Source: Acidobacteriota bacterium
GTDB taxonomy: Bacteria; Acidobacteriota; Terriglobia; Bryobacterales; Bryobacteraceae
Assembly (NCBI GenBank): GCA_016870995.1
Contig: VFZU01000009.1
Span: forward strand, 39,860-103,859
Direction of reading: 5' to 3'
Length of the DNA: 64,000 nucleotides
A program made the translations under genes and the position numbers. The notes below the pieces were generated by a model. That model had not been told where the DNA came from. It was given only the letters and a program-made list of their open reading frames with translations, and ran no database searches. Below, piece by piece: positions 1 through 64,000 of the stretch (the first letter of the stretch is position 1; each line of letters starts with the position of its first letter).

Positions 1-2355
1 CGTCGAGGGCGTATTCGGCAACATATCGAATACGGGGTTTCCCTGGAACCGGTCGTAGAAGATGCCGAAGCCAGCGCGAACCACCGTCTTTTCGTTGACC
101 TGATAGGCAATGCCAAGCCGCGGCGCATAGTGAACGCCGCGGCTGTTGATCAGCCCGCGCGGATAGCTGCTGGAGCTCGAAAGCCCCATGCCATTCGCGT
201 AGAGACCGTTCACAAATCCGCGATTGTTGTTGATGATCGAACCAACCAGAGCGTTGGGAACCGTCGCCCCGGTAACCGGATTGATCCCGACGTTCACACC
301 ATTGACGCGCCCAGGCTGGATCAATTGAGCTCTGGCGGCGTTATCGAAAAGGGCCGGATTGAACGACGAGGTCTGGAGCGCCGCGTCATACTGAGGCTGG
401 ATGATGTAGAAGCGCAGCCCGTAATCGAGCGTCAGCTTGTTGTTCAGCCGCCAGTTGTCCTGCACAAACCACTCAATGTTCCACGAGCGGTACTGCCCGT
501 TGAGAACCTTGTTCGATTGAGCCAACCGGTCGAAGTTGCCAAGCAGCGCATTGGAGAATGCCCAATTCGTATTGCCTGGGTTCTGTGTATTGTGATCGAA
601 CCAGATATCGCCATTTACCGAAGTGAACGCGGTCTGGTCTTTCAAACTCTTGTGCAAATAAATCCCCGCCTTCATCGTGTGGCGGCCGAGCACCTTCGTC
701 ACGTTGTTGGTGATGTCGTAGGTGTGATTGAAGTTGCGGAAGGGCGTACCGTTGAAGCCGGTGAACGGGGCATTGGGAACACCACCGAAGCGCCAGTTCT
801 GCACCAGCCCGAGCGTGTCGCCGTCAAAGGGCATCTTGTAGGACAGGCCCAACTTTGATCGGTCAAACGTCTTGTCCACAGGGTCAATATTCAGCACGTT
901 CTTCGACGAGCCGAAAATGAATTCGTTGGTGAGCGTCGGATTGATCGTGGTGGTCAGGTTGTTCACCCAGCTCCAACCCGGGTTGCCGAAGTTCATCGGC
1001 GCGAATGGGATGTTGTAGTCCGCGTTCCACTGGCCATAGGCGCGATCCTGCTCGGACTTTGTCTTGATGAAGCGCGAGTAATAGCGCCACTTGTCAGAGA
1101 TGTTGTAGTCGCCACGATAAATATTCTCGCGACGCGGGAATGTGTCCGACACCTGCGTCTGATAGTTGAATTGCGGGTCGATCGGAACATTCGGCGTGGG
1201 ATAGAAGTTCAGAATCTTCTGGCCGTCGGCATTGATCCGGCTCGCTGGGATGATGTTATTGGCGAAGCAACCCCCACCGCCACTGGTCTGATCGCAAGGC
1301 TGATTGCTCAGCGGATCGCGGATAAACACAGGGCGTCCATCCTGTTGCGTCGTTCCCTGAAAATTCCCGCCGCGTTGGTTCGCCGTCGGAACGGTTACAC
1401 TGCGCAGCCCATTTGGCGACAGCCGATTCTGCCATTCGATACCAACGAAGAAGAACAGCTTGTCGCGATTCGGATTGATTTTGGGAATGTAAGCAGGACC
1501 GCCGACATTGAAGCCAGCCGTGTTGTCGCGGAAGAGCTGCCGTGCGCGGCCTTCCATGTTGTTACGCCAGTTGTTCGCATTGAGCCCTTCATGGCGATGG
1601 AAGATGTAACCGGTGCCATGCAGATCGCGCGTACCGGATTTCGTCACCACCGAAATCGCCGCGCCCGAGGAACGCCCGTACTCCGCCGGTTGCGAATTCG
1701 TCAGGATCTTGAATTCGGCGATCTGGTCGATGTTCATAGTCGCAAGCTGGCCACCATTCGACCCCGTGTCGATGTTTGTCACACCGTCGACCATCAGATT
1801 GTTCTGATTGCTGCGGTTGCCGTTCACGGATCCACCGATTCCGCCAGTCGGTACGACGCCGGGAACCGTGCGAGTGAGATCGAGGAACGATCGGCCGTTC
1901 AAGGCCAGATTGATTACCTGGTTCCCCGTCAACACACCGCCTTTTTCAGCACCGCGTGTTTGGAGAATCACGCCGGAAGCTTCCACCGTGATCGAATCCG
2001 TTACGTTGCCAACAGCAAGTTGGATGTCCGGCAAGTCGAGCCGGTCATTGGCGGAGACGCGGATCTCGCTCCGCTCATACTTCTTGAATCCACTCGCCTC
2101 GACCGTAACCTTGTACATCGATGGCTTGAGTGGGTTGAAAAAGAAAACGCCTTCAGAGTTGGTCGTGACGTCGCGGTTATCGCCTTGCGCCACATCGACC
2201 AGCACCACCTTGGCACCTGGAACCAGTCCACCTTGTGCGTCTCGGACGACACCGCGGATGGAACCTGAAGATTGCTGAGCAAGAGCCGCGCAGCTACAAA
2301 GCGAGGCGGCAATCAGACAGCGCAGCGCTAAGCTGCGCAGTGAACTGAGCTGCAT
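1..2355 (-). CDS. TonB-dependent receptor, Oar-like, 3' end beyond window
   Basis: An outer-membrane receptor of the Oar-like acidobacterial type. From the ATG at 2353-2355 there are 785 codons open to the window edge, so the C-terminal barrel strands lie outside. Residues 1-26 form a signal peptide (ends CAALAQ). Residues 28-115 are a carboxypeptidase regulatory-like beta-sandwich (GSIRGVVRDAQGG). A plug domain follows with the family motif LNGRSFLDL and a GGSVNGNRSNQNN stretch, then aromatic-rich barrel sequence. Such proteins are thought to import large or scarce substrates with TonB energy; the ligand here is unknown. No partner gene is visible in the window; the gene stands alone with about 100 bp before the SMP-30 gene. 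Confidence 0.9.
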   Translation of the reverse strand, partial: MQLSSLRSLALRCLIAASLCSCAALAQQSSGSIRGVVRDAQGGLVPGAKVVLVDVAQGDNRDVTTNSEGVFFFNPLKPSMYKVTVEASGFKKYERSEIRVSANDRLDLPDIQLAVGNVTDSITVEASGVILQTRGAEKGGVLTGNQVINLALNGRSFLDLTRTVPGVVPTGGIGGSVNGNRSNQNNLMVDGVTNIDTGSNGGQLATMNIDQIAEFKILTNSQPAEYGRSSGAAISVVTKSGTRDLHGTGYIFHRHEGLNANNWRNNMEGRARQLFRDNTAGFNVGGPAYIPKINPNRDKLFFFVGIEWQNRLSPNGLRSVTVPTANQRGGNFQGTTQQDGRPVFIRDPLSNQPCDQTSGGGGCFANNIIPASRINADGQKILNFYPTPNVPIDPQFNYQTQVSDTFPRRENIYRGDYNISDKWRYYSRFIKTKSEQDRAYGQWNADYNIPFAPMNFGNPGWSWVNNLTTTINPTLTNEFIFGSSKNVLNIDPVDKTFDRSKLGLSYKMPFDGDTLGLVQNWRFGGVPNAPFTGFNGTPFRNFNHTYDITNNVTKVLGRHTMKAGIYLHKSLKDQTAFTSVNGDIWFDHNTQNPGNTNWAFSNALLGNFDRLAQSNKVLNGQYRSWNIEWFVQDNWRLNNKLTLDYGLRFYIIQPQYDAALQTSSFNPALFDNAARAQLIQPGRVNGVNVGINPVTGATVPNALVGSIINNNRGFVNGLYANGMGLSSSSSYPRGLINSRGVHYAPRLGIAYQVNEKTVVRAGFGIFYDRFQGNPVFDMLPNTPST

Positions 2356-2453
2356 TGGGTAAATCCCCCTTGAGAGTTTTGCCTTTAGGGCAAATTGCAG
2401 CCAGCATATTCGCTTTCCAGTGCGGTGTCAATGGGGCGAAAGCTTAATGAAAG

Positions 2454-3482
2454 TCAGCAGATGTGCGCCCCAACCGCCTCAAGATACACAGCGTACAGCG
2501 ACTGGCTCCCGCACATGAAGAGCCGGTTCCGTCGGGTGCCGCCGAAGCAGACGTTTGCGCAGATCTCGGGCAGGAGAATGCGCCCAATCCGCTGGCCAGC
2601 GGGCGAGAAAACGTGCACGCCGTCGTAGCCTTCGCCTACCCAGCCGGCTGCCGCATAGATGTTGCCGTAGTTGTCGGCGCGAATCCCGTCGGCCAGGCCA
2701 TTGCCCATCTTGGCGAACTCCTTGCCACCACTCAACCGCTTGCTATCAACAACATCCCAAACCTTGATGTTCCGCGGCGCCTTTTCATAGTGCGTGGCTC
2801 CCGTATCGGCGGCATAGAGTTTCTTGTAGTCAGGCGAGAAGCACAACCCGTTCGGCTTGTAGATGTCGTCGGCAACCTTCTCAATCTTTGCCGTGATCGG
2901 ATCAATCCGATAAATCGCTTCCTTGATCAGTGGGATTTCGGTCTTGAATCCTTCGTAATTCATCAGGCTCCCGTAGCCTGGATCGGTAAACCAGATGCCG
3001 CCATCGGGGTGAACCACCGCATCGTTCGGGGCATTCAAAGGTTTGCCTTCAAACTTGTCGGCAAGCACCGTGGTTCTGCCATTCAGCTCATAGCGCAGCA
3101 CGCGCCGGTTGCCGTGCTCACACGAGATCTGGCGACCTTGATAGTCAAACGTATTGCCGTTCGAGTAGCCAGCCGGCTGATGGATCACGCTGACATGCCC
3201 ATCATCTTCGATCCAGCGGTATTGCTTGTCGTTCGGGATGTCGCTCCAAACGAGATACTTGCCGCCGCCGTGCCAGGCCGGGCCTTCGGCCCAAAGAAAT
3301 CCCTGCGCAAGTCGCTGAATCGTGGTGTTGCCGATCTTGATTTTGGCAAAGCTGGGATCGTCGACCACAACATCCGGCTCGGGATATCGAATCGGCCTTT
3401 GTCCGCTATAGTCGCGGTTCGGAGTCTGTGCGGCCGCAATGGCAGGCGCGGCAAGAGATGAGAGCAATCCTCGACGTGTCAT
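2454..3482 (-). CDS. SMP-30/gluconolactonase/LRE family protein
   Basis: A 342-residue six-bladed beta-propeller of the SMP-30/gluconolactonase family, which hydrolyses sugar lactones or similar esters using one divalent metal. An export signal covers about residues 1-19 (MTRRGLLSSLAAPAIAAA), with a twin-arginine-like start but not a full Tat motif. Family motifs are present: WAEGPAW (Glu66, likely metal ligand), NAPNDAVVHPDGGIWFTDPG and PNGLCFSPD followed by LYAADTG. Length is usual. It is probably periplasmic. The substrate cannot be read from the sequence. It is transcribed in the same direction as the neighbouring folP-like gene, but about 15 bp separates the end of this gene's upstream region from it, so cotranscription is uncertain. 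Confidence 0.85.
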   Translation of the reverse strand: MTRRGLLSSLAAPAIAAAQTPNRDYSGQRPIRYPEPDVVVDDPSFAKIKIGNTTIQRLAQGFLWAEGPAWHGGGKYLVWSDIPNDKQYRWIEDDGHVSVIHQPAGYSNGNTFDYQGRQISCEHGNRRVLRYELNGRTTVLADKFEGKPLNAPNDAVVHPDGGIWFTDPGYGSLMNYEGFKTEIPLIKEAIYRIDPITAKIEKVADDIYKPNGLCFSPDYKKLYAADTGATHYEKAPRNIKVWDVVDSKRLSGGKEFAKMGNGLADGIRADNYGNIYAAAGWVGEGYDGVHVFSPAGQRIGRILLPEICANVCFGGTRRNRLFMCGSQSLYAVYLEAVGAHIC

Positions 3483-3496
3483 CGTCGAGCATCATA

Positions 3497-4351
3497 TCAG
3501 CGATCTACACGCCACTGGTTCAAGATGCCGTCGGCCACCGCGATCACCGGCTTGATCGCCTCGAGATCATGAATGCGAACCATGTAAGCTCCATTCAGAA
3601 TCGCGGCCGTAACACCTGCGGCTCCCGCGAATTCGAGTTCGCGGTCGTTGGCTGCAGTGACCAGCAGTTTCTTGGTGGGCCCCACCATAACAGGAACGCC
3701 AATACCGCCCAACACACCCAGCCGCCCCAGGATCTCGTAATTCTGTTCTTTGCGCTTTCCGAAACTCAGCCCCGGATCGATCACCAGGCGGAACTTCTCA
3801 ACACCGGCTCGCAAGGCGCGATGCACTGCGGCGTCCAGATCTTTAGCAATTAACCCCACCACATCCTTGGCAGGAGGCAATTTGCCCCAGGCATCAGGCC
3901 GGCCGCGCATATGATTTAGGATCAGGCCGCAGTCATGATGCATGGCCGTTTTGGCGATGATCGGCTCCCAGGTCAAACCGCTCGGGTCATTGATGATCTC
4001 AACTCCCATCTTCAAAACTTCTTCGGCCACCGCAGCTTTGTAAGTACTCACACATAAGGGGGCGTTGATCTTGTTCTTGAGCCGCTTCAACACCGGCACC
4101 AGCCGCGCCAGTTCTTCTTCGACGGTCAACGGCTTGTCGCCGGGCCGCGTGGGCTCGGCACCAAGATCGATCACATCCGCACCCTGCTCATCGAGCTGAA
4201 TCGCCTTGGCCAGTACGCGATCCGGGTCAGAGGCACGAGGCCCCTCGTTGGCGGGTGAAAGGGCAATCGGCGCCACGATAAATGTGCGCTGCCCCAGCCG
4301 CAGAGTACGGCTCTTGAGCTTCCAGTCAATCGTGCGTCGTATGATCGCCAT
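3497..4351 (-). CDS. dihydropteroate synthase-like protein, atypical
   Basis: A 284-residue pterin-binding TIM barrel related to dihydropteroate synthase (folate pathway, joins pterin pyrophosphate to p-aminobenzoate). Recognisable family pieces are GAEPTRPG (residues 65-72), NDPSG (121-125), DPGLSFGK (192-199), GPTKK (224-228) and RIHD (259-262). The first signature of the family, normally a version of NVTPDSFSDGG, is replaced around residues 26-43 by APIALSPANEGPRASDPD, so the usual Asn and Asp are missing. The gene follows tyrS directly: the tyrS stop and this ATG are adjacent, so they are probably cotranscribed. It may be a true but diverged FolP or a paralogue with another pterin substrate. 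The fold is secure, the reaction is not. Confidence 0.72.
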   Translation of the reverse strand: MAIIRRTIDWKLKSRTLRLGQRTFIVAPIALSPANEGPRASDPDRVLAKAIQLDEQGADVIDLGAEPTRPGDKPLTVEEELARLVPVLKRLKNKINAPLCVSTYKAAVAEEVLKMGVEIINDPSGLTWEPIIAKTAMHHDCGLILNHMRGRPDAWGKLPPAKDVVGLIAKDLDAAVHRALRAGVEKFRLVIDPGLSFGKRKEQNYEILGRLGVLGGIGVPVMVGPTKKLLVTAANDRELEFAGAAGVTAAILNGAYMVRIHDLEAIKPVIAVADGILNQWRVDR

Positions 4352-5533
4352 TTATTCCGCCACCTTCAACTGAATCCACCGGTACCGCTTCCCAACACGC
4401 ACAACAAACTCACCCGGCTCCATGCGCTGCGCTGGATTGGTGACAGCTTCAAGCGTCACTGAGTTTCCCGCCTTTACAGCGCCACTCTTGATCAGCCGGT
4501 CAGCTTCGCCAACGCTCGACGCGAGGCCGGCCGCCACCAGCACGCGATTGATGCGCGCATCGGTTGCTTCGGCGTGATTTTCGGGCAACGGCACGCTGCC
4601 CCAGTTCTCCGCGACGCGAGCCGCGGCGTCTTCCCCATGGAAGTCACGCACGATCCGGTACGCCAGGTCTTTCTTGGACGTCAATGGATCGAGCACAGCA
4701 ATCTCTTCCATTGGCAAGTCCGTCAGCAACTCGTAGTAACGCGCCACCAGCGCATCCGGCATGTTCATCAGCTTGCGGAACATATCGGTTGGCGGCTCGG
4801 TGATCCCAACATAATTGCCCTTGGACTTCGACATCTTTTCAACGCCGTCCAGGCCTTCAAGGATCGGCACCGTCGCCACAATCTGCGGCAACTGTCCGTA
4901 ATCCTGTTGAATCGCCCGGCCCACCAGCAGGTTGAACTTCTGGTCGGTTCCACCCAGTTCCACATCACAACGCAGCGCCACAGAATCATAAGCCTGCGCC
5001 AGCGGATACAGCAATTCATGCACAGAGATGGGAATTCCGCCCGCATAGCGCTTGGCGAAATCGTCACGCTCCAGCAGTCGCGCCACGGTGTAATGCGAGG
5101 TCAGCCGGACAATCTGCTCGTAACCAAGCGGCTCCAGCCATTCGCTGTTAAATCGCAACTCGGTCTTCTCCGGGTCGAGCAGCTTGAATACCTGCGCCTT
5201 GTAGGTCTCGGCATTGCGGTTCAATTCATCCCGCGTCATCGGTGGCCGCATGGCGTTGCGCCCCGTCGGGTCGCCAATCAGGCCCGTCATGTCGCCAATC
5301 AGAAAGATTACGGCGTGTCCAAGATCCTGAAAGTGCTTCATCTTGCGAATCAGCACTGTGTGCCCCAGATGCAGGTCAGGTGCCGTCGGGTCAAACCCCG
5401 CCTTCACACGAAGGGGTCGCCCTTCCTTCTGACACAGCTCCAGACGCGCGCGCAGATCCTCCTCGCGGATGATTTCCGCAAAGCCCTTGCGCAGATAAGC
5501 CATTTGTTCGTCGATCGAAAGCACTGCTATCAA
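4352..5533 (-). CDS. tyrS: tyrosyl-tRNA synthetase
   Basis: Class I aminoacyl-tRNA synthetase that charges tRNA-Tyr, 393 residues from the first possible start. The nucleotide-binding motif HLGH sits near residue 55 ([20 protein letters not shown]) and the KMSKS loop is exact ([13 protein letters not shown]). The end carries an S4 RNA-binding domain ([13 protein letters not shown] to RYRWIQL). The TTG at 5531-5533 overlaps the TGA of the upstream enolase-family gene; GTG at 5522-5524 and ATG at 5501-5503 (MAYLRKGF) are also possible and homologues would favour one of them. The overlap implies translational coupling with the gene upstream. Confidence 0.95.
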
Positions 5534-6684
5534 TTGTAGGGGAAGCGCTTCTTCCAGTCCGCAAAATCCATCTTCAACCCCAGCCCCGGCGTGTCTGGCA
5601 ATCGCACATGGCCTTTAACGACGCGGGGCAACGTGCCACCCGTCAACTCATGCAGGCGCTCCATGTTGTAGCCATCCCACTCATTCATCAGGAAGCTCCT
5701 CACCCCAGCCATCGACTGCACACTCGCCATATGCGCCACCGGACCGTACCACATATGTGGTGCAATCTCGACACCGTACACCTCGCCCAGCGCAGCGATC
5801 TTGCGAATCTCCGTAATCCCGCCGCAGTGAATGATATCCGGCTGAATGATCATCGCTCCCTTGGCCTCCAGTAATTCCCGAAACATCCACCGGTTCAACA
5901 ATCCTTCTCCACCTGCCAGCGGCACCGGGCTCTGAGCGGCAATCGCCCCCAGCGCCGCATTCGATTCCCGCCAGACCGGCTCTTCCAAAAACATCACCTT
6001 CAGCGGAGCCACTGCCCGCGCCAACTCCAGAGCGGACCGCATCGAATAGGTCTCATACATCTCAAGACACACATCGAGCTCCATCCCGACCGCCTTCCGA
6101 ATGGCCTCCACTTCGCTCACAACCTGACGCAACCGCACCTGTTCGTTCTCCGCCCGTGGAATCACCCACTTCACCGCAGTCCAACCTTCTTCGACGGTCT
6201 TCTTCGCCAACTCCGCAATCGCCTCCGGCGTGCGCCGCGCCAGCTTGTTGCTCCAGTGCGACCAATACACGCGCATCGGCTTTTCGTTGTTACCGCCAAG
6301 CAACCTCCACACAGGCACGCCCAGGCGCTTGCCTTCGATATCCCACAGCGCAATATCGATGGCACTCAGCGCGGTCATCAGCACGCTGCCATCGCGCCAG
6401 CGATTCTCTTCGTAATAAAGCCGGTTCCAATGCGCCTCGACACCGCTCGCCTCTCGGCCCACCAGCCGCGGAGCCAGCCACTTCACAGCCTGTTCAGCAA
6501 TCTCCACTCGCGCTGGCAACGACGCTTCCCCCAGCCCTCGCAGCCCCGAGTCCGTCACTACCTCGACGAACAAATACTCACGCCCATCCATCCGGCACTT
6601 GTGCGTATCGACGCCGGTAATCTTCACCGGACTCGCCCCCAGCAAACCCAAAGGCAGCATCCCCATTAGTTCTCGACGTCGCAT
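5530..6684 (-). CDS. enolase-superfamily dehydratase (mandelate racemase / galactonate dehydratase type)
   Basis: A 384-residue enolase-superfamily enzyme that would abstract a proton alpha to a carboxylate and probably dehydrate a sugar acid. Visible catalytic parts are Lys172 in TAVKW on the second strand, metal ligands Asp204 (LDVCLEM), Glu234 or 235 (FLEEPV) and Glu260 (AGGEGL), then Asp283 (IIQPDI) and His310 ([10 protein letters not shown]). The His at strand seven and the IAPH context resemble D-galactonate dehydratase and relatives. The N-terminus [18 protein letters not shown] looks like a short export signal, unusual for this mostly cytoplasmic family. It is the first gene of a likely run with tyrS and the folP-like gene. 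Confidence 0.82.
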
Positions 6685-6720
6685 ACGAGATAGTCTATAG
6701 GTTTAGGGGAGATTCCGATC

Positions 6721-7131
6721 ATGAAAATCTCGGTGAAGGCCGAGTATGCGCTGCAGGCAATTTTTGACCTCGCGACTCAACCACCCGGCGAGGCGATTCG
6801 CATCGCCGACATCGCCAAACGCCAGAAAATTCCGCAGAAGTTCCTGGAACTCATCCTGTCCAACCTGAAACAGGGCGGCTTTGTCGAATCCCGCCGGGGT
6901 GCCGACGGCGGCTACATGCTCGCCCGTCCCGCCTCGCAATTGATCGTCGGCGATGTCATCCGACACGTCGATGGCCCCAGCGAACGCCGCACCGCCACCG
7001 CAGGGTTTGAAGATATGTGGAAGCGTGTCGACGAATCGATCGAGTCGATCCTCGGCAACACAAACTTCCAGCAGCTCGCGGAAGATTGGCAGGCTCGTCA
7101 AAATCAATACGTCGCCAATTGGGAGATTTAG
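6721..7131 (+). CDS. Rrf2 family transcriptional regulator, CymR-like
   Basis: A 136-residue winged-helix repressor of the Rrf2 family. The N-terminal part shows the family helix-turn-helix ([20 protein letters not shown]) and the wing ([11 protein letters not shown]). There are no cysteines at all, so it cannot bind the iron-sulfur cluster used by IscR and NsrR; this is the state of CymR, the cysteine-metabolism repressor that senses CysK. The gene lies 4 bp before cysK on the same strand, so the pair is almost certainly an operon and self-regulation in response to cysteine precursors is a reasonable inference. A GGGGAG ribosome-binding site precedes the ATG. It is divergent from the enolase-family gene, only 36 bp away. 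Confidence 0.88.
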
Positions 7132-7135
7132 GTTC

Positions 7136-8092
7136 ATGAACGTCTTCAATGACAATTCGCTTGCGATCGGCCGCACGCCGCTCGTCCGTCTCAACCGCGT
7201 TACCGATGGAGCCGGCGCCACCGTGCTCGCTAAGATCGAAGGTCGCAACCCAGCTTATAGCGTCAAGTGCCGCATCGGCGCTTCGATGATATGGGACGCG
7301 GAACAGAAGGGGCTCCTCACCCCGGGCAAGGAAATCGTCGAACCCACCTCGGGCAACACTGGCATCGCCCTCGCATTTGTCGCCGCGGCCCGCGGCATCC
7401 CGATCACGCTCACAATGCCTGAGACGATGTCGATCGAACGCCGCAAAGTACTCAAGGCCTTCGGTGCAAACCTCGTGCTCACTCCAGGCCCTTCTGGCAT
7501 GCGTGGTGCGATTGAAGAAGCAGAGAAGATTCGCAATTCCGACCCGGAGCGCTACGTGCTCCTGCAGCAGTTTCAAAATCCCGCCAATCCTGAGATCCAC
7601 TTCAAGACCACCGGCCCGGAGATCTGGGAAGACACCGATGGCTCGATCGACATCTTCGTTGCCGGAGTCGGCACCGGCGGCACCATCACCGGTGTCAGCC
7701 GCTACATCAAGCACGAGAAGAAGAAGCCGATTCTCAGCGTCGCCGTCGAACCCGCCCACAGCCCGGTCATCACACAGACGCGCAACGGCGAAGCCCCCAA
7801 GCCCGGCCCGCACAAGATCCAAGGCATCGGCGCTGGCTTCATCCCGGGAACACTCGATCTCAGCATCGTGGATCAAGTCGAGCAAGTCACCAACGACGAA
7901 GCCGTCGACATGGCACGCCGGCTAGCAAAAGAAGAAGGCATCCTGTGCGGCATCTCCTGCGGCGCCGCTGCCGTCGGAGCCATCCGCATCGCCCAGAAGC
8001 CCGAACATAAGGGCAAGACGATTGTCGTCGTCCTGCCCGACGCCGGCGAACGCTACCTCACCAGCGTTCTCTTTGAAGGCATCGTCGATTGA
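7136..8092 (+). CDS. cysK: cysteine synthase (O-acetylserine sulfhydrylase)
   Basis: PLP-dependent enzyme making cysteine from O-acetylserine and sulfide, 318 residues. The chosen ATG at 7136-7138 starts [19 protein letters not shown], as in family members; the longer open frame upstream overlaps the regulator and is not coding. The PLP lysine is in AYSVKCR (about residue 42), the substrate loop is [11 protein letters not shown], and the phosphate-binding loop is [10 protein letters not shown]. The C-terminal part ([18 protein letters not shown]) is complete. It follows an Rrf2 regulator by 4 bp. The stop lies 2 bp before the ATG of the phosphatase gene, so transcription probably continues. 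Confidence 0.95.
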
Positions 8093-8094
8093 GC

Positions 8095-8565
8095 ATGCTA
8101 CGCACTTTGGCACTCCTCTGCTGCCTGCTTCCCTTGCAAGCGGCCACAATCATTCTGGTACGCCACGCAGAGAAAGCAGGCCCGACTGGCGACGTTCCGC
8201 TCAATGACGCAGGTCATCAGCGCGCCGCCCTGTTGGCCAGAATGCTGCGCGACACCCGCTTCACAGCGATTTATACGACCGAGCTGCAGCGCACCCGCCA
8301 AACAGCACAGCCGATCGCTCAAGCACAATCGATTACGCCCACAGTGATTGCGGCCAAAGATACGGAAGCGCTCCTCACGGCTCTCAAGTCCGCGCGCCCC
8401 ACCGATACGATTTTGGTGGTCTCCCATTCGAATGTAGTGCCCACAATCGCCGAGCGGCTCGCCACCAAGATCGCGCCTTTGGACGACACCGACTACTCAC
8501 GCCTCATCGTCATCAATACTCACGCCAGCCCGGCCACGCTTGTGACCCTGCGATTCGGAGATTGA
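8095..8565 (+). CDS. histidine phosphatase family protein, exported
   Basis: A 156-residue protein of the histidine phosphatase (phosphoglycerate mutase-like) superfamily. A signal peptide (MLRTLALLCCLLPLQAA) leads straight into the catalytic RHAEK motif; the second catalytic His is in VVSHSNVVP and the conserved Glu region is TDYSRL. The short length is like SixA. The ATG at 8095-8097 is preferred over the TTG 6 bp upstream because it gives a compact signal peptide. It sits between cysK and the U32 gene, the latter starting inside its stop (TGATG). The phosphorylated substrate is unknown; location is probably periplasmic. Confidence 0.82.
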   Translation: MLRTLALLCCLLPLQAATIILVRHAEKAGPTGDVPLNDAGHQRAALLARMLRDTRFTAIYTTELQRTRQTAQPIAQAQSITPTVIAAKDTEALLTALKSARPTDTILVVSHSNVVPTIAERLATKIAPLDDTDYSRLIVINTHASPATLVTLRFGD

Positions 8566-10991
8566 TGCGCAAGCCAGAGATCATGAGCCCGGCCGGCCAT
8601 TGGCCGCAGCTCAAGGCAGCGATTGAAGCCGGTGCCGACAGTGTTTATTTCGGCCTCACTCATTTCACAGCTCGTGCCAAGGTAGGCTTCTCGCTCGAAG
8701 AACTCCCCGAGGCCATCCGTTCCCTGCACCGGCGCGGCGTCAAAGGCTACGTCACCTTCAACACATTGGTCTTCGACAACGAGCTAACCGAAGCCGCCCG
8801 AGCCATTGAAGCCATCGCCCAATCCGGTGCTGACGCCATCATCGTTCAAGACCTCGGCGTCTGTTCTCTGGTGCAGCAGATCGCGCCGGATCTCGAGATC
8901 CACGCGAGCACGCAGATGAGCATCACCAATTCGGATGGGGTACGACTCGCCCAGCGTCTTGGCGCCAGGCGCGTCAATCTGGCCCGTGAACTCTCTCTCG
9001 AAGAAATTGCCACGATCCGCCGCGAAACCGATTGCGAACTCGAAATCTTCGTCCATGGCGCACTCTGCGTTGCCTATAGCGGCCAGTGCTTCAGCTCCGA
9101 GGCCTGGGGCGGCCGCAGCGCCAATCGCGGCCAATGCGCACAGGCTTGCCGTTTGCCCTACCATCTCATCGTCGACGATCGATTTCACCCTCTCGAAGAT
9201 GCACGATACCTGCTCAGCCCCGGCGACCTCTACACGCTGGAGTGGATCCCCAAGCTGATCCCGCTCGGCATTTCCTCGCTCAAGATCGAAGGCCGCTACA
9301 AGGATGCCGAATACGTCGCCCTAACCACCGCCGCCTATCGCAAGGCGGTGGATAGCTACTTTGAAGTCACGCCGCTCGATCGAAGTCATTTGGAGCAGGT
9401 TTACTCGCGCGGCCTTGGGCCCTACTTTCTGAGTGGAACCAATCATCAGACGGTAGTCGAAGGCCGCGGCCCTCGTCATCGCGGCGTTCTGATGGGTCGC
9501 GTCAAAGAACTCCGCAACGATGCCGTCCGCGTCGAGCTGAACGACACGCACCAACTGGCTCCTCTGAAGCCCGGCGACGGCATCGTCTTCGATGCCGCCG
9601 ATTGGCGCAGCCCGCAAGAAAGAGAAGAAGGCGGCCGCATCTATACGGTGAAGCCGATCCAGAAGAACATCGTCGACCTGGGCTTCGCCAACCAGTCTGT
9701 CAACCATCAGCGCATCCGCGTAGGCGACCTTCTCTGGCGCACCTCAGACCCCAACACCGACAAACTCGCCAAGCCTTTCACCGAAGCCACTCAGCCGGTC
9801 TACCGCCGCCCTATCGACATCGAGGTTCAAGCCATCGTCGGCCAACCGCTGACCATCCACTTCGGCCCCATCAGAGTTGTTTCGCCGCAACTGCTCGACG
9901 CCGCCGAGCGCCAGGGCCTCACAGAGGAAACGCTGCGAGATCAGCTCAGCCGCCTTGGCAATACGCCCTACCGCCTTGGCTCGCTCACAGCCACCATTGA
10001 GGGCAATCCCTTCGTCCCTGTTTCTCTGCTCAACCAACTCCGCCGCCAGGCGACAGATCTACTGGAGCAACAGGCTTCCACGATCCAACCCAAGCCCACC
10101 CAACACTGGAGTCTTTCCGCAACTCAGCCCACAGAAGCCAAGCCAAAGCCATTTGAATTACACCTTCTCATTCGTGCCGCCAGGCACCTTGACGCCGCCA
10201 TCGCGGCCCGGCCCGCCAGCATCACGCTCGACTATCTCGATCTTTACGGGCTCTGGCCTTCGCTTGAAAAGCTGAAGGCCTCCGGCATTCCCGCCCGCGT
10301 GGCAAGCCCGCGCATCCTCAAGCCGGGCGAAGACAAGATGGCGGAGTTCCTCGCCAAGCTCAACTGCGGCCTGCTGATTCGTTCCGCCGGATTGCTCGAT
10401 AAACTCAGGGGCCACCCGGATCTAACAGGCGACTTCAGCCTCAATGCCGCCAACGCCATCACCGCGCGTATGCTGCTCGACATGGGCCTCACGCGCCTCA
10501 CGCCCACGCACGACTTGAATGCCAGGCAGATCGAAGCCATCGCCACCGAGACCGATCCCGCTCGAATCGAAGTGGTCGCCTACCAGCACTTGCCCGTGTT
10601 CCACACCGAACACTGCGTCTTCTGCCGCTTCCTGTCGAATGGCACCAGCTACCTCGATTGCGGCCGCCCTTGCGAAGAGCACGAGATTTCGCTCGAAGAC
10701 GAACAAGGCCGCCGCCATCCCGTCGTTGCCGATGCGGGCTGCCGCAATACGGTCTTCGGGGCCCAGGCTCAGCACGCCGCCGCACACTTGCAACAGTGGC
10801 AGCGAGGAGGGATCCACCACTTAAGAATTGAGTTCGTTCACGAAACCGGCGATCAAGTCCGCGACATCGTCCAGGCCTTCCAGCATCACCCCTACGACCT
10901 CGAACCCCGCCTCAAACGCCTCGCCCCCGAAGGCCTCACCGAAGGCAGCCTCTTCACGCCAAAATCAGATCCGGTCTTCCGCATCCTCTAG
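8565..10991 (+). CDS. U32 family peptidase (collagenase-like, RlhA-like)
   Basis: An 808-residue protein of the U32 family. The N-terminal half is the U32 barrel (EIMSPAGHWPQLKAAIEAGADSVYFGL shortened; start MRKPEIMSPAG), with the family cysteine cluster ALCVAYSGQC and GQCAQACRLPY near residues 165-205. A middle DUF3656-like part and a C-terminal part with HCVFCRFL and CGRPCEEHE follow. Members such as E. coli RlhA hydroxylate a cytidine of 23S rRNA, so a role in RNA modification is as likely as proteolysis. The ATG overlaps the previous stop. The last 219 bp (10773-10991) exist again at 13475-13693. Confidence 0.88.
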   Translation: MRKPEIMSPAGHWPQLKAAIEAGADSVYFGLTHFTARAKVGFSLEELPEAIRSLHRRGVKGYVTFNTLVFDNELTEAARAIEAIAQSGADAIIVQDLGVCSLVQQIAPDLEIHASTQMSITNSDGVRLAQRLGARRVNLARELSLEEIATIRRETDCELEIFVHGALCVAYSGQCFSSEAWGGRSANRGQCAQACRLPYHLIVDDRFHPLEDARYLLSPGDLYTLEWIPKLIPLGISSLKIEGRYKDAEYVALTTAAYRKAVDSYFEVTPLDRSHLEQVYSRGLGPYFLSGTNHQTVVEGRGPRHRGVLMGRVKELRNDAVRVELNDTHQLAPLKPGDGIVFDAADWRSPQEREEGGRIYTVKPIQKNIVDLGFANQSVNHQRIRVGDLLWRTSDPNTDKLAKPFTEATQPVYRRPIDIEVQAIVGQPLTIHFGPIRVVSPQLLDAAERQGLTEETLRDQLSRLGNTPYRLGSLTATIEGNPFVPVSLLNQLRRQATDLLEQQASTIQPKPTQHWSLSATQPTEAKPKPFELHLLIRAARHLDAAIAARPASITLDYLDLYGLWPSLEKLKASGIPARVASPRILKPGEDKMAEFLAKLNCGLLIRSAGLLDKLRGHPDLTGDFSLNAANAITARMLLDMGLTRLTPTHDLNARQIEAIATETDPARIEVVAYQHLPVFHTEHCVFCRFLSNGTSYLDCGRPCEEHEISLEDEQGRRHPVVADAGCRNTVFGAQAQHAAAHLQQWQRGGIHHLRIEFVHETGDQVRDIVQAFQHHPYDLEPRLKRLAPEGLTEGSLFTPKSDPVFRIL
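10773..10991 (+). repeat. direct repeat A1: 3' end of the U32 peptidase gene
   Basis: This 219-bp end of the U32 gene recurs, without gaps, at 13475-13693. By eye I count 11 differences, 8 of them silent in the U32 frame. The homology continues past the stop codon into the end of a VOC gene on both sides, although on this side that part is heavily deleted. Confidence 0.93.
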
Positions 10992-11085
10992 GCAAACGCA
11001 CCAGCAGCGATCCTGGCGCAGTCCCCTCTGAATCTTGAAAGAGATCTTCAAACCCGGCGCCACCTTCAGTTGCTTCTTCTCAAAC
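10992..11085 (-). pseudogene. deleted remnant of a VOC gene 3' end
   Basis: Just after the U32 stop, short stretches match the intact VOC gene at 13706-14080 in the same order: TCCCCTCTG with CTTGAAAGA, then after a large deletion ATCTTCAAACCCGG. It is therefore the left-hand copy of the downstream gene in a duplication of the U32-VOC junction. No reading frame remains. Confidence 0.65.
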
Positions 11086-11597
11086 GCCGCTCAGCTACCA
11101 GCAACAACTCCTCCACTGCCTCGACTCAAACGCTACCCGATAGCTCCCCCTTCAACCGTTGCCTCTGCAAATCCTCGGCCACCATAAGCCCCATCCCCGT
11201 CGAATCCACTGCCATCGTCACGTGATCCTCCTTCGCCACCAAGGTTTCGCCGGCTCGCGCACACCGCCCCCTTCCCAAACCCAACTGCACGCTTTGACCC
11301 AGCGAGGGGAAGTAATAGGATCGTGTGTGCGGAAATAGGAGAAAGGTCAAGGCGAAGGAGATCTGCGATCCAAATCCCCTAGACATTTCGATTGACAAGA
11401 GGCAGCCGCCTCATGGAAGGCTGTCCCCCTTTCTTGCTTAACTGGAATGGCAAATAGGAGCAGGAACCATCAGATAGCAAGCTCATCATCGACGCCAACC
11501 ACAACAACATCCATCTCCTCCTAGCTGCCTCCTGCGCCGTCAAGCTCGAAGTGGGCAAACGGACTGCAACTATCCCGCAGCAAAAGTGACCCACAAA
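11086..11597. other. gene-poor interval with a decayed open stretch and one arm of an inverted repeat
   Basis: No convincing gene. On the plus strand 11458-11589 is an open stretch without a start (KLIIDANHNNIHLLL) that resembles a second open stretch at about 12603-12700 (KLVIGASPGNIHLLQ); both look like pieces of one old gene that I cannot name. 11418-11430 (AGGCTGTCCCCCT) is the left arm of an inverted repeat whose right arm is at 12243-12254. Confidence 0.55.
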
Positions 11598-12254
11598 TCA
11601 CGATTCCAAAAGATCAGCCACAAGAGCCTCGAACTTGGGCAGGTAGAAGCCATTGGAGATCAGAGCTAACTTCTGGCGGTATGTCTCGACTAGCTCAGAG
11701 TACTTTGGTCGTCCAACCAATTGCGCCACGATCACGCCATGAGCTGAACGCAGATAATCCATAGCGTAGTGAACGCATTCTCCTTCAGGATTCTCATTCA
11801 ACGTTCTATCGATCTCGGACAACTCTGAATGCCGCTCCAAGTAGGGCAAAACGATACCGATAAAGTCGGCCTCGATCTGAGTACGCACCACACTCACGTC
11901 ATCAAGACCACTCAGCACGTACTCGAATTTCGACGAATCACCCATATGGCTCTGCACCGACAGCGAGAGCGTAGGCGTGTCAGATTGATAATTGCTCTCG
12001 AAGCCCGAAGTCCTGTGGAAGATATTCTCAACGGCGTCCACTCGCAAACCTATTGCAGGTTTCACATGTAGGTTCTCGTAGACCGTGAAATCAAGAACAA
12101 ACCACCACGCCCCACTTTCAACCCGCTTTGCAAATCGCTCTTTGCTCTTCTGCAACTTAAATCCGCTCTTCTCCATCCTTGGCTGAAGAGCGGTGAGCAG
12201 TTCAATCTTAAGGTCTTTGATTTTCATTCTGGAGAAGGGAGAAGGGGACAGCCT
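11418..12254. repeat. short inverted repeats enclosing the 209-residue gene
   Basis: AGGCTGTCCCCCT at 11418-11430 and AGGGGACAGCCT at 12243-12254 are inverted copies enclosing about 840 bp with a single gene. A further copy in the second orientation (GGAGACAGCC) is at 13361-13370. GGGGACAGCC-type ends resemble those of REP-type or MITE-like elements, but no transposase is recognisable here. Confidence 0.5.
11598..12227 (-). CDS. hypothetical protein, possibly DUF4304-like
   Basis: A 209-residue soluble protein I do not firmly recognise. It begins MKIKDLKIELLTALQPRMEKSGFK, has a basic and aromatic N-terminal third (WWFVLDFTVYENLH) and a helical acidic C-terminal third. The opening and the W-rich strand recall DUF4304-like proteins, which are often found beside toxin or accessory genes, but this is a weak resemblance. 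No signal peptide or membrane helix. It stands alone between two inverted repeats and has a lower GC content than its surroundings by eye, which suggests recent acquisition. Confidence 0.6.
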   Translation of the reverse strand: MKIKDLKIELLTALQPRMEKSGFKLQKSKERFAKRVESGAWWFVLDFTVYENLHVKPAIGLRVDAVENIFHRTSGFESNYQSDTPTLSLSVQSHMGDSSKFEYVLSGLDDVSVVRTQIEADFIGIVLPYLERHSELSEIDRTLNENPEGECVHYAMDYLRSAHGVIVAQLVGRPKYSELVETYRQKLALISNGFYLPKFEALVADLLES

Positions 12255-12811
12255 GCCACGTCACAGCCTGCTTTTCAAAAAACCGCACGCGTCAGCAAAC
12301 CGCCATACGCTGATCATACTTCGCCCACTTGGCCAACTGCTGATTCAATTCGGCCACAAACTCTTTTGACCCAAATGTCTGCCTGAATCGGCCGCCCTCC
12401 TTAAGTCCTATCGAAGGGGTTCTCCCGCCTACTGGTAAACCGGATCTACCCAGAATCCCTCGCCTCTCAGTGCTCCCCAGAAATCCATGTCCAATAGTCG
12501 ACTGAACGATGCAAATTTCTCATTCATTCGCCTGGGACGCGTCAGGCTGTTCCCAGTTTGATCGGCGCTCACGAAAACTCGGACTAGTCTAACGGCAAGC
12601 TAAAGCTAGTCATCGGCGCCAGCCCCGGCAACATCCATCTCCTGCAAGGCGCCTTCTATGCGGTCAAGCCGGAAGTGGTGCGGCGGGCTAGGTTCAATGC
12701 AAGTAAGTTAAGAACTTTCCCATACGGTTGTGTGGCAGGGATGCATGGCTTTATCCAGTCTTTGAAGCGAGGTCTGTCTCTAACTGACGGGCATTGGGGC
12801 TAGGTTCTCTC
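12228..12811. other. gene-poor interval with decayed minus-strand fragments
   Basis: On the minus strand 12429-12599 is an open stretch ending in a protein-like tail (MNEKFASFSRLLDMDFWG), and in another frame 12292-12480 ends FVAELNQQLAKWAKYDQRM. Both read like the ends of real proteins separated by a frameshift or junction, not like noise. The second one is repeated at 13409-13471. On the plus strand 12603-12700 resembles 11458-11589. I cannot name the parent genes. Confidence 0.5.
12243..12355 (-). repeat. direct repeat B1, about 110 bp
   Basis: This stretch is repeated at 13359-13471 with about ten differences. It runs from a GGACAGCC end, through a stop codon, into the coding-like end QQLAKWAKYDQRMAV on the minus strand. 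The combination of a terminal repeat-like sequence and a protein C-terminus suggests the 3' border of a mobile element. Confidence 0.75.
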
Positions 12812-13300
12812 TCAAGCGTCGCCTGGCCGAAGAACTGCCCCATGAATCACAGGATTGAAACCCTCGGGCCACGCCGTTGTTTTGTCAAAAACCGCACCGC
12901 TCAGCTTGGGGTATTCGTAAGAGGACCAGCACATCCTTGCCCCCGAAAGATTGGCTCGATTGAAGCTCACGCCATCGAGCACGCTTCCTGAAAAATCCGC
13001 TCCTGTCAGAACAGCCTCTTCAAAATTGGCGTAGCTCATCATCGCACCATTAAAAACGGCATCTTGGCAACTAGCACCAGCGAAGTACGCATTCATACCT
13101 CTCGCCTCGATGAACCGTGCTCCGTCTAGTTTGGCAGTTGGAAACTCAGCACTCCGCACATCAGCACGACTGAAGTTTGAGTTGGACAGATCAGCGTTGG
13201 AAAAATCGGCTCTGTGCAAGTTCTTTCCACTGAGATCGGCACCGACCAGCGACTCAGCGGGGTATTCGACAACCTCTCCGGTCCAGCAGCGTATTTGCAT
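12812..13300 (-). CDS. pentapeptide repeat protein
   Basis: A 162-residue protein made largely of pentapeptide repeats with the A(D/N)LxX rhythm: ADLSGKNLHRADFSNADLSN around residues 24-43, then GARFIEA, ANFEEAVLTGADFSG and ANLSGARM. Such repeats fold into a right-handed beta helix that can mimic DNA or act as scaffold. About 20 residues precede the helix and about 30 follow it (KTTAWPEGFNP). No signal peptide. It sits alone between copies of repeat B, so it may be accessory cargo. Function unknown. Confidence 0.82.
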   Translation of the reverse strand: MQIRCWTGEVVEYPAESLVGADLSGKNLHRADFSNADLSNSNFSRADVRSAEFPTAKLDGARFIEARGMNAYFAGASCQDAVFNGAMMSYANFEEAVLTGADFSGSVLDGVSFNRANLSGARMCWSSYEYPKLSGAVFDKTTAWPEGFNPVIHGAVLRPGDA

Positions 13301-13358
13301 AAGCCTAATGGTTTTCCTTGTCCTTCGGGTCCACTTTTTTCCTCCAAAGAGCTTTCAG

Positions 13359-13471
13359 AAGGAGACAGCCCGCCACGTCATAGCCTGCTTTTCCAAAAAC
13401 CGCACGCGTCAGGAAACCGCCATACGCTGATCATACTCTGCCCATTTGGCCAACTGCTGACTCAGCTTGGC
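13359..13471 (-). repeat. direct repeat B2, about 110 bp
   Basis: Second copy of the repeat at 12243-12355. It abuts, within 4 bp, the start of the duplicated U32 tail at 13475, so this junction marks the right border of the inserted or rearranged segment. Confidence 0.75.
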
Positions 13472-13474
13472 CAA

Positions 13475-13693
13475 CACGCTGCCGCGCACTTGCAACAATG
13501 GCAGCGAGCAGGGATCCACCACTTAAGGATTGAGTTCGTTCACGAAACCGCCGATCAAGTCCGCGACATCGTCCAGGCCTTCCAGCATCACCCTTACGAC
13601 CTAGAACCCCGCCTCAAACGCTTCGCCCCAGAAGGCCTCACCGAAGGCAGTCTCTTCACGCCAAAATCAGATCCGGTCTTCCGCATCCTCTAG
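13475..13693 (+). pseudogene. duplicated 3' end of the U32 peptidase gene (repeat A2)
   Basis: 72 codons plus stop identical in layout to the last part of the U32 gene, from HAAAHLQQWQ to the stop after DPVFRIL. Three residues differ (Gly to Ala twice, Leu to Phe). There is no start codon or upstream domain of its own; the open frame upstream (from 13214) is accidental. The intact VOC gene follows directly, so this copy keeps the ancestral downstream context while the full-length gene at 8565 has lost it. Confidence 0.9.
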
Positions 13694-13705
13694 ACAGGCG
13701 CACAC

Positions 13706-14080
13706 TCAACCACGCTTTTCATACTGCATCGCGCCCGCCACATTCCCCTCTGTGTCTTGAAAGAAGATCAACGTACCAACTCCCGGGATGGTCACTTTCG
13801 GCATAAGAATCTTGCCGCCCATCTGCTCCACCGCCGCCTGTGTGGCATCGATGTCTTCGACCCCGAAAGAACACTCCATCCCGATCATCTTCAAACCCGG
13901 TGCCAGCTCGCGCCGCTGCTGTACGGCAACCATCACGCCAGCGTCGGAACTGTTAAAGAACCCGGGCGGACCCCAAGGCGCAAACTTCCAACCGAACACG
14001 GTTTCGTAGAACTTCTTGCCCCGCTCAACATCGTCACAATTCACCGCAAAATGTGTCAGTTTGTTCTGCATGGCACTCAT
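13706..14080 (-). CDS. VOC (glyoxalase/bleomycin resistance) family protein
   Basis: A 124-residue vicinal oxygen chelate protein with two beta-alpha-beta-beta-beta modules: LTHFAVNCDDVERGKKFYETVFGWKF at the start (His, FYE, GW pattern; residues 8-33) and ECSFGVEDIDATQAAVEQMGG then FQDTEGNVAGAMQ in the second half. It resembles the small single-domain members of unknown substrate. Cytoplasmic. It is divergent from the AraC regulator gene, whose start lies 48 bp away, so the regulator may control it. A deleted partial copy of its end is at 10992-11085. Confidence 0.85.
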   Translation of the reverse strand: MSAMQNKLTHFAVNCDDVERGKKFYETVFGWKFAPWGPPGFFNSSDAGVMVAVQQRRELAPGLKMIGMECSFGVEDIDATQAAVEQMGGKILMPKVTIPGVGTLIFFQDTEGNVAGAMQYEKRG

Positions 14081-14127
14081 GTTTGCATGAGTTTGCAGTT
14101 GGCAGTTCTGCGATATTCTGTCAATCG

Positions 14128-14916
14128 ATGTCGAAAATACGTCACGACGGTTCCATCATCCGAACCTTTGGCGTCACGTTTCATTCCTCTCAAACGCTTC
14201 AGTACTCGGTCTTTGGTTGGGACCAATTGATCTACGCAATGGAAGGCGTGCTCGCGGTTCAGGTGAGCGAAGGCGTATGGACCCTGCCCGCCCATCGCGC
14301 ACTTTGGGTTCCCGATGGCGTAGAGCATTCCATTCATATCGCTCATTCCGCATCGATGCGCTCGCTCTACTTCCGGGCCGGATCGATCCGCCACCTGCCG
14401 CGCAGATCCAGCGCTCTAAATGTATCTCCGCTGCTGCGCGAACTCATCTCGGCATGCATTGAACTGGGAGCTCTCTCGAGCCGCAAGCCCGCCCACCGGA
14501 GACTGGCCGCCGTGATTCTGGATCAGATGAAAACGATTCCGAGCGTACCCTTGCAGTTGCTCATGCCCAAGGATCCACGCGCAGTGGCCGTGGCTGTGTA
14601 CCTTCGCGGCAACCCCGCCGCGTCGCTAAGCCAGGCGGCGGCACATTCTGGCTCCAGCCTGCGCACGCTGGAGCGCCTGTTTGAAAGTGAAACGAGAATG
14701 CCCTTGGGCGCCTGGGCTCGGCGGCTACGCATTCAAGTTGCGCTTGAATTCATGGCGAGCGGATCTGCCGTCGGCGAGGCCGCGATGCGCTGCGGCTACA
14801 ACAGCCCGAGCGCCTTCATCAGCATGTTCCGGCGGGAACTCGGCGTTACGCCGGGAGCCTATTTGGGCACGAGTCGACAACACACGCAAACAGCGCGTGC
14901 CCGCAAGCGATCGTGA
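14128..14916 (+). CDS. AraC family transcriptional regulator with cupin sensor
   Basis: A 262-residue regulator. The N-terminal half is a cupin (QLIYAMEGVLAVQ, HRALWVPDGVEHSIHI) and the C-terminal 100 residues are two helix-turn-helix motifs (SLSQAAAHSGSSLRTLERLFE; VGEAAMRCGYNSPSAFISMFRRELGVTPGAY). The ATG at 14128 is chosen because the cupin begins soon after it; the longer frame starts inside the neighbouring gene. From about 14872 the reading frame runs into a broken PQQ-dehydrogenase fragment, so the last 15 residues (after YLGT) are not native. The DNA-binding domains are complete, so it may still work. Confidence 0.85.
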   Translation: MSKIRHDGSIIRTFGVTFHSSQTLQYSVFGWDQLIYAMEGVLAVQVSEGVWTLPAHRALWVPDGVEHSIHIAHSASMRSLYFRAGSIRHLPRRSSALNVSPLLRELISACIELGALSSRKPAHRRLAAVILDQMKTIPSVPLQLLMPKDPRAVAVAVYLRGNPAASLSQAAAHSGSSLRTLERLFESETRMPLGAWARRLRIQVALEFMASGSAVGEAAMRCGYNSPSAFISMFRRELGVTPGAYLGTSRQHTQTARARKRS

Positions 14917-15076
14917 TGTGCTGCTTGCCATCCGCTCCGATGTAGCTCACCGGATTGGCGAATGCCTTGCCACCCACTGGATCCTCACACAACAGCTTGC
15001 ACGTTGTGTCATCGTGCGCGATCATATCGTCCTCTACTGTCGCGGAAGACACCAGGCTGTGGAAAGCACTCCGCTC
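14872..15076 (-). pseudogene. fragment of a PQQ-dependent dehydrogenase gene, 3' end
   Basis: About 205 bp matching 26957-27169, the end of the PQQ dehydrogenase gene, in the same orientation with roughly 85% identity by eye and one small deletion. The translated match runs from DDTT and GKAFANPVSYIGADGKQH to HALFACVVD. The stop codon of the original is lost. It is either a degraded duplicate of the gene at 26956 or the remains of a paralogue. The right edge lies about 180 bp before the first receptor gene. Confidence 0.85.
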
Positions 15077-15253
15077 TTGACGGCCGTCGCGCTTTGTGCA
15101 AAGCGACCAATATGGAGCCAAAGGAGATCTGCGATCGAAATCTCCGCGGCATTTGGTCTTACGAGAGGCAGCGGCGCGGTGATAGACTCAAGTGCTCCGC
15201 GGGGATGTCGGCTGCCGACAACTTCAAGACCAAATCAAGGAGGAATCCCTTTC

Positions 15254-18200
15254 ATGCATCGTTCGCTTTCGAACCTCTTCCTCGTCAGCATTCTCTCCAG
15301 CCTGCTGCATCCGCCAGTCGCCACAGCTCAGGCCCCCACCGGCGAAATCGCCGGCACGATTGCGGACTCATCCGGTGCCGTCATTGTGGGCGTGGAGCTC
15401 AAAGTGGTGAACCGCAGCACAGGCGTCAGCCGGGCAGCCCGCACGAACGAAGCAGGATTTTACAGTTTCCCCGCGCTCCCGGCGGGTACTTACGAAGTGA
15501 CTGCCCAGCAGTCCGGATTTCGCCGGGCGAGCTTCAGCAACGTCACGGTGACTGCGCTTTCGGCCATCAAGCTCGACTTCGCCCTGCAGCTCGGCGAAGT
15601 GACAGACGCAATCACAGTTTCGAGCGATGTTCCGCTGGTGGAGACGCGCAGTTCCGTGCAGGGCATTTTGGTAGATGACCGCAGGATCCGCGACCTTCCC
15701 CTCAACGGCCGCAATGCCGTCGACCTGGTGCTTCTTGCGCCCGGCATCAACAGCGCGAACACTACAATCGAGTCGAGCTTCTCGCAGCAGCGGCTTGCGA
15801 TTAACGGCGGCCGTCAGACCGGCGTAAATTTCCTGCTGGACGGCGGGCAGCAGAACTTCTTCCATCGCGGATCCGGCTTGCTGCTGCCGCCGCCGGATGC
15901 TCTGCAGGAATTCAAGCTGGCCACAGTCGGCACGCCTGCGGAATATGGCCGTGGTGCCGCAACTCTGAGTGCCGTCACCCGCTCAGGTGGAAACGAGTTC
16001 CACGGCAGCGCCTGGCACTTCCTGCGCAATGATGCGCTCGATGCACGCAGTTTCTTTGCCGCCAATGTACCCAAGCTCAGGTTCAACCAGTTTGGCCTGA
16101 CCCTCGGGGGCCCGATCCTCATCCCAAAGCTATACAACGGCCGCGGGAAGAACTTCTTCTTCGTGACTTACCAGGGCCTGCGGATTCGGCGAGATCGAGT
16201 GAGTTCCGATGCCAATCCGCTGACGGACGCGGAGCGAACCGGAAATTTCGCAGCGGCGGCGCAAGCGATCGTCGACCCCCTCACGGGACAGCCTTTTCCG
16301 GGCCGGCAGATTCCCACGTCGCGGATTGATCCCGTCGCAGCCCGCGTCGTCCAGAGCTATGTTCCTCTCCCAAACCGCCCAACAGGCCAGTTTGTGAGCC
16401 AGTTGAGCGAAGCCAACGATGGGGATCAGTTCCTCGGCCGCTGGGACTCCGTGCTCAGCAGCAACAACCGGCTGAATGTCAGGTACTTCCGTGACCGTTC
16501 CGTCGGGACGGATCCTTTCCCCAACGGCAGCACGCTTCCGGATTACAGCCCGGTCGGCAACGGGCAGCAACTCAATACGATCACCGTCGAGGACAACCAC
16601 GCCTTCACGGCCAACGTCCTGCTGACGACCCGGCTGAACTATACTCGCTTCGACTATGACGAAGCAAATACCGTCCGGACCACATTGGATCAGTTGGGCG
16701 CCACCAGCTTTGTGCACGCAGGCGGTCCGACTACACTTCCGCGATTGCAGGTGAGCGGGAGGTTTCTGCTCAGCCCCGGCCGGGACCGTCGCCGACTGTC
16801 AGAGAACATGGACTTCTCTCAGAACCTCACCTGGATCAAAGGATCGCACCAGTTCAAGTTCGGGGCCGATATCCAGCGGAACCGCTTCATGTATCGCGAC
16901 AACCAAAGCTCGGGCGGACAGTTCACCTTCGATGGCACGGCCAGTCGCGTGCCGGCGGCCGATTTTCTGCTCGGCAGTGCGGTGCGCCTGCAGCAGGCGT
17001 CGCCGCTCGATACCGACCAGCGCTATTTCCCCTGGAGCGTGTTCGCGCAGGACACTTGGCGCCTAAACCGCCGGCTGACTCTGAACTACGGAATCCGGAT
17101 GGAAGCCTATCCCGCCTGGGCGGAGCGCTTCGGCCAGGCGACGGCATTCGTTCCGGGCGCCCGGTCGAGACGGTTCCCGAATGCTCCGGAAGGTGTCGTG
17201 TTCCAGGGTGACAGCGCGTTTCCTCTGGTGGACCGGTTGTGGAACCCGGCTCCTCGGTTGGGCATTGCCTGGGATGTCTTCGGCAATGGCAAGACCTCTG
17301 TGCGCACCAGTTGGGGCATGTTCATCGAGCCGCTCACCGCCGAAATGACTGGTGGGGTGCAATCGCCGCAGCCCTTCGCGCTCGTGGTGGATACCAACAA
17401 CCGGCGGCTTTCATCGCCCTACGCCGGACAGCAGATTCCTTACCCTTATGCGGTAAATCCCGCGAATGCCACTTTTCAGTCCCCCGTGGTGTTGCCCAAG
17501 TCGTTCGCCCAGGGCGTCCGCAATCCCTACACGATGAATTACAACTTCGGGATCCAGCAGCAGATCGGTGGAAACTGGGTTCTCGATGTTTCCTACGTGG
17601 GCAACGCCGGCCGGCATCTCGCCAACCTGCGCCAGGCGAATCCGGCAGTGTTCCGGCCGGGCGCCACGACGGCCAACACGAATGCGAGGCGCATCTATGC
17701 GCCAGCCATCGGCAGCATTGGAGAGCTCTCGACCGGCACGAACACGCGTTACGATTCCCTGCAGGTTGCGGTACTGCGCCGCTTCGCGCGCGGATTCACC
17801 GTGAATGCGAACTACACCTGGTCAAAAGCCATTGACGAAGTCACCTCGGGAGACTCATTCGCTCAGATTTCTCAGCAGTCTCCGCAGGACCCCTTCAACC
17901 GCCGGGCAGACCGGGCGTTGAATGGCAATCACGCGAGCCATCGCTGGGCTGGTTCTTATCTCTACCAGCTTCCCATTCGGGTTCCCAACAACCTCCTCCA
18001 GTCGATGATTGGGGGCTGGGAGTGGGGAGGGCTGGTTACAGTACAGACCGGAAACCCCGTCGCCATTCTATCGGGCGCCGACAACTCGCGAACGGGTGTC
18101 GGGTTCGACCGGCCGAACGTCGTTGGAAATCCGGTGTTATCAGCAGATCGCTCGCGTGCCGAACGAATCGCCCGCTTCTTTGATACCACCGCGTTTGTAG

Positions 18201-18460
18201 CCAACCCCATCGGCACGCTTGGCAACTCCGGACGAAACCCGATTCTCGGAACCGGGTCCTTCGTTTGGAATACGTCGCTTCTGAAAAACATCAAGATTTA
18301 TGACAAACATCGGTTGCAGTTCCGCTGGGAGATGTTCAACGCAACCAATACGCCCGTGTTTTCAAACCCGGTGGGTACGCTCAATTCGCCCGCATTTGGA
18401 AGAATTCAAGGCGCTGGCTCCGGCCGGATTCAGCAGGCGTCGCTCAAGTACGAGTTTTAG
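15254..18460 (+). CDS. TonB-dependent receptor, Oar-like
   Basis: A full-length 1068-residue outer-membrane receptor. The ATG at 15254 follows a strong AAGGAGG ribosome-binding site at 15236-15243, which decides the start over the long open frame upstream. Signal peptide about 1-26 (VATAQA), carboxypeptidase-like domain (GEIAGTIADSSGAVIVG) about 30-110, plug with LNGRNAVDLVLLAPG, then barrel ending SLKYEF with the terminal Phe typical of outer-membrane proteins. The sulfatase gene follows 16 bp later, so the two likely form an operon: the receptor could bring in a sulfated compound that the sulfatase attacks. Confidence 0.92.
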   Translation: MHRSLSNLFLVSILSSLLHPPVATAQAPTGEIAGTIADSSGAVIVGVELKVVNRSTGVSRAARTNEAGFYSFPALPAGTYEVTAQQSGFRRASFSNVTVTALSAIKLDFALQLGEVTDAITVSSDVPLVETRSSVQGILVDDRRIRDLPLNGRNAVDLVLLAPGINSANTTIESSFSQQRLAINGGRQTGVNFLLDGGQQNFFHRGSGLLLPPPDALQEFKLATVGTPAEYGRGAATLSAVTRSGGNEFHGSAWHFLRNDALDARSFFAANVPKLRFNQFGLTLGGPILIPKLYNGRGKNFFFVTYQGLRIRRDRVSSDANPLTDAERTGNFAAAAQAIVDPLTGQPFPGRQIPTSRIDPVAARVVQSYVPLPNRPTGQFVSQLSEANDGDQFLGRWDSVLSSNNRLNVRYFRDRSVGTDPFPNGSTLPDYSPVGNGQQLNTITVEDNHAFTANVLLTTRLNYTRFDYDEANTVRTTLDQLGATSFVHAGGPTTLPRLQVSGRFLLSPGRDRRRLSENMDFSQNLTWIKGSHQFKFGADIQRNRFMYRDNQSSGGQFTFDGTASRVPAADFLLGSAVRLQQASPLDTDQRYFPWSVFAQDTWRLNRRLTLNYGIRMEAYPAWAERFGQATAFVPGARSRRFPNAPEGVVFQGDSAFPLVDRLWNPAPRLGIAWDVFGNGKTSVRTSWGMFIEPLTAEMTGGVQSPQPFALVVDTNNRRLSSPYAGQQIPYPYAVNPANATFQSPVVLPKSFAQGVRNPYTMNYNFGIQQQIGGNWVLDVSYVGNAGRHLANLRQANPAVFRPGATTANTNARRIYAPAIGSIGELSTGTNTRYDSLQVAVLRRFARGFTVNANYTWSKAIDEVTSGDSFAQISQQSPQDPFNRRADRALNGNHASHRWAGSYLYQLPIRVPNNLLQSMIGGWEWGGLVTVQTGNPVAILSGADNSRTGVGFDRPNVVGNPVLSADRSRAERIARFFDTTAFVANPIGTLGNSGRNPILGTGSFVWNTSLLKNIKIYDKHRLQFRWEMFNATNTPVFSNPVGTLNSPAFGRIQGAGSGRIQQASLKYEF

Positions 18461-18476
18461 AGAAGGCCCTTGTCAA

Positions 18477-19949
18477 ATGAAAGCGACGACAACCACGCGC
18501 CGCGAGGCGCTCGCAACCATGCTTGGCGCCGGGTTGGCCCCGGCCATTGCCCGTGGCGGCCAGCGCGCGCCGGGAGACAAACCGAATCTGCTCTTTCTTT
18601 GGACCGACCAGCAGCGGGCCGATACGTTTGGAGCCTATGGGAACCACACCTACCGCACGCCTGTGATGAACCAGTTGGCGGAGTCGTCCATAGTCTTCGA
18701 CAGAGCCTATGTGGCGCAGCCGGTTTGTACACCCAGCCGCAGTACGGTCATGACCGGACTGTGGCCGCACACCAGCGGTTGCGTCAACAACAACCGGCCA
18801 CTGCCGCAAGAGTGCAAGACAGTGCCGGAGTTGCTCGCCGACTCTTCTTACCGCACCGGGTATTTCGGCAAGTGGCATCTGGGCGATGAGGTCTTTGCCC
18901 AACACGGCTTCGAAGAATGGCAGGCGATCGAGGATAACTATCGGCGCTTTTTCTCGAAGGGCAGGAACCCGGAGGCGCGGAGTCAATACCACCAGTTCCT
19001 TTCCAGTCTCGGTTACAAGCCGGACGAGGGGAACTACTTTTCGAGGGAGATGGCATCGAGTATGCCCGCCAGGCACTCGAAGCCAGCGTTCCTGGCCGAA
19101 AAGTCGTCAGACTTCATCATGGCCAACCGGAATCAGCCTTGGATGCTATACGTCAACTTCCTCGAACCGCACACGCCGTTCGCCAGCGCCTATAACGACT
19201 TGCACTCCGAACAGGAGGCCCCGATTCCGGCCAACTGGCCGGGAATTGATGCCGAGCGTGATCCTGACTGGGCCGCCAAGCGCCGCGCCAAGCAGCTCAA
19301 GGGTGGTGAGTTTGGCCACTTCGATGTGCGCGACAGAGCCAAGGTGCAGCGGGCGAATCGAAACTATGCGGGGTTGTGCTCCTTGGTGGACCAGGCTCTG
19401 GGCCGCATCCTGTGGTCCCTCGAAGCGTCAGGACAAGCCGACAACACGATCGTGGTTTTCACAAGCGACCACGGTGAGATGCTGGGGGCGCATTCGCTCT
19501 ATGGCAAGCAGGTGATGTACGAAGAGAGCGTGCGGGTTCCTTTGTTGTTGCGCGTTCCTTTCCGCAGGCAGCGCCCGATGCGCGTAGCGCAGCCGGTCAG
19601 TCACATCGACCTGGCTCCAACGATGCTTCATCTGCTGGGTCACAAAGACTGGGGGGATCTGCCAGGGTTCAGCCACGCCGCAAGACTTGAGGGCAAGAAG
19701 TCAGGCGACGGGCATGTCTGCATCGAGTGGACAGCCGATGGCCAGGGTGTACCGGATGCCCGAGCCGTGATCAGTCCCGATGGCTGGAAGTACGTATTGC
19801 ACCAGAACGACAAGCCAATGCTCTTCCACCGGCATACAGATCCGCTCGAAATGGACAACCGTCAGGCCACAGACCAGCGCAAGCGGACAGACCTCCATCA
19901 ACGGCTGGACCAATGGAGCAAGCAGGTTGGGGACAAGCGGAGCTTTTAG
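18477..19949 (+). CDS. arylsulfatase-type sulfatase, Tat-like signal
   Basis: A 490-residue type I sulfatase. The N-terminus has a Tat-type export signal (TTRREALATMLGAGLAPA). Metal ligands start in LFLWTDQQRAD (Asp44). The catalytic cysteine that becomes formylglycine is Cys84 in CTPSR, followed by TGLWPHTSG. The later metal site is FTSDHGEMLGAHSLYGK. It would remove sulfate esters from an organic substrate in the periplasm after activation by a formylglycine-generating enzyme encoded elsewhere. The ATG at 18477 gives the Tat signal at residue 7; the start is 16 bp after the receptor stop. Confidence 0.92.
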   Translation: MKATTTTRREALATMLGAGLAPAIARGGQRAPGDKPNLLFLWTDQQRADTFGAYGNHTYRTPVMNQLAESSIVFDRAYVAQPVCTPSRSTVMTGLWPHTSGCVNNNRPLPQECKTVPELLADSSYRTGYFGKWHLGDEVFAQHGFEEWQAIEDNYRRFFSKGRNPEARSQYHQFLSSLGYKPDEGNYFSREMASSMPARHSKPAFLAEKSSDFIMANRNQPWMLYVNFLEPHTPFASAYNDLHSEQEAPIPANWPGIDAERDPDWAAKRRAKQLKGGEFGHFDVRDRAKVQRANRNYAGLCSLVDQALGRILWSLEASGQADNTIVVFTSDHGEMLGAHSLYGKQVMYEESVRVPLLLRVPFRRQRPMRVAQPVSHIDLAPTMLHLLGHKDWGDLPGFSHAARLEGKKSGDGHVCIEWTADGQGVPDARAVISPDGWKYVLHQNDKPMLFHRHTDPLEMDNRQATDQRKRTDLHQRLDQWSKQVGDKRSF

Positions 19950-19962
19950 CGATGAGAATTTC

Positions 19963-20787
19963 GTTTGTGTTGCAAAGATCCGCCACACACACGGGGAGCA
20001 CCGTATTCCGACGGTTCGTGGAGAGTCAGGCGGCTAGGCCGAACAGGGTGTGCATCAACAGGAGTTGGCGGTGGACATCGTCTCCAGCGACCCACCGCAC
20101 CTGCCCCTTCCTCAACATGTGCACCGCCTCGTAGCCTTCGATCGTGCGCCACGCGGCGCCAAACGCGCGAAAGCTCTGTTTGGCATTCACCCGCTTCTTG
20201 ATCGCCCGGTGGTCCTGTTCCATGATGTTGTTCCAGTACTGCACCGGTCGGTGTCGGCAGCGCCGACCGATCATGCCGGTCCGCTGCAACTCGGGGATCG
20301 CCGACATATAGGTGGGCGCCAAGTCCGTGTTGATCACACGTGGCTGAGGATGAGCGCCATGGCGCAGCGCGCGGCGAAACAGGCGCTTGGTGGCCTCCAG
20401 ATCGCGAGACTCCGACAGGTAGAACTCAATCGTGGCACCCTGCGAATCGATGGCCCGATACAGATAGCACCAGCGGCCTTTGACCCGGACGTACGTTTCA
20501 TCCCCGCGCCAGGACCGGTTGGTAGGCTTCAAATGAGGGCGCAGCCGGAACAGCAGTTCCGGGGCGAAGCGCTCGACCCAACGCCAGATGGTGGAGTGAT
20601 CGACACTCACGCCGCGTTCAGCCAGCAACTCCTGCACATCGCGATAAGACAGGCTAAAACGCAGGTACCACCGAACCGCGCAGAGAATGATCTGCGGCTC
20701 GAACTGTCGCCACTTGAAGATCACGGGGCGTCGCTTCATAGGCTCCTCCAGGCTACCCGTAGGTCGCCGAGTCTTTGCAACACAACC
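19963..20787 (-). mobile_element. IS6-family insertion sequence, intact
   Basis: About 825 bp bounded by imperfect inverted repeats GTTTGTGTTGCAAAGA (19963-19978) and, inverted, GGTTGTGTTGCAAAGA (right end 20772-20787). The TGTTGCAAA core is typical of IS6 ends. It holds one transposase gene on the minus strand. I see no clear 8-bp target duplication. It sits between the sulfatase and the second receptor gene. Confidence 0.88.
20026..20739 (-). CDS. IS6 family transposase
   Basis: A 237-residue DDE transposase. After a zinc-less N-terminus (MKRRPVIFKWRQFEP) comes the helix-turn-helix (LSYRDVQELLAERGVSVDHST) and the catalytic triad: Asp in RGDETYVRVKGRW, Asp in INTDLAPTY and Glu in MEQDHRAIKKR. 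All three are intact, so the protein should be active. The ATG at 20737-20739 is used; the open frame continues further upstream across the end repeat but that part has no family similarity. A decayed relative is at 24609-25094. Confidence 0.92.
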   Translation of the reverse strand: MKRRPVIFKWRQFEPQIILCAVRWYLRFSLSYRDVQELLAERGVSVDHSTIWRWVERFAPELLFRLRPHLKPTNRSWRGDETYVRVKGRWCYLYRAIDSQGATIEFYLSESRDLEATKRLFRRALRHGAHPQPRVINTDLAPTYMSAIPELQRTGMIGRRCRHRPVQYWNNIMEQDHRAIKKRVNAKQSFRAFGAAWRTIEGYEAVHMLRKGQVRWVAGDDVHRQLLLMHTLFGLAA

Positions 20788-20912
20788 AGTCAACTTAAGG
20801 ACACCGGCCAAGCGGTTGATCACCAAAGAAGGTCCGATGCGTTTCCCAAAGAGCGCTCTGCAAGTGCCTTGAGGTGCTTGTGGTCTCGGTTGATCTGCGC
20901 AACAATTCTGGA

Positions 20913-23900
20913 ATGAAGGTTCAACTGTTCTCACTTCTATTGGTTTTGTGCTATGCGATGCGGGCGCAAACAACAGGAGCCAGCCTTCAGGGATCCGTCC
21001 TCGATCCCGGAGGAGCCGCAATTGCCAACGCATCCGTCGAAATCCGCAACACCGAAACCAATGTCTCGCGGACCCTCACCACCGACACGGAAGGACGCTA
21101 TCGCGAACCGCAACTGTTGCCGGGCAGCTACGAGATCCGCGCCTCGGCGCAGGGCTTCCAAACCACCATTCGCAAGGGCGTCACTCTCGCCGTCGGCCAG
21201 GACGGACTCATCGATTTCCGCCTGGAAATCGGACGCACCGACAGCTCCATCACCGTCACCGAAGACGTCAGCCCGATCAACCTCGTCAGCGGATCCCTCA
21301 CCGGACTCGTCAACCAAAGCCAGATGCGCGACCTGCCTCTCAACGGACGTTCGTTTCAACAACTCGCGGTGCTGCAGCCCGGCGTCATCGGACTCACCTC
21401 CGCCGGCAACGACGTCGTGGGTGGACGCACTCCGAAAATCTCGATCAATGGCGCCCGCCCCGAAGGATCCAGCTTCCTGCTCGATGGCACGGACATCAAC
21501 AATGTCTATAACAAGACTCCGGGATCGGTGGCGGGCGTGCTGCTGGGTGTCGAAGCCGTGCGCGAATTCGTGGTGATGACCAATGCTTATTCGGCGGAAT
21601 TCGGACGGTCTTCCGGTGGTGTTCTCAATGCCGTGACACGATCCGGAACCAACGAATTCAATGGATCGCTGTTCCACTTTCACCGGAATTCCGCGATGGA
21701 TGCCAAGAATTTCTTCGACCCCGCCGCGAGAAAGATTCCGGCGTTCAAGCGCAACCAGTTCGGAGGCGTGCTTGGGGGACCCATCCGGCGCGAGAAGACC
21801 TTCTTTTTCGGGGCTTTTGAGTCGCTGATCGAGCGCCTGGGCGTCGCCGGGCTCACCAACGTTCCCGATGCCGACGCGCGCCGCGGCATCCTTCCGGGAC
21901 GTCCGCAGTTCCAGATCCATCCGCTGATGCCGCAGTATCTGTCCACCTTTTTCCCCATGCCCAATGGACGCAACCTCGGCGGCGGACTCGCGGAATACCA
22001 ATTCAACAACTCGCAACCCACCAATGAATACTTCGCGCAGGGTCGCGTCGATCACCGAATTTCCGACAAGGATTCGTTGTTTGGACGCTTCACCTTTTCG
22101 AACGGCAACGTCATCCGCCAGGTGACCGCGAAGCCTCCGGTCAACACAACCCAAGAGCGCTCGCGCAATCAGTATCTGACGCTTGAGGAACAGCACATCT
22201 TCACTCCGACGCTGGTCAATACGCTGCGCCTGAGCTACGCGCGTTCGGTGTCGGAGGCCAACAATGTCCGCACGGTCCAAATTCCCCGGGAACTCAACTG
22301 GCTCCCGCAGGAGCCCTTCGGCTACTTCACCATCACCGGTGTCGTGACCGAGGCCGCGGGCGATTTCCGGCTGCCTCGCAATGATTATCTGAACAATTAT
22401 CAGTGGCACAATACGATGTTCTGGACGAAGGGCGCGCACGGCATCCGCTTTGGCGGTGAAGGCCAGCGGATGCAGTTCAACCAGAACACAACCTCGCAGC
22501 AAGGCGGCATTGTCACCTTCAATGGCCTCGAGAACTTCTTGCGTGGCGTGCCCCTCAGTGCCGATTTCGCTGTTCCCGGCAAGATCGATCCGGTGCGCGG
22601 GTATCGGCAGAGCCTCTTCGGGTTCTTCCTCCAAGACGACTATCGCGCGAAGCCGAACCTCACGATCAATCTCGGCGTTCGCTACGAATTCATCACCGTT
22701 CCTACCGAAGTCAACGGCAAGATTTCGAACCTGCGGCGGGTGACCGATAGTGCGCTCACGATCGGATCGCCGTGGCACAGCAACCCGTCGCTCAGGAATT
22801 TCAGTCCACGCGTCGGCATGGCGTGGGACCCGTTCAAGAGCGGCAAGACCTCGGTTCGCGCGGGATTCGGCATCTTCTACGATCAGATTCTGCCGCGTTA
22901 CTACTTTTTTTTCCGGCAGCTTGAATCCGCCGTTCACCACGCGCACAACCCTCCCGAACCCGCCTTTCCCAAACATTATTCAGAATTTCGACATCAACGC
23001 GCCCATCCGCGCGCAGTTGCAGACCGTCAACTTCGACCTGCAGCCCGGCTACGCGCTGCAGTTCAACGCCTCGATCCAGCGATCCATCACCAAGGATCTG
23101 GACATCACGATCGGCTATGCCGGATCGCGCGGGGTCCATCTGTTCCGCATCGCGGACGCGAACCTTGCGCCCGAGACCATTGTCGGCGGCATCAAGACCT
23201 ACCAGCCGACGCTCGGTCGCCGGAACCCCAACTTCACCACCATCACCCAGCGGATTTCGGATGCGCAATCCTTCTACAACTCACTGCAGGTTACGGCGGC
23301 GAAGCGCATGTCCGGCGGACTGCGGGCGCAGGTTTCGTATACGTTTTCGCGCGCGGTCGACGATTCGAGCGGCATCAATTCCCAGGATTTCGATTCCAGT
23401 GCGACCTATTCGATAGATTTCTACGACCGCAAGGCGGATCGGGGACTTTCCAGTTTCTGGGCGAAGCACGTGATGGTGGCGAACTGGTCCTACGAATTGC
23501 CGTTTTTCCGGAACGGCAATGGACTCAAAAAGGCACTGCTTGGCGGCTGGCAGTTGAACAGCATCACGACGGCGCAGACAGGGCACCCGTTCGAGATCCG
23601 TCTCGGATTCAATCGTTCCGGCAATCTGAACACGACGGCGTTTTCGTTCCGCGAGCGCCCGGATGCGGTGGCTGGCTGCGATCAGGTGAACGGCGGCCCG
23701 GATCGTTACTGGAACATCAATTGTTTCACCTTGCCGGCGGTCAACACGCGCGGGAATCTCGGACGCAATACGCTCATCGGGCCGAGTCTCGTCATGATGG
23801 ATGCATCCCTGTTCAAGGAATTCAAGTTTGACGGATCGCGGAATCTGCAGTTCCGCGCGGAGATTTTCAATCTGCCGAACCGTCCGAATTTTCAAATTCC

Positions 23901-24048
23901 GCCCTCGGCGAACCGCACTGCGTTCACGGCAGTCACGCGGGATGCGCAAGGCCGTGAAGTGCCCACGATTCCGGGATCCTGGGGCAGGATCACTTCAACC
24001 GTGACCACCTCGAGACAGATCCAACTGGGAATGAAGTTCACGTTCTAG
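20913..24048 (+). pseudogene. TonB-dependent receptor, Oar-like, frameshifted at a T8 run
   Basis: A second receptor of the same type, about 1045 codons if one base is removed. The ATG at 20913 gives MKVQLFSLLLVLCYAMRAQ as signal peptide, then the carboxypeptidase-like domain (ASLQGSVLDPGGAAIANA), plug (LNGRSFQQLAVLQPG) and barrel. At 22905-22912 there are eight T; with seven, the frame continues YYFFSGSLNPPF and then through to the terminal Phe of MKFTF at 24043-24045. As written, the protein goes out of frame after about residue 665 and runs into unrelated sequence. This may be a real mutation, a phase switch, or a sequencing error at a homopolymer. The domain order and C-terminus are otherwise intact. 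A truncated sulfatase overlaps its stop. Confidence 0.85.
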
Positions 24049-24215
24049 TGCCGGTTTCCAGGCGTCAATTCGCCGCTTCGGCTCTTCCGTCATTGAGCCT
24101 CGCGCAGGCACGCCGGAAGCAGCCGGACATCGTCTTCATCCTCATTGATGACTCAAGGGGCAAGCCACTGGTTCTACCAGTGAGACTCGAACAGGTTCGG
24201 CCGTTGCTGGAGTAA
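24048..24215 (+). pseudogene. sulfatase, N-terminal remnant
   Basis: Starting with GTG at 24048-24050, which overlaps the receptor TAG, the frame reads a signal peptide (VSRRQFAASALPSLSLAQA) and the first metal-binding strand of a sulfatase (QPDIVFILIDDSRG). After about residue 34 the similarity stops and the frame ends at 24213-24215. The receptor-sulfatase order copies the arrangement at 15254-19949, so a complete sulfatase gene once followed. The sequence after 24150 is of unknown origin. Confidence 0.75.
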
Positions 24216-24332
24216 GGCCCTGCTTCAGTGGCTTGATGACACTGAAGGAGGATCAATGGCAGATCTCTATCAGATCAGAGTCCATCCACTCGAAGTGGGA
24301 TTGTGAGTATCGCGTGGGAGGCCGCCAAGCCC

Positions 24333-24548
24333 TTAGCGTATATTTTTGGCCGTTTCGTTACGGCTGGCCTTGTCGAAAATCTCAACAACATCGAAAGTGC
24401 GCAGCGCCGCAGGAAGATTTCTTAGGCTCGCTTCGTAGATCCTGCCGAGGGTTGCAGACGAGGCGGCGTGTCCTCCACCTTCAGCCCGTGCAGCTACCCG
24501 AGACAGATGGTCTTGCAGGCTTCCCATCGCAACGCATTTCATCGTCAC
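24333..24548 (-). pseudogene. zeta-toxin-like kinase, C-terminal remnant
   Basis: On the minus strand the frame, entered from the edge of the IS6 remnant, reads SLQDHLSRVAARAEGGGHAA, then RIYEASLRNLPAALRTFDVVEIFDKAS and stops at 24333. The GGH followed by a RxY-x3-LRNLP stretch and a FD(N/K) end is what the C-terminal part of zeta-toxin-like or predicted ABC-type kinases looks like. The N-terminal P-loop part is absent, probably lost when the IS6 element inserted at 24549. The segment 24216-24332 holds nothing I can recognise. Confidence 0.6.
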
Positions 24549-25136
24549 GGTTGTGTTGCAAAAATCTATCGGTCGCAAGAATGCGTGAGGCTGAGCGATT
24601 GGTTGTGTTCAGAGGCCAAACAATCCGTCTACGAACTGGATCTGCCCCATGACGTCATCACCGGCAAGCCATCGGACCTGCCCCTTACGTATCAGGTGCA
24701 CTGCTTCATAGCCATCGATCGTACGAGGCGCCGCGCCAAATGCGCGGAATCCCCGCTTTGCGTTAACCCGCTTTTAAATCGCTCTGTGGTCCTGTTCGAT
24801 GATGTTAATCAAGTAGTGAACTGGTCGATGTTTACACCGCCGACCGATGACTGCACTACGTTTCAGATGCGGACGCAACCGCTGGTTGAGTTCTGGAGCT
24901 AACCGTTGGACCCACCTCCAGATCGTGGAATGATCAACTTCTACGCCACGCTCGGTCATCAGATCCTGCACGTCGCGATACGACAGGCTGAAACGCAAGT
25001 ACCACCTGACCGCACAGAGAATGAGATAGAGAATGACACGAGGCTCGAAATTCCTCCATTTGAAGATCTGAGGACCCCGCCTCGGGGTTGCCATCTGGGG
25101 CCAGCCTACCAGCCTTCTGCTTCTTGCAACACAACC
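24549..25136 (-). mobile_element. IS6-family element, internally deleted
   Basis: About 590 bp with IS6-type ends GGTTGTGTTGCAAAAA (24549-24564) and, inverted, GGTTGTGTTGCAAGAA (right end 25121-25136). Inside, the minus-strand transposase relic spans 24609-25094: the N-terminal part up to RLRPHLK is joined directly to IGRRCKHRPVHY, so the stretch with the first two catalytic Asp residues is missing, and a stop interrupts the end (after EQDHRAI). It lies in the same direction as the intact copy at 19963-20787. Confidence 0.85.
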
Positions 25137-25189
25137 GATTTGTGGAACTGAAGCCACGAGACATCCCTAATTTCGATATGCTAATCGTC

Positions 25190-25501
25190 ATGACAGCCAT
25201 TTGGGCGACCCAGATCGAAATCGACACTCGCGGCGTCGCCTGGCTTGCGGGCACCAACGTCAAGGTAGTCGAAATCATCCAGGACAAACTGGCACATGGA
25301 TGGAGCCCTGAGGAAATCCACTTTCAGCATCCCCACCTTTCCCTGGCCCAGATTCATGGGGCATTGACCTACTACTACGAGAACCTTTCGGAGCTCAATG
25401 CGCAAATGGCTCGCACTCAGCAAGACGCAATGGCGTTGGCTAAGGAAGTTTCCGATCCTGCCTTCCAACAGAAATTGAGCGACTTGAAACAAGCGCGTTG
25501 A
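25190..25501 (+). CDS. DUF433 antitoxin-like protein
   Basis: A 103-residue DUF433 protein, the usual antitoxin partner of a small PIN-like toxin. The family core is GVAWLAGTNVKVVEIIQDKLAHGWSPEEI (shown to its first 20: GVAWLAGTNVKVVEIIQDKL) and the end of the domain is HPHLSLAQIHGALTYYYEN. It probably binds DNA and the toxin. The ATG at 25190 gives MTAIWATQIEID; an ATG at 25178 is also possible. Its stop overlaps the start of the toxin gene, so the pair is translationally coupled. It begins about 50 bp after the IS6 remnant. Confidence 0.82.
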   Translation: MTAIWATQIEIDTRGVAWLAGTNVKVVEIIQDKLAHGWSPEEIHFQHPHLSLAQIHGALTYYYENLSELNAQMARTQQDAMALAKEVSDPAFQQKLSDLKQAR

Positions 25502-25845
25502 AAGTCAAGTTCTACATGGATGCGCACGTGCCAAGAGCCGTCACCACTGCGCTTCGCCTCCGCGGAATCGACGTCGTCACTGCCCAACAGGATGGAGCGG
25601 ATACGCTCGGCGACGACAAGCTCCTCATGCGAGCCTCTGTCCTTGGCCGAATCCTGATCTCTCAGGATGACGACCTGCTTCGCGAAGGCACTCGCCTGCA
25701 GCGTGAGGGCATTCACTTCGCAGGTATCATCTACGGCCATCAACGCTCGGTCGGCATTGGTCAAATGGTAGAGGATTTGTCGCTGATCGCACACGTCACA
25801 ACCACCGCCGAGTGGGTAGACCGCATTGCCTATCTGCCGCTCTAG
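25498..25845 (+). CDS. DUF5615 PIN-like toxin
   Basis: A 115-residue protein with the PIN-like DUF5615 fold. The first Asp is in FYMDAHVP, then GIDVVTAQQDG, LISQDDDLL and GIIYGHQ carry the remaining acidic and core residues; these would coordinate a metal for RNA cleavage. The start is TTG at 25498-25500, which overlaps the antitoxin stop; KVKFYMD is the standard start of the family. With the upstream DUF433 gene it forms a probable type II toxin-antitoxin module. Nuclease activity is inferred from the family. Confidence 0.82.
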   Translation: MKVKFYMDAHVPRAVTTALRLRGIDVVTAQQDGADTLGDDKLLMRASVLGRILISQDDDLLREGTRLQREGIHFAGIIYGHQRSVGIGQMVEDLSLIAHVTTTAEWVDRIAYLPL

Positions 25846-25996
25846 CCTCGCCGCACTATCAAAGATTAAGCTTTTCTCGAGTCACAGAAATTTCAAAACT
25901 ATTTTCGCCCCTAACCCGTTGATTCCACGTCAAACCCGCCCCACCCAAACATTAAGCCCAAAACTCGCCTGCTAGCTTTTTCTCAGGAGTAATCCC
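25846..25996. other. intergenic region without identified gene
   Basis: 151 bp, AT-richer than its surroundings, between the toxin gene and the next gene. An AGGAG precedes the ATG at 25997. No other element is visible. Confidence 0.4.
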
Positions 25997-26755
25997 ATGA
26001 ACGAACAGCAAAACTTGCCCAACGATCCCTCGGCCACCGCCCCCCGGCAGCCGAAAACAATGACCGAAGCCGCCCTCGCCGCCAACCGTGCCAATGCCCT
26101 GAAGTCCACTGGATCCCGCACTGAAAAAGGCAAACTCAAGGCCGCCTCCAACTCCCTCAAACACGGCCTCTATTCCCTGAAAAAATTCGATAGCTTCGTC
26201 GCCGATCATGACGACGCCCTCGCCGTCACCACCAACTTCATCGAACAATTCAACCCCGTCACCCCCACAGAGGTCGCCCTCGTCCACCAGCTCATCCACA
26301 TGCAGCTCCGCTTCCTCCAGATGGAATTCCTCTACGGCGAAGCCATGCGCTTCCGCGTCGAAGACATCATCACTAAACCCGTCGCCTTCCTCCCGGCCAT
26401 CCTCCGCGAGCTCGACCGGCTCCCCACCAAAATCCAGCGCACCATCAAGCTCCTCCGTCAGGAAATCGCCCAACGCGAAGCCTTCCTCGACCAATACGAA
26501 TCCCGCGGCGAAAATGTCGAAATCGAACCCATCGCAGACGCACCCAAACTCCCACCCCGGCCTCCCGAGGAACTCTACGAAGTCATCGCCACAAACACCG
26601 GAGACATTGCCCTCGACAAACTCCCACCATCCCAGCAAATCGCAAAAACGGACCCAAATGCCGACATCGCCCTAGCCAAACAAATCATCGCCGAGTTCGT
26701 CGACACGATGAACGCCAAGCACGATCCACAACCAAAACCAACTGAAAAAAGCTAG
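25997..26755 (+). CDS. hypothetical protein of the multi-copy KHGLYS family
   Basis: A 252-residue protein I recognise only as a type seen in many copies in acidobacterial and planctomycete genomes. Its mark is AANRANALKSTGSRTEKGK followed by NSLKHGLYS (residues 28-60). The rest is helical (HQLIHMQLRFLQMEFLYGEA, then PAILRELDRL and IKLLRQEIAQREAFLD) with a proline-rich, charged tail. No signal peptide. The N-terminal motif is reminiscent of small terminase-like or transposon-linked DNA-binding proteins, but no function is established. It stands at the end of the accessory block. Confidence 0.75.
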   Translation: MNEQQNLPNDPSATAPRQPKTMTEAALAANRANALKSTGSRTEKGKLKAASNSLKHGLYSLKKFDSFVADHDDALAVTTNFIEQFNPVTPTEVALVHQLIHMQLRFLQMEFLYGEAMRFRVEDIITKPVAFLPAILRELDRLPTKIQRTIKLLRQEIAQREAFLDQYESRGENVEIEPIADAPKLPPRPPEELYEVIATNTGDIALDKLPPSQQIAKTDPNADIALAKQIIAEFVDTMNAKHDPQPKPTEKS

Positions 26756-26955
26756 CAAACGAACCCATAACCCGAGGCCACCCGCAACCTCACAGCTCTT
26801 CGAAAACTGAATATCTGCAGGACCAGCGCTAGCCATCCGCCCCGGGTGTCTCTACCGACAGAGCACCCGGCAAAGCAAAGCATGCGCAGTACTTCTATTG
26901 GCCTCTACAAACGGGCCAACTGGGTACGGACAAGACTGGAATTAGGCGTTGGGTC
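26756..26955. other. intergenic region with a GC-rich hairpin
   Basis: At 26842-26870 CCGGGTG with TCTCT, a short loop, then AGAGCACCCGG forms a strong stem (one bulged base). On the minus strand it lies downstream of the PQQ dehydrogenase stop at 26956-26958; it could end transcription of the five-gene cluster although no run of T follows. The rest of the 200 bp shows no gene. Confidence 0.5.
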
Positions 26956-28497
26956 TTAGTCGACAACAAATGCAAACAGGGCGTGCCCGCAAGCGATCGT
27001 GATGTGCTGCTTACCATCCGCCCCGATGTAACTCACCGGATTGGCGAATGCCTTGCCGCCCATCGGATACTTCCACAAGAGTTTGCCCGTAGTGTCATCG
27101 AGCGCGATCATGTCGCCATCAGCTGTCGCGGCAAACACCAGGCCGCCAGCTGTAGACAGCACTCCGCTCCACGAGGGCGAGCTCATCGGATATTCCCACT
27201 TCGCCTTCCCCGTCTTCGGGTCCATTGCCTTGATCGCTCCGCTGGCTTCTTCGCCGGGCTTCGACACGAACCGGCCAGCCAGATACCAGCTACCTTCTTT
27301 GTAAGTATCGTCGCCGGAATAGAACACACCACCTTCGTCGCGGGTCATGACGTAGTGCAACTTCGTAAGCGGGCTGTAGGAAGGCGCTTGAAAATTCGTC
27401 GCACCGGGCGAGTTCGGATACACAACCGTGCCACCAGGGGTGGGCGCAGTGTTTGGCATCCGCGTCGGGCGGCCCTTGTCGCTCAGCTCCGGCTGAGCCC
27501 AGGTCTGCCGTACATACTGCTTGCCCAACAAGTACTCGCCCGTCGTGCGGTCGAGCACATAGTAGAACGCATTTCGATTCGCGAACAACACGAGCTTCCG
27601 CATCTTGCCGTTCCACATCTCATCCACCAGGATCGGCACCTGTGTGGAATCGAGATCATGCACGTCGTGTGGCGTGAACTGGAAGTGCCATTTCATCTTG
27701 CCGGTGTCGCCGTCAATCGCGAGCAGGCAATTGGAATAGAGATTGTCTCCGGCGCGCTTGTCGCCCTTCCAGTCTGGGCCAGGATTCCCTGTGCCCCAAT
27801 AAATCGTATTGATCTCCGGGTCGTAGCTACCCGTCACCCAGGTGGTCGCCGAACCATACTTATAGCTGTCGCCAAGCCAGGTCTCGGTGCCTTTTTCTCC
27901 AGTGGACGGCACGGTCCATAATCGCCAGGCTTCTTTGCCGGTCTTAGCCTCATAGGCGGCCAGGTAGCCGCGCACACCAAACTCGCCGCCAGCGCTACCA
28001 ATCACAACCTTGTCCTTCACGATCAGCGGCGCGACGGTGCTCGAATAACCCTTCTTGTAATCCGCAACAGCAACGTCCCAGACCACATGGCCAGTGGAGG
28101 CATCCAGCGCCACCAGGTGCGCATCCAGTGTCCCGATAAACACGAGGTCGCCGAGAATGGCAGCGCCGCGATTGACACGGCCGCAGCAATACGGCACGTT
28201 ATCCGGCAACACGCGCTTGTAACGCCACAGCACCTTGCCGCTGCGGCTCTCGAGAGCCGTCACATCGCTCGGCGGCTCCGACACATACAGAATTCCGTTG
28301 TGCGCAATCGGGCTCGCCTCGAACTTATCCGTCTTATCGAGCTGGAACGTCCAAGCCGGACGCATGCGTGCCACGTTCGTCTTGTTGATCTGCTTCAGTG
28401 CCGAATATCGATGGCCCTGCGGATTGCCCTGAAAGTGCATCCAATCCTGGCCGAACATCAGCCCGGCCGCGGCCGTTAGCAACAATACGCTCTTCAC
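26956..28497 (-). CDS. PQQ-dependent alcohol dehydrogenase, methanol/ethanol type
   Basis: A 513-residue periplasmic quinoprotein that would oxidise small alcohols and give electrons to cytochrome c. After a signal peptide (residues 1-16) come eight W-type propeller repeats. The vicinal disulfide cysteines are Cys104-Cys105 (PYCCGRVNRG). Metal and PQQ residues are Glu172 (GGEFGVRG), Asn238 (WGTGNPGPDW) and the catalytic base Asp281 in HDVHDLDS. Asp283, two residues after, corresponds to the extra Asp of XoxF and PedH enzymes that use lanthanides instead of calcium (MxaF has Ala). It is the last gene of the cluster; its ATG overlaps the cytochrome c stop. Its end is duplicated at 14872-15076. 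Shorter than usual (about 600), so the C-terminal cytochrome domain is absent. Confidence 0.9.
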   Translation of the reverse strand: MKSVLLLTAAAGLMFGQDWMHFQGNPQGHRYSALKQINKTNVARMRPAWTFQLDKTDKFEASPIAHNGILYVSEPPSDVTALESRSGKVLWRYKRVLPDNVPYCCGRVNRGAAILGDLVFIGTLDAHLVALDASTGHVVWDVAVADYKKGYSSTVAPLIVKDKVVIGSAGGEFGVRGYLAAYEAKTGKEAWRLWTVPSTGEKGTETWLGDSYKYGSATTWVTGSYDPEINTIYWGTGNPGPDWKGDKRAGDNLYSNCLLAIDGDTGKMKWHFQFTPHDVHDLDSTQVPILVDEMWNGKMRKLVLFANRNAFYYVLDRTTGEYLLGKQYVRQTWAQPELSDKGRPTRMPNTAPTPGGTVVYPNSPGATNFQAPSYSPLTKLHYVMTRDEGGVFYSGDDTYKEGSWYLAGRFVSKPGEEASGAIKAMDPKTGKAKWEYPMSSPSWSGVLSTAGGLVFAATADGDMIALDDTTGKLLWKYPMGGKAFANPVSYIGADGKQHITIACGHALFAFVVD

Positions 28498-29246
28498 ATC
28501 GCACCTCGCAGCGAAAACAGATAAGCAATCAAATCGGTCATCTCGGCACCCGAGAACACCTTGCCATAAGCCGGCATCGAACTCTTCGTCAGGTCTCTGT
28601 CGATCTTCGTCGCATCGGCCTTCGCGAGCGTTTGAATTTTGCCCTTCGAGTCGCGCAGGCTGATGTGGAAGTTATCTTCGTTCATCCGGATCCCGCTTAC
28701 CTTGGTGCCACTCTTCAAGGTCACGTGCACCATAGTCCAGCCGCCCACCATGGCAGCATTGGGCTCAACGATGGAGGTCCTTAGATTCGACGGGCTCCGC
28801 ATTGCACCAATCAGGGTCAGATCCGGCCCCATCTTGCCGCCCACACCACCCACCATGTGGCAGCCAGCGCAACCGCCTTTGCCCATGTAGATCGCCTTGC
28901 CGTTAGCGGCGTTACCTTCAACACTCACCGGCGCGCTCCGTCCCAGCGAGCGCACGTATCCCGCCACCTGCAGCATCTCCTCGTCGCTCATGCCCAGAGC
29001 CGGAGGCATATCCGTTCCCGGAATGCCCACGCGGATGATATTCACCAGCGAGCTATCCGTAGGTGCGTGCACCAGATTCGGCGTCACAAGATTGGCAGCC
29101 ATGCCGTCATCGCCCTTGCCATGGCAGAAGGCGCAATGAAACTGGTAAAGCGTCTGGCCATTGCGCAAGCTTGCCTCGTCCATCGGGGCCTTCACTTGGG
29201 CAAACGCTGCCATCGCGAACCATAAACTCAAGATGGTGTTTCGCAT
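28494..29246 (-). CDS. diheme cytochrome c
   Basis: A 250-residue periplasmic cytochrome with a signal peptide (residues 1-16) and two c-type heme sites, CAFCH (38-42) and CAGCH (126-130). Methionine ligands are likely in MPPAL (after IPGTD) and MPAYG. The second half has an extra domain about VTLKSGTKVSGIRMNEDNFHISL between heme 2 and the end; this resembles the loop found in Planctomycete/Acidobacteria cytochromes of the DUF1549-like type. It is the probable electron acceptor of the PQQ dehydrogenase, whose start overlaps its stop (ATGA at 28494-28497). Confidence 0.9.
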   Translation of the reverse strand: MRNTILSLWFAMAAFAQVKAPMDEASLRNGQTLYQFHCAFCHGKGDDGMAANLVTPNLVHAPTDSSLVNIIRVGIPGTDMPPALGMSDEEMLQVAGYVRSLGRSAPVSVEGNAANGKAIYMGKGGCAGCHMVGGVGGKMGPDLTLIGAMRSPSNLRTSIVEPNAAMVGGWTMVHVTLKSGTKVSGIRMNEDNFHISLRDSKGKIQTLAKADATKIDRDLTKSSMPAYGKVFSGAEMTDLIAYLFSLRGAM

Positions 29247-29258
29247 GCTCGGTAGATC

Positions 29259-29891
29259 CTATCGTAAATTCGTTGACCCGCGCCACTCCCGGTACCACTT
29301 GGGATGGTGCAGGCGCGCCCAATTCGGGGTCACCCATCCCAACAACATCGCCCGCATCGACCGCGGCACCGACATCGTTCCCATGTAAATGTGAACAATA
29401 ATCCCTGCAATCGATCCTATCGCCGCCAGAGGATGCATCGCAATTGCGACTAGCCGCAAGCTACGAGGCATCCATTCGGGGAACCACAATACAACGCCGC
29501 TGACCATCAATAGGAGCGCCGTCACCACCTGGCTCCAGAACAACATCTTTTGCCCGGCATTGAACTTGCCGCTCTCCGGCAGCGCATCATGCTGATGCGT
29601 CGCATACTTATCCATTCGCGTAAGCCAAACGCGGTCGTCGGCATCGAGCCCCATCGTCTTGGCCCACCGGGCGAACATCCAGCCAATCACCGCCGTAAAC
29701 AAAACGCCCGACCATGGATGCGTCCCTCGGATCACAAATCCGCCGCCGGATAGTGCCGCCATCCAATACAACACGGGCGACCAGATCGCCAGGCCCGTCA
29801 GCGCCGCGTACAAGAAACTCAGCGCCGCCATCCAGTGCATGACGCGCTCGTAGCCGTCAAACCTTGCCACTCGCACTTCATTCGACTTCAT
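29259..29891 (-). CDS. formate dehydrogenase cytochrome b (gamma) subunit
   Basis: A 210-residue membrane protein with four hydrophobic segments (about 17-40, 53-75, 116-140, 150-172). Heme-binding His are in RVMHWMAAL, THPWSG, MHPLAAIG and VHIYMG. It is homologous to the FdnI/FdoI type subunit that anchors formate dehydrogenase in the membrane and passes electrons to quinone. The start at 29889-29891 is used; it overlaps the end of the iron-sulfur subunit gene by 14 bp. The gene to cytochrome c distance is 12 bp. Confidence 0.9.
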   Translation of the reverse strand: MKSNEVRVARFDGYERVMHWMAALSFLYAALTGLAIWSPVLYWMAALSGGGFVIRGTHPWSGVLFTAVIGWMFARWAKTMGLDADDRVWLTRMDKYATHQHDALPESGKFNAGQKMLFWSQVVTALLLMVSGVVLWFPEWMPRSLRLVAIAMHPLAAIGSIAGIIVHIYMGTMSVPRSMRAMLLGWVTPNWARLHHPKWYREWRGSTNLR

Positions 29892-30669
29892 CGGCGGCCT
29901 CCTCCTGCTGCGGGCCAAACACCACATAGTGGAAGAACGCCCCGAGAATCGAACCCATAAAGACCATCGCCCCAAGCGCCTTTAGCGGGCCCTTCCACAG
30001 CTGCACAGTCCAGGGAATGATCGGGTCCTTTGGCAAGCCATATTGCTCGGGCTGCTTGGCGTCGTTCAGAACATAGATCACGTTCGTGCCGCCGACACCC
30101 GCCGGATTGTAGATCCCGGCGTCCTTAAATCCATCCGCCTTCAGCTCGCGCGTCCGGATCTCCGCCACGCGGATCATCTCGTCGCGCTCGCCAAACGTCA
30201 GGCAATTCGTCGGACACGTCTTAATGCAGGCTGGTTCTAGTCCGACTGCGGTGCGGTCTGAACACAGCGAGCACTTGTAAACCTTCTTCGATGCCGGGCT
30301 CAGCTTCGGCACATCGAAGGGGCAGCCCGTGATGCAATAGCCGCAACCGATGCAGTTTTCATGCACGAAATCCACGGTGCCATTAGCTAATTGCGTAATC
30401 GCTCCCGGCGCGGGACACGCCGCAAGACAGCCCGCGTCCGCGCAATGCATGCACTGATACTTCGACATCAGCCACGCCTCGGCCCCATTGCGCTGGACTT
30501 CATTGAACTTGATCAGGTTCCAGAAATTCGGCGCCAGATCCGGCATCGTCTGATAGGACCCGTTGAACGTGCCAAGCGTATATTCCTGGTCGTTCCATTC
30601 CTGACACGCCACCTCGCAGGCTTTGCAGCCAATGCATAGAGTCGTATCGATGAGCTTAGCGACTAGCAT
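29878..30669 (-). CDS. formate dehydrogenase iron-sulfur (beta) subunit
   Basis: A 263-residue four-cluster ferredoxin-like subunit. Cluster cysteines are in CIGCKACEVACQEW (12-25), CMHCADAGCLAACP (around 73-86), CIGCGYCITGCPF and CSLCSDR with CIKTCPTNC. The C-terminal part has one transmembrane helix (LGAMVFMGSILGAFFHYVVFG) that anchors it, as in FdnH. It transfers electrons from the molybdopterin subunit to the cytochrome b subunit. The start shares its last base with the stop region of fdhA (both at 30669), so the genes are coupled. Confidence 0.93.
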   Translation of the reverse strand: MLVAKLIDTTLCIGCKACEVACQEWNDQEYTLGTFNGSYQTMPDLAPNFWNLIKFNEVQRNGAEAWLMSKYQCMHCADAGCLAACPAPGAITQLANGTVDFVHENCIGCGYCITGCPFDVPKLSPASKKVYKCSLCSDRTAVGLEPACIKTCPTNCLTFGERDEMIRVAEIRTRELKADGFKDAGIYNPAGVGGTNVIYVLNDAKQPEQYGLPKDPIIPWTVQLWKGPLKALGAMVFMGSILGAFFHYVVFGPQQEEAADEVE

Positions 30670-33600
30670 CAGATCTTCTCCAGATTCACGAGAAAGCCCT
30701 TGTATTCAGGCGTGCTTGAGTTCGGGTCGTAGGCGCTCGGCGTCAGGTTGTTGATGAGCGGGCCGGTCACCTTCCCGACAAATCCCCAGTGGATCGGCAG
30801 CCCCACGTGGTAAGTCTTTTGTCCTTGCACGAGCAAAGTGCGCAAGCGCTTCGTGACGAGCGCAGGTCCGTCGAGCGAACCGCGAGCCGAAGACACGCGC
30901 ACCATGTCGCCATTAGAAATTCCCTTGGCAGCAGCCAATTCCGCCGGAACCTCCACGAAGAAGTTCGATTGCAATTGCGAACTCGAACTTGTGTGCTTGG
31001 TCCAGTAATGAAAATGTTCGGTCAAGCGATAGGTGATCGCAACAAAGGGGAAATCTTTCGCGGTTCCGAAGGCTTCCGGCTCAGTCGAGTAAGTCTTCAG
31101 CATCGGGTTCGCGCTCGCGTTCTTATGCAGCGAATTCAATACCGGCGATTCGGCCGGTTCGTAGTGTTCCGGGAACGGCCCTTCCACCAAATCCGGCGCG
31201 AATAAACGCGCCACGCCCTCGGGCAGCATGATAAAGGCCGGCAGAGTTTCCGGCGGAGCATCGCCCTTGTAGTCAGGCACATCGCCCTTCCATCGATCGC
31301 CGTCCCATTTCAACGGGGCGCGAGTTGCGTCCCAGGGCTTGCCGGACTCGTCCGTCGAGGCGCGGTTGTAGAGAATGCGCCGGTTCGACGGCCAACTCCA
31401 GGCCCATTGCGGATACAACCCCAGCCCGGTCGGGTCCACTTGTCCGCGTCGCGACATCTGATTCCCGGCCTCGGTCCAGCAGCCACTGTAGACCCAGTTG
31501 CCGCATGCCGTCGAGCCATCGTCTTTCAACTCTCCAAACCCATTCAACTGTTTGCCTGTACCAAGATCCACTCCGTTCACTTCGCGCGCCACCTCGCTCA
31601 ACAAAGGCTTGTGCGGAAGGGCGTAGTCCCAACTCATATTCAGCAATGGAGCCGGATTTGCGCCGCCATCCTTTTGATAGAGGCGCCTCAATTCAAGAAA
31701 CAATCTCGAGATAATTTCCTGATCCCGCCAGGCCTCACCGGGCGGATCCGTAGCAGCTTCTTTCCACTGCAGCCACCGCGACGAATTCACAAACGCTCCA
31801 TCCTTCTCGGCAAAGTTTGCCGCAGGCAGCAGGAACACTTCCGTCTGGATCGAAGCCGCATCGAGTGCCTTCGGGTAATCCTTGCCGGCCAACTTCTTCG
31901 CCTGCCAAAACGCTGCAGTCTCGGTCTCGAAGTTCTCAGCAACGATCAGCCACTTCAACTTCGAGAGCGCCGTCAACATCTTCTTCGTGTTCGGCCCATT
32001 GGCCACCGGGTTCATCCCGAAGCTGATCAACCCTTCCACTTTGCCGTGGAACATGTCGTCGAAGAATGCACCCCAGGAATGGTCGCCAGTCTCTTCGATT
32101 TTCGGCAACCAGTCATAGCCGAAGCCATTCGCTGCCGTCGCATTCTTGCCGTAATACGCCTTCAGCAAACTCTTCATGAACTTCGGCGTATTGCCCCAAT
32201 AGTTCAAGCTCTTCGCCGCAAGTGCCTTCGGTGTATTGGCCTTCAAGTATTCGTCAAGGGTCTTCAAGTTGGCGCGCGGAATTTTCAGATACCCGGGCAA
32301 CATATTCCAGGCACCCATGTCCGTCGAGCCCTGGATGTTCGCGTGACCCCGTTGCGCGTTCACGCCCCCGCCGGGCATCCCGATGTTGCCCATCAGCAAC
32401 TGCACCATCGCCGCCGCATGAATCAATTGCACAGCAAACGAGTGATGCGTCCAGCCGAGAGCATAGAGCACCGTCCCGCTCTTGTTCTCCGCGGCAGCAA
32501 CCGTAATCATCTCCGCAGCCCGGACAAATTCTTCCTTCGTGCACCCACAAATCTCAGCCACCATCTCGGGCGTGTAGCGCGAGTAGTGTTTCTTCATCAG
32601 CTGAAATACGCTGCGTGGATGTTCGAGCTTGGGATCCGTCTTGGCATGCCCGTTTCCGTCGAGCTCATACTGCCAGGTCGCCTTGTCGTACTTCTTGCCT
32701 TCCCAGCCCGAGAAATGCCCGTCTGTAAAGCCAAAACCTTCGGCGATCAAGAAGCTCGCGTTCGTGTGTTGCTCCACATACTTCCGCTGATATTTGCCTG
32801 TCTCTAACGCGTAGTGAATCACCCCACCCAAAAACGCAATGTCCGTCCCCGACCGAATCGGCACATAGCAATCCGAAACCGCCGCCGTGCGCGTGAAGCG
32901 CGGATCGACACAAACGATCTTCGCCTTGCGCAGGCGCTTGGCCTCCATCACGAACCGGAACCCAACCGGGTGATTCTCGGCCGGATTTCCACCCATCACC
33001 AGCACAACGTCCGCGTTGGCGACATCCGTCCAACCGTTCGTCATCGCTCCCCTACCGAATGTGGCGGCCAAACTGGTCACCGTGGGGCCGTGTCAAAGCC
33101 GGCTTTGATTCTCGTAGGCCAGTAGCCCTAATCCAAACCGGAACTTACTCAACAAGTAGTTGATCTCATTGGTGTCCGTGCACCCACCGATCATCGCGAT
33201 GTTGTCCAGCCGATTCACGGTACGTCCCTGGTCGTCTTTTTCAACAAAGCCCTTGTCACGCGAGGCCTTGATCCGCGCCGCCATCATCGGGATCGCTTCT
33301 TCCCAGGTCAGATCGGTCCATTCGGTGGCCCCAGCCGCCCGATGCCGCACTTTGGTCAGCCGTCGATCGCTCTGAACGAATTCCTCAAGCGAGGCCCCTT
33401 TGGGACAAAGCGTCCCGCGGTTCACAGGGCTTTCCGGGTCGCCTTCGATGTGAATGATGGCCGGCTTCACATTCCGTGCCTTATCGCCGATCGTATGGAT
33501 CGTCACGCTGCAACCGACTGCGCAGTAAGGGCAGATTGAGTTGGTTTTGGTTGCATTCGCGGTCTTTAGCGCAGGAATGTGCGCAGCGCCGCTTGCCGTC

Positions 33601-33677
33601 CCAGTCGTTACCGCTCCAGCCGTTCCCGTCGCCGCAGTCCTCGTAATGAAATCCCGTCTTGATGATTGCTTGCCCAT
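30669..33677 (-). CDS. formate dehydrogenase catalytic (alpha) subunit, selenocysteine-containing
   Basis: A 1002-residue molybdopterin enzyme oxidising formate to CO2. The N-terminal Tat signal is SSRRDFITRTAATG. The [4Fe-4S] cysteines are CPYCAVGC and NRGTLCPKG. An in-frame TGA at 33093-33095 (residue 195) sits exactly where E. coli FdnG has selenocysteine: NQSRL-U-HGPTVTSLAATFGRGAMTN compared with the same context in FdnG. Reading through it gives one continuous FdnG-like protein; a plain gene finder would see two pieces, 33093-33677 and 30669-33080. Molybdopterin motifs continue (VVMGGNPAENHPVG; GMPGGGVNAQRGHANIQG). It heads the five-gene cluster. Confidence 0.93.
33055..33095 (-). promoter_or_regulatory. 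selenocysteine UGA and SECIS-like hairpin
   Basis: The TGA (33093-33095) is followed within 25 bases by a small stem whose tip reads CCAGUUUGG (about 33068-33076). The corresponding tip in E. coli fdnG is GCCAGUCUGGC, so both the position and the sequence match a bacterial SECIS that SelB would recognise. The remaining stem is weaker. selA, selB, selC and selD are not in the window. Confidence 0.75.
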
Positions 33678-33789
33678 AGGGGTGTTTGTATTTCATCACA
33701 CTTTTTACAGGCCGGAACTAAGGTAAATGTTCAATTTGCCGATTACCTACCGAATGGTACTTTTCAAGCAGTAGTAACAGGCCTGCCCA

Positions 33790-34485
33790 ATGCGCATCCT
33801 ATCCATTCTGGCTCTCGTCGCCGCCGCACAAGCGGCGTCGATCCAGCTTAAACTCGACGCATTTCAGCTGATGCCCACCGGCTCTCAGTTTGCATTGCGA
33901 ATCCGAATGGTGGGGAAGAACGGCGTAGAACTTCCGAAAACTCTCCGCCTGACCAATCTCAAAGTAAACAACGCGGTCCTCGATCTCGACGCCACCACAG
34001 AAAGTGGCAAGATCTGGGGCAATCTCGATACCGGCCTCAACATGACCAATGACGGCGGCATTGATTTCACGAGCGGTTTGCTGATTTTCATCAACAGCGG
34101 CGCCAATTTGCCTCCGTTGCTGACCTTCGATCTGATCGACCCCGAAACGGGCCAGCGCTATAGCGCTGACGAATTCGGAATCTTCCTGTCTGAATATGTC
34201 CCCTTTGACTCGGGCTTCTCAAGCAGTTTTACCATCGGCGCATCCAATTCGCCCGGCGGAAACAGCTTCGGCTTGAGCGAAGAGAACATTCCACCACCTA
34301 CACCACCTGACCCGAACGACCCTCAAAATCCGCCCACAAATACACCGCCAGACACACCTCCCCCAAATTCGACGATCGATCCGCCTCCGAGCACGCCTGA
34401 GATCCCTGAGCCTTCGACTTATTTGATGGTGCTCTCCGCTTTGGGCGTGATCTCAAGCAGATACTCGAGCAAACGCGGCACGTAG
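33790..34485 (+). CDS. PEP-CTERM sorting domain protein
   Basis: A 231-residue exported protein. Signal peptide about residues 1-16 (MRILSILALVAAAQAA), a beta-rich middle (QLKLDAFQLMPTGSQFALRI; LTFDLIDPETGQRYSADEFG), a long linker of Pro, Thr and Asn repeats (TPPDPNDPQNPPTNTPPD) and then the PEP-CTERM tail: PEPSTYLMVLSALGV followed by a short basic end (SSRYSSKRGT). It should be cleaved by an exosortase and carried to the surface or extracellular matrix. Function unknown. It is divergent from fdhA, with 112 bp between. Its last 67 bp overlap the end of the convergent sulfatase gene. Confidence 0.82.
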   Translation: MRILSILALVAAAQAASIQLKLDAFQLMPTGSQFALRIRMVGKNGVELPKTLRLTNLKVNNAVLDLDATTESGKIWGNLDTGLNMTNDGGIDFTSGLLIFINSGANLPPLLTFDLIDPETGQRYSADEFGIFLSEYVPFDSGFSSSFTIGASNSPGGNSFGLSEENIPPPTPPDPNDPQNPPTNTPPDTPPPNSTIDPPPSTPEIPEPSTYLMVLSALGVISSRYSSKRGT

Positions 34486-36287
34486 GATCGCATCGACTCC
34501 ACCGCCTTGGGGTCTTCTTTGGACAGTTGAGCAATCCGCTCACGGTACGGCCTAAGCTTCTCCCCGCCAATCTCAGTCAGAGCATTCAGGGCTGCTATCG
34601 CCACGTAAACGCTTCCTGTCGTCGAATTAGCCGCCTTCAATAGGACTTCAACAGCAGGGGCCAGATCGCTGTCCTTTCCATAGCGAGCCAGAGCTTCAGC
34701 GGCCGCAACGCGCACATTCAGAGAATCGTCATTAAGGGCGCCGCGGAGAGCATTCTGAGTAACCTCTACTGCGGGTTTGCCCTGACCGAGGATGCCATTG
34801 GCGCACCAATAACGCACCGCACTGTCTCCGTCTTCAAGGTAGGTTCTGAAGATTTCCGGCTGCGTTCGCGTCGGCCCGGTAGCCAATTCAGCGGCATTCA
34901 TCACCCGCACAGCGGCAAATCGCTCATCATCTCGCGCCATAGTCCACGGCGCATCATCCTTGGCGCGTGCGTGAATTTCGTGCTCTGGCAAAAAGCCTAC
35001 GTCGCGAATCTTCACTGCCAGCCCGGTCTGCGCCGCCCTCAGGCGATTCATCTCCGATTTCTGCTCTGCCGTGGGCTTCAGCGCCAGGTTGTTCACTTCG
35101 TCCGGATCGTTCTGGAGATCGTAAAACTCCTCGGCCGGCTTTGTCTTCCAGAAGTGGCTCTGTGCCTCGTTCGCCTTGCCAGAATCGAATACTTCCTTCC
35201 ACTTCCTTGTCGTCGGCATCTCGAACATATAATCCACATGCTGCCCGTAGATGCGGTGCGGCATGTAGTTGCGGATGTACACATAACGCTGGTTGCGCAC
35301 GCTCCGCACCATATCGATCCGCTCGTCCATCCGCCCACGGAAACCGAAAATATAGTCCTGCTCCGGCTCGATGTTGGCTCCCAGAAACGCATAACCCTGG
35401 TGATAATCGGGCTTCTTTACCCCTGCGAGGCTCAATACTGTCGGGGCCAGATCCACGAAGCTCACCAAGCGGTCCGTCCAGCCACCGGCCGCATAGTCCT
35501 TCGGAGCCAGATGCTTGCACTGCTCCGGGATATGCACCATCATCGGCACGTGCAACCCACTGTTGTACGGCCACCTCTTCAACCTCGGCATCCCGGCCCC
35601 GTGGTCGGAGTAAAAGAACACGATCGTCGAATCCTTTAGCCCATCGGCCTCCAGTTCACCCAGTGTCTTTTTCACCATGCCATCCATCGTTTGGATGTTG
35701 TCGTAATACTGCGCCCAGTCACGACGCACTTCAGGAATGTCCGGTTGATAGGCAGGCACGCGGACTTCTTTCGGATCGTGCCGCAGCTTGTGACCCGGCG
35801 TGCGGATCTGGCTCTCATGCGTAATGACGTAATTAAACACGCTAAAGAATGGCTGCTTCGCGTCCCGCTTACGCCAATGCGCTTTGTTCGAGCTTTCGTC
35901 CCACACCTTGCCGGTATGCACGAGGTTGTAGTCTTCTTTCGAATTGTTCGAAGTGTAGTAGCCAGCCTCACGCAGCAAATGAGGAAACATCTTCTGCCCC
36001 GGCGCGAGCTTCGTCTTGCTCCGCATGTGTTCCGCCCCGGTCGACGGTGGATACATCCCGCTGATGATCGTCGTTCTGGCCGGCGCGCAGACCGGGGCAC
36101 AAGACCACGCGCTGCGATAGCGCAAACTCCGCTCGGCTAGCGAGTCGATCGTCGGGCTTGCTGCATGCTTGTCCCCATAGCACCCAAGATTTGGGCTCAT
36201 GTCTTCGCACGTCACCCAAAGAATATTGGGCTGCTTGGTTTGCAACAGTGGCGCTGCCGTGGTAGCAAGAAATTCGCGACGGTTCAT
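34419..36287 (-). CDS. sulfatase with C-terminal HEAT-like repeats
   Basis: A 622-residue type I sulfatase. An export signal (MNRREFLATTAAPL, with twin-Arg) leads into NILWVTCEDMSPN (first metal site). The formylglycine cysteine is Cys67 in CAPAR, a CxPAR variant of the usual CxPSR. The later metal site is FFYSDHGAGMPRLKRWPYNSG. After about residue 450 come HEAT-like helical repeats (AVRYWCANGILGQGKPA; LNVRVAAAEALARYG), probably for substrate or partner binding. It is a periplasmic protein. The last 67 bp lie inside the end of the PEP-CTERM gene on the other strand. Confidence 0.9.
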   Translation of the reverse strand: MNRREFLATTAAPLLQTKQPNILWVTCEDMSPNLGCYGDKHAASPTIDSLAERSLRYRSAWSCAPVCAPARTTIISGMYPPSTGAEHMRSKTKLAPGQKMFPHLLREAGYYTSNNSKEDYNLVHTGKVWDESSNKAHWRKRDAKQPFFSVFNYVITHESQIRTPGHKLRHDPKEVRVPAYQPDIPEVRRDWAQYYDNIQTMDGMVKKTLGELEADGLKDSTIVFFYSDHGAGMPRLKRWPYNSGLHVPMMVHIPEQCKHLAPKDYAAGGWTDRLVSFVDLAPTVLSLAGVKKPDYHQGYAFLGANIEPEQDYIFGFRGRMDERIDMVRSVRNQRYVYIRNYMPHRIYGQHVDYMFEMPTTRKWKEVFDSGKANEAQSHFWKTKPAEEFYDLQNDPDEVNNLALKPTAEQKSEMNRLRAAQTGLAVKIRDVGFLPEHEIHARAKDDAPWTMARDDERFAAVRVMNAAELATGPTRTQPEIFRTYLEDGDSAVRYWCANGILGQGKPAVEVTQNALRGALNDDSLNVRVAAAEALARYGKDSDLAPAVEVLLKAANSTTGSVYVAIAALNALTEIGGEKLRPYRERIAQLSKEDPKAVESMRSYVPRLLEYLLEITPKAESTIK

Positions 36288-36311
36288 GTACGTCTAACGT
36301 ATCAGGTGTTT

Positions 36312-36331
36312 CGGGGGTTGGTCCTCCCCCG
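36312..36331. other. short GC hairpin in front of ileS
   Basis: CGGGGG and CCCCCG with a six-base loop lie 27 bp before the ileS start. It could be part of the ileS leader or an end signal for neither gene. The leader is too short to be a T-box. Confidence 0.35.
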
Positions 36332-36358
36332 TCACCTCTTACTACAATAGAAAGATCA

Positions 36359-39136
36359 GTGGATCTCAAGAAAACCGTTAATTTGCCCAGGACCGCCTTC
36401 GCGATGAAGGCCAACCTCCCTCAAAACGAGCCGAAGATGCTGGCTCGCTGGAAGGAGATTGACCTCTACAACAAGATTCGCGCCGCCCGTGCCGGTCAAC
36501 CTGAATACGTCCTCCACGACGGCCCGCCCTACGCTAACGGCAAAATCCACCTCGGCCATGCCTTTAACAAGCTCCTGAAGGATTTCGTCGTCAAGTCCAA
36601 GACGATGTCTGGCTTTGATTCGCCCTACGTCCCTGGCTTCGATTGCCACGGTCTGCCCATCGAGATCAAGGTCGACGGCCAGCTTGGGCCCAAAAAGGCC
36701 GCCATGACCACGGTGCAGATCCGCCAGGCCTGCCGCCGCTACGCCGACAAGTTCATCGGCCTGCAAACGGAAGACTTTATCCGCCTCGGCATTTTCGGCC
36801 GTTGGGACAACGTCTACAAGACGATGGACGCCGAATACCAGGCCACCATCGCGCGCTGCTTCGTCGACTTCCACGACCAGGGCTACGTGTACAAGGGCCT
36901 CAAGCCAGTCAACTGGTGCCTCTCCTGCAAAACCACGCTTGCCGAAGCCGAAGTCGAGTACGGCGACCATGTCTCGCCCTCCATCTACGTCCGCTTCAAA
37001 CTCACCAGCGTTCCAGAGGTCATCCACCCCTCGCTACAGGGCAAAGACGTATACGGCCTCATCTGGACCACCACGCCCTGGACGATCCCGGCCAACATGG
37101 CCATCAGCTTTCACCCGAAATTCGAGTATGTCGCCAATGAGGTAAACGGCGCGGTCTACATCGTCGCCCAAGGCCTGCTGGAATCCGTCACCAAAGAACT
37201 CGGCTGGCCCGAACCCCGCGTTATTGGCACCTTCGACGGCTCCACTCTCGACAAAGCCGTCTTCCGCCACCCTTTCCTCGATCGCAATTCTCTCGGCCTG
37301 GTCGGTGACCACGTCACCCTCGAAGCCGGCACCGGCGCGGTGCACACCGCTCCTGGCCACGGCATGGAAGACTTCATGGTCAGCCAGCTCTACGGCATCC
37401 CCACCTACTGCCCGGTGGACGCCGCCGGCAAGTTCTACCACGCTGAAGGTGCGTCAGGCACCCTTCCCGAAGAGCTGATTGGCAAGACGGTTTGGGAGGC
37501 CAACCCGATCGTCATCGAGATCCTCACGGCCCACAACGCCCTTGTCAAGAAAACCGACTACCACCACTCCTACCCGCACTGCTGGCGCTGCCACAACCCC
37601 ACGATCTTCCGCGGCACCGAGCAATGGTTTATCGGCATGGAGCGCAACAACCTCCGCCAGAACGCACTCGACGCCATCAAGAACGTCAAGTGGCTGCCCG
37701 CCTGGGGCGAAGAGCGCATCTCTCACATGATCGCCACACGGCCCGACTGGGTGATCTCGCGCCAGCGCACGTGGGGCGTCCCCATCACTGCGTTCTATTG
37801 CGAAACCTGTGGCCATATTGAGGCGAGCAAGCCTGTCATCGAGCCGATCCTCGAGCGCTTCGCCAAAGAAACAGCTGATGTCTGGTACGCCGAGGAGCCT
37901 GAAAACCTTCTCCCCCCTGGCTTCACTTGCCCCAAGTGCGGTGGCACTCACTTCCGCAAAGAGAAGGACATTCTCGACGTCTGGTTTGATTCTGGCTCTT
38001 CGAGCTTCGCGGTGTTGAATGACGCCAACGGGCTGCCTTGGCCTTCAGATATGTATCTCGAGGGCGCAGATCAATACCGTGGCTGGTTCCACAGCTCTTT
38101 GCTGATCGGTGTCGGCCTGCGCGGCCATGCTCCGTATCGCGAATGCGTCACTGGCGGCTGGATTCTCGACGCCGAAGGCCGCGCGATGTCCAAGTCCCTC
38201 GGCAACGGGATCGAGCCCGAAGAAGTGATCAAGCAATATGGCGCGGAAGTGCTGCGCCTCTGGGTCTCAAGCGTCGCCTACAACGAAGACGTCCGCATGT
38301 CGCCCGTCATCCTGCAGCGCCTTGCCGAAGCCTACGTCAAACTTCGCAACACCTTCCGCTACGCTCTCGGCAACCTCAACGAATTCGACGCCGGCACCGA
38401 CTCTGTACCCACCGCCGAGATGGAAGAGATCGACCAGTGGATCCTGCTGCGCACGGCCGACCTGATCGAGCGCTGCCTTGCCCACTACAATGCTTACGCC
38501 TTCTACAAGGTCTACCAGGCAATTTACAACTTCGCGACGGTCGACCTGAGCTCGATCTATTTCGACGTCCTCAAAGACCGCCTCTACACCCACGCCACCA
38601 ATTCCAAAACAAGGCGTAGCGCTCAAACCGCGCTCTACCGCGTCACGCACGCCTTGCTCCGGCTTACCGCCCCCATCCTCGCCTTTACCTGCGAAGAGGC
38701 CTGGCTGGACTTCCCCAAATCGCAAGGCGATGCCGACTCGATCCACGTAACGCACTTCCCCTCACCGGAAGAACTACGCCATAACGTGACGGCATCTTCT
38801 GAAACCTGGGACCGCCTCCTCGCCTTCCGCGAGCTGACAAGGCCCGCGCTGGAAGCCGCCAAGCTGGGCGCATCCCTCGTGGCGAAGCTCATCATCACCG
38901 CCCCGGCAGAAGACTTCAAGCTGCTCACCCAATACGCAGCCACGCTGCCCTCGATCTTCATCGTCTCCCAGGTGGAGCTGAAGCAAGGAGAAACCACAAC
39001 CGTCGAAGTGCTTCCCGCAGATGGCGTCAAGTGCGAACGCTGCTGGAAGTTTACGCTCGACGTCGGCGCCAATGAGAAGTTCCCCACTGCTTGCGTCTTC
39101 TGCGCCAGTGCGGTGACAGAAATGTTCGGAGCATAG
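36359..39136 (+). CDS. ileS: isoleucyl-tRNA synthetase
   Basis: A 925-residue class I synthetase that charges tRNA-Ile. HIGH motif as HLGH (GKIHLGHAFNK, about residue 60), the catalytic domain with the editing insert (TTPWTIPAN to the threonine-rich GTGAVHTAPGHG), KMSKS as AMSKSLGN, an anticodon-binding domain and a C-terminal zinc ribbon (CERCWKFTLD and CVFCASAV). Start is GTG at 36359-36361, giving MDLKKTVNLP as in homologues. lspA follows 4 bp later, so ileS-lspA-lgt form an operon. Confidence 0.95.
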   Translation: MDLKKTVNLPRTAFAMKANLPQNEPKMLARWKEIDLYNKIRAARAGQPEYVLHDGPPYANGKIHLGHAFNKLLKDFVVKSKTMSGFDSPYVPGFDCHGLPIEIKVDGQLGPKKAAMTTVQIRQACRRYADKFIGLQTEDFIRLGIFGRWDNVYKTMDAEYQATIARCFVDFHDQGYVYKGLKPVNWCLSCKTTLAEAEVEYGDHVSPSIYVRFKLTSVPEVIHPSLQGKDVYGLIWTTTPWTIPANMAISFHPKFEYVANEVNGAVYIVAQGLLESVTKELGWPEPRVIGTFDGSTLDKAVFRHPFLDRNSLGLVGDHVTLEAGTGAVHTAPGHGMEDFMVSQLYGIPTYCPVDAAGKFYHAEGASGTLPEELIGKTVWEANPIVIEILTAHNALVKKTDYHHSYPHCWRCHNPTIFRGTEQWFIGMERNNLRQNALDAIKNVKWLPAWGEERISHMIATRPDWVISRQRTWGVPITAFYCETCGHIEASKPVIEPILERFAKETADVWYAEEPENLLPPGFTCPKCGGTHFRKEKDILDVWFDSGSSSFAVLNDANGLPWPSDMYLEGADQYRGWFHSSLLIGVGLRGHAPYRECVTGGWILDAEGRAMSKSLGNGIEPEEVIKQYGAEVLRLWVSSVAYNEDVRMSPVILQRLAEAYVKLRNTFRYALGNLNEFDAGTDSVPTAEMEEIDQWILLRTADLIERCLAHYNAYAFYKVYQAIYNFATVDLSSIYFDVLKDRLYTHATNSKTRRSAQTALYRVTHALLRLTAPILAFTCEEAWLDFPKSQGDADSIHVTHFPSPEELRHNVTASSETWDRLLAFRELTRPALEAAKLGASLVAKLIITAPAEDFKLLTQYAATLPSIFIVSQVELKQGETTTVEVLPADGVKCERCWKFTLDVGANEKFPTACVFCASAVTEMFGA

Positions 39137-39140
39137 CCTG

Positions 39141-39665
39141 ATGCTGTCTCCGCGCGCGCAGGCCGCCTGGATTGCGCTCGTTGTTTTCATGCTGGATCGC
39201 GCCACCAAGATGTGGATCGAAGCCAAAGTCTCGGTCTACGACACGATTGTGATCATCCCCGAGGTTTTCAACATCGTCCACACCAGCAACCGCGGCGCCG
39301 CCTTCGGCATGTTTGCCACAGCGCCCGACGCAGTTCGTCTCACAGTCCTGGTGGGCTTCGCTCTGGTCATCCTTGGCTTCATCTGCTGGATGCTTTGGCA
39401 GGCAACACGCCCCGGCCAGATGACGCACTGGACCAATCGCCATTCCCTCGCCTTGGTTCTCGGCGGCGCGATCGGCAACCTTTGGGACCGCATCTTCAAA
39501 GGCAGTGTCACCGACTTCCTGCAAGTCTTTCTCGGCACCTATGAGTGGCCCAGCTTCAATGTCGCTGATTCGGCGATTAGCGTCGGCGCCGTATTGATGG
39601 CGCTCGATCTGATCTTCCAATCGAGAAAGGAGAACCAATCGAAGCATGTTACCCAAGCTCATTGA
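39141..39665 (+). CDS. lspA: lipoprotein signal peptidase
   Basis: A 174-residue inner-membrane aspartic peptidase that cleaves the signal peptide of lipidated prolipoproteins. Four transmembrane segments. The catalytic pair is the Asp in GNLWDRI or VTDFL and the Asp in FNVADSAI; the conserved NRGAAFG is also present. Starts 4 bp after ileS and overlaps lgt by 20 bp, so Lgt and LspA are made together. Confidence 0.93.
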   Translation: MLSPRAQAAWIALVVFMLDRATKMWIEAKVSVYDTIVIIPEVFNIVHTSNRGAAFGMFATAPDAVRLTVLVGFALVILGFICWMLWQATRPGQMTHWTNRHSLALVLGGAIGNLWDRIFKGSVTDFLQVFLGTYEWPSFNVADSAISVGAVLMALDLIFQSRKENQSKHVTQAH

Positions 39666-40437
39666 TTTCGGCGGCTTCTTCCTGCCCACGTATGGAGTGA
39701 TGGTCGCTCTCGCCTTCCTCGCTGGCCTTTGGTCCACCAACAAGCTCGCTCGCCGCTCGGGCCTTTCTGAGCAAAAGATCCAGGATTTGGTCGTCTACTG
39801 CGCCATCACCGGCCTGGCCGGAGCGAAGCTAATGATGTTTATCTTTGACTGGCGCTACTACGCAAACAACCCTGCCGAGATGTTCTCCCTCTCCACCCTG
39901 CGCGCAGCTGGTGTCTATCAGGGGGGCTTTCTGCTCGCACTCGTCTTCGCGTATTTCTACATGCGCCGCAACAACCTGCCCGTATTGAAGACCATGGATT
40001 GCTTTGCCCCAGGCATCGCCCTCGGCCATGCGATCGGGCGGATCGGTTGCTTTGCCGCTGGCTGCTGCTACGGCATGCTTTGCACACGACCCTGGGCCGT
40101 CCGCTACACCAACCCCGACATCAAGGAATTCTCGAACGTTCCCGTCAATGTCCCGCTCCATCCCACCCAGATCTACGAGACCATCGGCGACCTGCTCATC
40201 TTCGGAATTCTCTTCCGCCTGCACGATCCCGCCAAACGCCCCGGCGGCTTGTTCAGCCTCTACCTCGTTTTCTACTCGCTGCTTCGTTTCGGCGTTGAGT
40301 TCCTCCGCCACCACGACCAGCCCCCGATGTTTGATTCGATCCCTCTGGTCCATACACAGTGGATCAGCCTTGCCACGCTTCTACTCGGAGCATGGTTATT
40401 ACTTTCCAAACCCCGGAAGGATTCCACCCTTGCTTAA
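39646..40437 (+). CDS. lgt: prolipoprotein diacylglyceryl transferase
   Basis: A 263-residue inner-membrane enzyme that attaches diacylglycerol to the cysteine of prolipoproteins, upstream of LspA. Seven transmembrane segments. Signature HAIGRIGCFAAGCCYG (about 125-140) and HPTQIYE are present; the catalytic His and Arg are in HAIGR. Starts inside lspA. The following oligopeptidase gene starts inside its end. Confidence 0.93.
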   Translation: MLPKLIDFGGFFLPTYGVMVALAFLAGLWSTNKLARRSGLSEQKIQDLVVYCAITGLAGAKLMMFIFDWRYYANNPAEMFSLSTLRAAGVYQGGFLLALVFAYFYMRRNNLPVLKTMDCFAPGIALGHAIGRIGCFAAGCCYGMLCTRPWAVRYTNPDIKEFSNVPVNVPLHPTQIYETIGDLLIFGILFRLHDPAKRPGGLFSLYLVFYSLLRFGVEFLRHHDQPPMFDSIPLVHTQWISLATLLLGAWLLLSKPRKDSTLA

Positions 40438-42529
40438 GCAACTGCTCACAATCACACTTATGTCCACCCCAATCTTCGCCGCCGACGAAATGACGCCCCC
40501 GATCGCCAAGCCGATCCCCAAAGAACTCAAGGCCTTCGGCGAAACGCGCCAGGACCCTTACTTCTACATGCGCTACCGCGAGGATCCCACGGTCATTGAC
40601 TACATCAAGGCCGAAAACGCCTACACCGAGAGCGTCCTCAAACCCATCGAACCTCTCGCCGATAAGGTCTATAAGGAGATCATCGGTCGCATCAAGCAAA
40701 CCGACATGAGCCTGCCTTCCCGCTTTGAAGGCTATTACTACTACTCGCGCACCGAAGAAGGGAAGCAATACAGCGTCAACGCCCGCAAGAAGGGTTCTCT
40801 CGAAGCGCCAGAAGAGGTCCTTTTCGACGCCAACGAAATGGCTAAGGGCCACAAGTTTTTCTCCCTTGGCATGATGAGCATGAGCCCCGATCAGAAGCTG
40901 GCCGCCTATGCCACCGATACCACCGGCTACCGCGAATACAACATGCGAGTTCGCGACATGGCAACGGGCAAGGACCTTTCTGATTCGGTCGAAAAAATCG
41001 GCGGCATCAACTGGGCTGAAGACGGGAAGACGATTTTCTACTCCAAGCAACAGCCCAAGACCAAGCGCAGCTATCAGATCTGGCGTCACACACTTGGCAC
41101 CCCAGCCAGCGACGACACTCTCGTCTATGAAGAGAAAGACGAACGCTTCAACATCGGCATCGGCAAGACGCTTTCAAAGAAGTACCTCCTCATCTCCATC
41201 TCCTCTGGCCTGACCAGCGAGTCCAAGTATCTCGACTCGAGCAAGCCCAATGCGGCCTTTCAAACTTTGATCCCACGCCGGGAAGGCATCACCTACTCGA
41301 TGTCTCATCACTCCGATCGCTTCTACATCCGCATCAACGACAAGGGCCGCGACTTCCGTGTCGTGACAGCCCCCGTCAATGACCCCGCCGAAAAGAACTG
41401 GAAAGAAGTCATCCCCGCCCAGAAAGGCCTCTACGTTCAGGGCATGCAGATCTTCGCCAAGCATGCCGTCTACCTGCTCCGCTTGAACGGCCTTCATGCG
41501 CTCCGCGTTGTCGATCTCGCCAAGAACCAATCCCATGACATCAAGTTCGACGAACAGGCTTATTCCCTGAACTTTAGCGGCAACTCAGAATTCGACACCG
41601 AAGAGCTTCGCTTCACCTATTCTTCGATGGTGATTCCGGCCTCCACCTACGACTACAATCTCAACACGCGTGAGCGGAAGCTCATGAAACGCCAGGAAGT
41701 TCTGTGCGGCTACGATCCAGCCAACTACGTCGTTGAGCGTCTAATGGCTACCAGCACCGACGGCACCAAAGTCCCCGTCACCGTTGCCTACAAGAAGGGT
41801 TTCAACAAGAACGGGCAGGCCCCCATGCTGCTTTATGGTTACGGCAGCTACGCCATCCCGATGGATCCATCCTTCTCTGCCACCCGCCTGAGCCTGATGG
41901 ACCGCGGCTTTGCCTACGCCATTGCACACATTCGCGGCGGCACCGACGTCGGCTACTCCTGGTACGAAGACGGCAAGCTGATGAAGAAGAAGAATTCTTT
42001 CCGCGACTTCATCGCCTCTGCGGAAATGCTGATCGCTCAGAAGTTCACCAGCTCAAAGAAGCTCGTGATTGAAGGCGCAAGCGCCGGCGGCCTCCTGGTT
42101 GGTGCGGTCACCAATTCCCGGCCCGATCTGTTCCAGGGCGTGATCGCCGGTGTTCCTTTTGTGGACGTGGTTTCGAGCCTGCAGGATAAGAGCATCCCGC
42201 TCTCCACCACCGATGCCGACGAGTTCGGTGACCCAGACAAGCAGGAATACTACGAGTACATGAAATCCTATTCGCCCTATGACAATGTCGCTCCGGCGAA
42301 GTATCCGAACATGTACATCTTCTCCTCCATGAACGATTCACAGGTCCCCTATTGGGAACCTGTGAAATGGACTGCCAAACTTCGTGTCAACCAGCAGGGC
42401 CCCAACAAGATCCTGCTCAATATGAATATGGACGCTGGTCACGGTGGCGCTTCCGGCCGCTACGATCGCCTCAAGGAACTCGCCAAGGGTTACGCTTTTG
42501 CGATCTCCTCGGTTGGCATCAAAGACTAG
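40430..42529 (+). CDS. prolyl oligopeptidase family (S9A), oligopeptidase B-like
   Basis: A 699-residue serine peptidase. The start at TTG 40430 is chosen because it yields a signal peptide (MLKQLLTITLMSTPIFAAD) and is preceded by GGAAGGA at 40415-40421; an ATG at 40460 would lose it. The catalytic Ser is in GASAGGLLVG, the Asp in NDSQVPYWEP and the His in GHGGASGRYD. The seven-bladed propeller forms the first two thirds. It should cleave peptides after basic or prolyl residues in the periplasm. It follows lgt with an 8 bp overlap. Confidence 0.88.
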   Translation: MLKQLLTITLMSTPIFAADEMTPPIAKPIPKELKAFGETRQDPYFYMRYREDPTVIDYIKAENAYTESVLKPIEPLADKVYKEIIGRIKQTDMSLPSRFEGYYYYSRTEEGKQYSVNARKKGSLEAPEEVLFDANEMAKGHKFFSLGMMSMSPDQKLAAYATDTTGYREYNMRVRDMATGKDLSDSVEKIGGINWAEDGKTIFYSKQQPKTKRSYQIWRHTLGTPASDDTLVYEEKDERFNIGIGKTLSKKYLLISISSGLTSESKYLDSSKPNAAFQTLIPRREGITYSMSHHSDRFYIRINDKGRDFRVVTAPVNDPAEKNWKEVIPAQKGLYVQGMQIFAKHAVYLLRLNGLHALRVVDLAKNQSHDIKFDEQAYSLNFSGNSEFDTEELRFTYSSMVIPASTYDYNLNTRERKLMKRQEVLCGYDPANYVVERLMATSTDGTKVPVTVAYKKGFNKNGQAPMLLYGYGSYAIPMDPSFSATRLSLMDRGFAYAIAHIRGGTDVGYSWYEDGKLMKKKNSFRDFIASAEMLIAQKFTSSKKLVIEGASAGGLLVGAVTNSRPDLFQGVIAGVPFVDVVSSLQDKSIPLSTTDADEFGDPDKQEYYEYMKSYSPYDNVAPAKYPNMYIFSSMNDSQVPYWEPVKWTAKLRVNQQGPNKILLNMNMDAGHGGASGRYDRLKELAKGYAFAISSVGIKD

Positions 42530-43242
42530 CGCTTCCGCCGCAAATATCCGAAGGCAAGCAAGCCAGCTCCGAGCAGGGCATAAGTAGAGGGCTCTGGGTT
42601 CTCAACTACGGTAACCCCATACTGCTCGAACAAGAAGCTCTGCCGGTTCCACGGGCTTCCGTCAAGCACCAGCAACATGGCGCGCGCCGTCGCGCCATTC
42701 ACCTGGGTGTTCCAGGCCAGTGCCTGCTGCAGCACATCGGCATCTGAGATTTTCACAATGCCATCGGTAAGGTCAATAGTGGAATCTGCGATGTATTCCC
42801 AAAGCAGAAATTGAAAGGCTGCCGCTTTGGTCGCTGTCGTGAGGGAATCTCCAAACGCCAGCTTCCACAGCTTTTCAATCCGTTCGATATCGCTGCTATT
42901 CGTGTAGAAATCGCTCATCCCAACGACCTGGAACGGGAGCCCGGTCCCGCCAATCGGGCCAACCTCCAGGTAACGAGTCGGGTCACCGCAATACGTTATC
43001 AAGCTAAAGAAATTGATGTCCGGGTCAGCCATACTTAGCTCAAAGCCCAGCGCCCCCGCCCTACCGCTCCAGCTATTCACCTGGCCGGCACCAGTCAGCA
43101 TCCTGCCATCGACAAACGGCCCTTCTCCACCGGAGGCATCGCGGATGTAGCTGATCGCCGAAGCGCGACCAAGATCCGCAAGCGCCAGAGCAACGCTGAC
43201 CGTCAACAAGATACTGCGAAATTTGTTCTTCATCTGTTCCAC
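42526..43242 (-). CDS. PEP-CTERM sorting domain protein
   Basis: A 238-residue exported protein. The signal peptide is MKNKFRSILLTVSVALALADL (after a possible alternate start at MEQ). The middle part (DASGGEGPFVDGRMLTG; FQFLLWEYIADS) is unknown. The end has the PEP-CTERM mark: PEPSTYALLGAGLLAFGYLRRKR (20-residue portion PEPSTYALLGAGLLAFGYLR). It is an exosortase substrate in all likelihood. Its stop codon shares bases with the stop of the convergent oligopeptidase gene. Confidence 0.85.
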   Translation of the reverse strand: MEQMKNKFRSILLTVSVALALADLGRASAISYIRDASGGEGPFVDGRMLTGAGQVNSWSGRAGALGFELSMADPDINFFSLITYCGDPTRYLEVGPIGGTGLPFQVVGMSDFYTNSSDIERIEKLWKLAFGDSLTTATKAAAFQFLLWEYIADSTIDLTDGIVKISDADVLQQALAWNTQVNGATARAMLLVLDGSPWNRQSFLFEQYGVTVVENPEPSTYALLGAGLLAFGYLRRKR

Positions 43243-43324
43243 TGCCCTGAGAATAGAGCGATGGAAAAGGCATGGATATGGGATTCGGGTTCTTCTGGTA
43301 CCAAAACTATCGTGGTACTGTCCC

Positions 43325-44038
43325 CTAGCGGAGTACTTGCTCCAAAAAGCCTATCATTGCCTTCTGTTTTTCAAAGTTTCCCAGCGCAGCCTCAATGTTT
43401 ACATAGCGAATTGCCCGGGAATTGGCTAGTACTGAAAAACTACCGTCGTCGGTCCGAACGGTCTTCTGAAGGCACGCATTGAAGCGGCCTTTCGCGATTT
43501 TTTCGTAATCGGCCTCGTTCGTCACCAGCATAAAATCCCGCGGGTTCGCCTCATCCGGCACATGCGATTTGTCGCTGATGGGGAGTTCATCCTTAATGCT
43601 GTAGCCCTCGGAGTTATTGTGCATCGCAATCGACAAACCTCCCTTTGGTGGCGTGACTGCGCGCACAAACGAATCCCTGTCTTTTTCGAGCAAAGCAAGC
43701 GCCGCATCAATCTGGGCTGCTGACTTTTCCCGGTTAAACCGCTCCAGGCTCTTGCGCGCCCCGGCAGCCGTGAACATGCGGTTGGGATCAATCAGACACT
43801 CGCCCACGGCCACATTCCGCTTCTGGCTTTCTACGAAGTAATAGACACCCTTGAATGTCTTCAGATGCTCCTTCAAAACATCCCGCGCTGTCGTTTCATT
43901 CCCGTGTATGTGCAGATATCTCCGCTTCGACCTCCCATTGGTCTCCACACCAAAACGAATCCCGCCAATCGATAGCGGCTTCTTTACGGCGCTGAACAGA
44001 AACGCCCGCCGGGTCAGATACATCAAGCTTGCTGCCAT
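43325..44038 (-). CDS. M14-like metallopeptidase or amidase
   Basis: A 237-residue protein of unknown exact role. The start at 44038 (or MYLTRR at 44023) is preferred over the longer frame that enters glutamate dehydrogenase DNA. An export-like start ([13 protein letters not shown]) precedes a zinc carboxypeptidase-like core: HGNE (His45-Glu48) as the HxxE zinc motif, DPNRMF (Asn86-Arg87) as the substrate-binding NR, and His140 in IAMHNNSEG as the third zinc ligand. This pattern fits carboxypeptidases and desuccinylases. The substrate is unknown. It is divergent from gdh, with only 24 bp between the starts. Confidence 0.6.
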
Positions 44039-44062
44039 ACTGTAAGTGAAAAGGATCGCATA

Positions 44063-45322
44063 ATGTCCGCGTATCACGACGAGCTCAACCCGCTCCAAGC
44101 CGCTGAAGCCCGCTTCGACCTTGCCGCCGACGCCCTCAACCTCGACAGTGGCGTTTCCAAAATTCTTCGAACTCCCACCCGCGAAGTCACAATCTACATT
44201 CCCGTCGAGCTCGACGATAACCGCATTGAGGTCTTCACCGGATACCGCGTGCAGCACTCGATCGCCCGCGGCCCTGCCAAGGGTGGCATCCGCTTCGCGC
44301 CCGATGTCACGCTCGATGAAGTCCGCGCTCTGGCTAGCTGGATGACCTGGAAGTGCGCCGTTGTCAACATTCCCTATGGTGGGGGCAAGGGTGGCGTAAT
44401 CTGCGACCCCACCATCCTATCCCAACGCGAGCTCGAGCGCATCACCCGCCGCTACACCGCCGAGATGATCGACGTCATCGGGCCTGAACTCGATGTCCCC
44501 GCCCCCGACATGGGCACGAATCAACAAACGATGGCCTGGATCATGGACACCTACTCCATGCACAAGCGCCACACTGTCACCGCCGTCGTCACCGGCAAAC
44601 CTCTTGATCTCGGTGGCTCTCGCGGCCGCACCGAGGCCACCGGTCGTGGCTGCCTCTTCGTCACTCTCGAAGCCCTCAAGCGCTTTAACATCAAACCCTC
44701 CGACGCCTGCATTGTCGTTCAGGGTTTTGGCAACGTCGGCGGCCAGGCCGCTCGCCTCATGTCTGCCGCGGGCATGAAGGTTGTCGCCCTCGTCGAATGG
44801 GATGGTGCTGTCTACAATCCGAATGGCCTCGACATCGACGCACTCATGAAGCATCGCAACGCGACAGGCTCGATCAACGAGTTCCCCGGTGGCGAAGCGA
44901 TCGACAAAGAAGAAGCCCTCTACCTGTCTTGCGACGTCCTCGTCCCCGCAGCAAAAGAGAACGTCATTACCTCGGCCAACGCCCACAAAATCAAAGCCAA
45001 GATCATCTGCGAAGGTGCCAACGGCCCCACTACCGCGCCCGCCGATCCCGTCCTCAAGCAGAACGGCGTATTCGTCATTCCTGACATCCTCGCCAATGCT
45101 GGCGGCGTCACCGTCAGCTACTTCGAATGGGTGCAAGACCGTCAGGGTTACTTCTGGAACGAAGACCTCGTCAATCAGCGCCTTGAGGAGATGATGGTCG
45201 CCAGCTTCCGCGACGTCGTTGCGTACGCTGAAAAGCACAAGGTCGACAACCGCACCGCCGCCTACATGCTCGCCATTGATCGCGTAGCCTTCACCATCAG
45301 GCTCCGCGGCCTCTACGCCTGA
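44063..45322 (+). CDS. glutamate dehydrogenase
   Basis: A 419-residue hexameric glutamate dehydrogenase of the NAD-type clade. The substrate-binding region is [12 protein letters not shown] and the catalytic Lys is in YGGGKGGV; the Rossmann loop is [10 protein letters not shown]. It interconverts glutamate and 2-oxoglutarate. It is followed by mutS with an overlapping start (TGATG). Confidence 0.94.
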
Positions 45323-47862
45323 TGTCCGACACTCAGGGTACGCCGCTCATGCGGCAATATCATGCCATCAAGCAGCAGGTGCCTAGCGCCCTGCTGCTTT
45401 TCCGTCTCGGTGATTTCTACGAACTCTTCTTCGATGACGCCACCACCGCGGCCCGCGAACTAGAGATCACCCTCACGGCTCGCCACGGCACGCCGATGTG
45501 CGGCGTCCCCTATCACTCCAGCGAAGGCTACATCGCGCGCCTCATCCAAAAGGGCTTCCGCGTCGCCATTTGCGAGCAGACAGAACTCCCCAGCCCCGGC
45601 AAGAAACTCGTTAACCGCGAGATCACCCGCATCGTCACGCCTGGCACCGTCACCGAATCGAACGTCCTCCGCACCAAAGAAAACAACTACCTCGGTGCCG
45701 TTTATCGCGATGCCCTCGCCTACGTCGATGTCTCGACCGGCGAGTTTCGCACCACCGTCCTGCCCGCTCACGAACTCTCGCCTCTCATCGAGACCCTGAA
45801 CATCAAAGAGGTCTTGCTCTCTGCCAAAGACGATCACCTCAACACGCTCCAAACCGTTCTCGACTCCTGGGTCTTCGACTTCGAATACTCCGAGCGCATC
45901 CTCAAAGAGCACTTCAAGCTGCTGTCTCTCGACGGCTGCGGCCTTGGCCCGCATCCCACCGCCGTCAGCGCTGCGGGAGCCATCCTGCACTATCTCCGCG
46001 ACACTCAGAAGGCAGCCCTCGATCACCTGGATCGCCCCAGCTATTACGAGCGCGGCGAGGCCATGGTTCTTGATCCCGTCACGGTCCGCAACCTAGAGCT
46101 CGTTGAGCCCCTCTTCTCAGCCGACCTCGGCGGTGGCCGCAGTTCCACTCTCATCTCCGCCCTCGACGAAACGGTTACCGGCATGGGTGCGCGCATGTTG
46201 CGCCGCCGCATCTTGCGCCCTTCGGTGCAGCGAGACGAGATCGAAGCCCGCCTCGACGCCGTAGGCGAACTCAGCCAGGCAACGATTGCCCGCGCTGGCC
46301 TCCGCGAAAAGCTCGCCAACGTTTACGACATTGAGCGCCTCCTCGCCAAGGTCACCATGAACACCGCTGGGCCTCGCGAACTACTCTCGCTTGCCAAATC
46401 CCTCGATCAAGTCCCCACGATCCAGCAATCCTTGCGGACCCTCAAGGCCCCGCTACTCGCCCATCTCGACACAGAACTCGCCGATTTGTCCGAGCTCCGC
46501 ACCAAAGTTCTCACCTCAATTCACCCAGAGCCTTCCGTCACTCTCGCCGACGGCGGCGTGATCCGCGACGGCATCCACCCAGAGCTAGACCAACTCCGCG
46601 ACATCCAGCGCAACGGCAAGCAATACATCGCGCAAATCGAAGTCCGCGAGCGCGACCGCACGAACATCCAAAGCCTCAAGGTTCGCTTCAACAACGTCTT
46701 CGGCTACTACATCGAGATCTCGAAAGCGAACCTCCATCTCGTCCCGAAAGACTACGACCGCAAACAAACTCTCGTCAACGCGGAGCGCTTCACCACGCCC
46801 GAGCTGAAGGAACTCGAAGTCAAGATCCTCGAAGCCGAAGAGCGCATCCTGGCAATCGAGAAGGACCTCTTCCAACAACTGCGAGTCTTCGCTGCGAGCT
46901 TCGCCGGCGCGATCCGCCAAACCGCCACCGCCCTCTCCGAGCTCGACGTCCTGCTTTCTCTTTCCGAGGTTGCCGCCAACCGCCGCTACACGCGCCCTCG
47001 CTTTTCAGCCACAGGCGAGTTCCGCGTCGCGAGCGGTCGCCACCCCGTCGTCGAGAAACTGGTCGAGGCAGAGGCAGCGCGCTTCATCCCCAACGATCTG
47101 TACCTTGATCACGACAAGTTTGTCGCCGTCATCACCGGCCCCAACATGGGCGGCAAATCAACCTACCTGCGGCAAGCCGCCATGATGTCGATCCTGGCCC
47201 AGATCGGCAGCTTCGTGCCCGCCGAAGAAGCGACGCTCCCCATCGTCGACCGCGTCTTCACACGCATCGGCGCGGCAGACAATGTCGCCCGCGGCCGCTC
47301 CACCTTCATGGTCGAGATGACCGAAACCGCGCTCATTCTCAACACCGCAACAAAGAACAGCCTCGTCGTGCTCGACGAAATCGGCCGTGGCACCTCCACC
47401 TATGACGGCCTCGCTCTCGCCTGGAGCGTCGTCGAATTCCTGCACCAGCGCGTCGGCGCCAAGACTCTTTTCGCCACCCATTATCACGAGCTCACCGTGC
47501 TCGAAGAGAACCTCCCCGGCGTCCGCAACCTGCATGTCGCGGTCAAAGAATCCGGCGATCAAATCGTCTTCCTCCGCAAGGTCGAACCCGGCGCTGCCGG
47601 CAAGAGCTTCGGCATCGAAGTGGCTCGCCTGGCGGCCCTGCCCGATGTTGTCATCGAAAGGGCGCGGCAAATCCTCGCCCTGCACGAGAAGCAACAGCTC
47701 GCGCCCCCGTCGCAAGACCGCGTCCCTGAACCGATGCAGATCCAGCTCTTCGAGCCGGTCGGCGGCAACATCGCCTCGCGCATCCGCGCCCTCAAGCTCG
47801 ACGAACTTCGCCCCATCGAAGCCCTTCAAATCCTCGCCGAACTGCAAAAGGAACTCAACTGA
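45322..47862 (+). CDS. mutS: DNA mismatch repair protein MutS
   Basis: An 846-residue MutS. Mismatch-reading N-terminal domain (LLLFRLGDFYELFFD), lever and clamp helices, and the ABC-type ATPase domain with Walker A GPNMGGKSTYLRQ and LDEIGRGTSTYDG. It recognises mispaired bases and starts repair. Overlaps gdh by a base and anmK by a base (TGATG both sides), so the three genes likely form one operon. Confidence 0.95.
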   Translation: MSDTQGTPLMRQYHAIKQQVPSALLLFRLGDFYELFFDDATTAARELEITLTARHGTPMCGVPYHSSEGYIARLIQKGFRVAICEQTELPSPGKKLVNREITRIVTPGTVTESNVLRTKENNYLGAVYRDALAYVDVSTGEFRTTVLPAHELSPLIETLNIKEVLLSAKDDHLNTLQTVLDSWVFDFEYSERILKEHFKLLSLDGCGLGPHPTAVSAAGAILHYLRDTQKAALDHLDRPSYYERGEAMVLDPVTVRNLELVEPLFSADLGGGRSSTLISALDETVTGMGARMLRRRILRPSVQRDEIEARLDAVGELSQATIARAGLREKLANVYDIERLLAKVTMNTAGPRELLSLAKSLDQVPTIQQSLRTLKAPLLAHLDTELADLSELRTKVLTSIHPEPSVTLADGGVIRDGIHPELDQLRDIQRNGKQYIAQIEVRERDRTNIQSLKVRFNNVFGYYIEISKANLHLVPKDYDRKQTLVNAERFTTPELKELEVKILEAEERILAIEKDLFQQLRVFAASFAGAIRQTATALSELDVLLSLSEVAANRRYTRPRFSATGEFRVASGRHPVVEKLVEAEAARFIPNDLYLDHDKFVAVITGPNMGGKSTYLRQAAMMSILAQIGSFVPAEEATLPIVDRVFTRIGAADNVARGRSTFMVEMTETALILNTATKNSLVVLDEIGRGTSTYDGLALAWSVVEFLHQRVGAKTLFATHYHELTVLEENLPGVRNLHVAVKESGDQIVFLRKVEPGAAGKSFGIEVARLAALPDVVIERARQILALHEKQQLAPPSQDRVPEPMQIQLFEPVGGNIASRIRALKLDELRPIEALQILAELQKELN

Positions 47863-48947
47863 TGCGCGTAGCTGGAATCATGTCAGGCACCTCCCTTGAC
47901 GGCATCGACGTCGCCGTCGTCGACATCAACTGGCCCGCCATCAAGCTTGTCGCCTTCGCCTCCACTCCCTACCCCGCGCAACTCCGCAAGCGCATCCTCG
48001 CTGTTTCCAACACCAACTGCCACACCCGCGACATTGCCCGCCTCCACTACGAACTCGGCGAGCGCTATGCCGCCGCCGTGCTGGCAATGAACGTCAAGAA
48101 GATCGACCTCATTGGCTGCCACGGCCAAACCATCTATCACGAGGGCCCCAAGTGCACGATGCAGATTGGCGAAGGGGCCATCATCGCTGAGCGCACTGGC
48201 ATCGAGACGATCACCAACTTCCGCGCGCGGGACATCGCCGCAGGCGGCCAAGGCGCACCGCTAGTTCCCTTCTTCGATTGGATGACGCTCACTCACTCTG
48301 AGGTCAACCGCGTCTCCATCAACATCGGCGGCATCGCCAACGTCCACGCCCTGCCGAAGAAAGCCAAAGCGAAAGACGTCTTCGCCTTCGACACGGGCCC
48401 CGGCAACATGGTCATCGACCAGCTCGCTCACCTCGCCACCAAGGGCAAGCAGTCCTACGACAAGGACGGCAAGCTCGCCCGCAAAGGCGCGCTCAACCGC
48501 AAGCTCTTGGCCCAACTCCTCAAGGACAAATACTTTTTAAAGGCTCCTCCCAAGTCCGCCGGCCGCGAGCAATACGGCAAAGAGCTCATCGAGAAACTCA
48601 GCGCCACTGGCCTCCCGATCGAAGACCTCATCGCCACGGCAACTGCCTTCACGGCGTGCTCGATTGCCGAATCGATCGAGCGTTTCATCACACCGAAGTT
48701 CAAAGTCGACGAATGCCTCGTCTCCGGTGGCGGCGTTTACAACCCGGTCCTGATGGCCGAACTGCAGGGCCTCCTGCCCAAGTCCTACGTTCACGCCATT
48801 GACGACATCGGCATCCCTTCTGACGCCAAAGAAGCCATGGCCTTCGCCTACCTCGCGGCCGCCACCAAGCTCGGCAAGCCCTCGAATCTTCCTGCCTCCA
48901 CCGGTGCGCGAAAGTCAGTCCTTCTTGGCGAGATTCACCACGCCTAG
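47862..48947 (+). CDS. anmK: anhydro-N-acetylmuramic acid kinase
   Basis: A 361-residue kinase of the ASKHA fold that opens and phosphorylates anhydro-MurNAc to MurNAc-6-phosphate. Motifs: GIMSGTSLDGIDVAVVD at the N-terminus, GCHGQTIYH, NIGGIANVHAL and DTGPGNMVID for ATP and sugar. The product is the substrate of MurQ, encoded at 62993-63886. Start overlaps mutS. Confidence 0.94.
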   Translation: MRVAGIMSGTSLDGIDVAVVDINWPAIKLVAFASTPYPAQLRKRILAVSNTNCHTRDIARLHYELGERYAAAVLAMNVKKIDLIGCHGQTIYHEGPKCTMQIGEGAIIAERTGIETITNFRARDIAAGGQGAPLVPFFDWMTLTHSEVNRVSINIGGIANVHALPKKAKAKDVFAFDTGPGNMVIDQLAHLATKGKQSYDKDGKLARKGALNRKLLAQLLKDKYFLKAPPKSAGREQYGKELIEKLSATGLPIEDLIATATAFTACSIAESIERFITPKFKVDECLVSGGGVYNPVLMAELQGLLPKSYVHAIDDIGIPSDAKEAMAFAYLAAATKLGKPSNLPASTGARKSVLLGEIHHA

Positions 48948-49138
48948 CGCGTGCGCCACAAAACCGTCTGCATTGATCCCATTCACAAAGTGATTTGCTG
49001 GCAACCCTCACATCCATCAGCACATCGGCACCAATCAATTACTTCTCAGCCGCATCCGGTGGGTCGCAGACTGCAGCCGGCGTTGATAGCAAAAAAATGG
49101 CAACAGGCCCTCATCTTACTCGCTCCACTGAGATAGAC

Positions 49139-50344
49139 ATGAGGTCACCCTTGCTCCTATCACTCCTCTTCACACTCGCAGCCGAAGGCATCTGGCACAG
49201 CCCTGGCTACGGATACGTGTTAAACGTCGACACCAAGCAAGTCCAAAGCTACGACATCTCCGCCGCCGGCTGCGTCGAGGCGGACAAGCACACTCGCGAA
49301 GCTTTCGAATCCCTCTACGGCAAACTCACCGAGGGCATGCTCGACCGTTACCCCACCCGCGACGCACTGAACAAACTTCCAAGCCTTCCCGAGCCTTGCC
49401 GAAAGCCCCTTCGCACCAAAGACCCACTCATTAATTTCAATGTCTTCGCCTCGACACTGGAGCAGCACTATCCGCATTTCAAAGCGCGCTCCACCGACGG
49501 GCAAGCGCTCCTCGCCAAAGGCCGCCAGCGGGTCCAAAAGGGCGACGACCTCTTCGACACCATCACAGAAATCCTCAAGGCGATCGGCGACGGCCACCTC
49601 GCGATCGGCGCTGGTAAGCGCTCTTACGAAGGAGCCGCAATCGATTGAAAGACCCTTCGCACCAGCTTGCGCGAAACGCTCCAGGGCCCAAACACACCCC
49701 TCTCGGCCCCTGCCAAGCTCACCGCGAACCGCCGCGTCCTCTACGGCACGCTTCCCAACAACACCGGCTACATTGCGATCCTCGCGGAAGGCAGCTGGGC
49801 CGAGGGCCTCACGGAAGAATCACCCCAAGGCCAACACATCAAGGCCGCGCGCGACACCATGAATACGATCCTCACCGAGCTGAAAGACGTCAAGCATATC
49901 GTCCTCGACCTCCGCGTCAACTCGGGCGGCTTCGACTCCGTCGCGATGGAGATCGCCTCTCGCTTCATCGATAAGCCGACCGTGGTCTTCCGCAAGCACT
50001 CCACCGGCACCCAGCCCTACGACATCACGCTCAACCCAAGCAAGGACATCACCTTCGCCGGCCCCGTCACGGCCCTGATCAGCAACGACACAATCAGCGC
50101 TGGCGAAACCCTGGCTCTCGCCCTCGCCAAGGCAACCCTCATCGGCCAACCCACCCGCGGCGAACTCTCCGACGCAATTCCCAAACGACTCCCCAATGGA
50201 TGGAACTACACCGTCTCAATCGAAACTCTTCTCACGCGAGCAAACGAACCCGTCGAAGCCAAAGGCGTCCAACCCAAGATCCTCACCACCGCAAAGGACG
50301 TCATCGCCGACATCAAGCTAGCCTTAACTCATGCGGCGCATTGA
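49139..50344 (+). pseudogene. S41 family peptidase with in-frame TGA
   Basis: Two parts in the same frame, separated by TGA at 49646-49648. The first part (49139-49645) has a signal peptide (MRSPLLLSLLFTLAAEG) and a helical N-terminal domain (EAFESLYGKLTEGMLD; HYPHFKARSTDG). The second part (from 49649) is the catalytic domain: GYIAILAEGSW, LDLRVNSGGF and the catalytic SNDTISAGETLALALAKA. The join reads GAAID-stop-KTLRTSL. A CGA to TGA change would explain it. If expressed, the second part alone would lack export. Sec insertion is unlikely but possible because the organism does use UGA. Confidence 0.78.
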
Positions 50345-50975
50345 AATCAGTCACAAGATCGAGATGGGCATGAAGACCTACCCGGGTCTCCCTGAGCCCC
50401 GTGCTGAGGTTTTCATGGACTATGACTCCAGCAAGTACAACGGCCTGAGCGAGTTCTACATCGCCTCGCTGCATTGTTGCGGAAACACTGGCACCTACGT
50501 CGACGCGCCCATCCATCGCTACCGCAACGCAACCGACCTTGCTGGCCTCTCCCTCGACCGGTTGGCCCACATCCCCGTCGTCGTCATCGAAGCGACCGGC
50601 CACGAAGCCATCGGCCCCGACACCTTCAAGCACCTCAAGCTTGAAGGCAAAGCGGTGCTCTTCCGCACGGAATGGTCCCGCCATTGGCGAACTCCCGAGT
50701 ACTTCAATCCGAATCCCCATCTCACCCAGGAAGCCTGCGATGCACTCCTCGACAAAGGCATCGCCATGGCCGGCATCGACTCCGTCAACATCGACTCGCT
50801 TGCTGACTTGAGCCGCCCCGCCCACACCACACTCCTCAAAGCGGGCATCCCCATCTGCGAGCACATGACCAATCTCAGCGCCATTCCCGACGAAGGCGGC
50901 TACATCCATGCCGTCCCTATCGCCTGGGTGGGTGGTGCCACCTTCCCCGTGCGCGCCTACATCATTGCCGCCTAG
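50331..50975 (+). CDS. cyclase family protein (kynurenine formamidase-like)
   Basis: A 214-residue member of the cyclase family. It begins MRRIEISHKIEMGMKTYPGLP. The family metal motif HxGTHxDxPxH is partly lost: here it reads N52-T-G-T-Y56-V-D58-A-P-I-H62, so two of the usual His are Asn and Tyr. The rest of the fold (KAVLFRTEW; HTTLLKAGIPICEHMTNL) is intact. It may use a different metal arrangement or have no catalytic role. Starts 14 bp inside the S41 gene and ends in the terminal region of the convergent thioredoxin-like gene. Confidence 0.82.
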   Translation: MRRIEISHKIEMGMKTYPGLPEPRAEVFMDYDSSKYNGLSEFYIASLHCCGNTGTYVDAPIHRYRNATDLAGLSLDRLAHIPVVVIEATGHEAIGPDTFKHLKLEGKAVLFRTEWSRHWRTPEYFNPNPHLTQEACDALLDKGIAMAGIDSVNIDSLADLSRPAHTTLLKAGIPICEHMTNLSAIPDEGGYIHAVPIAWVGGATFPVRAYIIAA

Positions 50976-51783
50976 CTTTGAGTCGTCGCATAATTTGCTC
51001 TGCGCTCATTCGCGAAGTAAAGTACCCCGTCACCTTCCCGCTGCTATCGATCATCACCAGCGTCGGCGTGGAGCTGACCCATAATCGAGCATCATCTTTT
51101 CATCAATCGGATGCGCTACACCCTCAAGCGCCGAGTAGCTTTCCTTCCACACCTTCTCGATCAACGCCTGTTCTTCTGGCTCATACAACTTCCTAGGGGC
51201 AACCAAATTCAACCCATCCCCAAAACTTTGCGCGCACCTTCGCAATCGCCGCTACTTGCGCTTTGCAATCTCCACACCAATGAGCCCACAAGAACAGCAG
51301 CGTTGGCTTCCCCTTCCACTTCTCATCCCAATGCGGCGCTCGCTGCCCCACCAGAGTCAACACATTCAGCGTTTTTTGAATCCGTGCCCGCACAGGGAAC
51401 TCCCGAGGCTTCTCTAGCTCCTTCTTCAACATGGCGATCGCCTCGGCCTTCTTGCCGCAGGCCGCCATCACCCTCGCCTCCGTCTCAATCACGGCCCCCA
51501 CTGCGCTACGAAGAAACGCATCCTCTTTGGGCTGTCCCGCAATCACCTTCTTGGCCGCATCCAGATACTGCATGGCCTCCTCATGACGGCCCATCATCTG
51601 CGCTCCACGCGCCACCCAACTCCACGCTGCCGCACACTCAGTACTCCCGGGTTGCGCCTTGCAAAACGCATCCGCCAGGGCGTCGGCACTTAGCAAATCA
51701 CCAGCCGACAGCTTCATCCGGATATCCGTCACAACAGCCGCGTGAACCGCTACACTCATTGCCAGCATCAGAACCAGTCGCAT
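50963..51783 (-). pseudogene. thioredoxin-domain protein with two frameshifts
   Basis: A secreted protein with signal peptide (MRLVLMLAMSVAVHA), a helical repeat region and a thioredoxin domain (LLFLWAHWCGDCKAQ, active site WCGDC). After FLWAHWC about 30 residues, at about 51240, one extra base shifts the frame; a second indel (one base missing) near 51078 returns it. The middle piece reads LVAPRKLYEPEEQ and YSALEGVAHPID, and the end reads TPTLVMIDSSGKVTGYF and EQIMRRLKA. Both errors leave the two ends in one frame. It may be a true pseudogene or reflect two sequencing errors; the stop in the first frame is at 51193. Confidence 0.75.
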
Positions 51784-51815
51784 ACCCCAACTCTGACGCC
51801 ACCCAAACCAATTTG

Positions 51816-52625
51816 TTAGTCGAACTTCTCAAACGAAATCGTCGATTCTGCCCCGACCTTCTTAAACTCGGAAGCCTCCATCGACATCGCAATCACGCGC
51901 TTGTACCCGAACAGTACATCGAGCCGCATCTCCGTCCCATAGGTAGCCGGAAACCACACCCCAGGCTCAACCCTCACATACGTCAACGAAAACCCCGTCT
52001 GCCGCAAATCCGTCCCCAGCATCGCCTTCACCACAAACGGCATCTTAAAATTCAACTTCGTCTGAATTGACACTGGATGCAAGTCTTCCGCATCGATCAA
52101 TGCCTCGCCGACCCAAGGCTTATCTTTCTCTTTGCCCGCAAACTCCACCCGATGAACCTTCCGCCCACGGTACTCCTCCGTCTTCAACAGCTTGAACCGG
52201 TAATCCGGCAAATCTTTCGGCAAGAACGGAAACAGATTCATATCGATACCATCCTTGCTCTTCTCCTCCCCAATCAGATCCTCGGCCAGATCCTCAATCA
52301 GATCCCCATCAATATCGAGATCCTTATGCCGAAACCCAGGATCATCATACGGAATCAACTTCTTTCCTTTCTCGTACTGCCCCTCAAACTTCACCAGCTT
52401 CTTCTCGATCCGGTCATGCCCGGGCGTCATCGCATACTCGCGCCGCTCCTCCCGCGCCAGCTTCGAATTCGTCCGCAGCAACCGCGTGTGGATCTTCTGT
52501 GTGTACACATACTGCTTTCGCAGCTCGCTGCCCTTCTCCAGATTGGCCGCCACCTTGGACATGATCTCGTCCACCGAGTCCTGGGCTGAGCACCGTAAAA
52601 TGAACAGAAACACGAGAGGGCGCAT
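51816..52625 (-). CDS. secreted protein of unknown function, LolA-like in style
   Basis: A 269-residue exported protein. A signal peptide (MRPLVFLFILRCSAQ) is followed by a helical stretch (VDEIMSKVAANLEKGSELRKQYVYTQ) and a beta-rich body with the pattern YRGRKVHRVEFAGKEKDKPWVGEALIDAEDLHPVSIQ. The body is reminiscent of outer-membrane lipoprotein-sorting (LolA-like) folds used by many acidobacterial secreted proteins of unknown role. Divergent from the GH-like gene with 12 bp between the starts. No function assigned. Confidence 0.68.
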   Translation of the reverse strand: MRPLVFLFILRCSAQDSVDEIMSKVAANLEKGSELRKQYVYTQKIHTRLLRTNSKLAREERREYAMTPGHDRIEKKLVKFEGQYEKGKKLIPYDDPGFRHKDLDIDGDLIEDLAEDLIGEEKSKDGIDMNLFPFLPKDLPDYRFKLLKTEEYRGRKVHRVEFAGKEKDKPWVGEALIDAEDLHPVSIQTKLNFKMPFVVKAMLGTDLRQTGFSLTYVRVEPGVWFPATYGTEMRLDVLFGYKRVIAMSMEASEFKKVGAESTISFEKFD

Positions 52626-52637
52626 AAAAGTCTAATT

Positions 52638-53999
52638 GTGATACGTATGGCGGCCAACTTCGGTGGCAGATTTTGTTGGCTCCTCGTGTGTCTTTATCTC
52701 GCCACCGGCATTGTCTCCTACGCCCGTCGCTTCCCCGCCAAAATCGTCACAGTCGTTCCCCGCCCCGACGGCCTCCGCGTCATCACCGACAGTGGCCCTC
52801 GCGGTCGCAACGCAAACGAGTTTAATGCTGCGATGGCCACCGGCGTAGCGATTTGGCTGGCCACATTCTTCCTTCGCCCTAAACACGGCTACGTCTCCCT
52901 AACTCTCTTGGTCGCCACTGTCTACGCCACCGAACCCTACCGCCGCTGGCGGCTTGAACAGCAAATCTCCGCCATTCCCGAAACCCCGATCAAGCCCTAC
53001 GAGAAGCTCTTCTTCCAACGCGGCATCAGCTTTATCCGCGACGGCGTCGAGGCGTATCATCCCAAGCCCACGACCGAGATATTGAACGCCGTCCGCCGCT
53101 ACGGAATCGGCTCTATCGCCGTCGTGCCCTACGGCCTCTATCGCCAGAGTGAACCCGAGGTCACCCTCGGCCGTGAAGCGGAAGAAGAAGCCCTCTACGT
53201 TGCGCTCATCAAGGTCGCCCACGCCCAAAACATCCGCGTCATGCTCAAGCCCCAGCTCTGGGTCATGCCCGGCATGTTCCCGGGAGCGATCAAGATCGAA
53301 GACCCTGCCGCCAAGGCAAGATGGTTCGACAGCTACAACCGCTTCATCCTCCATTGGGCACGCATCGCCGAAAAGGGCCACGCCGACATTTTCGTCGTCG
53401 GTACCGAACTTGAGAAACTTAGCACCGACTCCGCGCAGTGGCGCAACATCGTCGCTCGAGTCCGCCAAGTCTACAAGGGCCCTCTCACTTATGCCGCAAA
53501 CCAAGGCCCCGACTTTGAGCGCATCGACTGGTGGGATTCCCTCGATTACATCGGTCTCAACGAATACTACCCTCTCCCCGATACACTCGACTTCAAAGTC
53601 GTCATCGACAAGATCCACAAGGTCCGCGAGCGCTTCCCCATGCCAGTGCTCCTCACAGAAGTCGGCTTCGCCAGCGTCGCCAACTCTCACCGCGAACCCT
53701 GGTCGGAACCCCGCCGCGACCCCGACTTCGAACACCAGAAGCGCTGCTACGAAGCCCTGCTCAAAGCCTTCTGGCATCAACCCTGGTTCTACGGCATGTA
53801 TCCGTGGAAGCTCTCCGCCCACGGCGATGTTGGCCCGCAGGACCGCAGCCTCACGCCGTGGAAGAAACCCGCCATCGACGTCCTCGCCCGCTACTATCGA
53901 TCTAGCCGGCCACTGGACAAGCCCGCCCCACGTGCGGACAGCGCTGGCAATGCCCACCCTCGCGGATCGAATAGTTCTCACCGCGCTGAAAGTCCTTGA
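52638..53999 (+). CDS. glycoside hydrolase-like TIM barrel protein (GH113-like)
   Basis: A 453-residue protein with an N-terminal membrane segment (about 12-27) and one more hydrophobic stretch (about 70-80), followed by a TIM barrel. The barrel shows GTELEKL (likely acid/base Glu in VVGTELEKL) and LTEVGFAS (likely nucleophile Glu), the pattern of GH113 mannanases and neighbours. The final residues, after YYRSSRP, are a low-complexity tail that overlaps the end of the AddA-like gene on the other strand. A polysaccharide-degrading role is likely but the substrate is not known. Confidence 0.75.
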   Translation: MIRMAANFGGRFCWLLVCLYLATGIVSYARRFPAKIVTVVPRPDGLRVITDSGPRGRNANEFNAAMATGVAIWLATFFLRPKHGYVSLTLLVATVYATEPYRRWRLEQQISAIPETPIKPYEKLFFQRGISFIRDGVEAYHPKPTTEILNAVRRYGIGSIAVVPYGLYRQSEPEVTLGREAEEEALYVALIKVAHAQNIRVMLKPQLWVMPGMFPGAIKIEDPAAKARWFDSYNRFILHWARIAEKGHADIFVVGTELEKLSTDSAQWRNIVARVRQVYKGPLTYAANQGPDFERIDWWDSLDYIGLNEYYPLPDTLDFKVVIDKIHKVRERFPMPVLLTEVGFASVANSHREPWSEPRRDPDFEHQKRCYEALLKAFWHQPWFYGMYPWKLSAHGDVGPQDRSLTPWKKPAIDVLARYYRSSRPLDKPAPRADSAGNAHPRGSNSSHRAESP

Positions 54000-56859
54000 A
54001 CATTTCACGATCCAGCGGAGCCGTCACCTCCACCAGTTCATTCGACCTCAAGTACAACAGAGAGCTCCGAACCCGCTTGCCAGGACACAGCCGCCCCACC
54101 GCTTCGCGGTAAATCGCCATTTGCACGCCGTAGTGATTCGAGATCACCCGATCCGTCTTGTAATCCACGACATGAACATCCCCGCTCGCATCCTCGTACA
54201 CGAGGTCGATCTGCCCCTGAACCACCAAACCATCGATCGCAAACACGACGTCAAACTCCCGCTCGACCCAAACCGCCGCGTCCACCTCCCGCGCCACATC
54301 GCTGGCACGGAACACCTCCACCAACTCCATCGCCTCCGCCGTCACGCCTTCCACCTCGCCTCCAGCCAGCACCGCATGCACCATCGTCCCCAGTGCCGCC
54401 GCCCCGCCTCCTGATTCGGCTCCGCGATACACAATCCCAGCCATCTCATCCAGGAAGAACCGTCGCGGACACTGCGCAAACTTCGCAATCGCCGTCGGCG
54501 TCGTGGATGAAATCTCAACCGGCACCCAACCCACAGGTTCGATCACTACGCTTGCCGTGCGCTCGAGAGCTGTCCCTTCGGGCAACGCCACAGACTCGCC
54601 TTCGAAGTACCGCACATCCTGATGCGGCTCGAGATACTTCAGCCACCCCCGCTTCTGCTCTCCCGCCCACGATACATAAAGTCTCTGCTCTGCGCGCGTC
54701 AGCGCCACGTACAGCTGCCGTTGCAACTCCCGATCTTCTTCGACCTTGCTCTCCGCCTCAATCACGCGCGCCTGCATGTCCGGCGTCGACTTGCCCGTGA
54801 TCGGATTCGTCCACCTCACACCGACCCGGTCCGGCTTGGCAAACTGCAAAGTCGCGCGATTCCCCGGCGAAGAAAAGTATGCGCCCGCCACAAATACCAC
54901 GGGAAACTCAAGGCCCTTCGAGGCATGAACTGTCAGGATCTGCACCGCATTCCCCATCCCCGCCACCGTCGCCGACTTTTCTTGCGCCGCGAGTCGCATC
55001 TTCTGCAGCTCGTCAGTAAACTCACGCAGATTCATCGGCCCCTGCCGCCAAAGCTCCCTGCAGATCCGCAGCAACTTATCGACGTTCGCTTGCGCGCTCG
55101 GATTCAAACCTGCCACATAGCCGGAAGCATCCAGCGCTTCAAGCAGCAACCGATCCGGCGAAATAGAATCCACCCGCGCCCGCTGCCCCTCGAGACGCGA
55201 CTCAAACGCCGCATCCACTTCCCCACTCAACAATTGACCATCCGTCAACCCCACCAGCGGGCTCCGTAGCACCGCCGCTCTCGCAATCGTATTCAAAGGA
55301 TTCGCGAGCAACTCAAGGTAACTAATGCAATCTGCCGTCTCCTGCGTTTCGAAAAACTTCTTGCCGCCACCGAGCGTGAACGGGATGCCCCGTTCGGCCA
55401 ACACGCCCCCGATCGCTTCTGCTTTGGCCGACGTCCGCACCAGAATCGCCACATCCCGTAGCCCCAGCCGCCGCAAAGCCCCATCCGCTTTCTGCTCCAC
55501 GACAAACGTCTCTCGCAATTGCTCAATCTCTGCCGCAATCCACCCGAACTCTTCAGGATCCGCACCGAACGCATGCAGGCTGACCGGCAAATTCTCCGTC
55601 ACAAACTTACGACCCGCCTCCAGCCCCGGCCGCTCAATCCCGGCCAGCCCCGCGGAAACTCTCCCGGTAAACTCTAGAATCTCCGCTCGCGAACGGAAGT
55701 TCCTCCCAAGGTAGTCGATCAGTCCGCCGCCCTGCTCAATGCTCTCCCGGTAAGCAATGAACTCCGTTGGAGCCGCAAACCGAAACCCATAGATACTCTG
55801 ATTCACATCCCCCACGCCAAAGAACGTTCCCGGCGACCGCAGCAAATCAATCAACTGCCACTGGATCGGATTCGTGTCCTGCATCTCATCCATCAGGATG
55901 TGTTCGAATCGCCGCTGCAGTTCCTCACGAATCTTCGCGTTGCCCCGCAGCAGCGCAATCGTCCGATGTTCGAGGTCATGGAAATCCATTCGCGCCGCAG
56001 CCCGCTTGCGCACTTCAAACCGCTCTGCAATTCGCCCGAGCAAGCCAATCAGGTAATTGCGTTCCGGCCCAACCAGTGCCGAAACGAAAGTAGCCTGAAT
56101 GGTTTCCACCACGTCATAAAGCGCAGCCGCGGGCTCCTTCAACCCCTTCGGCAGATTGCCTCGCTTCGGCATGTTCCCGAGCAACGTCACATGCTCCCAT
56201 CGCGGCGCCATACCCAGCGCGCGAAACTCGCTCAACCATTCGACAAAGCTGTCATAAAACGTCTGCGAAGCAGCTGTGGTTGCCTTGGCCCGCACCACCT
56301 CTTCGCCCGCCTCCACGAACTCACCGAGTACATTCGGCAAATTCACAGGCCCTTCCTGCTGGGGAAAATGCTCGGAGAGGGAGCGAATCTTCCCGTACAA
56401 CCGGCACAAGTCATCGACGATCGTATTCGTGTTCCAGGTGGTGAACAACCTGCGCACTGCCGCCGTCTCCATTCGCGCCGCCTCGTTCAACACCTCTTCC
56501 ACACACTGATACAACTCCGCGGAAGCAATGCGCTCGTCCCAAAGTTCGGTCGCCGGGTCCAGCCCTGCCGCAATCGAAAACTCCTTCAAGATCTTTGTGC
56601 AAAGGGAGTGGAACGTCGAGATCGGCGCGAAATCAATCTCCGCATGTTTGGTTTTCGAGATTCGGTGCAGCAGCTCGCTCGCCGCCTTGTCGGTAAACGT
56701 GAGCGCCAGGATATTGCTCGGCGAGACTCCCATCGTCGACACCAGCCACGCGAACCGCTCCGCCAGTACGCGCGTCTTGCCGCTGCCCGGCCCCGCAATC
56801 ACGCAAACGTCCTGCCCGGTTCTCTCGATCGCCGCCTTCTGCTCCGCCGTCAGCTTCAT
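53902..56859 (-). CDS. AddA-like helicase-nuclease
   Basis: A 985-residue UvrD-type helicase-nuclease for double-strand break processing. Motifs: Walker A AGPGSGKTRVLAER, FTDKAASELLHR, DEMQDTNPIQWQL (Walker B), QSIYGFRFA, VHASKGLEFPVVFVAG and YVALTRAEQRLYVS. The C-terminal nuclease has GQIDLVYED, VVDYKTD and four cysteines, CPRRFF and CQRCPHVGRACPVAG, which would bind an iron-sulfur cluster. In Bacillus AddAB only AddB has this cluster. Start ATG at 56857-56859 overlaps the stop of the upstream AddB-like gene (ATGA). Its end overlaps the convergent GH-like gene. Confidence 0.88.
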   Translation of the reverse strand: MKLTAEQKAAIERTGQDVCVIAGPGSGKTRVLAERFAWLVSTMGVSPSNILALTFTDKAASELLHRISKTKHAEIDFAPISTFHSLCTKILKEFSIAAGLDPATELWDERIASAELYQCVEEVLNEAARMETAAVRRLFTTWNTNTIVDDLCRLYGKIRSLSEHFPQQEGPVNLPNVLGEFVEAGEEVVRAKATTAASQTFYDSFVEWLSEFRALGMAPRWEHVTLLGNMPKRGNLPKGLKEPAAALYDVVETIQATFVSALVGPERNYLIGLLGRIAERFEVRKRAAARMDFHDLEHRTIALLRGNAKIREELQRRFEHILMDEMQDTNPIQWQLIDLLRSPGTFFGVGDVNQSIYGFRFAAPTEFIAYRESIEQGGGLIDYLGRNFRSRAEILEFTGRVSAGLAGIERPGLEAGRKFVTENLPVSLHAFGADPEEFGWIAAEIEQLRETFVVEQKADGALRRLGLRDVAILVRTSAKAEAIGGVLAERGIPFTLGGGKKFFETQETADCISYLELLANPLNTIARAAVLRSPLVGLTDGQLLSGEVDAAFESRLEGQRARVDSISPDRLLLEALDASGYVAGLNPSAQANVDKLLRICRELWRQGPMNLREFTDELQKMRLAAQEKSATVAGMGNAVQILTVHASKGLEFPVVFVAGAYFSSPGNRATLQFAKPDRVGVRWTNPITGKSTPDMQARVIEAESKVEEDRELQRQLYVALTRAEQRLYVSWAGEQKRGWLKYLEPHQDVRYFEGESVALPEGTALERTASVVIEPVGWVPVEISSTTPTAIAKFAQCPRRFFLDEMAGIVYRGAESGGGAAALGTMVHAVLAGGEVEGVTAEAMELVEVFRASDVAREVDAAVWVEREFDVVFAIDGLVVQGQIDLVYEDASGDVHVVDYKTDRVISNHYGVQMAIYREAVGRLCPGKRVRSSLLYLRSNELVEVTAPLDREMFKDFQRGENYSIREGGHCQRCPHVGRACPVAG

Positions 56860-59327
56860 GCGGTCTCGGCCTCTTCTGCGGCCACCGTCTTCGTCCTCAC
56901 CCGGCACGCATCGAGATAAGCACAGTACCCACAGTTCTCCGGCACCCGCGGCAACACCTCAATCTTTCCCTGCCCTACGTCTTCAACGATATTGGTCATC
57001 ATTTGCCGCGCCAGCTCAATCGATCCGCGCAAGGCCTCCCCGGTCAACATTGCTTCGCGCGACTGCTCGCGCAGCGCAATAAAGCTGAACCTCTCTACGC
57101 TATCCCCCAGCGCAATCGCATACAGCGCTCCCTGAATTGGGTACTTCTCTTCCAGCCCCGTCGCCTTGGAGTACTTGAAGTCATAGGCGTGGATCTCTCC
57201 GCCAGGCCCCTGATCATAACGATCGATCTCGCCGCGCACAGCAACTCCCTCGGGCAGCGTCGTCTCAAACCGCTCCTTCAAATGCACCTGCCAACCCGGT
57301 GGCACCGGCGGGGCGTGCTTCGCATACGACCGCAGATTCCGCAATAAGTTGATCCGCTCCCGCTCATACTGATACCCGGGTGGCACCCTCGCTTCACGGC
57401 AAGCCCTTACTAGTTCCTTCTCTGCGACAGCCTCCATATCGCGCTCGGGATTCCGCGTCCACTGTGTGATCGCCTCATGCGCCGCATTTCCCAGCAGCAT
57501 CGGATTCAATCGCTCGGCGGGAGTCTCCGGCAACCCGACTAATTTTAGCCCCCGCGCGGCGAAGTGCTTCCACGGGCACGACAGATACATCTCAAACTCG
57601 CTGGCAGACCAGGCTCGCTTTTCCCGGTAACTTCCACCCAGCGCACCACCACTCAACTCGACAGGCATTCGCGTCCCGACGGCCACTTCCGGCGCCCGCA
57701 CAGCCTGCATGCCGACCAGCGGTGACGACTCAACCGGATCCCCCTTGGCATTCATGCGCGGATACGTCATCACCAGCCGCACATTCGCCCGCGTCAACAA
57801 CATCTCATACAGAAAGAGCTCTTCCCGCAATCGCTCATCCATCGTCTTCATGCCGAACGCTTTCTTCAGCGCCTCGGTCAGTAAAGGATCCGGCTGAATC
57901 CGTTGCGGGAACTCACCCTCGGCCAAACCCATCGCAAAGACATAATCGAGATCCCATTGGCGACTTTCGAACAGATCCATTACGTGTACGACATTGCGCC
58001 GCAGGTCGCGCTCAAACAACGTCATCCCTGCCAGGTTTGAATTCACAACACGCCAGAATTCCCCAATGCTGACGGGCTCATCAAACTGCACTACGCTCGC
58101 ATCGATCGCCTCAAACAGCATCGCGAGCGCCTCCCCCTGCTGATGCCATCGCCAAGCCTCTTCAAGGCTGGGCGCAACTTCGCTGGGCTCGCGAATCAAC
58201 CCGGCCAACCGCTTCAACTCCTCTGCCGCCAAAGCGGGCACATAAAGCGAATCCGACCAGGCAGCAAAGCTCTGCACGATGCCAAACAACTCCAGCGAGT
58301 TCGAAGGCAGCGCCGCCCTCACTGCAAATTCCAGGGAATCCCCCGGCGAGGCCCCTCCCAATCCCGTCAACCCCCAGCGCATGGCGTTCAACAAAGCACC
58401 GTTCTCCCATTCGTTCTCTGCTGCCGCAACAAAAGCCCGATAAAACCCCACCACAGGATGCGACTCAAGCGGTGTCCCCAGGTACGAGCGCGAAGCAATC
58501 CCCAATCTGCCCAGCGTGGCCTCCACCAAAGGCGCATACGCATTCGCATTGCGTAGCATCACCCCAATCCGCCGCAGGTCCACGCCCTGCTCGACCAGCC
58601 TCACAATGCGCTCGGCCACCACCAACGCCTCATGCGCCACATCGTCGCAGCTGACGAGCTCGACCTCAGGCCGTCGCAACGCCTCCTCAGCCTTCCCAGC
58701 AGCCACCGTCACCGCAACCGGCACCAGCGTCGACAACGCATTCAAGAACTCAATTTCACGGTTCGCAAAGCCAAAGCTCCCATCGAGCAAGACGCGCTTT
58801 ACGCCGCGCAATTTCTCAACCGATAACCCCTCTCTCGCCTGCCGCAGTCGATCGCCTCTTAAAGACACTTGCCGCTCTTTCAGGCCACGCAAGACGCGCC
58901 CATACACTACCCCCAGGGCTCCCTCCAATTGTGAAGGCCGAACTCCCGCCAGCGACAATGCATCACACGCACCCGCGACATGCCGATGGAACCCAATCCG
59001 ATCCGCCACCACCTGATACTCCGCTGGACATCCATCCCGCAGCACGTCGCCCACCACGCGTTCCAGGGTTGCCGCATCAGGCCCACTCCAGCTCAACCCG
59101 AGGTCTTCCACGAACCGCGTGAGCGTCGTCACGGTTCCCTTCCGCAACACAAACCCCTCCCGCGCCAGCTCATTGCGAACGTGCTCGGCCATCGTCGCGG
59201 ACGGCACGAGCAATCGCACGCTCCAATCCCGCCGCCCCAATGCTTCTCTCAAAACAGAAAGGAGCCGACCGGACTTTCCTGAGCCCGGCGGCCCCTCAAT
59301 CAATTCGATTGGATCTGAGAAGGTCAA
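56856..59327 (-). CDS. AddB-like helicase-nuclease
   Basis: An 823-residue partner of the AddA-like protein. N-terminal Walker A GPPGSGKSGRLL, then the inactivated helicase core (VTTLTRFVEDLGLSW, LFESRQWDLDYVFAMGLAEGEFPQR). The C-terminal nuclease shows CPWKHFAARGLKL, LLGNAAHEAI, GEIDRYD, YDFKYSK and the Fe-S cysteines CGYCAYLDACR. Together with AddA it would resect broken DNA ends and load RecA. The start ATG at 59325-59327 reads MTFSDPIELIEGPP. Confidence 0.88.
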   Translation of the reverse strand: MTFSDPIELIEGPPGSGKSGRLLSVLREALGRRDWSVRLLVPSATMAEHVRNELAREGFVLRKGTVTTLTRFVEDLGLSWSGPDAATLERVVGDVLRDGCPAEYQVVADRIGFHRHVAGACDALSLAGVRPSQLEGALGVVYGRVLRGLKERQVSLRGDRLRQAREGLSVEKLRGVKRVLLDGSFGFANREIEFLNALSTLVPVAVTVAAGKAEEALRRPEVELVSCDDVAHEALVVAERIVRLVEQGVDLRRIGVMLRNANAYAPLVEATLGRLGIASRSYLGTPLESHPVVGFYRAFVAAAENEWENGALLNAMRWGLTGLGGASPGDSLEFAVRAALPSNSLELFGIVQSFAAWSDSLYVPALAAEELKRLAGLIREPSEVAPSLEEAWRWHQQGEALAMLFEAIDASVVQFDEPVSIGEFWRVVNSNLAGMTLFERDLRRNVVHVMDLFESRQWDLDYVFAMGLAEGEFPQRIQPDPLLTEALKKAFGMKTMDERLREELFLYEMLLTRANVRLVMTYPRMNAKGDPVESSPLVGMQAVRAPEVAVGTRMPVELSGGALGGSYREKRAWSASEFEMYLSCPWKHFAARGLKLVGLPETPAERLNPMLLGNAAHEAITQWTRNPERDMEAVAEKELVRACREARVPPGYQYERERINLLRNLRSYAKHAPPVPPGWQVHLKERFETTLPEGVAVRGEIDRYDQGPGGEIHAYDFKYSKATGLEEKYPIQGALYAIALGDSVERFSFIALREQSREAMLTGEALRGSIELARQMMTNIVEDVGQGKIEVLPRVPENCGYCAYLDACRVRTKTVAAEEAETA

Positions 59328-59351
59328 TCCTCAGTTTAAGTCTTCACACTC

Positions 59352-59645
59352 TTACAGAGTTGCTTCGTAATCGGCAACCACATGCTGCATCATGCTTTTC
59401 ACATTCAGCAGGCTCGGAGCCAACCCATTGGTCGCGAGAATTTCTTGCAGCTCATCCCGTTGCGCTTCGTACAAAGGAAAACGAACCGTCGATACGGGAC
59501 TCGTAGAGTGTTCCAGTTCAGGGTTGATCGGAAAGGGTGCTGAGGCCAGTACCTCAAGGATTTCCTCGAGCAGCCTCGAAGGAACCTGGATTTCGGCGGC
59601 GAGCAACTCGCCGGAATTTGCGGAGTGCAGCAATGCAGGTGTCAT
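59352..59645 (-). CDS. small hypothetical protein
   Basis: A 97-residue protein with no recognised domain. Start ATG at 59643-59645 (MTPALLHSANSGELL) with AAAGGCG upstream. It is helical with an acidic centre (LLEEILEVLASAPFP; LQEILATNGLAP) and no signal or membrane segment. It lies between the AddB-like gene and the metal-sensor gene. It is coding-like by composition but without further evidence. Confidence 0.45.
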   Translation of the reverse strand: MTPALLHSANSGELLAAEIQVPSRLLEEILEVLASAPFPINPELEHSTSPVSTVRFPLYEAQRDELQEILATNGLAPSLLNVKSMMQHVVADYEATL

Positions 59646-59793
59646 GAGAATCGCCTTTAGCAATTTTTTTCGTGGTTGCAAGTAGCCGGCGTGCAGACGG
59701 GGCAGGCCTAAAATGATCCACGTACAGGGTTAATCGTTGGGCAGCGGTCAAAACTAGAGTCCGCCGCAGTACTTCATCTTCTTGGTAGATGCG

Positions 59794-60171
59794 CTAACGC
59801 TGCGTTCGTTGCCAATCTTGCATCAACTTATCAAATTTTTTCCGCTGTTCGGGAGTCAGCAATTTTGCAATGCCCTCCCGTCCAAACGTCCGCACTTCTT
59901 CCATCTGCGCCCCTAGGCTTTGCAGATATTTGAAGTGGTCGTCGAGCAGCGTTTCAACCTGATGTTGTTGCTTATCGGAGAGGTCCAGCTCTTTCTTGAA
60001 ATAATCGAGCAGAGCCGAACGATCCATCGCTTTCATCGCCCGAGAACTCGCATTCAAGCTCCCGCGCGAATACAGCTTCATGCCGAGCGCACCACTGGCT
60101 GCTCCGGCTAGAAACACGGCAAACAAGGTAATTAGAACTTTGGGATGAGACCAGGTGGCGCGATCCGTCAT
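59794..60171 (-). CDS. periplasmic heavy-metal sensor / Spy-CpxP-like protein
   Basis: A 125-residue membrane-anchored protein. One N-terminal transmembrane helix (VLITLFAVFLAGAASGALG, about 12-30) followed by a periplasmic helical hairpin with the LTPEQRKKF motif characteristic of Spy, CpxP and CnrX-type proteins. It could sense metal or envelope stress and control the sigma factor. It is the last gene of a likely three-gene stress cluster with the anti-sigma and ECF genes. Confidence 0.8.
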   Translation of the reverse strand: MTDRATWSHPKVLITLFAVFLAGAASGALGMKLYSRGSLNASSRAMKAMDRSALLDYFKKELDLSDKQQHQVETLLDDHFKYLQSLGAQMEEVRTFGREGIAKLLTPEQRKKFDKLMQDWQRTQR

Positions 60172-60188
60172 ATGGAAGTGTCGCCGGT

Positions 60189-60713
60189 CTACTGTTCGTT
60201 CGTCACAAGCTGAGCCAGCACCGAGCCACGATCTTCGTCAGGATTGGTGGATTCAACAACTGGCATTCCCGACTGATCGCTTGCGAGAAACGCGCCCTCG
60301 ACCACAGGACTGTCCACCGCTTCGATTTGCTCCATCGCCACAAGATCGGCACCTGCTTCAGACCCAGGCCCCATAAAGGTAGCCGCGAATAGTAGGGTTG
60401 CCAATGCCAGCGATGCATACACCACACGCATGCCAAGTGGCTCAAGGAAGAAATTCCAGATACTCGGGGGCAAGGTCTGCGATTCGATTCGCGCCATCAC
60501 GCGCGCATAGAATCCCGGGGCAAGTTCCAATTCGTCGCGCTCTTCGGCGCTCAATCGAAAGTTCTCGCGAATCAGCTGGGATATTTCCATCATCAAAGCG
60601 ACTTCCTCGCGTGCTGCGGGGTTAGATTTCAGGTAGGCGCCCACCGGAGATTTTTCATCCGGCATCCTGCCCGTTTCGATCATGCCTTCCAAGCCATCTT
60701 CTAGTGGCTTCAT
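60189..60713 (-). CDS. anti-sigma factor-like membrane protein
   Basis: A 174-residue protein with a soluble helical N-terminal part (about 1-90, acidic, EEVALMMEISQLIRENF), one transmembrane helix (about 93-114, VYASLALATLLFAATFMG) and a short acidic periplasmic tail. The place between an ECF sigma factor and a metal-sensor-like gene, and the topology, fit an anti-sigma factor. It has no zinc motif (HxxxCxxC), so it would belong to a zinc-free type. Confidence 0.7.
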   Translation of the reverse strand: MKPLEDGLEGMIETGRMPDEKSPVGAYLKSNPAAREEVALMMEISQLIRENFRLSAEERDELELAPGFYARVMARIESQTLPPSIWNFFLEPLGMRVVYASLALATLLFAATFMGPGSEAGADLVAMEQIEAVDSPVVEGAFLASDQSGMPVVESTNPDEDRGSVLAQLVTNEQ

Positions 60714-60886
60714 ATTGTGCCTCTTCCCTCAAAGTCCCTTTAGTAGTTCGGACACCCTTTCCGTCGGGAACTCTCTCTATCGGAGTCCTCCGCAAAACTG
60801 GCGTTTCACCCGAAACACTCATTCTCAAGTTTGGCCCTGGTTTCGCCGGCCTCACCCGGCGTGAAAGCAAAAAAGCAAGTTTACAA

Positions 60887-61546
60887 CTAAGCCGTGCCCG
60901 GCCGCTTCAGCAGTCTTTGCGCCGCCTTCAGCAGCTTCTGCCGTGCACGAAACAACTTTACCTTAACCGTATTCTCGTTCATTCCGGTCCGCTGTGCCAA
61001 CTCTTCCACCGAGTGGCCTTCCACTTCTTTCAGCAGGATCAGGGTCCGGTCTTCGTCGCTAATCTTTTCCAGCATCTTCAACAACAGGTCACGCTGGGCC
61101 AACTGCACATCCGCGGCCACGTTCCGGTCCCGAGTCACCTCGGTATTTTCCATCAGCTTCGAATCGTCTTCGCTGATATCGCTCTCATACACCAGCTTGC
61201 GAACCCGCTTCTTGCGCAGGTAGTCGTAGCACTCATTGACTGTGATCTTGTAAATCCAGGTCAACAGCGAGCTCCGCGAATCGAAGTTCCCGATCGAGGA
61301 ATAAACCTTGGTGAACACCTGCTGCGCGATATCCTCGGCGTCGTTTCGGTTCCGCAAGATCCCGTAAATGATCGAGAACACTTTGTTTTGGTAGCGCTCC
61401 ACCAATTCTCGAAATGCCAGTTCGTCGCGCTTCTGTACGCGCGCAACGAGAAGCGCTTCTTCAGACTGGGATCGGTCCACGGTTCTCTGCTGACGTTGCT
61501 TTGCCTCTACGGCCGGTATTGGAAGGACTGCAATCATCCCGCTCAT
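60887..61546 (-). CDS. ECF RNA polymerase sigma factor
   Basis: A 219-residue extracytoplasmic-function sigma factor. Region 2 is FRELVERYQNKVFSIIYGIL with the region 2.3-2.4 motif NDAEDIAQQVFTKVY; region 4 is DEDRTLILLKEVEGHSVEEL followed by the helix-turn-helix MNENTVKVKLFRARQKLLK. Between lies a charged linker. A second start at M4 (61537) is possible. A 173-bp gap without another gene separates it from the anti-sigma gene. Confidence 0.9.
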   Translation of the reverse strand: MSGMIAVLPIPAVEAKQRQQRTVDRSQSEEALLVARVQKRDELAFRELVERYQNKVFSIIYGILRNRNDAEDIAQQVFTKVYSSIGNFDSRSSLLTWIYKITVNECYDYLRKKRVRKLVYESDISEDDSKLMENTEVTRDRNVAADVQLAQRDLLLKMLEKISDEDRTLILLKEVEGHSVEELAQRTGMNENTVKVKLFRARQKLLKAAQRLLKRPGTA

Positions 61547-61688
61547 GTCCCATTGGACGCGGGCTCCGCTCCGTACGTTTCGTCAATGTGGTCTGCCTCA
61601 AAAACAATAACAGAATCTACGTCTCAACTCCTTGCAACTTTTAGTGGACCAAAATGATCCAATTGAATATAGTAGAGGAAGGACTAGT

Positions 61689-62012
61689 ATGATTCAGCTC
61701 ACAGAACGCGCAACCACCAAGGTGCATGAGATTTTGACCTCGCAAGAGCCCAAGCCATCCGGCTTGCGCATCGCAGTTGTCGGTGGCGGATGCTCCGGCT
61801 TTACCTACTCGATGGCCTTCGAAAACACCCCTGGCATGCTCGATAAGACCTATGATTTCAGTGGTTTGAAGGTTTTTGTCGACCAGGCCAGCATGCTTTA
61901 TCTCGACGGCGTCGAAGTTGACTACGTCGAAACCCTCGAGGGTTCGGGCTTCAAATTTAACAACCCCAACGTCAAGTCGACCTGCGGTTGTGGCTCCAGC
62001 TTCCAGGCTTAA
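61689..62012 (+). CDS. iron-sulfur cluster carrier protein (ErpA/IscA family)
   Basis: A 107-residue A-type carrier that passes Fe-S clusters to apo-proteins. The conserved Cys are the first in GGGCSGFTY and the pair in CGCGSSF near the end. GGAAGGA precedes the ATG at 61689. It stands alone and is followed by a terminator at 62103-62140. Probably serves the several Fe-S enzymes in this window, which is inference. Confidence 0.93.
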   Translation: MIQLTERATTKVHEILTSQEPKPSGLRIAVVGGGCSGFTYSMAFENTPGMLDKTYDFSGLKVFVDQASMLYLDGVEVDYVETLEGSGFKFNNPNVKSTCGCGSSFQA

Positions 62013-62102
62013 ACAACATTTTCTTTTGTCTCGAAACGAAGTTCTCTTCAAGTTGGTCTTAACCATGACGAAGAGATTGTAGAGACAAAGCGCAAAAGCG
62101 AG

Positions 62103-62140
62103 ACGGCCCGTTCTTCTCCAAAGGACGGGCCGTTTCGCAT
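62103..62140 (+). terminator. Rho-independent type terminator after the IscA/ErpA gene
   Basis: ACGGCCCGT (62103-62111) and ACGGGCCGT (62125-62133) form a nine-pair stem, followed by TTCGCATTCTT. It lies about 90 bp past the stop and before the next gene. Confidence 0.85.
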
Positions 62141-62162
62141 TCTTATATACTTTTCTTCAGCC

Positions 62163-62996
62163 ATGCTCCTTTCGCTCCACCCTGTCATTGTCGGCAACCG
62201 CGCCACCTGGCCCGACCTCGCCAAAATCGCTCATGATGCCGGATTCCCTGGCGTTGAGGTCCCGATCGTTCAGGCGATGAAAGATTCTGTGGACACCGTC
62301 AAGTCTGCAATTGCCGCCAATGGACTCAAGCCGGGTGCGATTGGCCTCCCCATCGAAATCCGCAAAGACGACGCCACATTCGAAAAAGACCTGGCCGGGC
62401 TCGCCCGGGCCGCCAGTTTTGCGGCTGCGATTGGCTGCCCGCGCATGGCAACCTGGATCCCTTCTTCAGCGCGGCTCCCGTTGGCGGAGCAACGCAAACT
62501 CATGAAATCTCGGATCAGCAAGGTTTGCGACATTCTGGCCCGCAGCCACGTGCGCCTGGGCCTTGAGTTCCTCGGGCCACTCCATATCCGCAAGGCGAAC
62601 CCGCATGAATTTATCTGGAAGATGCCTGACATGCTGGCCTTTGCCAAAGAGTGCGGCGACAATTGCGGTTTGTTGCTCGATAGCTGGCACTGGCACCATG
62701 CCGGGGCGACACCGGAAGACATCCTGAAAGCGGGCAAACGCCACATTGTTCACGTCCATCTTGCCGACGCCCAGGACATCCCGCCCGAACAGGTCAAGGA
62801 CAACGAACGATTGCTGCCCGGCGAGGGCGTAGTCAATTGGAAGGGTTTCTTTGGCGCATTGAAAGAAATTGGCTATAAGGACGCGGTCAGCCCAGAAGTA
62901 TTTGGCCGCGGCTTACAGCAGATGCCTCTCGCAGAGGCCACGCGCATCACTCGCGAATCGGCCTCAAAGCTCATGAAGCAACTCAAAATCACATGA
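62163..62996 (+). CDS. sugar phosphate isomerase/epimerase (xylose isomerase-like TIM barrel)
   Basis: A 277-residue TIM-barrel protein of the AP endonuclease 2/xylose isomerase-like family. Typical strands are GFPGVEVPIV, LGLEFLGP (Glu metal ligand), GLLLDSWHWHHAG (Asp and His), HVHLADAQD and the final SPEVFGR (Glu). It acts on an unidentified sugar. murQ starts inside its end (4 bp overlap), so it may be part of amino-sugar handling. Confidence 0.85.
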   Translation: MLLSLHPVIVGNRATWPDLAKIAHDAGFPGVEVPIVQAMKDSVDTVKSAIAANGLKPGAIGLPIEIRKDDATFEKDLAGLARAASFAAAIGCPRMATWIPSSARLPLAEQRKLMKSRISKVCDILARSHVRLGLEFLGPLHIRKANPHEFIWKMPDMLAFAKECGDNCGLLLDSWHWHHAGATPEDILKAGKRHIVHVHLADAQDIPPEQVKDNERLLPGEGVVNWKGFFGALKEIGYKDAVSPEVFGRGLQQMPLAEATRITRESASKLMKQLKIT

Positions 62997-63886
62997 AGCT
63001 CGAAGCACTCCTCACGGAACAGGCCAACCCTGCCTCTGCGCAGATCGACAGCGTATCTACGCTCGAGATGCTTCGCATCATCAACGATGAGGATAAGAAA
63101 ATCGCACTCGCCGTCGAAGCTGCCCTGCCGCAAATCGCAATTGCCGTCGACCAAATCGTCAGCCGAATGGAACAAGGCGGCCGGCTATTTTACACAGGCG
63201 CAGGCACAAGTGGTCGATTGGGGGTGCTCGATGCCAGCGAATGCCCACCCACCTACAACGTTTCGCCCGAGTTGGTTCGGGGTTTCATTGCCGGCGGGGA
63301 TAAAGCACTGAGAAAAGCCGTCGAAGGTGCAGAAGATTCCCGGGACCTAGGCGCCAGCGAAATGCTCGCTCTTGGATTCAACAGCAAAGACGTTCTCTGC
63401 GGCATTGCCGCCTCAGGACGCACTCCCTATGTTTTAGGTGCTGTGGAAAAAGCGAAGGAACTCGGAGCGCTTACGATTGGGGTGAGTTGCTCTCCCAATT
63501 CTAAACTGTCCAGTGCGGTTGAACTGCCCATTGAAGTGCTGCCAGGTGCAGAGGTCGTCACTGGCTCCACCCGTATGAAGGCCGGGACCGCGACCAAGCT
63601 GGTTCTGAACATGCTTTCCACCGGGGCCATGATTCGACTCGGCTACATTTACGGCAATCTGATGGTCAACGTCCAGCCAACGAATGAAAAACTGGTCGAC
63701 CGGGCAATTCGCATCATTGTCCAGGCCACAAATACCACTCGCGACCAGGCCAGTGAACTTTTCGACGCTTCCGGCCGCACGGTTCGCACGGCCATCGTCA
63801 TGGGAAAACTGGGAATCTCCAAGGCTCAGGCCGAACAACGCCTCGAGCGTGCTTCCGGCCGGATCGCCGATGCACTGTATCCGTAA
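62993..63886 (+). CDS. murQ: N-acetylmuramic acid 6-phosphate etherase
   Basis: A 297-residue SIS-domain enzyme that splits MurNAc-6-phosphate into GlcNAc-6-phosphate and D-lactate. Motifs: GAGTSGRLGVLDASECPPTYN, VEGAEDSR and CGIAASGRTPYVLGA, with the helical C-terminal lid (ITVQATNT-like LIRIIVQATNTTRDQA in part). It follows anmK (47862-48947) in the MurNAc recycling pathway, though the genes are 14 kb apart. Its ATG overlaps the isomerase stop. Confidence 0.95.
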   Translation: MKLEALLTEQANPASAQIDSVSTLEMLRIINDEDKKIALAVEAALPQIAIAVDQIVSRMEQGGRLFYTGAGTSGRLGVLDASECPPTYNVSPELVRGFIAGGDKALRKAVEGAEDSRDLGASEMLALGFNSKDVLCGIAASGRTPYVLGAVEKAKELGALTIGVSCSPNSKLSSAVELPIEVLPGAEVVTGSTRMKAGTATKLVLNMLSTGAMIRLGYIYGNLMVNVQPTNEKLVDRAIRIIVQATNTTRDQASELFDASGRTVRTAIVMGKLGISKAQAEQRLERASGRIADALYP

Positions 63887-63906
63887 GACCATCCCCAGTC
63901 TTGCCG

Positions 63907-64000
63907 CTACGCGCCGGATCTGCTATCCCTCCACGCCTCTGGCGTCAGCTTCGCCACCTCGCTCAGCTTCCTGCCGCCCATTCCCGGCAACACCGCCATC
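63907..64000 (-). CDS. end of an unidentified minus-strand gene, running off the window
   Basis: The minus frame entered from 64000 reads AVLPGMGGRKLSEVAKLTPE and ends WRDSRSGA before the TAG at 63907-63909. It is open and has a coding-like look, but is too short to identify. The other frames have no better candidate. Confidence 0.35.
   Translation of the reverse strand, partial: MAVLPGMGGRKLSEVAKLTPEAWRDSRSGA

Follow-up and report, generated by a model that had tools for sequence, protein, structure and literature searches.

Nine genomes from a pair of related acidobacterial genera carry, whole and in the same order, a five-gene cluster that joins a formate dehydrogenase (FDH) of the FDH-N type to a PQQ-dependent alcohol dehydrogenase (a quinoprotein). 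The cluster occupies positions 26956-33677 on the minus strand of the window, which is the whole 64,000-nucleotide stretch of Bryobacteraceae DNA analyzed here, and its genes run 5′ to 3′ as fdhA (with an in-frame UGA codon)-fdhB-fdhC-cytC-PQQ dehydrogenase. In our proposal, to which we assign a probability of roughly 0.45, the cluster is likely co-transcribed and would let the cell gain energy from the joint periplasmic oxidation of formate and a small alcohol, probably methanol or its aldehyde. FDH-N and PQQ alcohol dehydrogenase are each known, and what is new is their fixed union, with a predicted lanthanide-type site and in an apparent PQQ auxotroph. A literature search covering titles and the beginnings of abstracts returned no published description of an FDH-quinoprotein pair.

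The open reading frames and the curated profile scores (Table 1) agree with the preliminary description of this DNA, which had read five minus-strand genes of these families with gaps of 12 bp or less and three overlapping junctions. The exact values are -1 bp (fdhA/fdhB), -14 bp (fdhB/fdhC), +12 bp (fdhC/cytC) and -4 bp (cytC/PQQ), and fdhB and fdhC also overlap at other cluster loci (-8 to -14 bp). All five proteins exceed the curated threshold of one or more appropriate family models. Several features are shared with FDH-N: all three subunits exceed their cut-offs, fdhA carries the UGA codon, the 1002-residue FdhA protein has a twin-arginine start (SSRRDFI), FdhB ends in the transmembrane anchor part (Form-deh_trans, PF09163), and a cytochrome b subunit is encoded. 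What sets the enzyme apart from FDH-N is that genes for a cytochrome c and for a quinoprotein come next in the same cluster. The N terminus of the cytochrome is signal-like, as is that of the quinoprotein, a protein of 513 residues with a GTG start. A scan of the window for promoters was uninformative (0 promoter-like sites versus 2.7 expected in shuffles), and a terminator scan gave nine terminator-like sites versus 5.8 expected, none of them between fdhC and cytC. Scanning the window for Rfam families and tRNAs gave no hits.

Table 1. Features of the cluster and a related partial gene copy, in window coordinates
Feature	Coordinates	Strand	Evidence
fdhA, FDH-N alpha subunit, in-frame UGA	30669..33677	-	TIGR01553, 1330.9 bits (cut-off 814)
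In-frame TGA, fdhA codon 195, predicted selenocysteine	33093..33095	-	Sole TGA in frame
fdhB, iron-sulfur subunit	29878..30669	-	TIGR01582, 363 bits (cut-off 335)
fdhC, cytochrome b subunit, ATG at 29891	29259..29891	-	TIGR01583, 176.9 bits (cut-off 116); protein searched from 29882, ATG at 29891 taken from the ORF reading
cytC, diheme cytochrome c (two CxxCH)	28494..29246	-	TIGR02603 domain, 91 bits (cut-off 68)
PQQ-dependent alcohol dehydrogenase	26956..28497	-	TIGR03075, 541 bits (cut-off 480)
Partial diverged copy of quinoprotein gene 3′ end, ~210 bp	14872..15076	-	84% nucleotide identity

The fdhA genes of close relatives likewise carry a single TGA, and the elongation factor SelB is encoded in the same genome as the window (358 bits). 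SelB does not follow FdhA perfectly across the genus. The genome that yields no FdhA match (G046) has no SelB above the cut-off, and the exception is G052, in which FdhA is present and SelB appears only as a fragment below the cut-off (the genome is 79% complete). A search for a SECIS-like hairpin near the TGA gave a fold no better than shuffles (z 0.81), and an alignment-based SECIS fold gave a weak consensus from 50 distinct rows, one of them a wrong TAG row from L156.

The recurrence of the linkage was assessed by an FdhA search over 257 genomes of the same order, 100 of which gave a match at 1e-200. The search yielded 101 FdhA matches, of which 61 (60 loci plus the window) were examined; the remaining 40 are all at 55% identity or less. 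In the genus of the window (g1), the contiguous cluster is found in five genomes (G000, G047, G049, G050 and G051), G000 being the genome of the window itself. Two more genomes of this genus (G048 and G052) have the cluster interrupted, where expected, by the end of a contig, with the quinoprotein gene at or near the start of a separate contig, where in G048 it follows fdhB-fdhC-cytC. The second genus (g22) contributes four contiguous clusters (G092, G094, G097 and G101). The co-occurrence by which the preliminary description had proposed to judge whether this is a real unit is therefore evident: the whole cluster recurs in nine genomes, and G046, the sole g1 genome without FdhA, also lacks the cluster quinoprotein at the thresholds used.

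Spacing within the cluster is tight. The distance between fdhC and cytC ranges from -4 to 22 bp at all ten loci with this junction (the nine contiguous clusters plus G048, whose contig starts near the beginning of fdhB), as measured from start codons picked by script. The distance between cytC and the PQQ gene ranges from -4 to 8 bp at the cluster loci except in G094, where a disrupted quinoprotein gene was considered and ruled out because the interruption consists of undetermined bases (N) in the assembly. Five-gene order in nine genomes together with this spacing rules out chance adjacency.

The cytochrome-quinoprotein pair is not a general partner of FDH. Among 45 other FdhA loci, 37 have at least 2.3 kb of sequence after fdhA, and within the stretch covered no cytC or PQQ match reaches 50 bits at any of these 37, which rules out that idea; at the remaining eight the sequence after fdhA is too short to judge. 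In a separate set of 80 FdhA loci, which overlaps the order-wide set in part, the cluster is present at two (L011 and L012, both already among the nine genomes above), and one contig (L009) stops 85 bp past fdhA. Distant PQQ matches near fdhA occur at L027 (35%, opposite strand) and L086 (36%, ~8 kb upstream). A search of 399 genomes drawn from the class (1e-225) gave no member of the linked quinoprotein clade beyond the order; all 11 matching genomes belong to the family of the window. Named records for FdhA at 87-89% identity come from two 'Bryobacter sp.' metagenome genomes.

Each of the two modules also exists alone. Five g22 genomes (G083, G090, G091, G093 and G095) have fdhA (79-80% identity) and fdhBC with no cytC-PQQ pair, and seven genomes (G006, G022, G023, G148, G232, G233 and G236) have orthologous cytC-PQQ pairs away from fdh, with quinoproteins at 73-77% identity; three of these seven give no FdhA match at 1e-200. 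Neither module therefore depends strictly on the other. The cytC-quinoprotein pair is a standing cassette in its own right, with cytC just upstream of the quinoprotein gene at 36 of 37 distinct places and a contig end accounting for the single miss.

The quinoprotein exceeds the TIGR03075 cut-off and has a propeller fold, as type I PQQ alcohol dehydrogenases do; the structure comparison is a re-examination of Foldseek's list, in which the absence of other folds carries no weight. Its active-site residues are Cys104-Cys105, Glu172, Trp220, Asn238, Asp281-x-Asp283 and Arg308, and the vicinal Cys pair and the Glu, Asn, Asp and Arg residues that we take to form the PQQ/metal site are all present. 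Every tested PQQ/metal residue is retained in 11 of 11 FDH-linked quinoproteins. The second aspartate of PedH and XoxF is also kept, with Asp281-x-Asp283 aligning to PedH D323/D325 (PedH numbering was counted by hand and checked at position 412, which is Val in 6zcv and Phe in 6zcw), and from this residue the enzyme is predicted to be of the lanthanide (rare-earth-metal) type.

PedH of Pseudomonas putida (6zcw) is the top sequence match at 350 bits, and XoxF (4mae) scores lower at 302 bits. PedH and the quinoprotein share the second aspartate but differ in several respects. The gene described here sits behind FDH with a diheme cytochrome c of the TIGR02603 type, its host genome has no PQQ synthesis genes above cut-off, and PedH F412 at the pocket entrance corresponds to Ser in all 18 orthologues compared. 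This Ser may make the pocket wider than a strict methanol enzyme needs, in a region where the structural model is weak (block mean pLDDT 62). The gene context given for acidobacterial XoxF3 comprises Cox, CtaG, CytC, NRAMP, YncE and TonB, and no FDH is named there in the part of that source drawn on here (PMC10875860).

No PqqB, PqqC or PqqE scores above cut-off in the genome of the window, an assembly that is 98.99% complete in 215 contigs, and PqqC exceeds its cut-off in 17 of the 257 genomes of the order and in none of the eight of the genus. PQQ would therefore have to be scavenged. Uptake of PQQ from outside has been described for many Gram-negative bacteria, and the same source, in the part used here, places the importer PqqU among Acidobacteria only in Vicinamibacteria (PMC12124388).

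The methylotrophy markers tested are also scarce. Fae has no match in any of the 257 genomes of the order; formate-tetrahydrofolate ligase (FTHFS) is absent from the genome of the window and found in two of the eight genomes of the genus (G048, plus a fragment in G052); and glutathione formaldehyde dehydrogenase is above cut-off in none of the eight, all TIGR02818 matches being below it. Because these three were not found in the host genome, dissimilation would be expected rather than growth on one-carbon compounds.

On these grounds, the cluster might work as follows. Imported PQQ and a lanthanide would load the quinoprotein, which would oxidize a small alcohol and carry the aldehyde on to formate. 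Its electrons would go to the diheme cytochrome c and then to a terminal oxidase. FdhABC, exported by the Tat route to the periplasmic face, would oxidize formate to CO2 and deliver electrons through its cytochrome b to quinone. With an FDH of the FDH-N type and a diheme cytochrome c next to the quinoprotein, there would be two levels of electron entry. Such a route would be dissimilatory, and it would protect the cell from formaldehyde, since one-carbon oxidation would end outside the cytoplasm. The preliminary description had suggested that the cluster links alcohol oxidation to formate oxidation. Several elements of that suggestion stand, namely the conserved unit, the FDH-N type, the cytochrome next to the quinoprotein and the two levels of electron entry; the part in which alcohol oxidation is the source of the formate does not follow, and the modules are separable in relatives. 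The second aspartate, the lack of PQQ synthesis genes and the paralogues with incomplete active sites were not part of that description.

If methanol were the alcohol and its oxidation proceeded to formate, then the operon would amount to a complete methanol-to-CO2 line. Counting against this are the FDH loci that have no cassette, the cassettes located apart from FDH, the small number of residues (two) that mark off the linked clade, and the Ser at the pocket entrance. A more specific version of our proposal is that methanol-to-formate oxidation by a lanthanide-PQQ enzyme and formate-to-CO2 oxidation by a selenocysteine-molybdopterin or tungsten enzyme form a hard-wired periplasmic line, with PQQ scavenged and known cytoplasmic formaldehyde routes lacking; we regard this version as doubtful. 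Whether formate or formaldehyde is the in-cell product of lanthanide methanol dehydrogenases is debated: oxidation of methanol by XoxF on to formate has been reported in vitro, and the in vivo product of XoxF5 in M. extorquens is reported to be formaldehyde, not formate (PMC8498564). XoxF is able to oxidize formaldehyde, and in a survey of 38 XoxF genomes, a formaldehyde pathway was present in only three and most encode formate oxidation (PMC10875860). In P. putida, PedEH and formate-oxidizing enzymes have been described as acting on one-carbon compounds (PMC10308882). A lanthanide enzyme genetically fixed with a periplasmic FDH would make the formate-versus-formaldehyde question testable, and the one-carbon line, if true, would provide a natural example of a lanthanide alcohol dehydrogenase whose physiological product is formate rather than formaldehyde. 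Such a pairing would also make the energy supply of these acidobacteria reliant on two trace elements (selenium and probably a lanthanide) and on a scavenged cofactor. The weaker reading alone would still leave a conserved cluster of two respiratory enzymes.

It is quite possible, if short of probable, that the two enzymes are instead parallel electron donors under one control, oxidizing formate and a multicarbon alcohol such as ethanol or plant or fermentation alcohols, with neither enzyme using the product of the other. The separability of the modules, the small residue at the pocket entrance and the failure to find the tested methylotrophy markers in the host genome are all consistent with this arrangement, as is the fact that PedH, the best sequence match, has been tested with ethanol (PMC5487730). 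However, parallel donors give no account of why, of five similar cassettes in the genome, only the one with the whole tested active site is fixed behind FDH.

Those other four cytC-quinoprotein pairs, on contigs C82, C86, C23 and C28 (L002-L005), bear on whether the quinoprotein uses PQQ at all. All four paralogues lack the vicinal Cys pair, and two also have Asp in place of the metal-binding Glu, so that the FDH-linked copy alone among the five closest paralogues of the genome retains the whole active site tested. Acidobacterial pairs of this kind (compare the NCBI model TIGR04528, 'acido-empty-quinoprotein group A') have the same two-gene arrangement, and the FDH-linked copy differs by its complete tested active site. 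We consider it improbable that the cluster encodes an 'empty' quinoprotein without PQQ, whose role would be that of a scaffold for the diheme cytochrome c or of its partner in electron transfer. The lack of PQQ synthesis genes, the degenerate paralogues and a high TIGR04528 score (505.1 bits) would favour such a protein, but this score is below the cut-off of 650, whereas the TIGR03075 cut-off is exceeded, and all tested PQQ/metal residues persist in every linked sequence. The four paralogues, which also fall below the TIGR04528 cut-off (501-533 bits), are themselves candidates for having abandoned PQQ; no PQQ synthesis gene scores above cut-off in their genome. The partial gene copy in the window has the highest identity to the quinoprotein in the genome after the gene itself (78%, among the matches listed), and it adjoins a gene for an AraC-type regulator (14053-14916, plus strand).

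The 11 cluster quinoproteins (nine contiguous, two split) form one clade with support of 100/99. All five genes are under purifying selection, and dN/dS lies between 0.006 and 0.165 for 33 of 34 pairs, the remaining pair having no usable dS. These ratios are rough, because dS is above 1 for 23 of the 33. When parsimony is applied to the FdhA tree alone, a single gain with two losses cannot be told apart from repeated gains. One gain is favoured because the quinoprotein tree is a single clade and because of a comparison between G095 and G097. A 341-aa gene without a Pfam match (L132:13398-14423 and L133:8940-9965) starts ~4.9 kb after fdhC in G097, behind the cassette, and its homologue in G095 (88% over 129 residues compared) lies ~0.5 kb after fdhC. 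The cassette has apparently been deleted in G095, leaving FDH. Most simply, the common ancestor of the two genera captured the cassette behind fdhC once, and g22 then lost it at least twice. Only two of the 513 positions carry a residue that every member of the linked clade shares and no unlinked orthologue has. Neither is a tested active-site residue, so joining FDH has produced no evident sign of an altered substrate.

A cytC-PQQ pair that landed once behind fdhC by historical accident and was then carried along would fit the single clade, the apparent deletion in G095, the absence of the cassette from four more close relatives and the sharing of some flanks within each genus, so that simple descent may account for some of the order, but this is very unlikely given tight spacing at 10 of 10 loci at dS of 0.4 to above 1 with flanks only partly kept, and given purifying selection on both the cytC and PQQ genes. 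One downstream gene is common to G047, G048, G049 and G050 and another to G092, G094 and G101; in G000 and G097, the 3 kb that follow the cluster contain no match to either. A gene for a sulfatase with HEAT repeats (34419-36287, minus strand) lies upstream of fdhA in the same orientation and is also found there in G047 and G049 (75-78%). Elsewhere in the window, two overlapping plus-strand open reading frames (20874-23831 and 22750-24048) match the first and second halves of the PF25183 outer-membrane barrel model; this TonB-type gene looks frameshifted, and a gene for an IS240-type transposase (20026-21033, minus strand) adjoins it.
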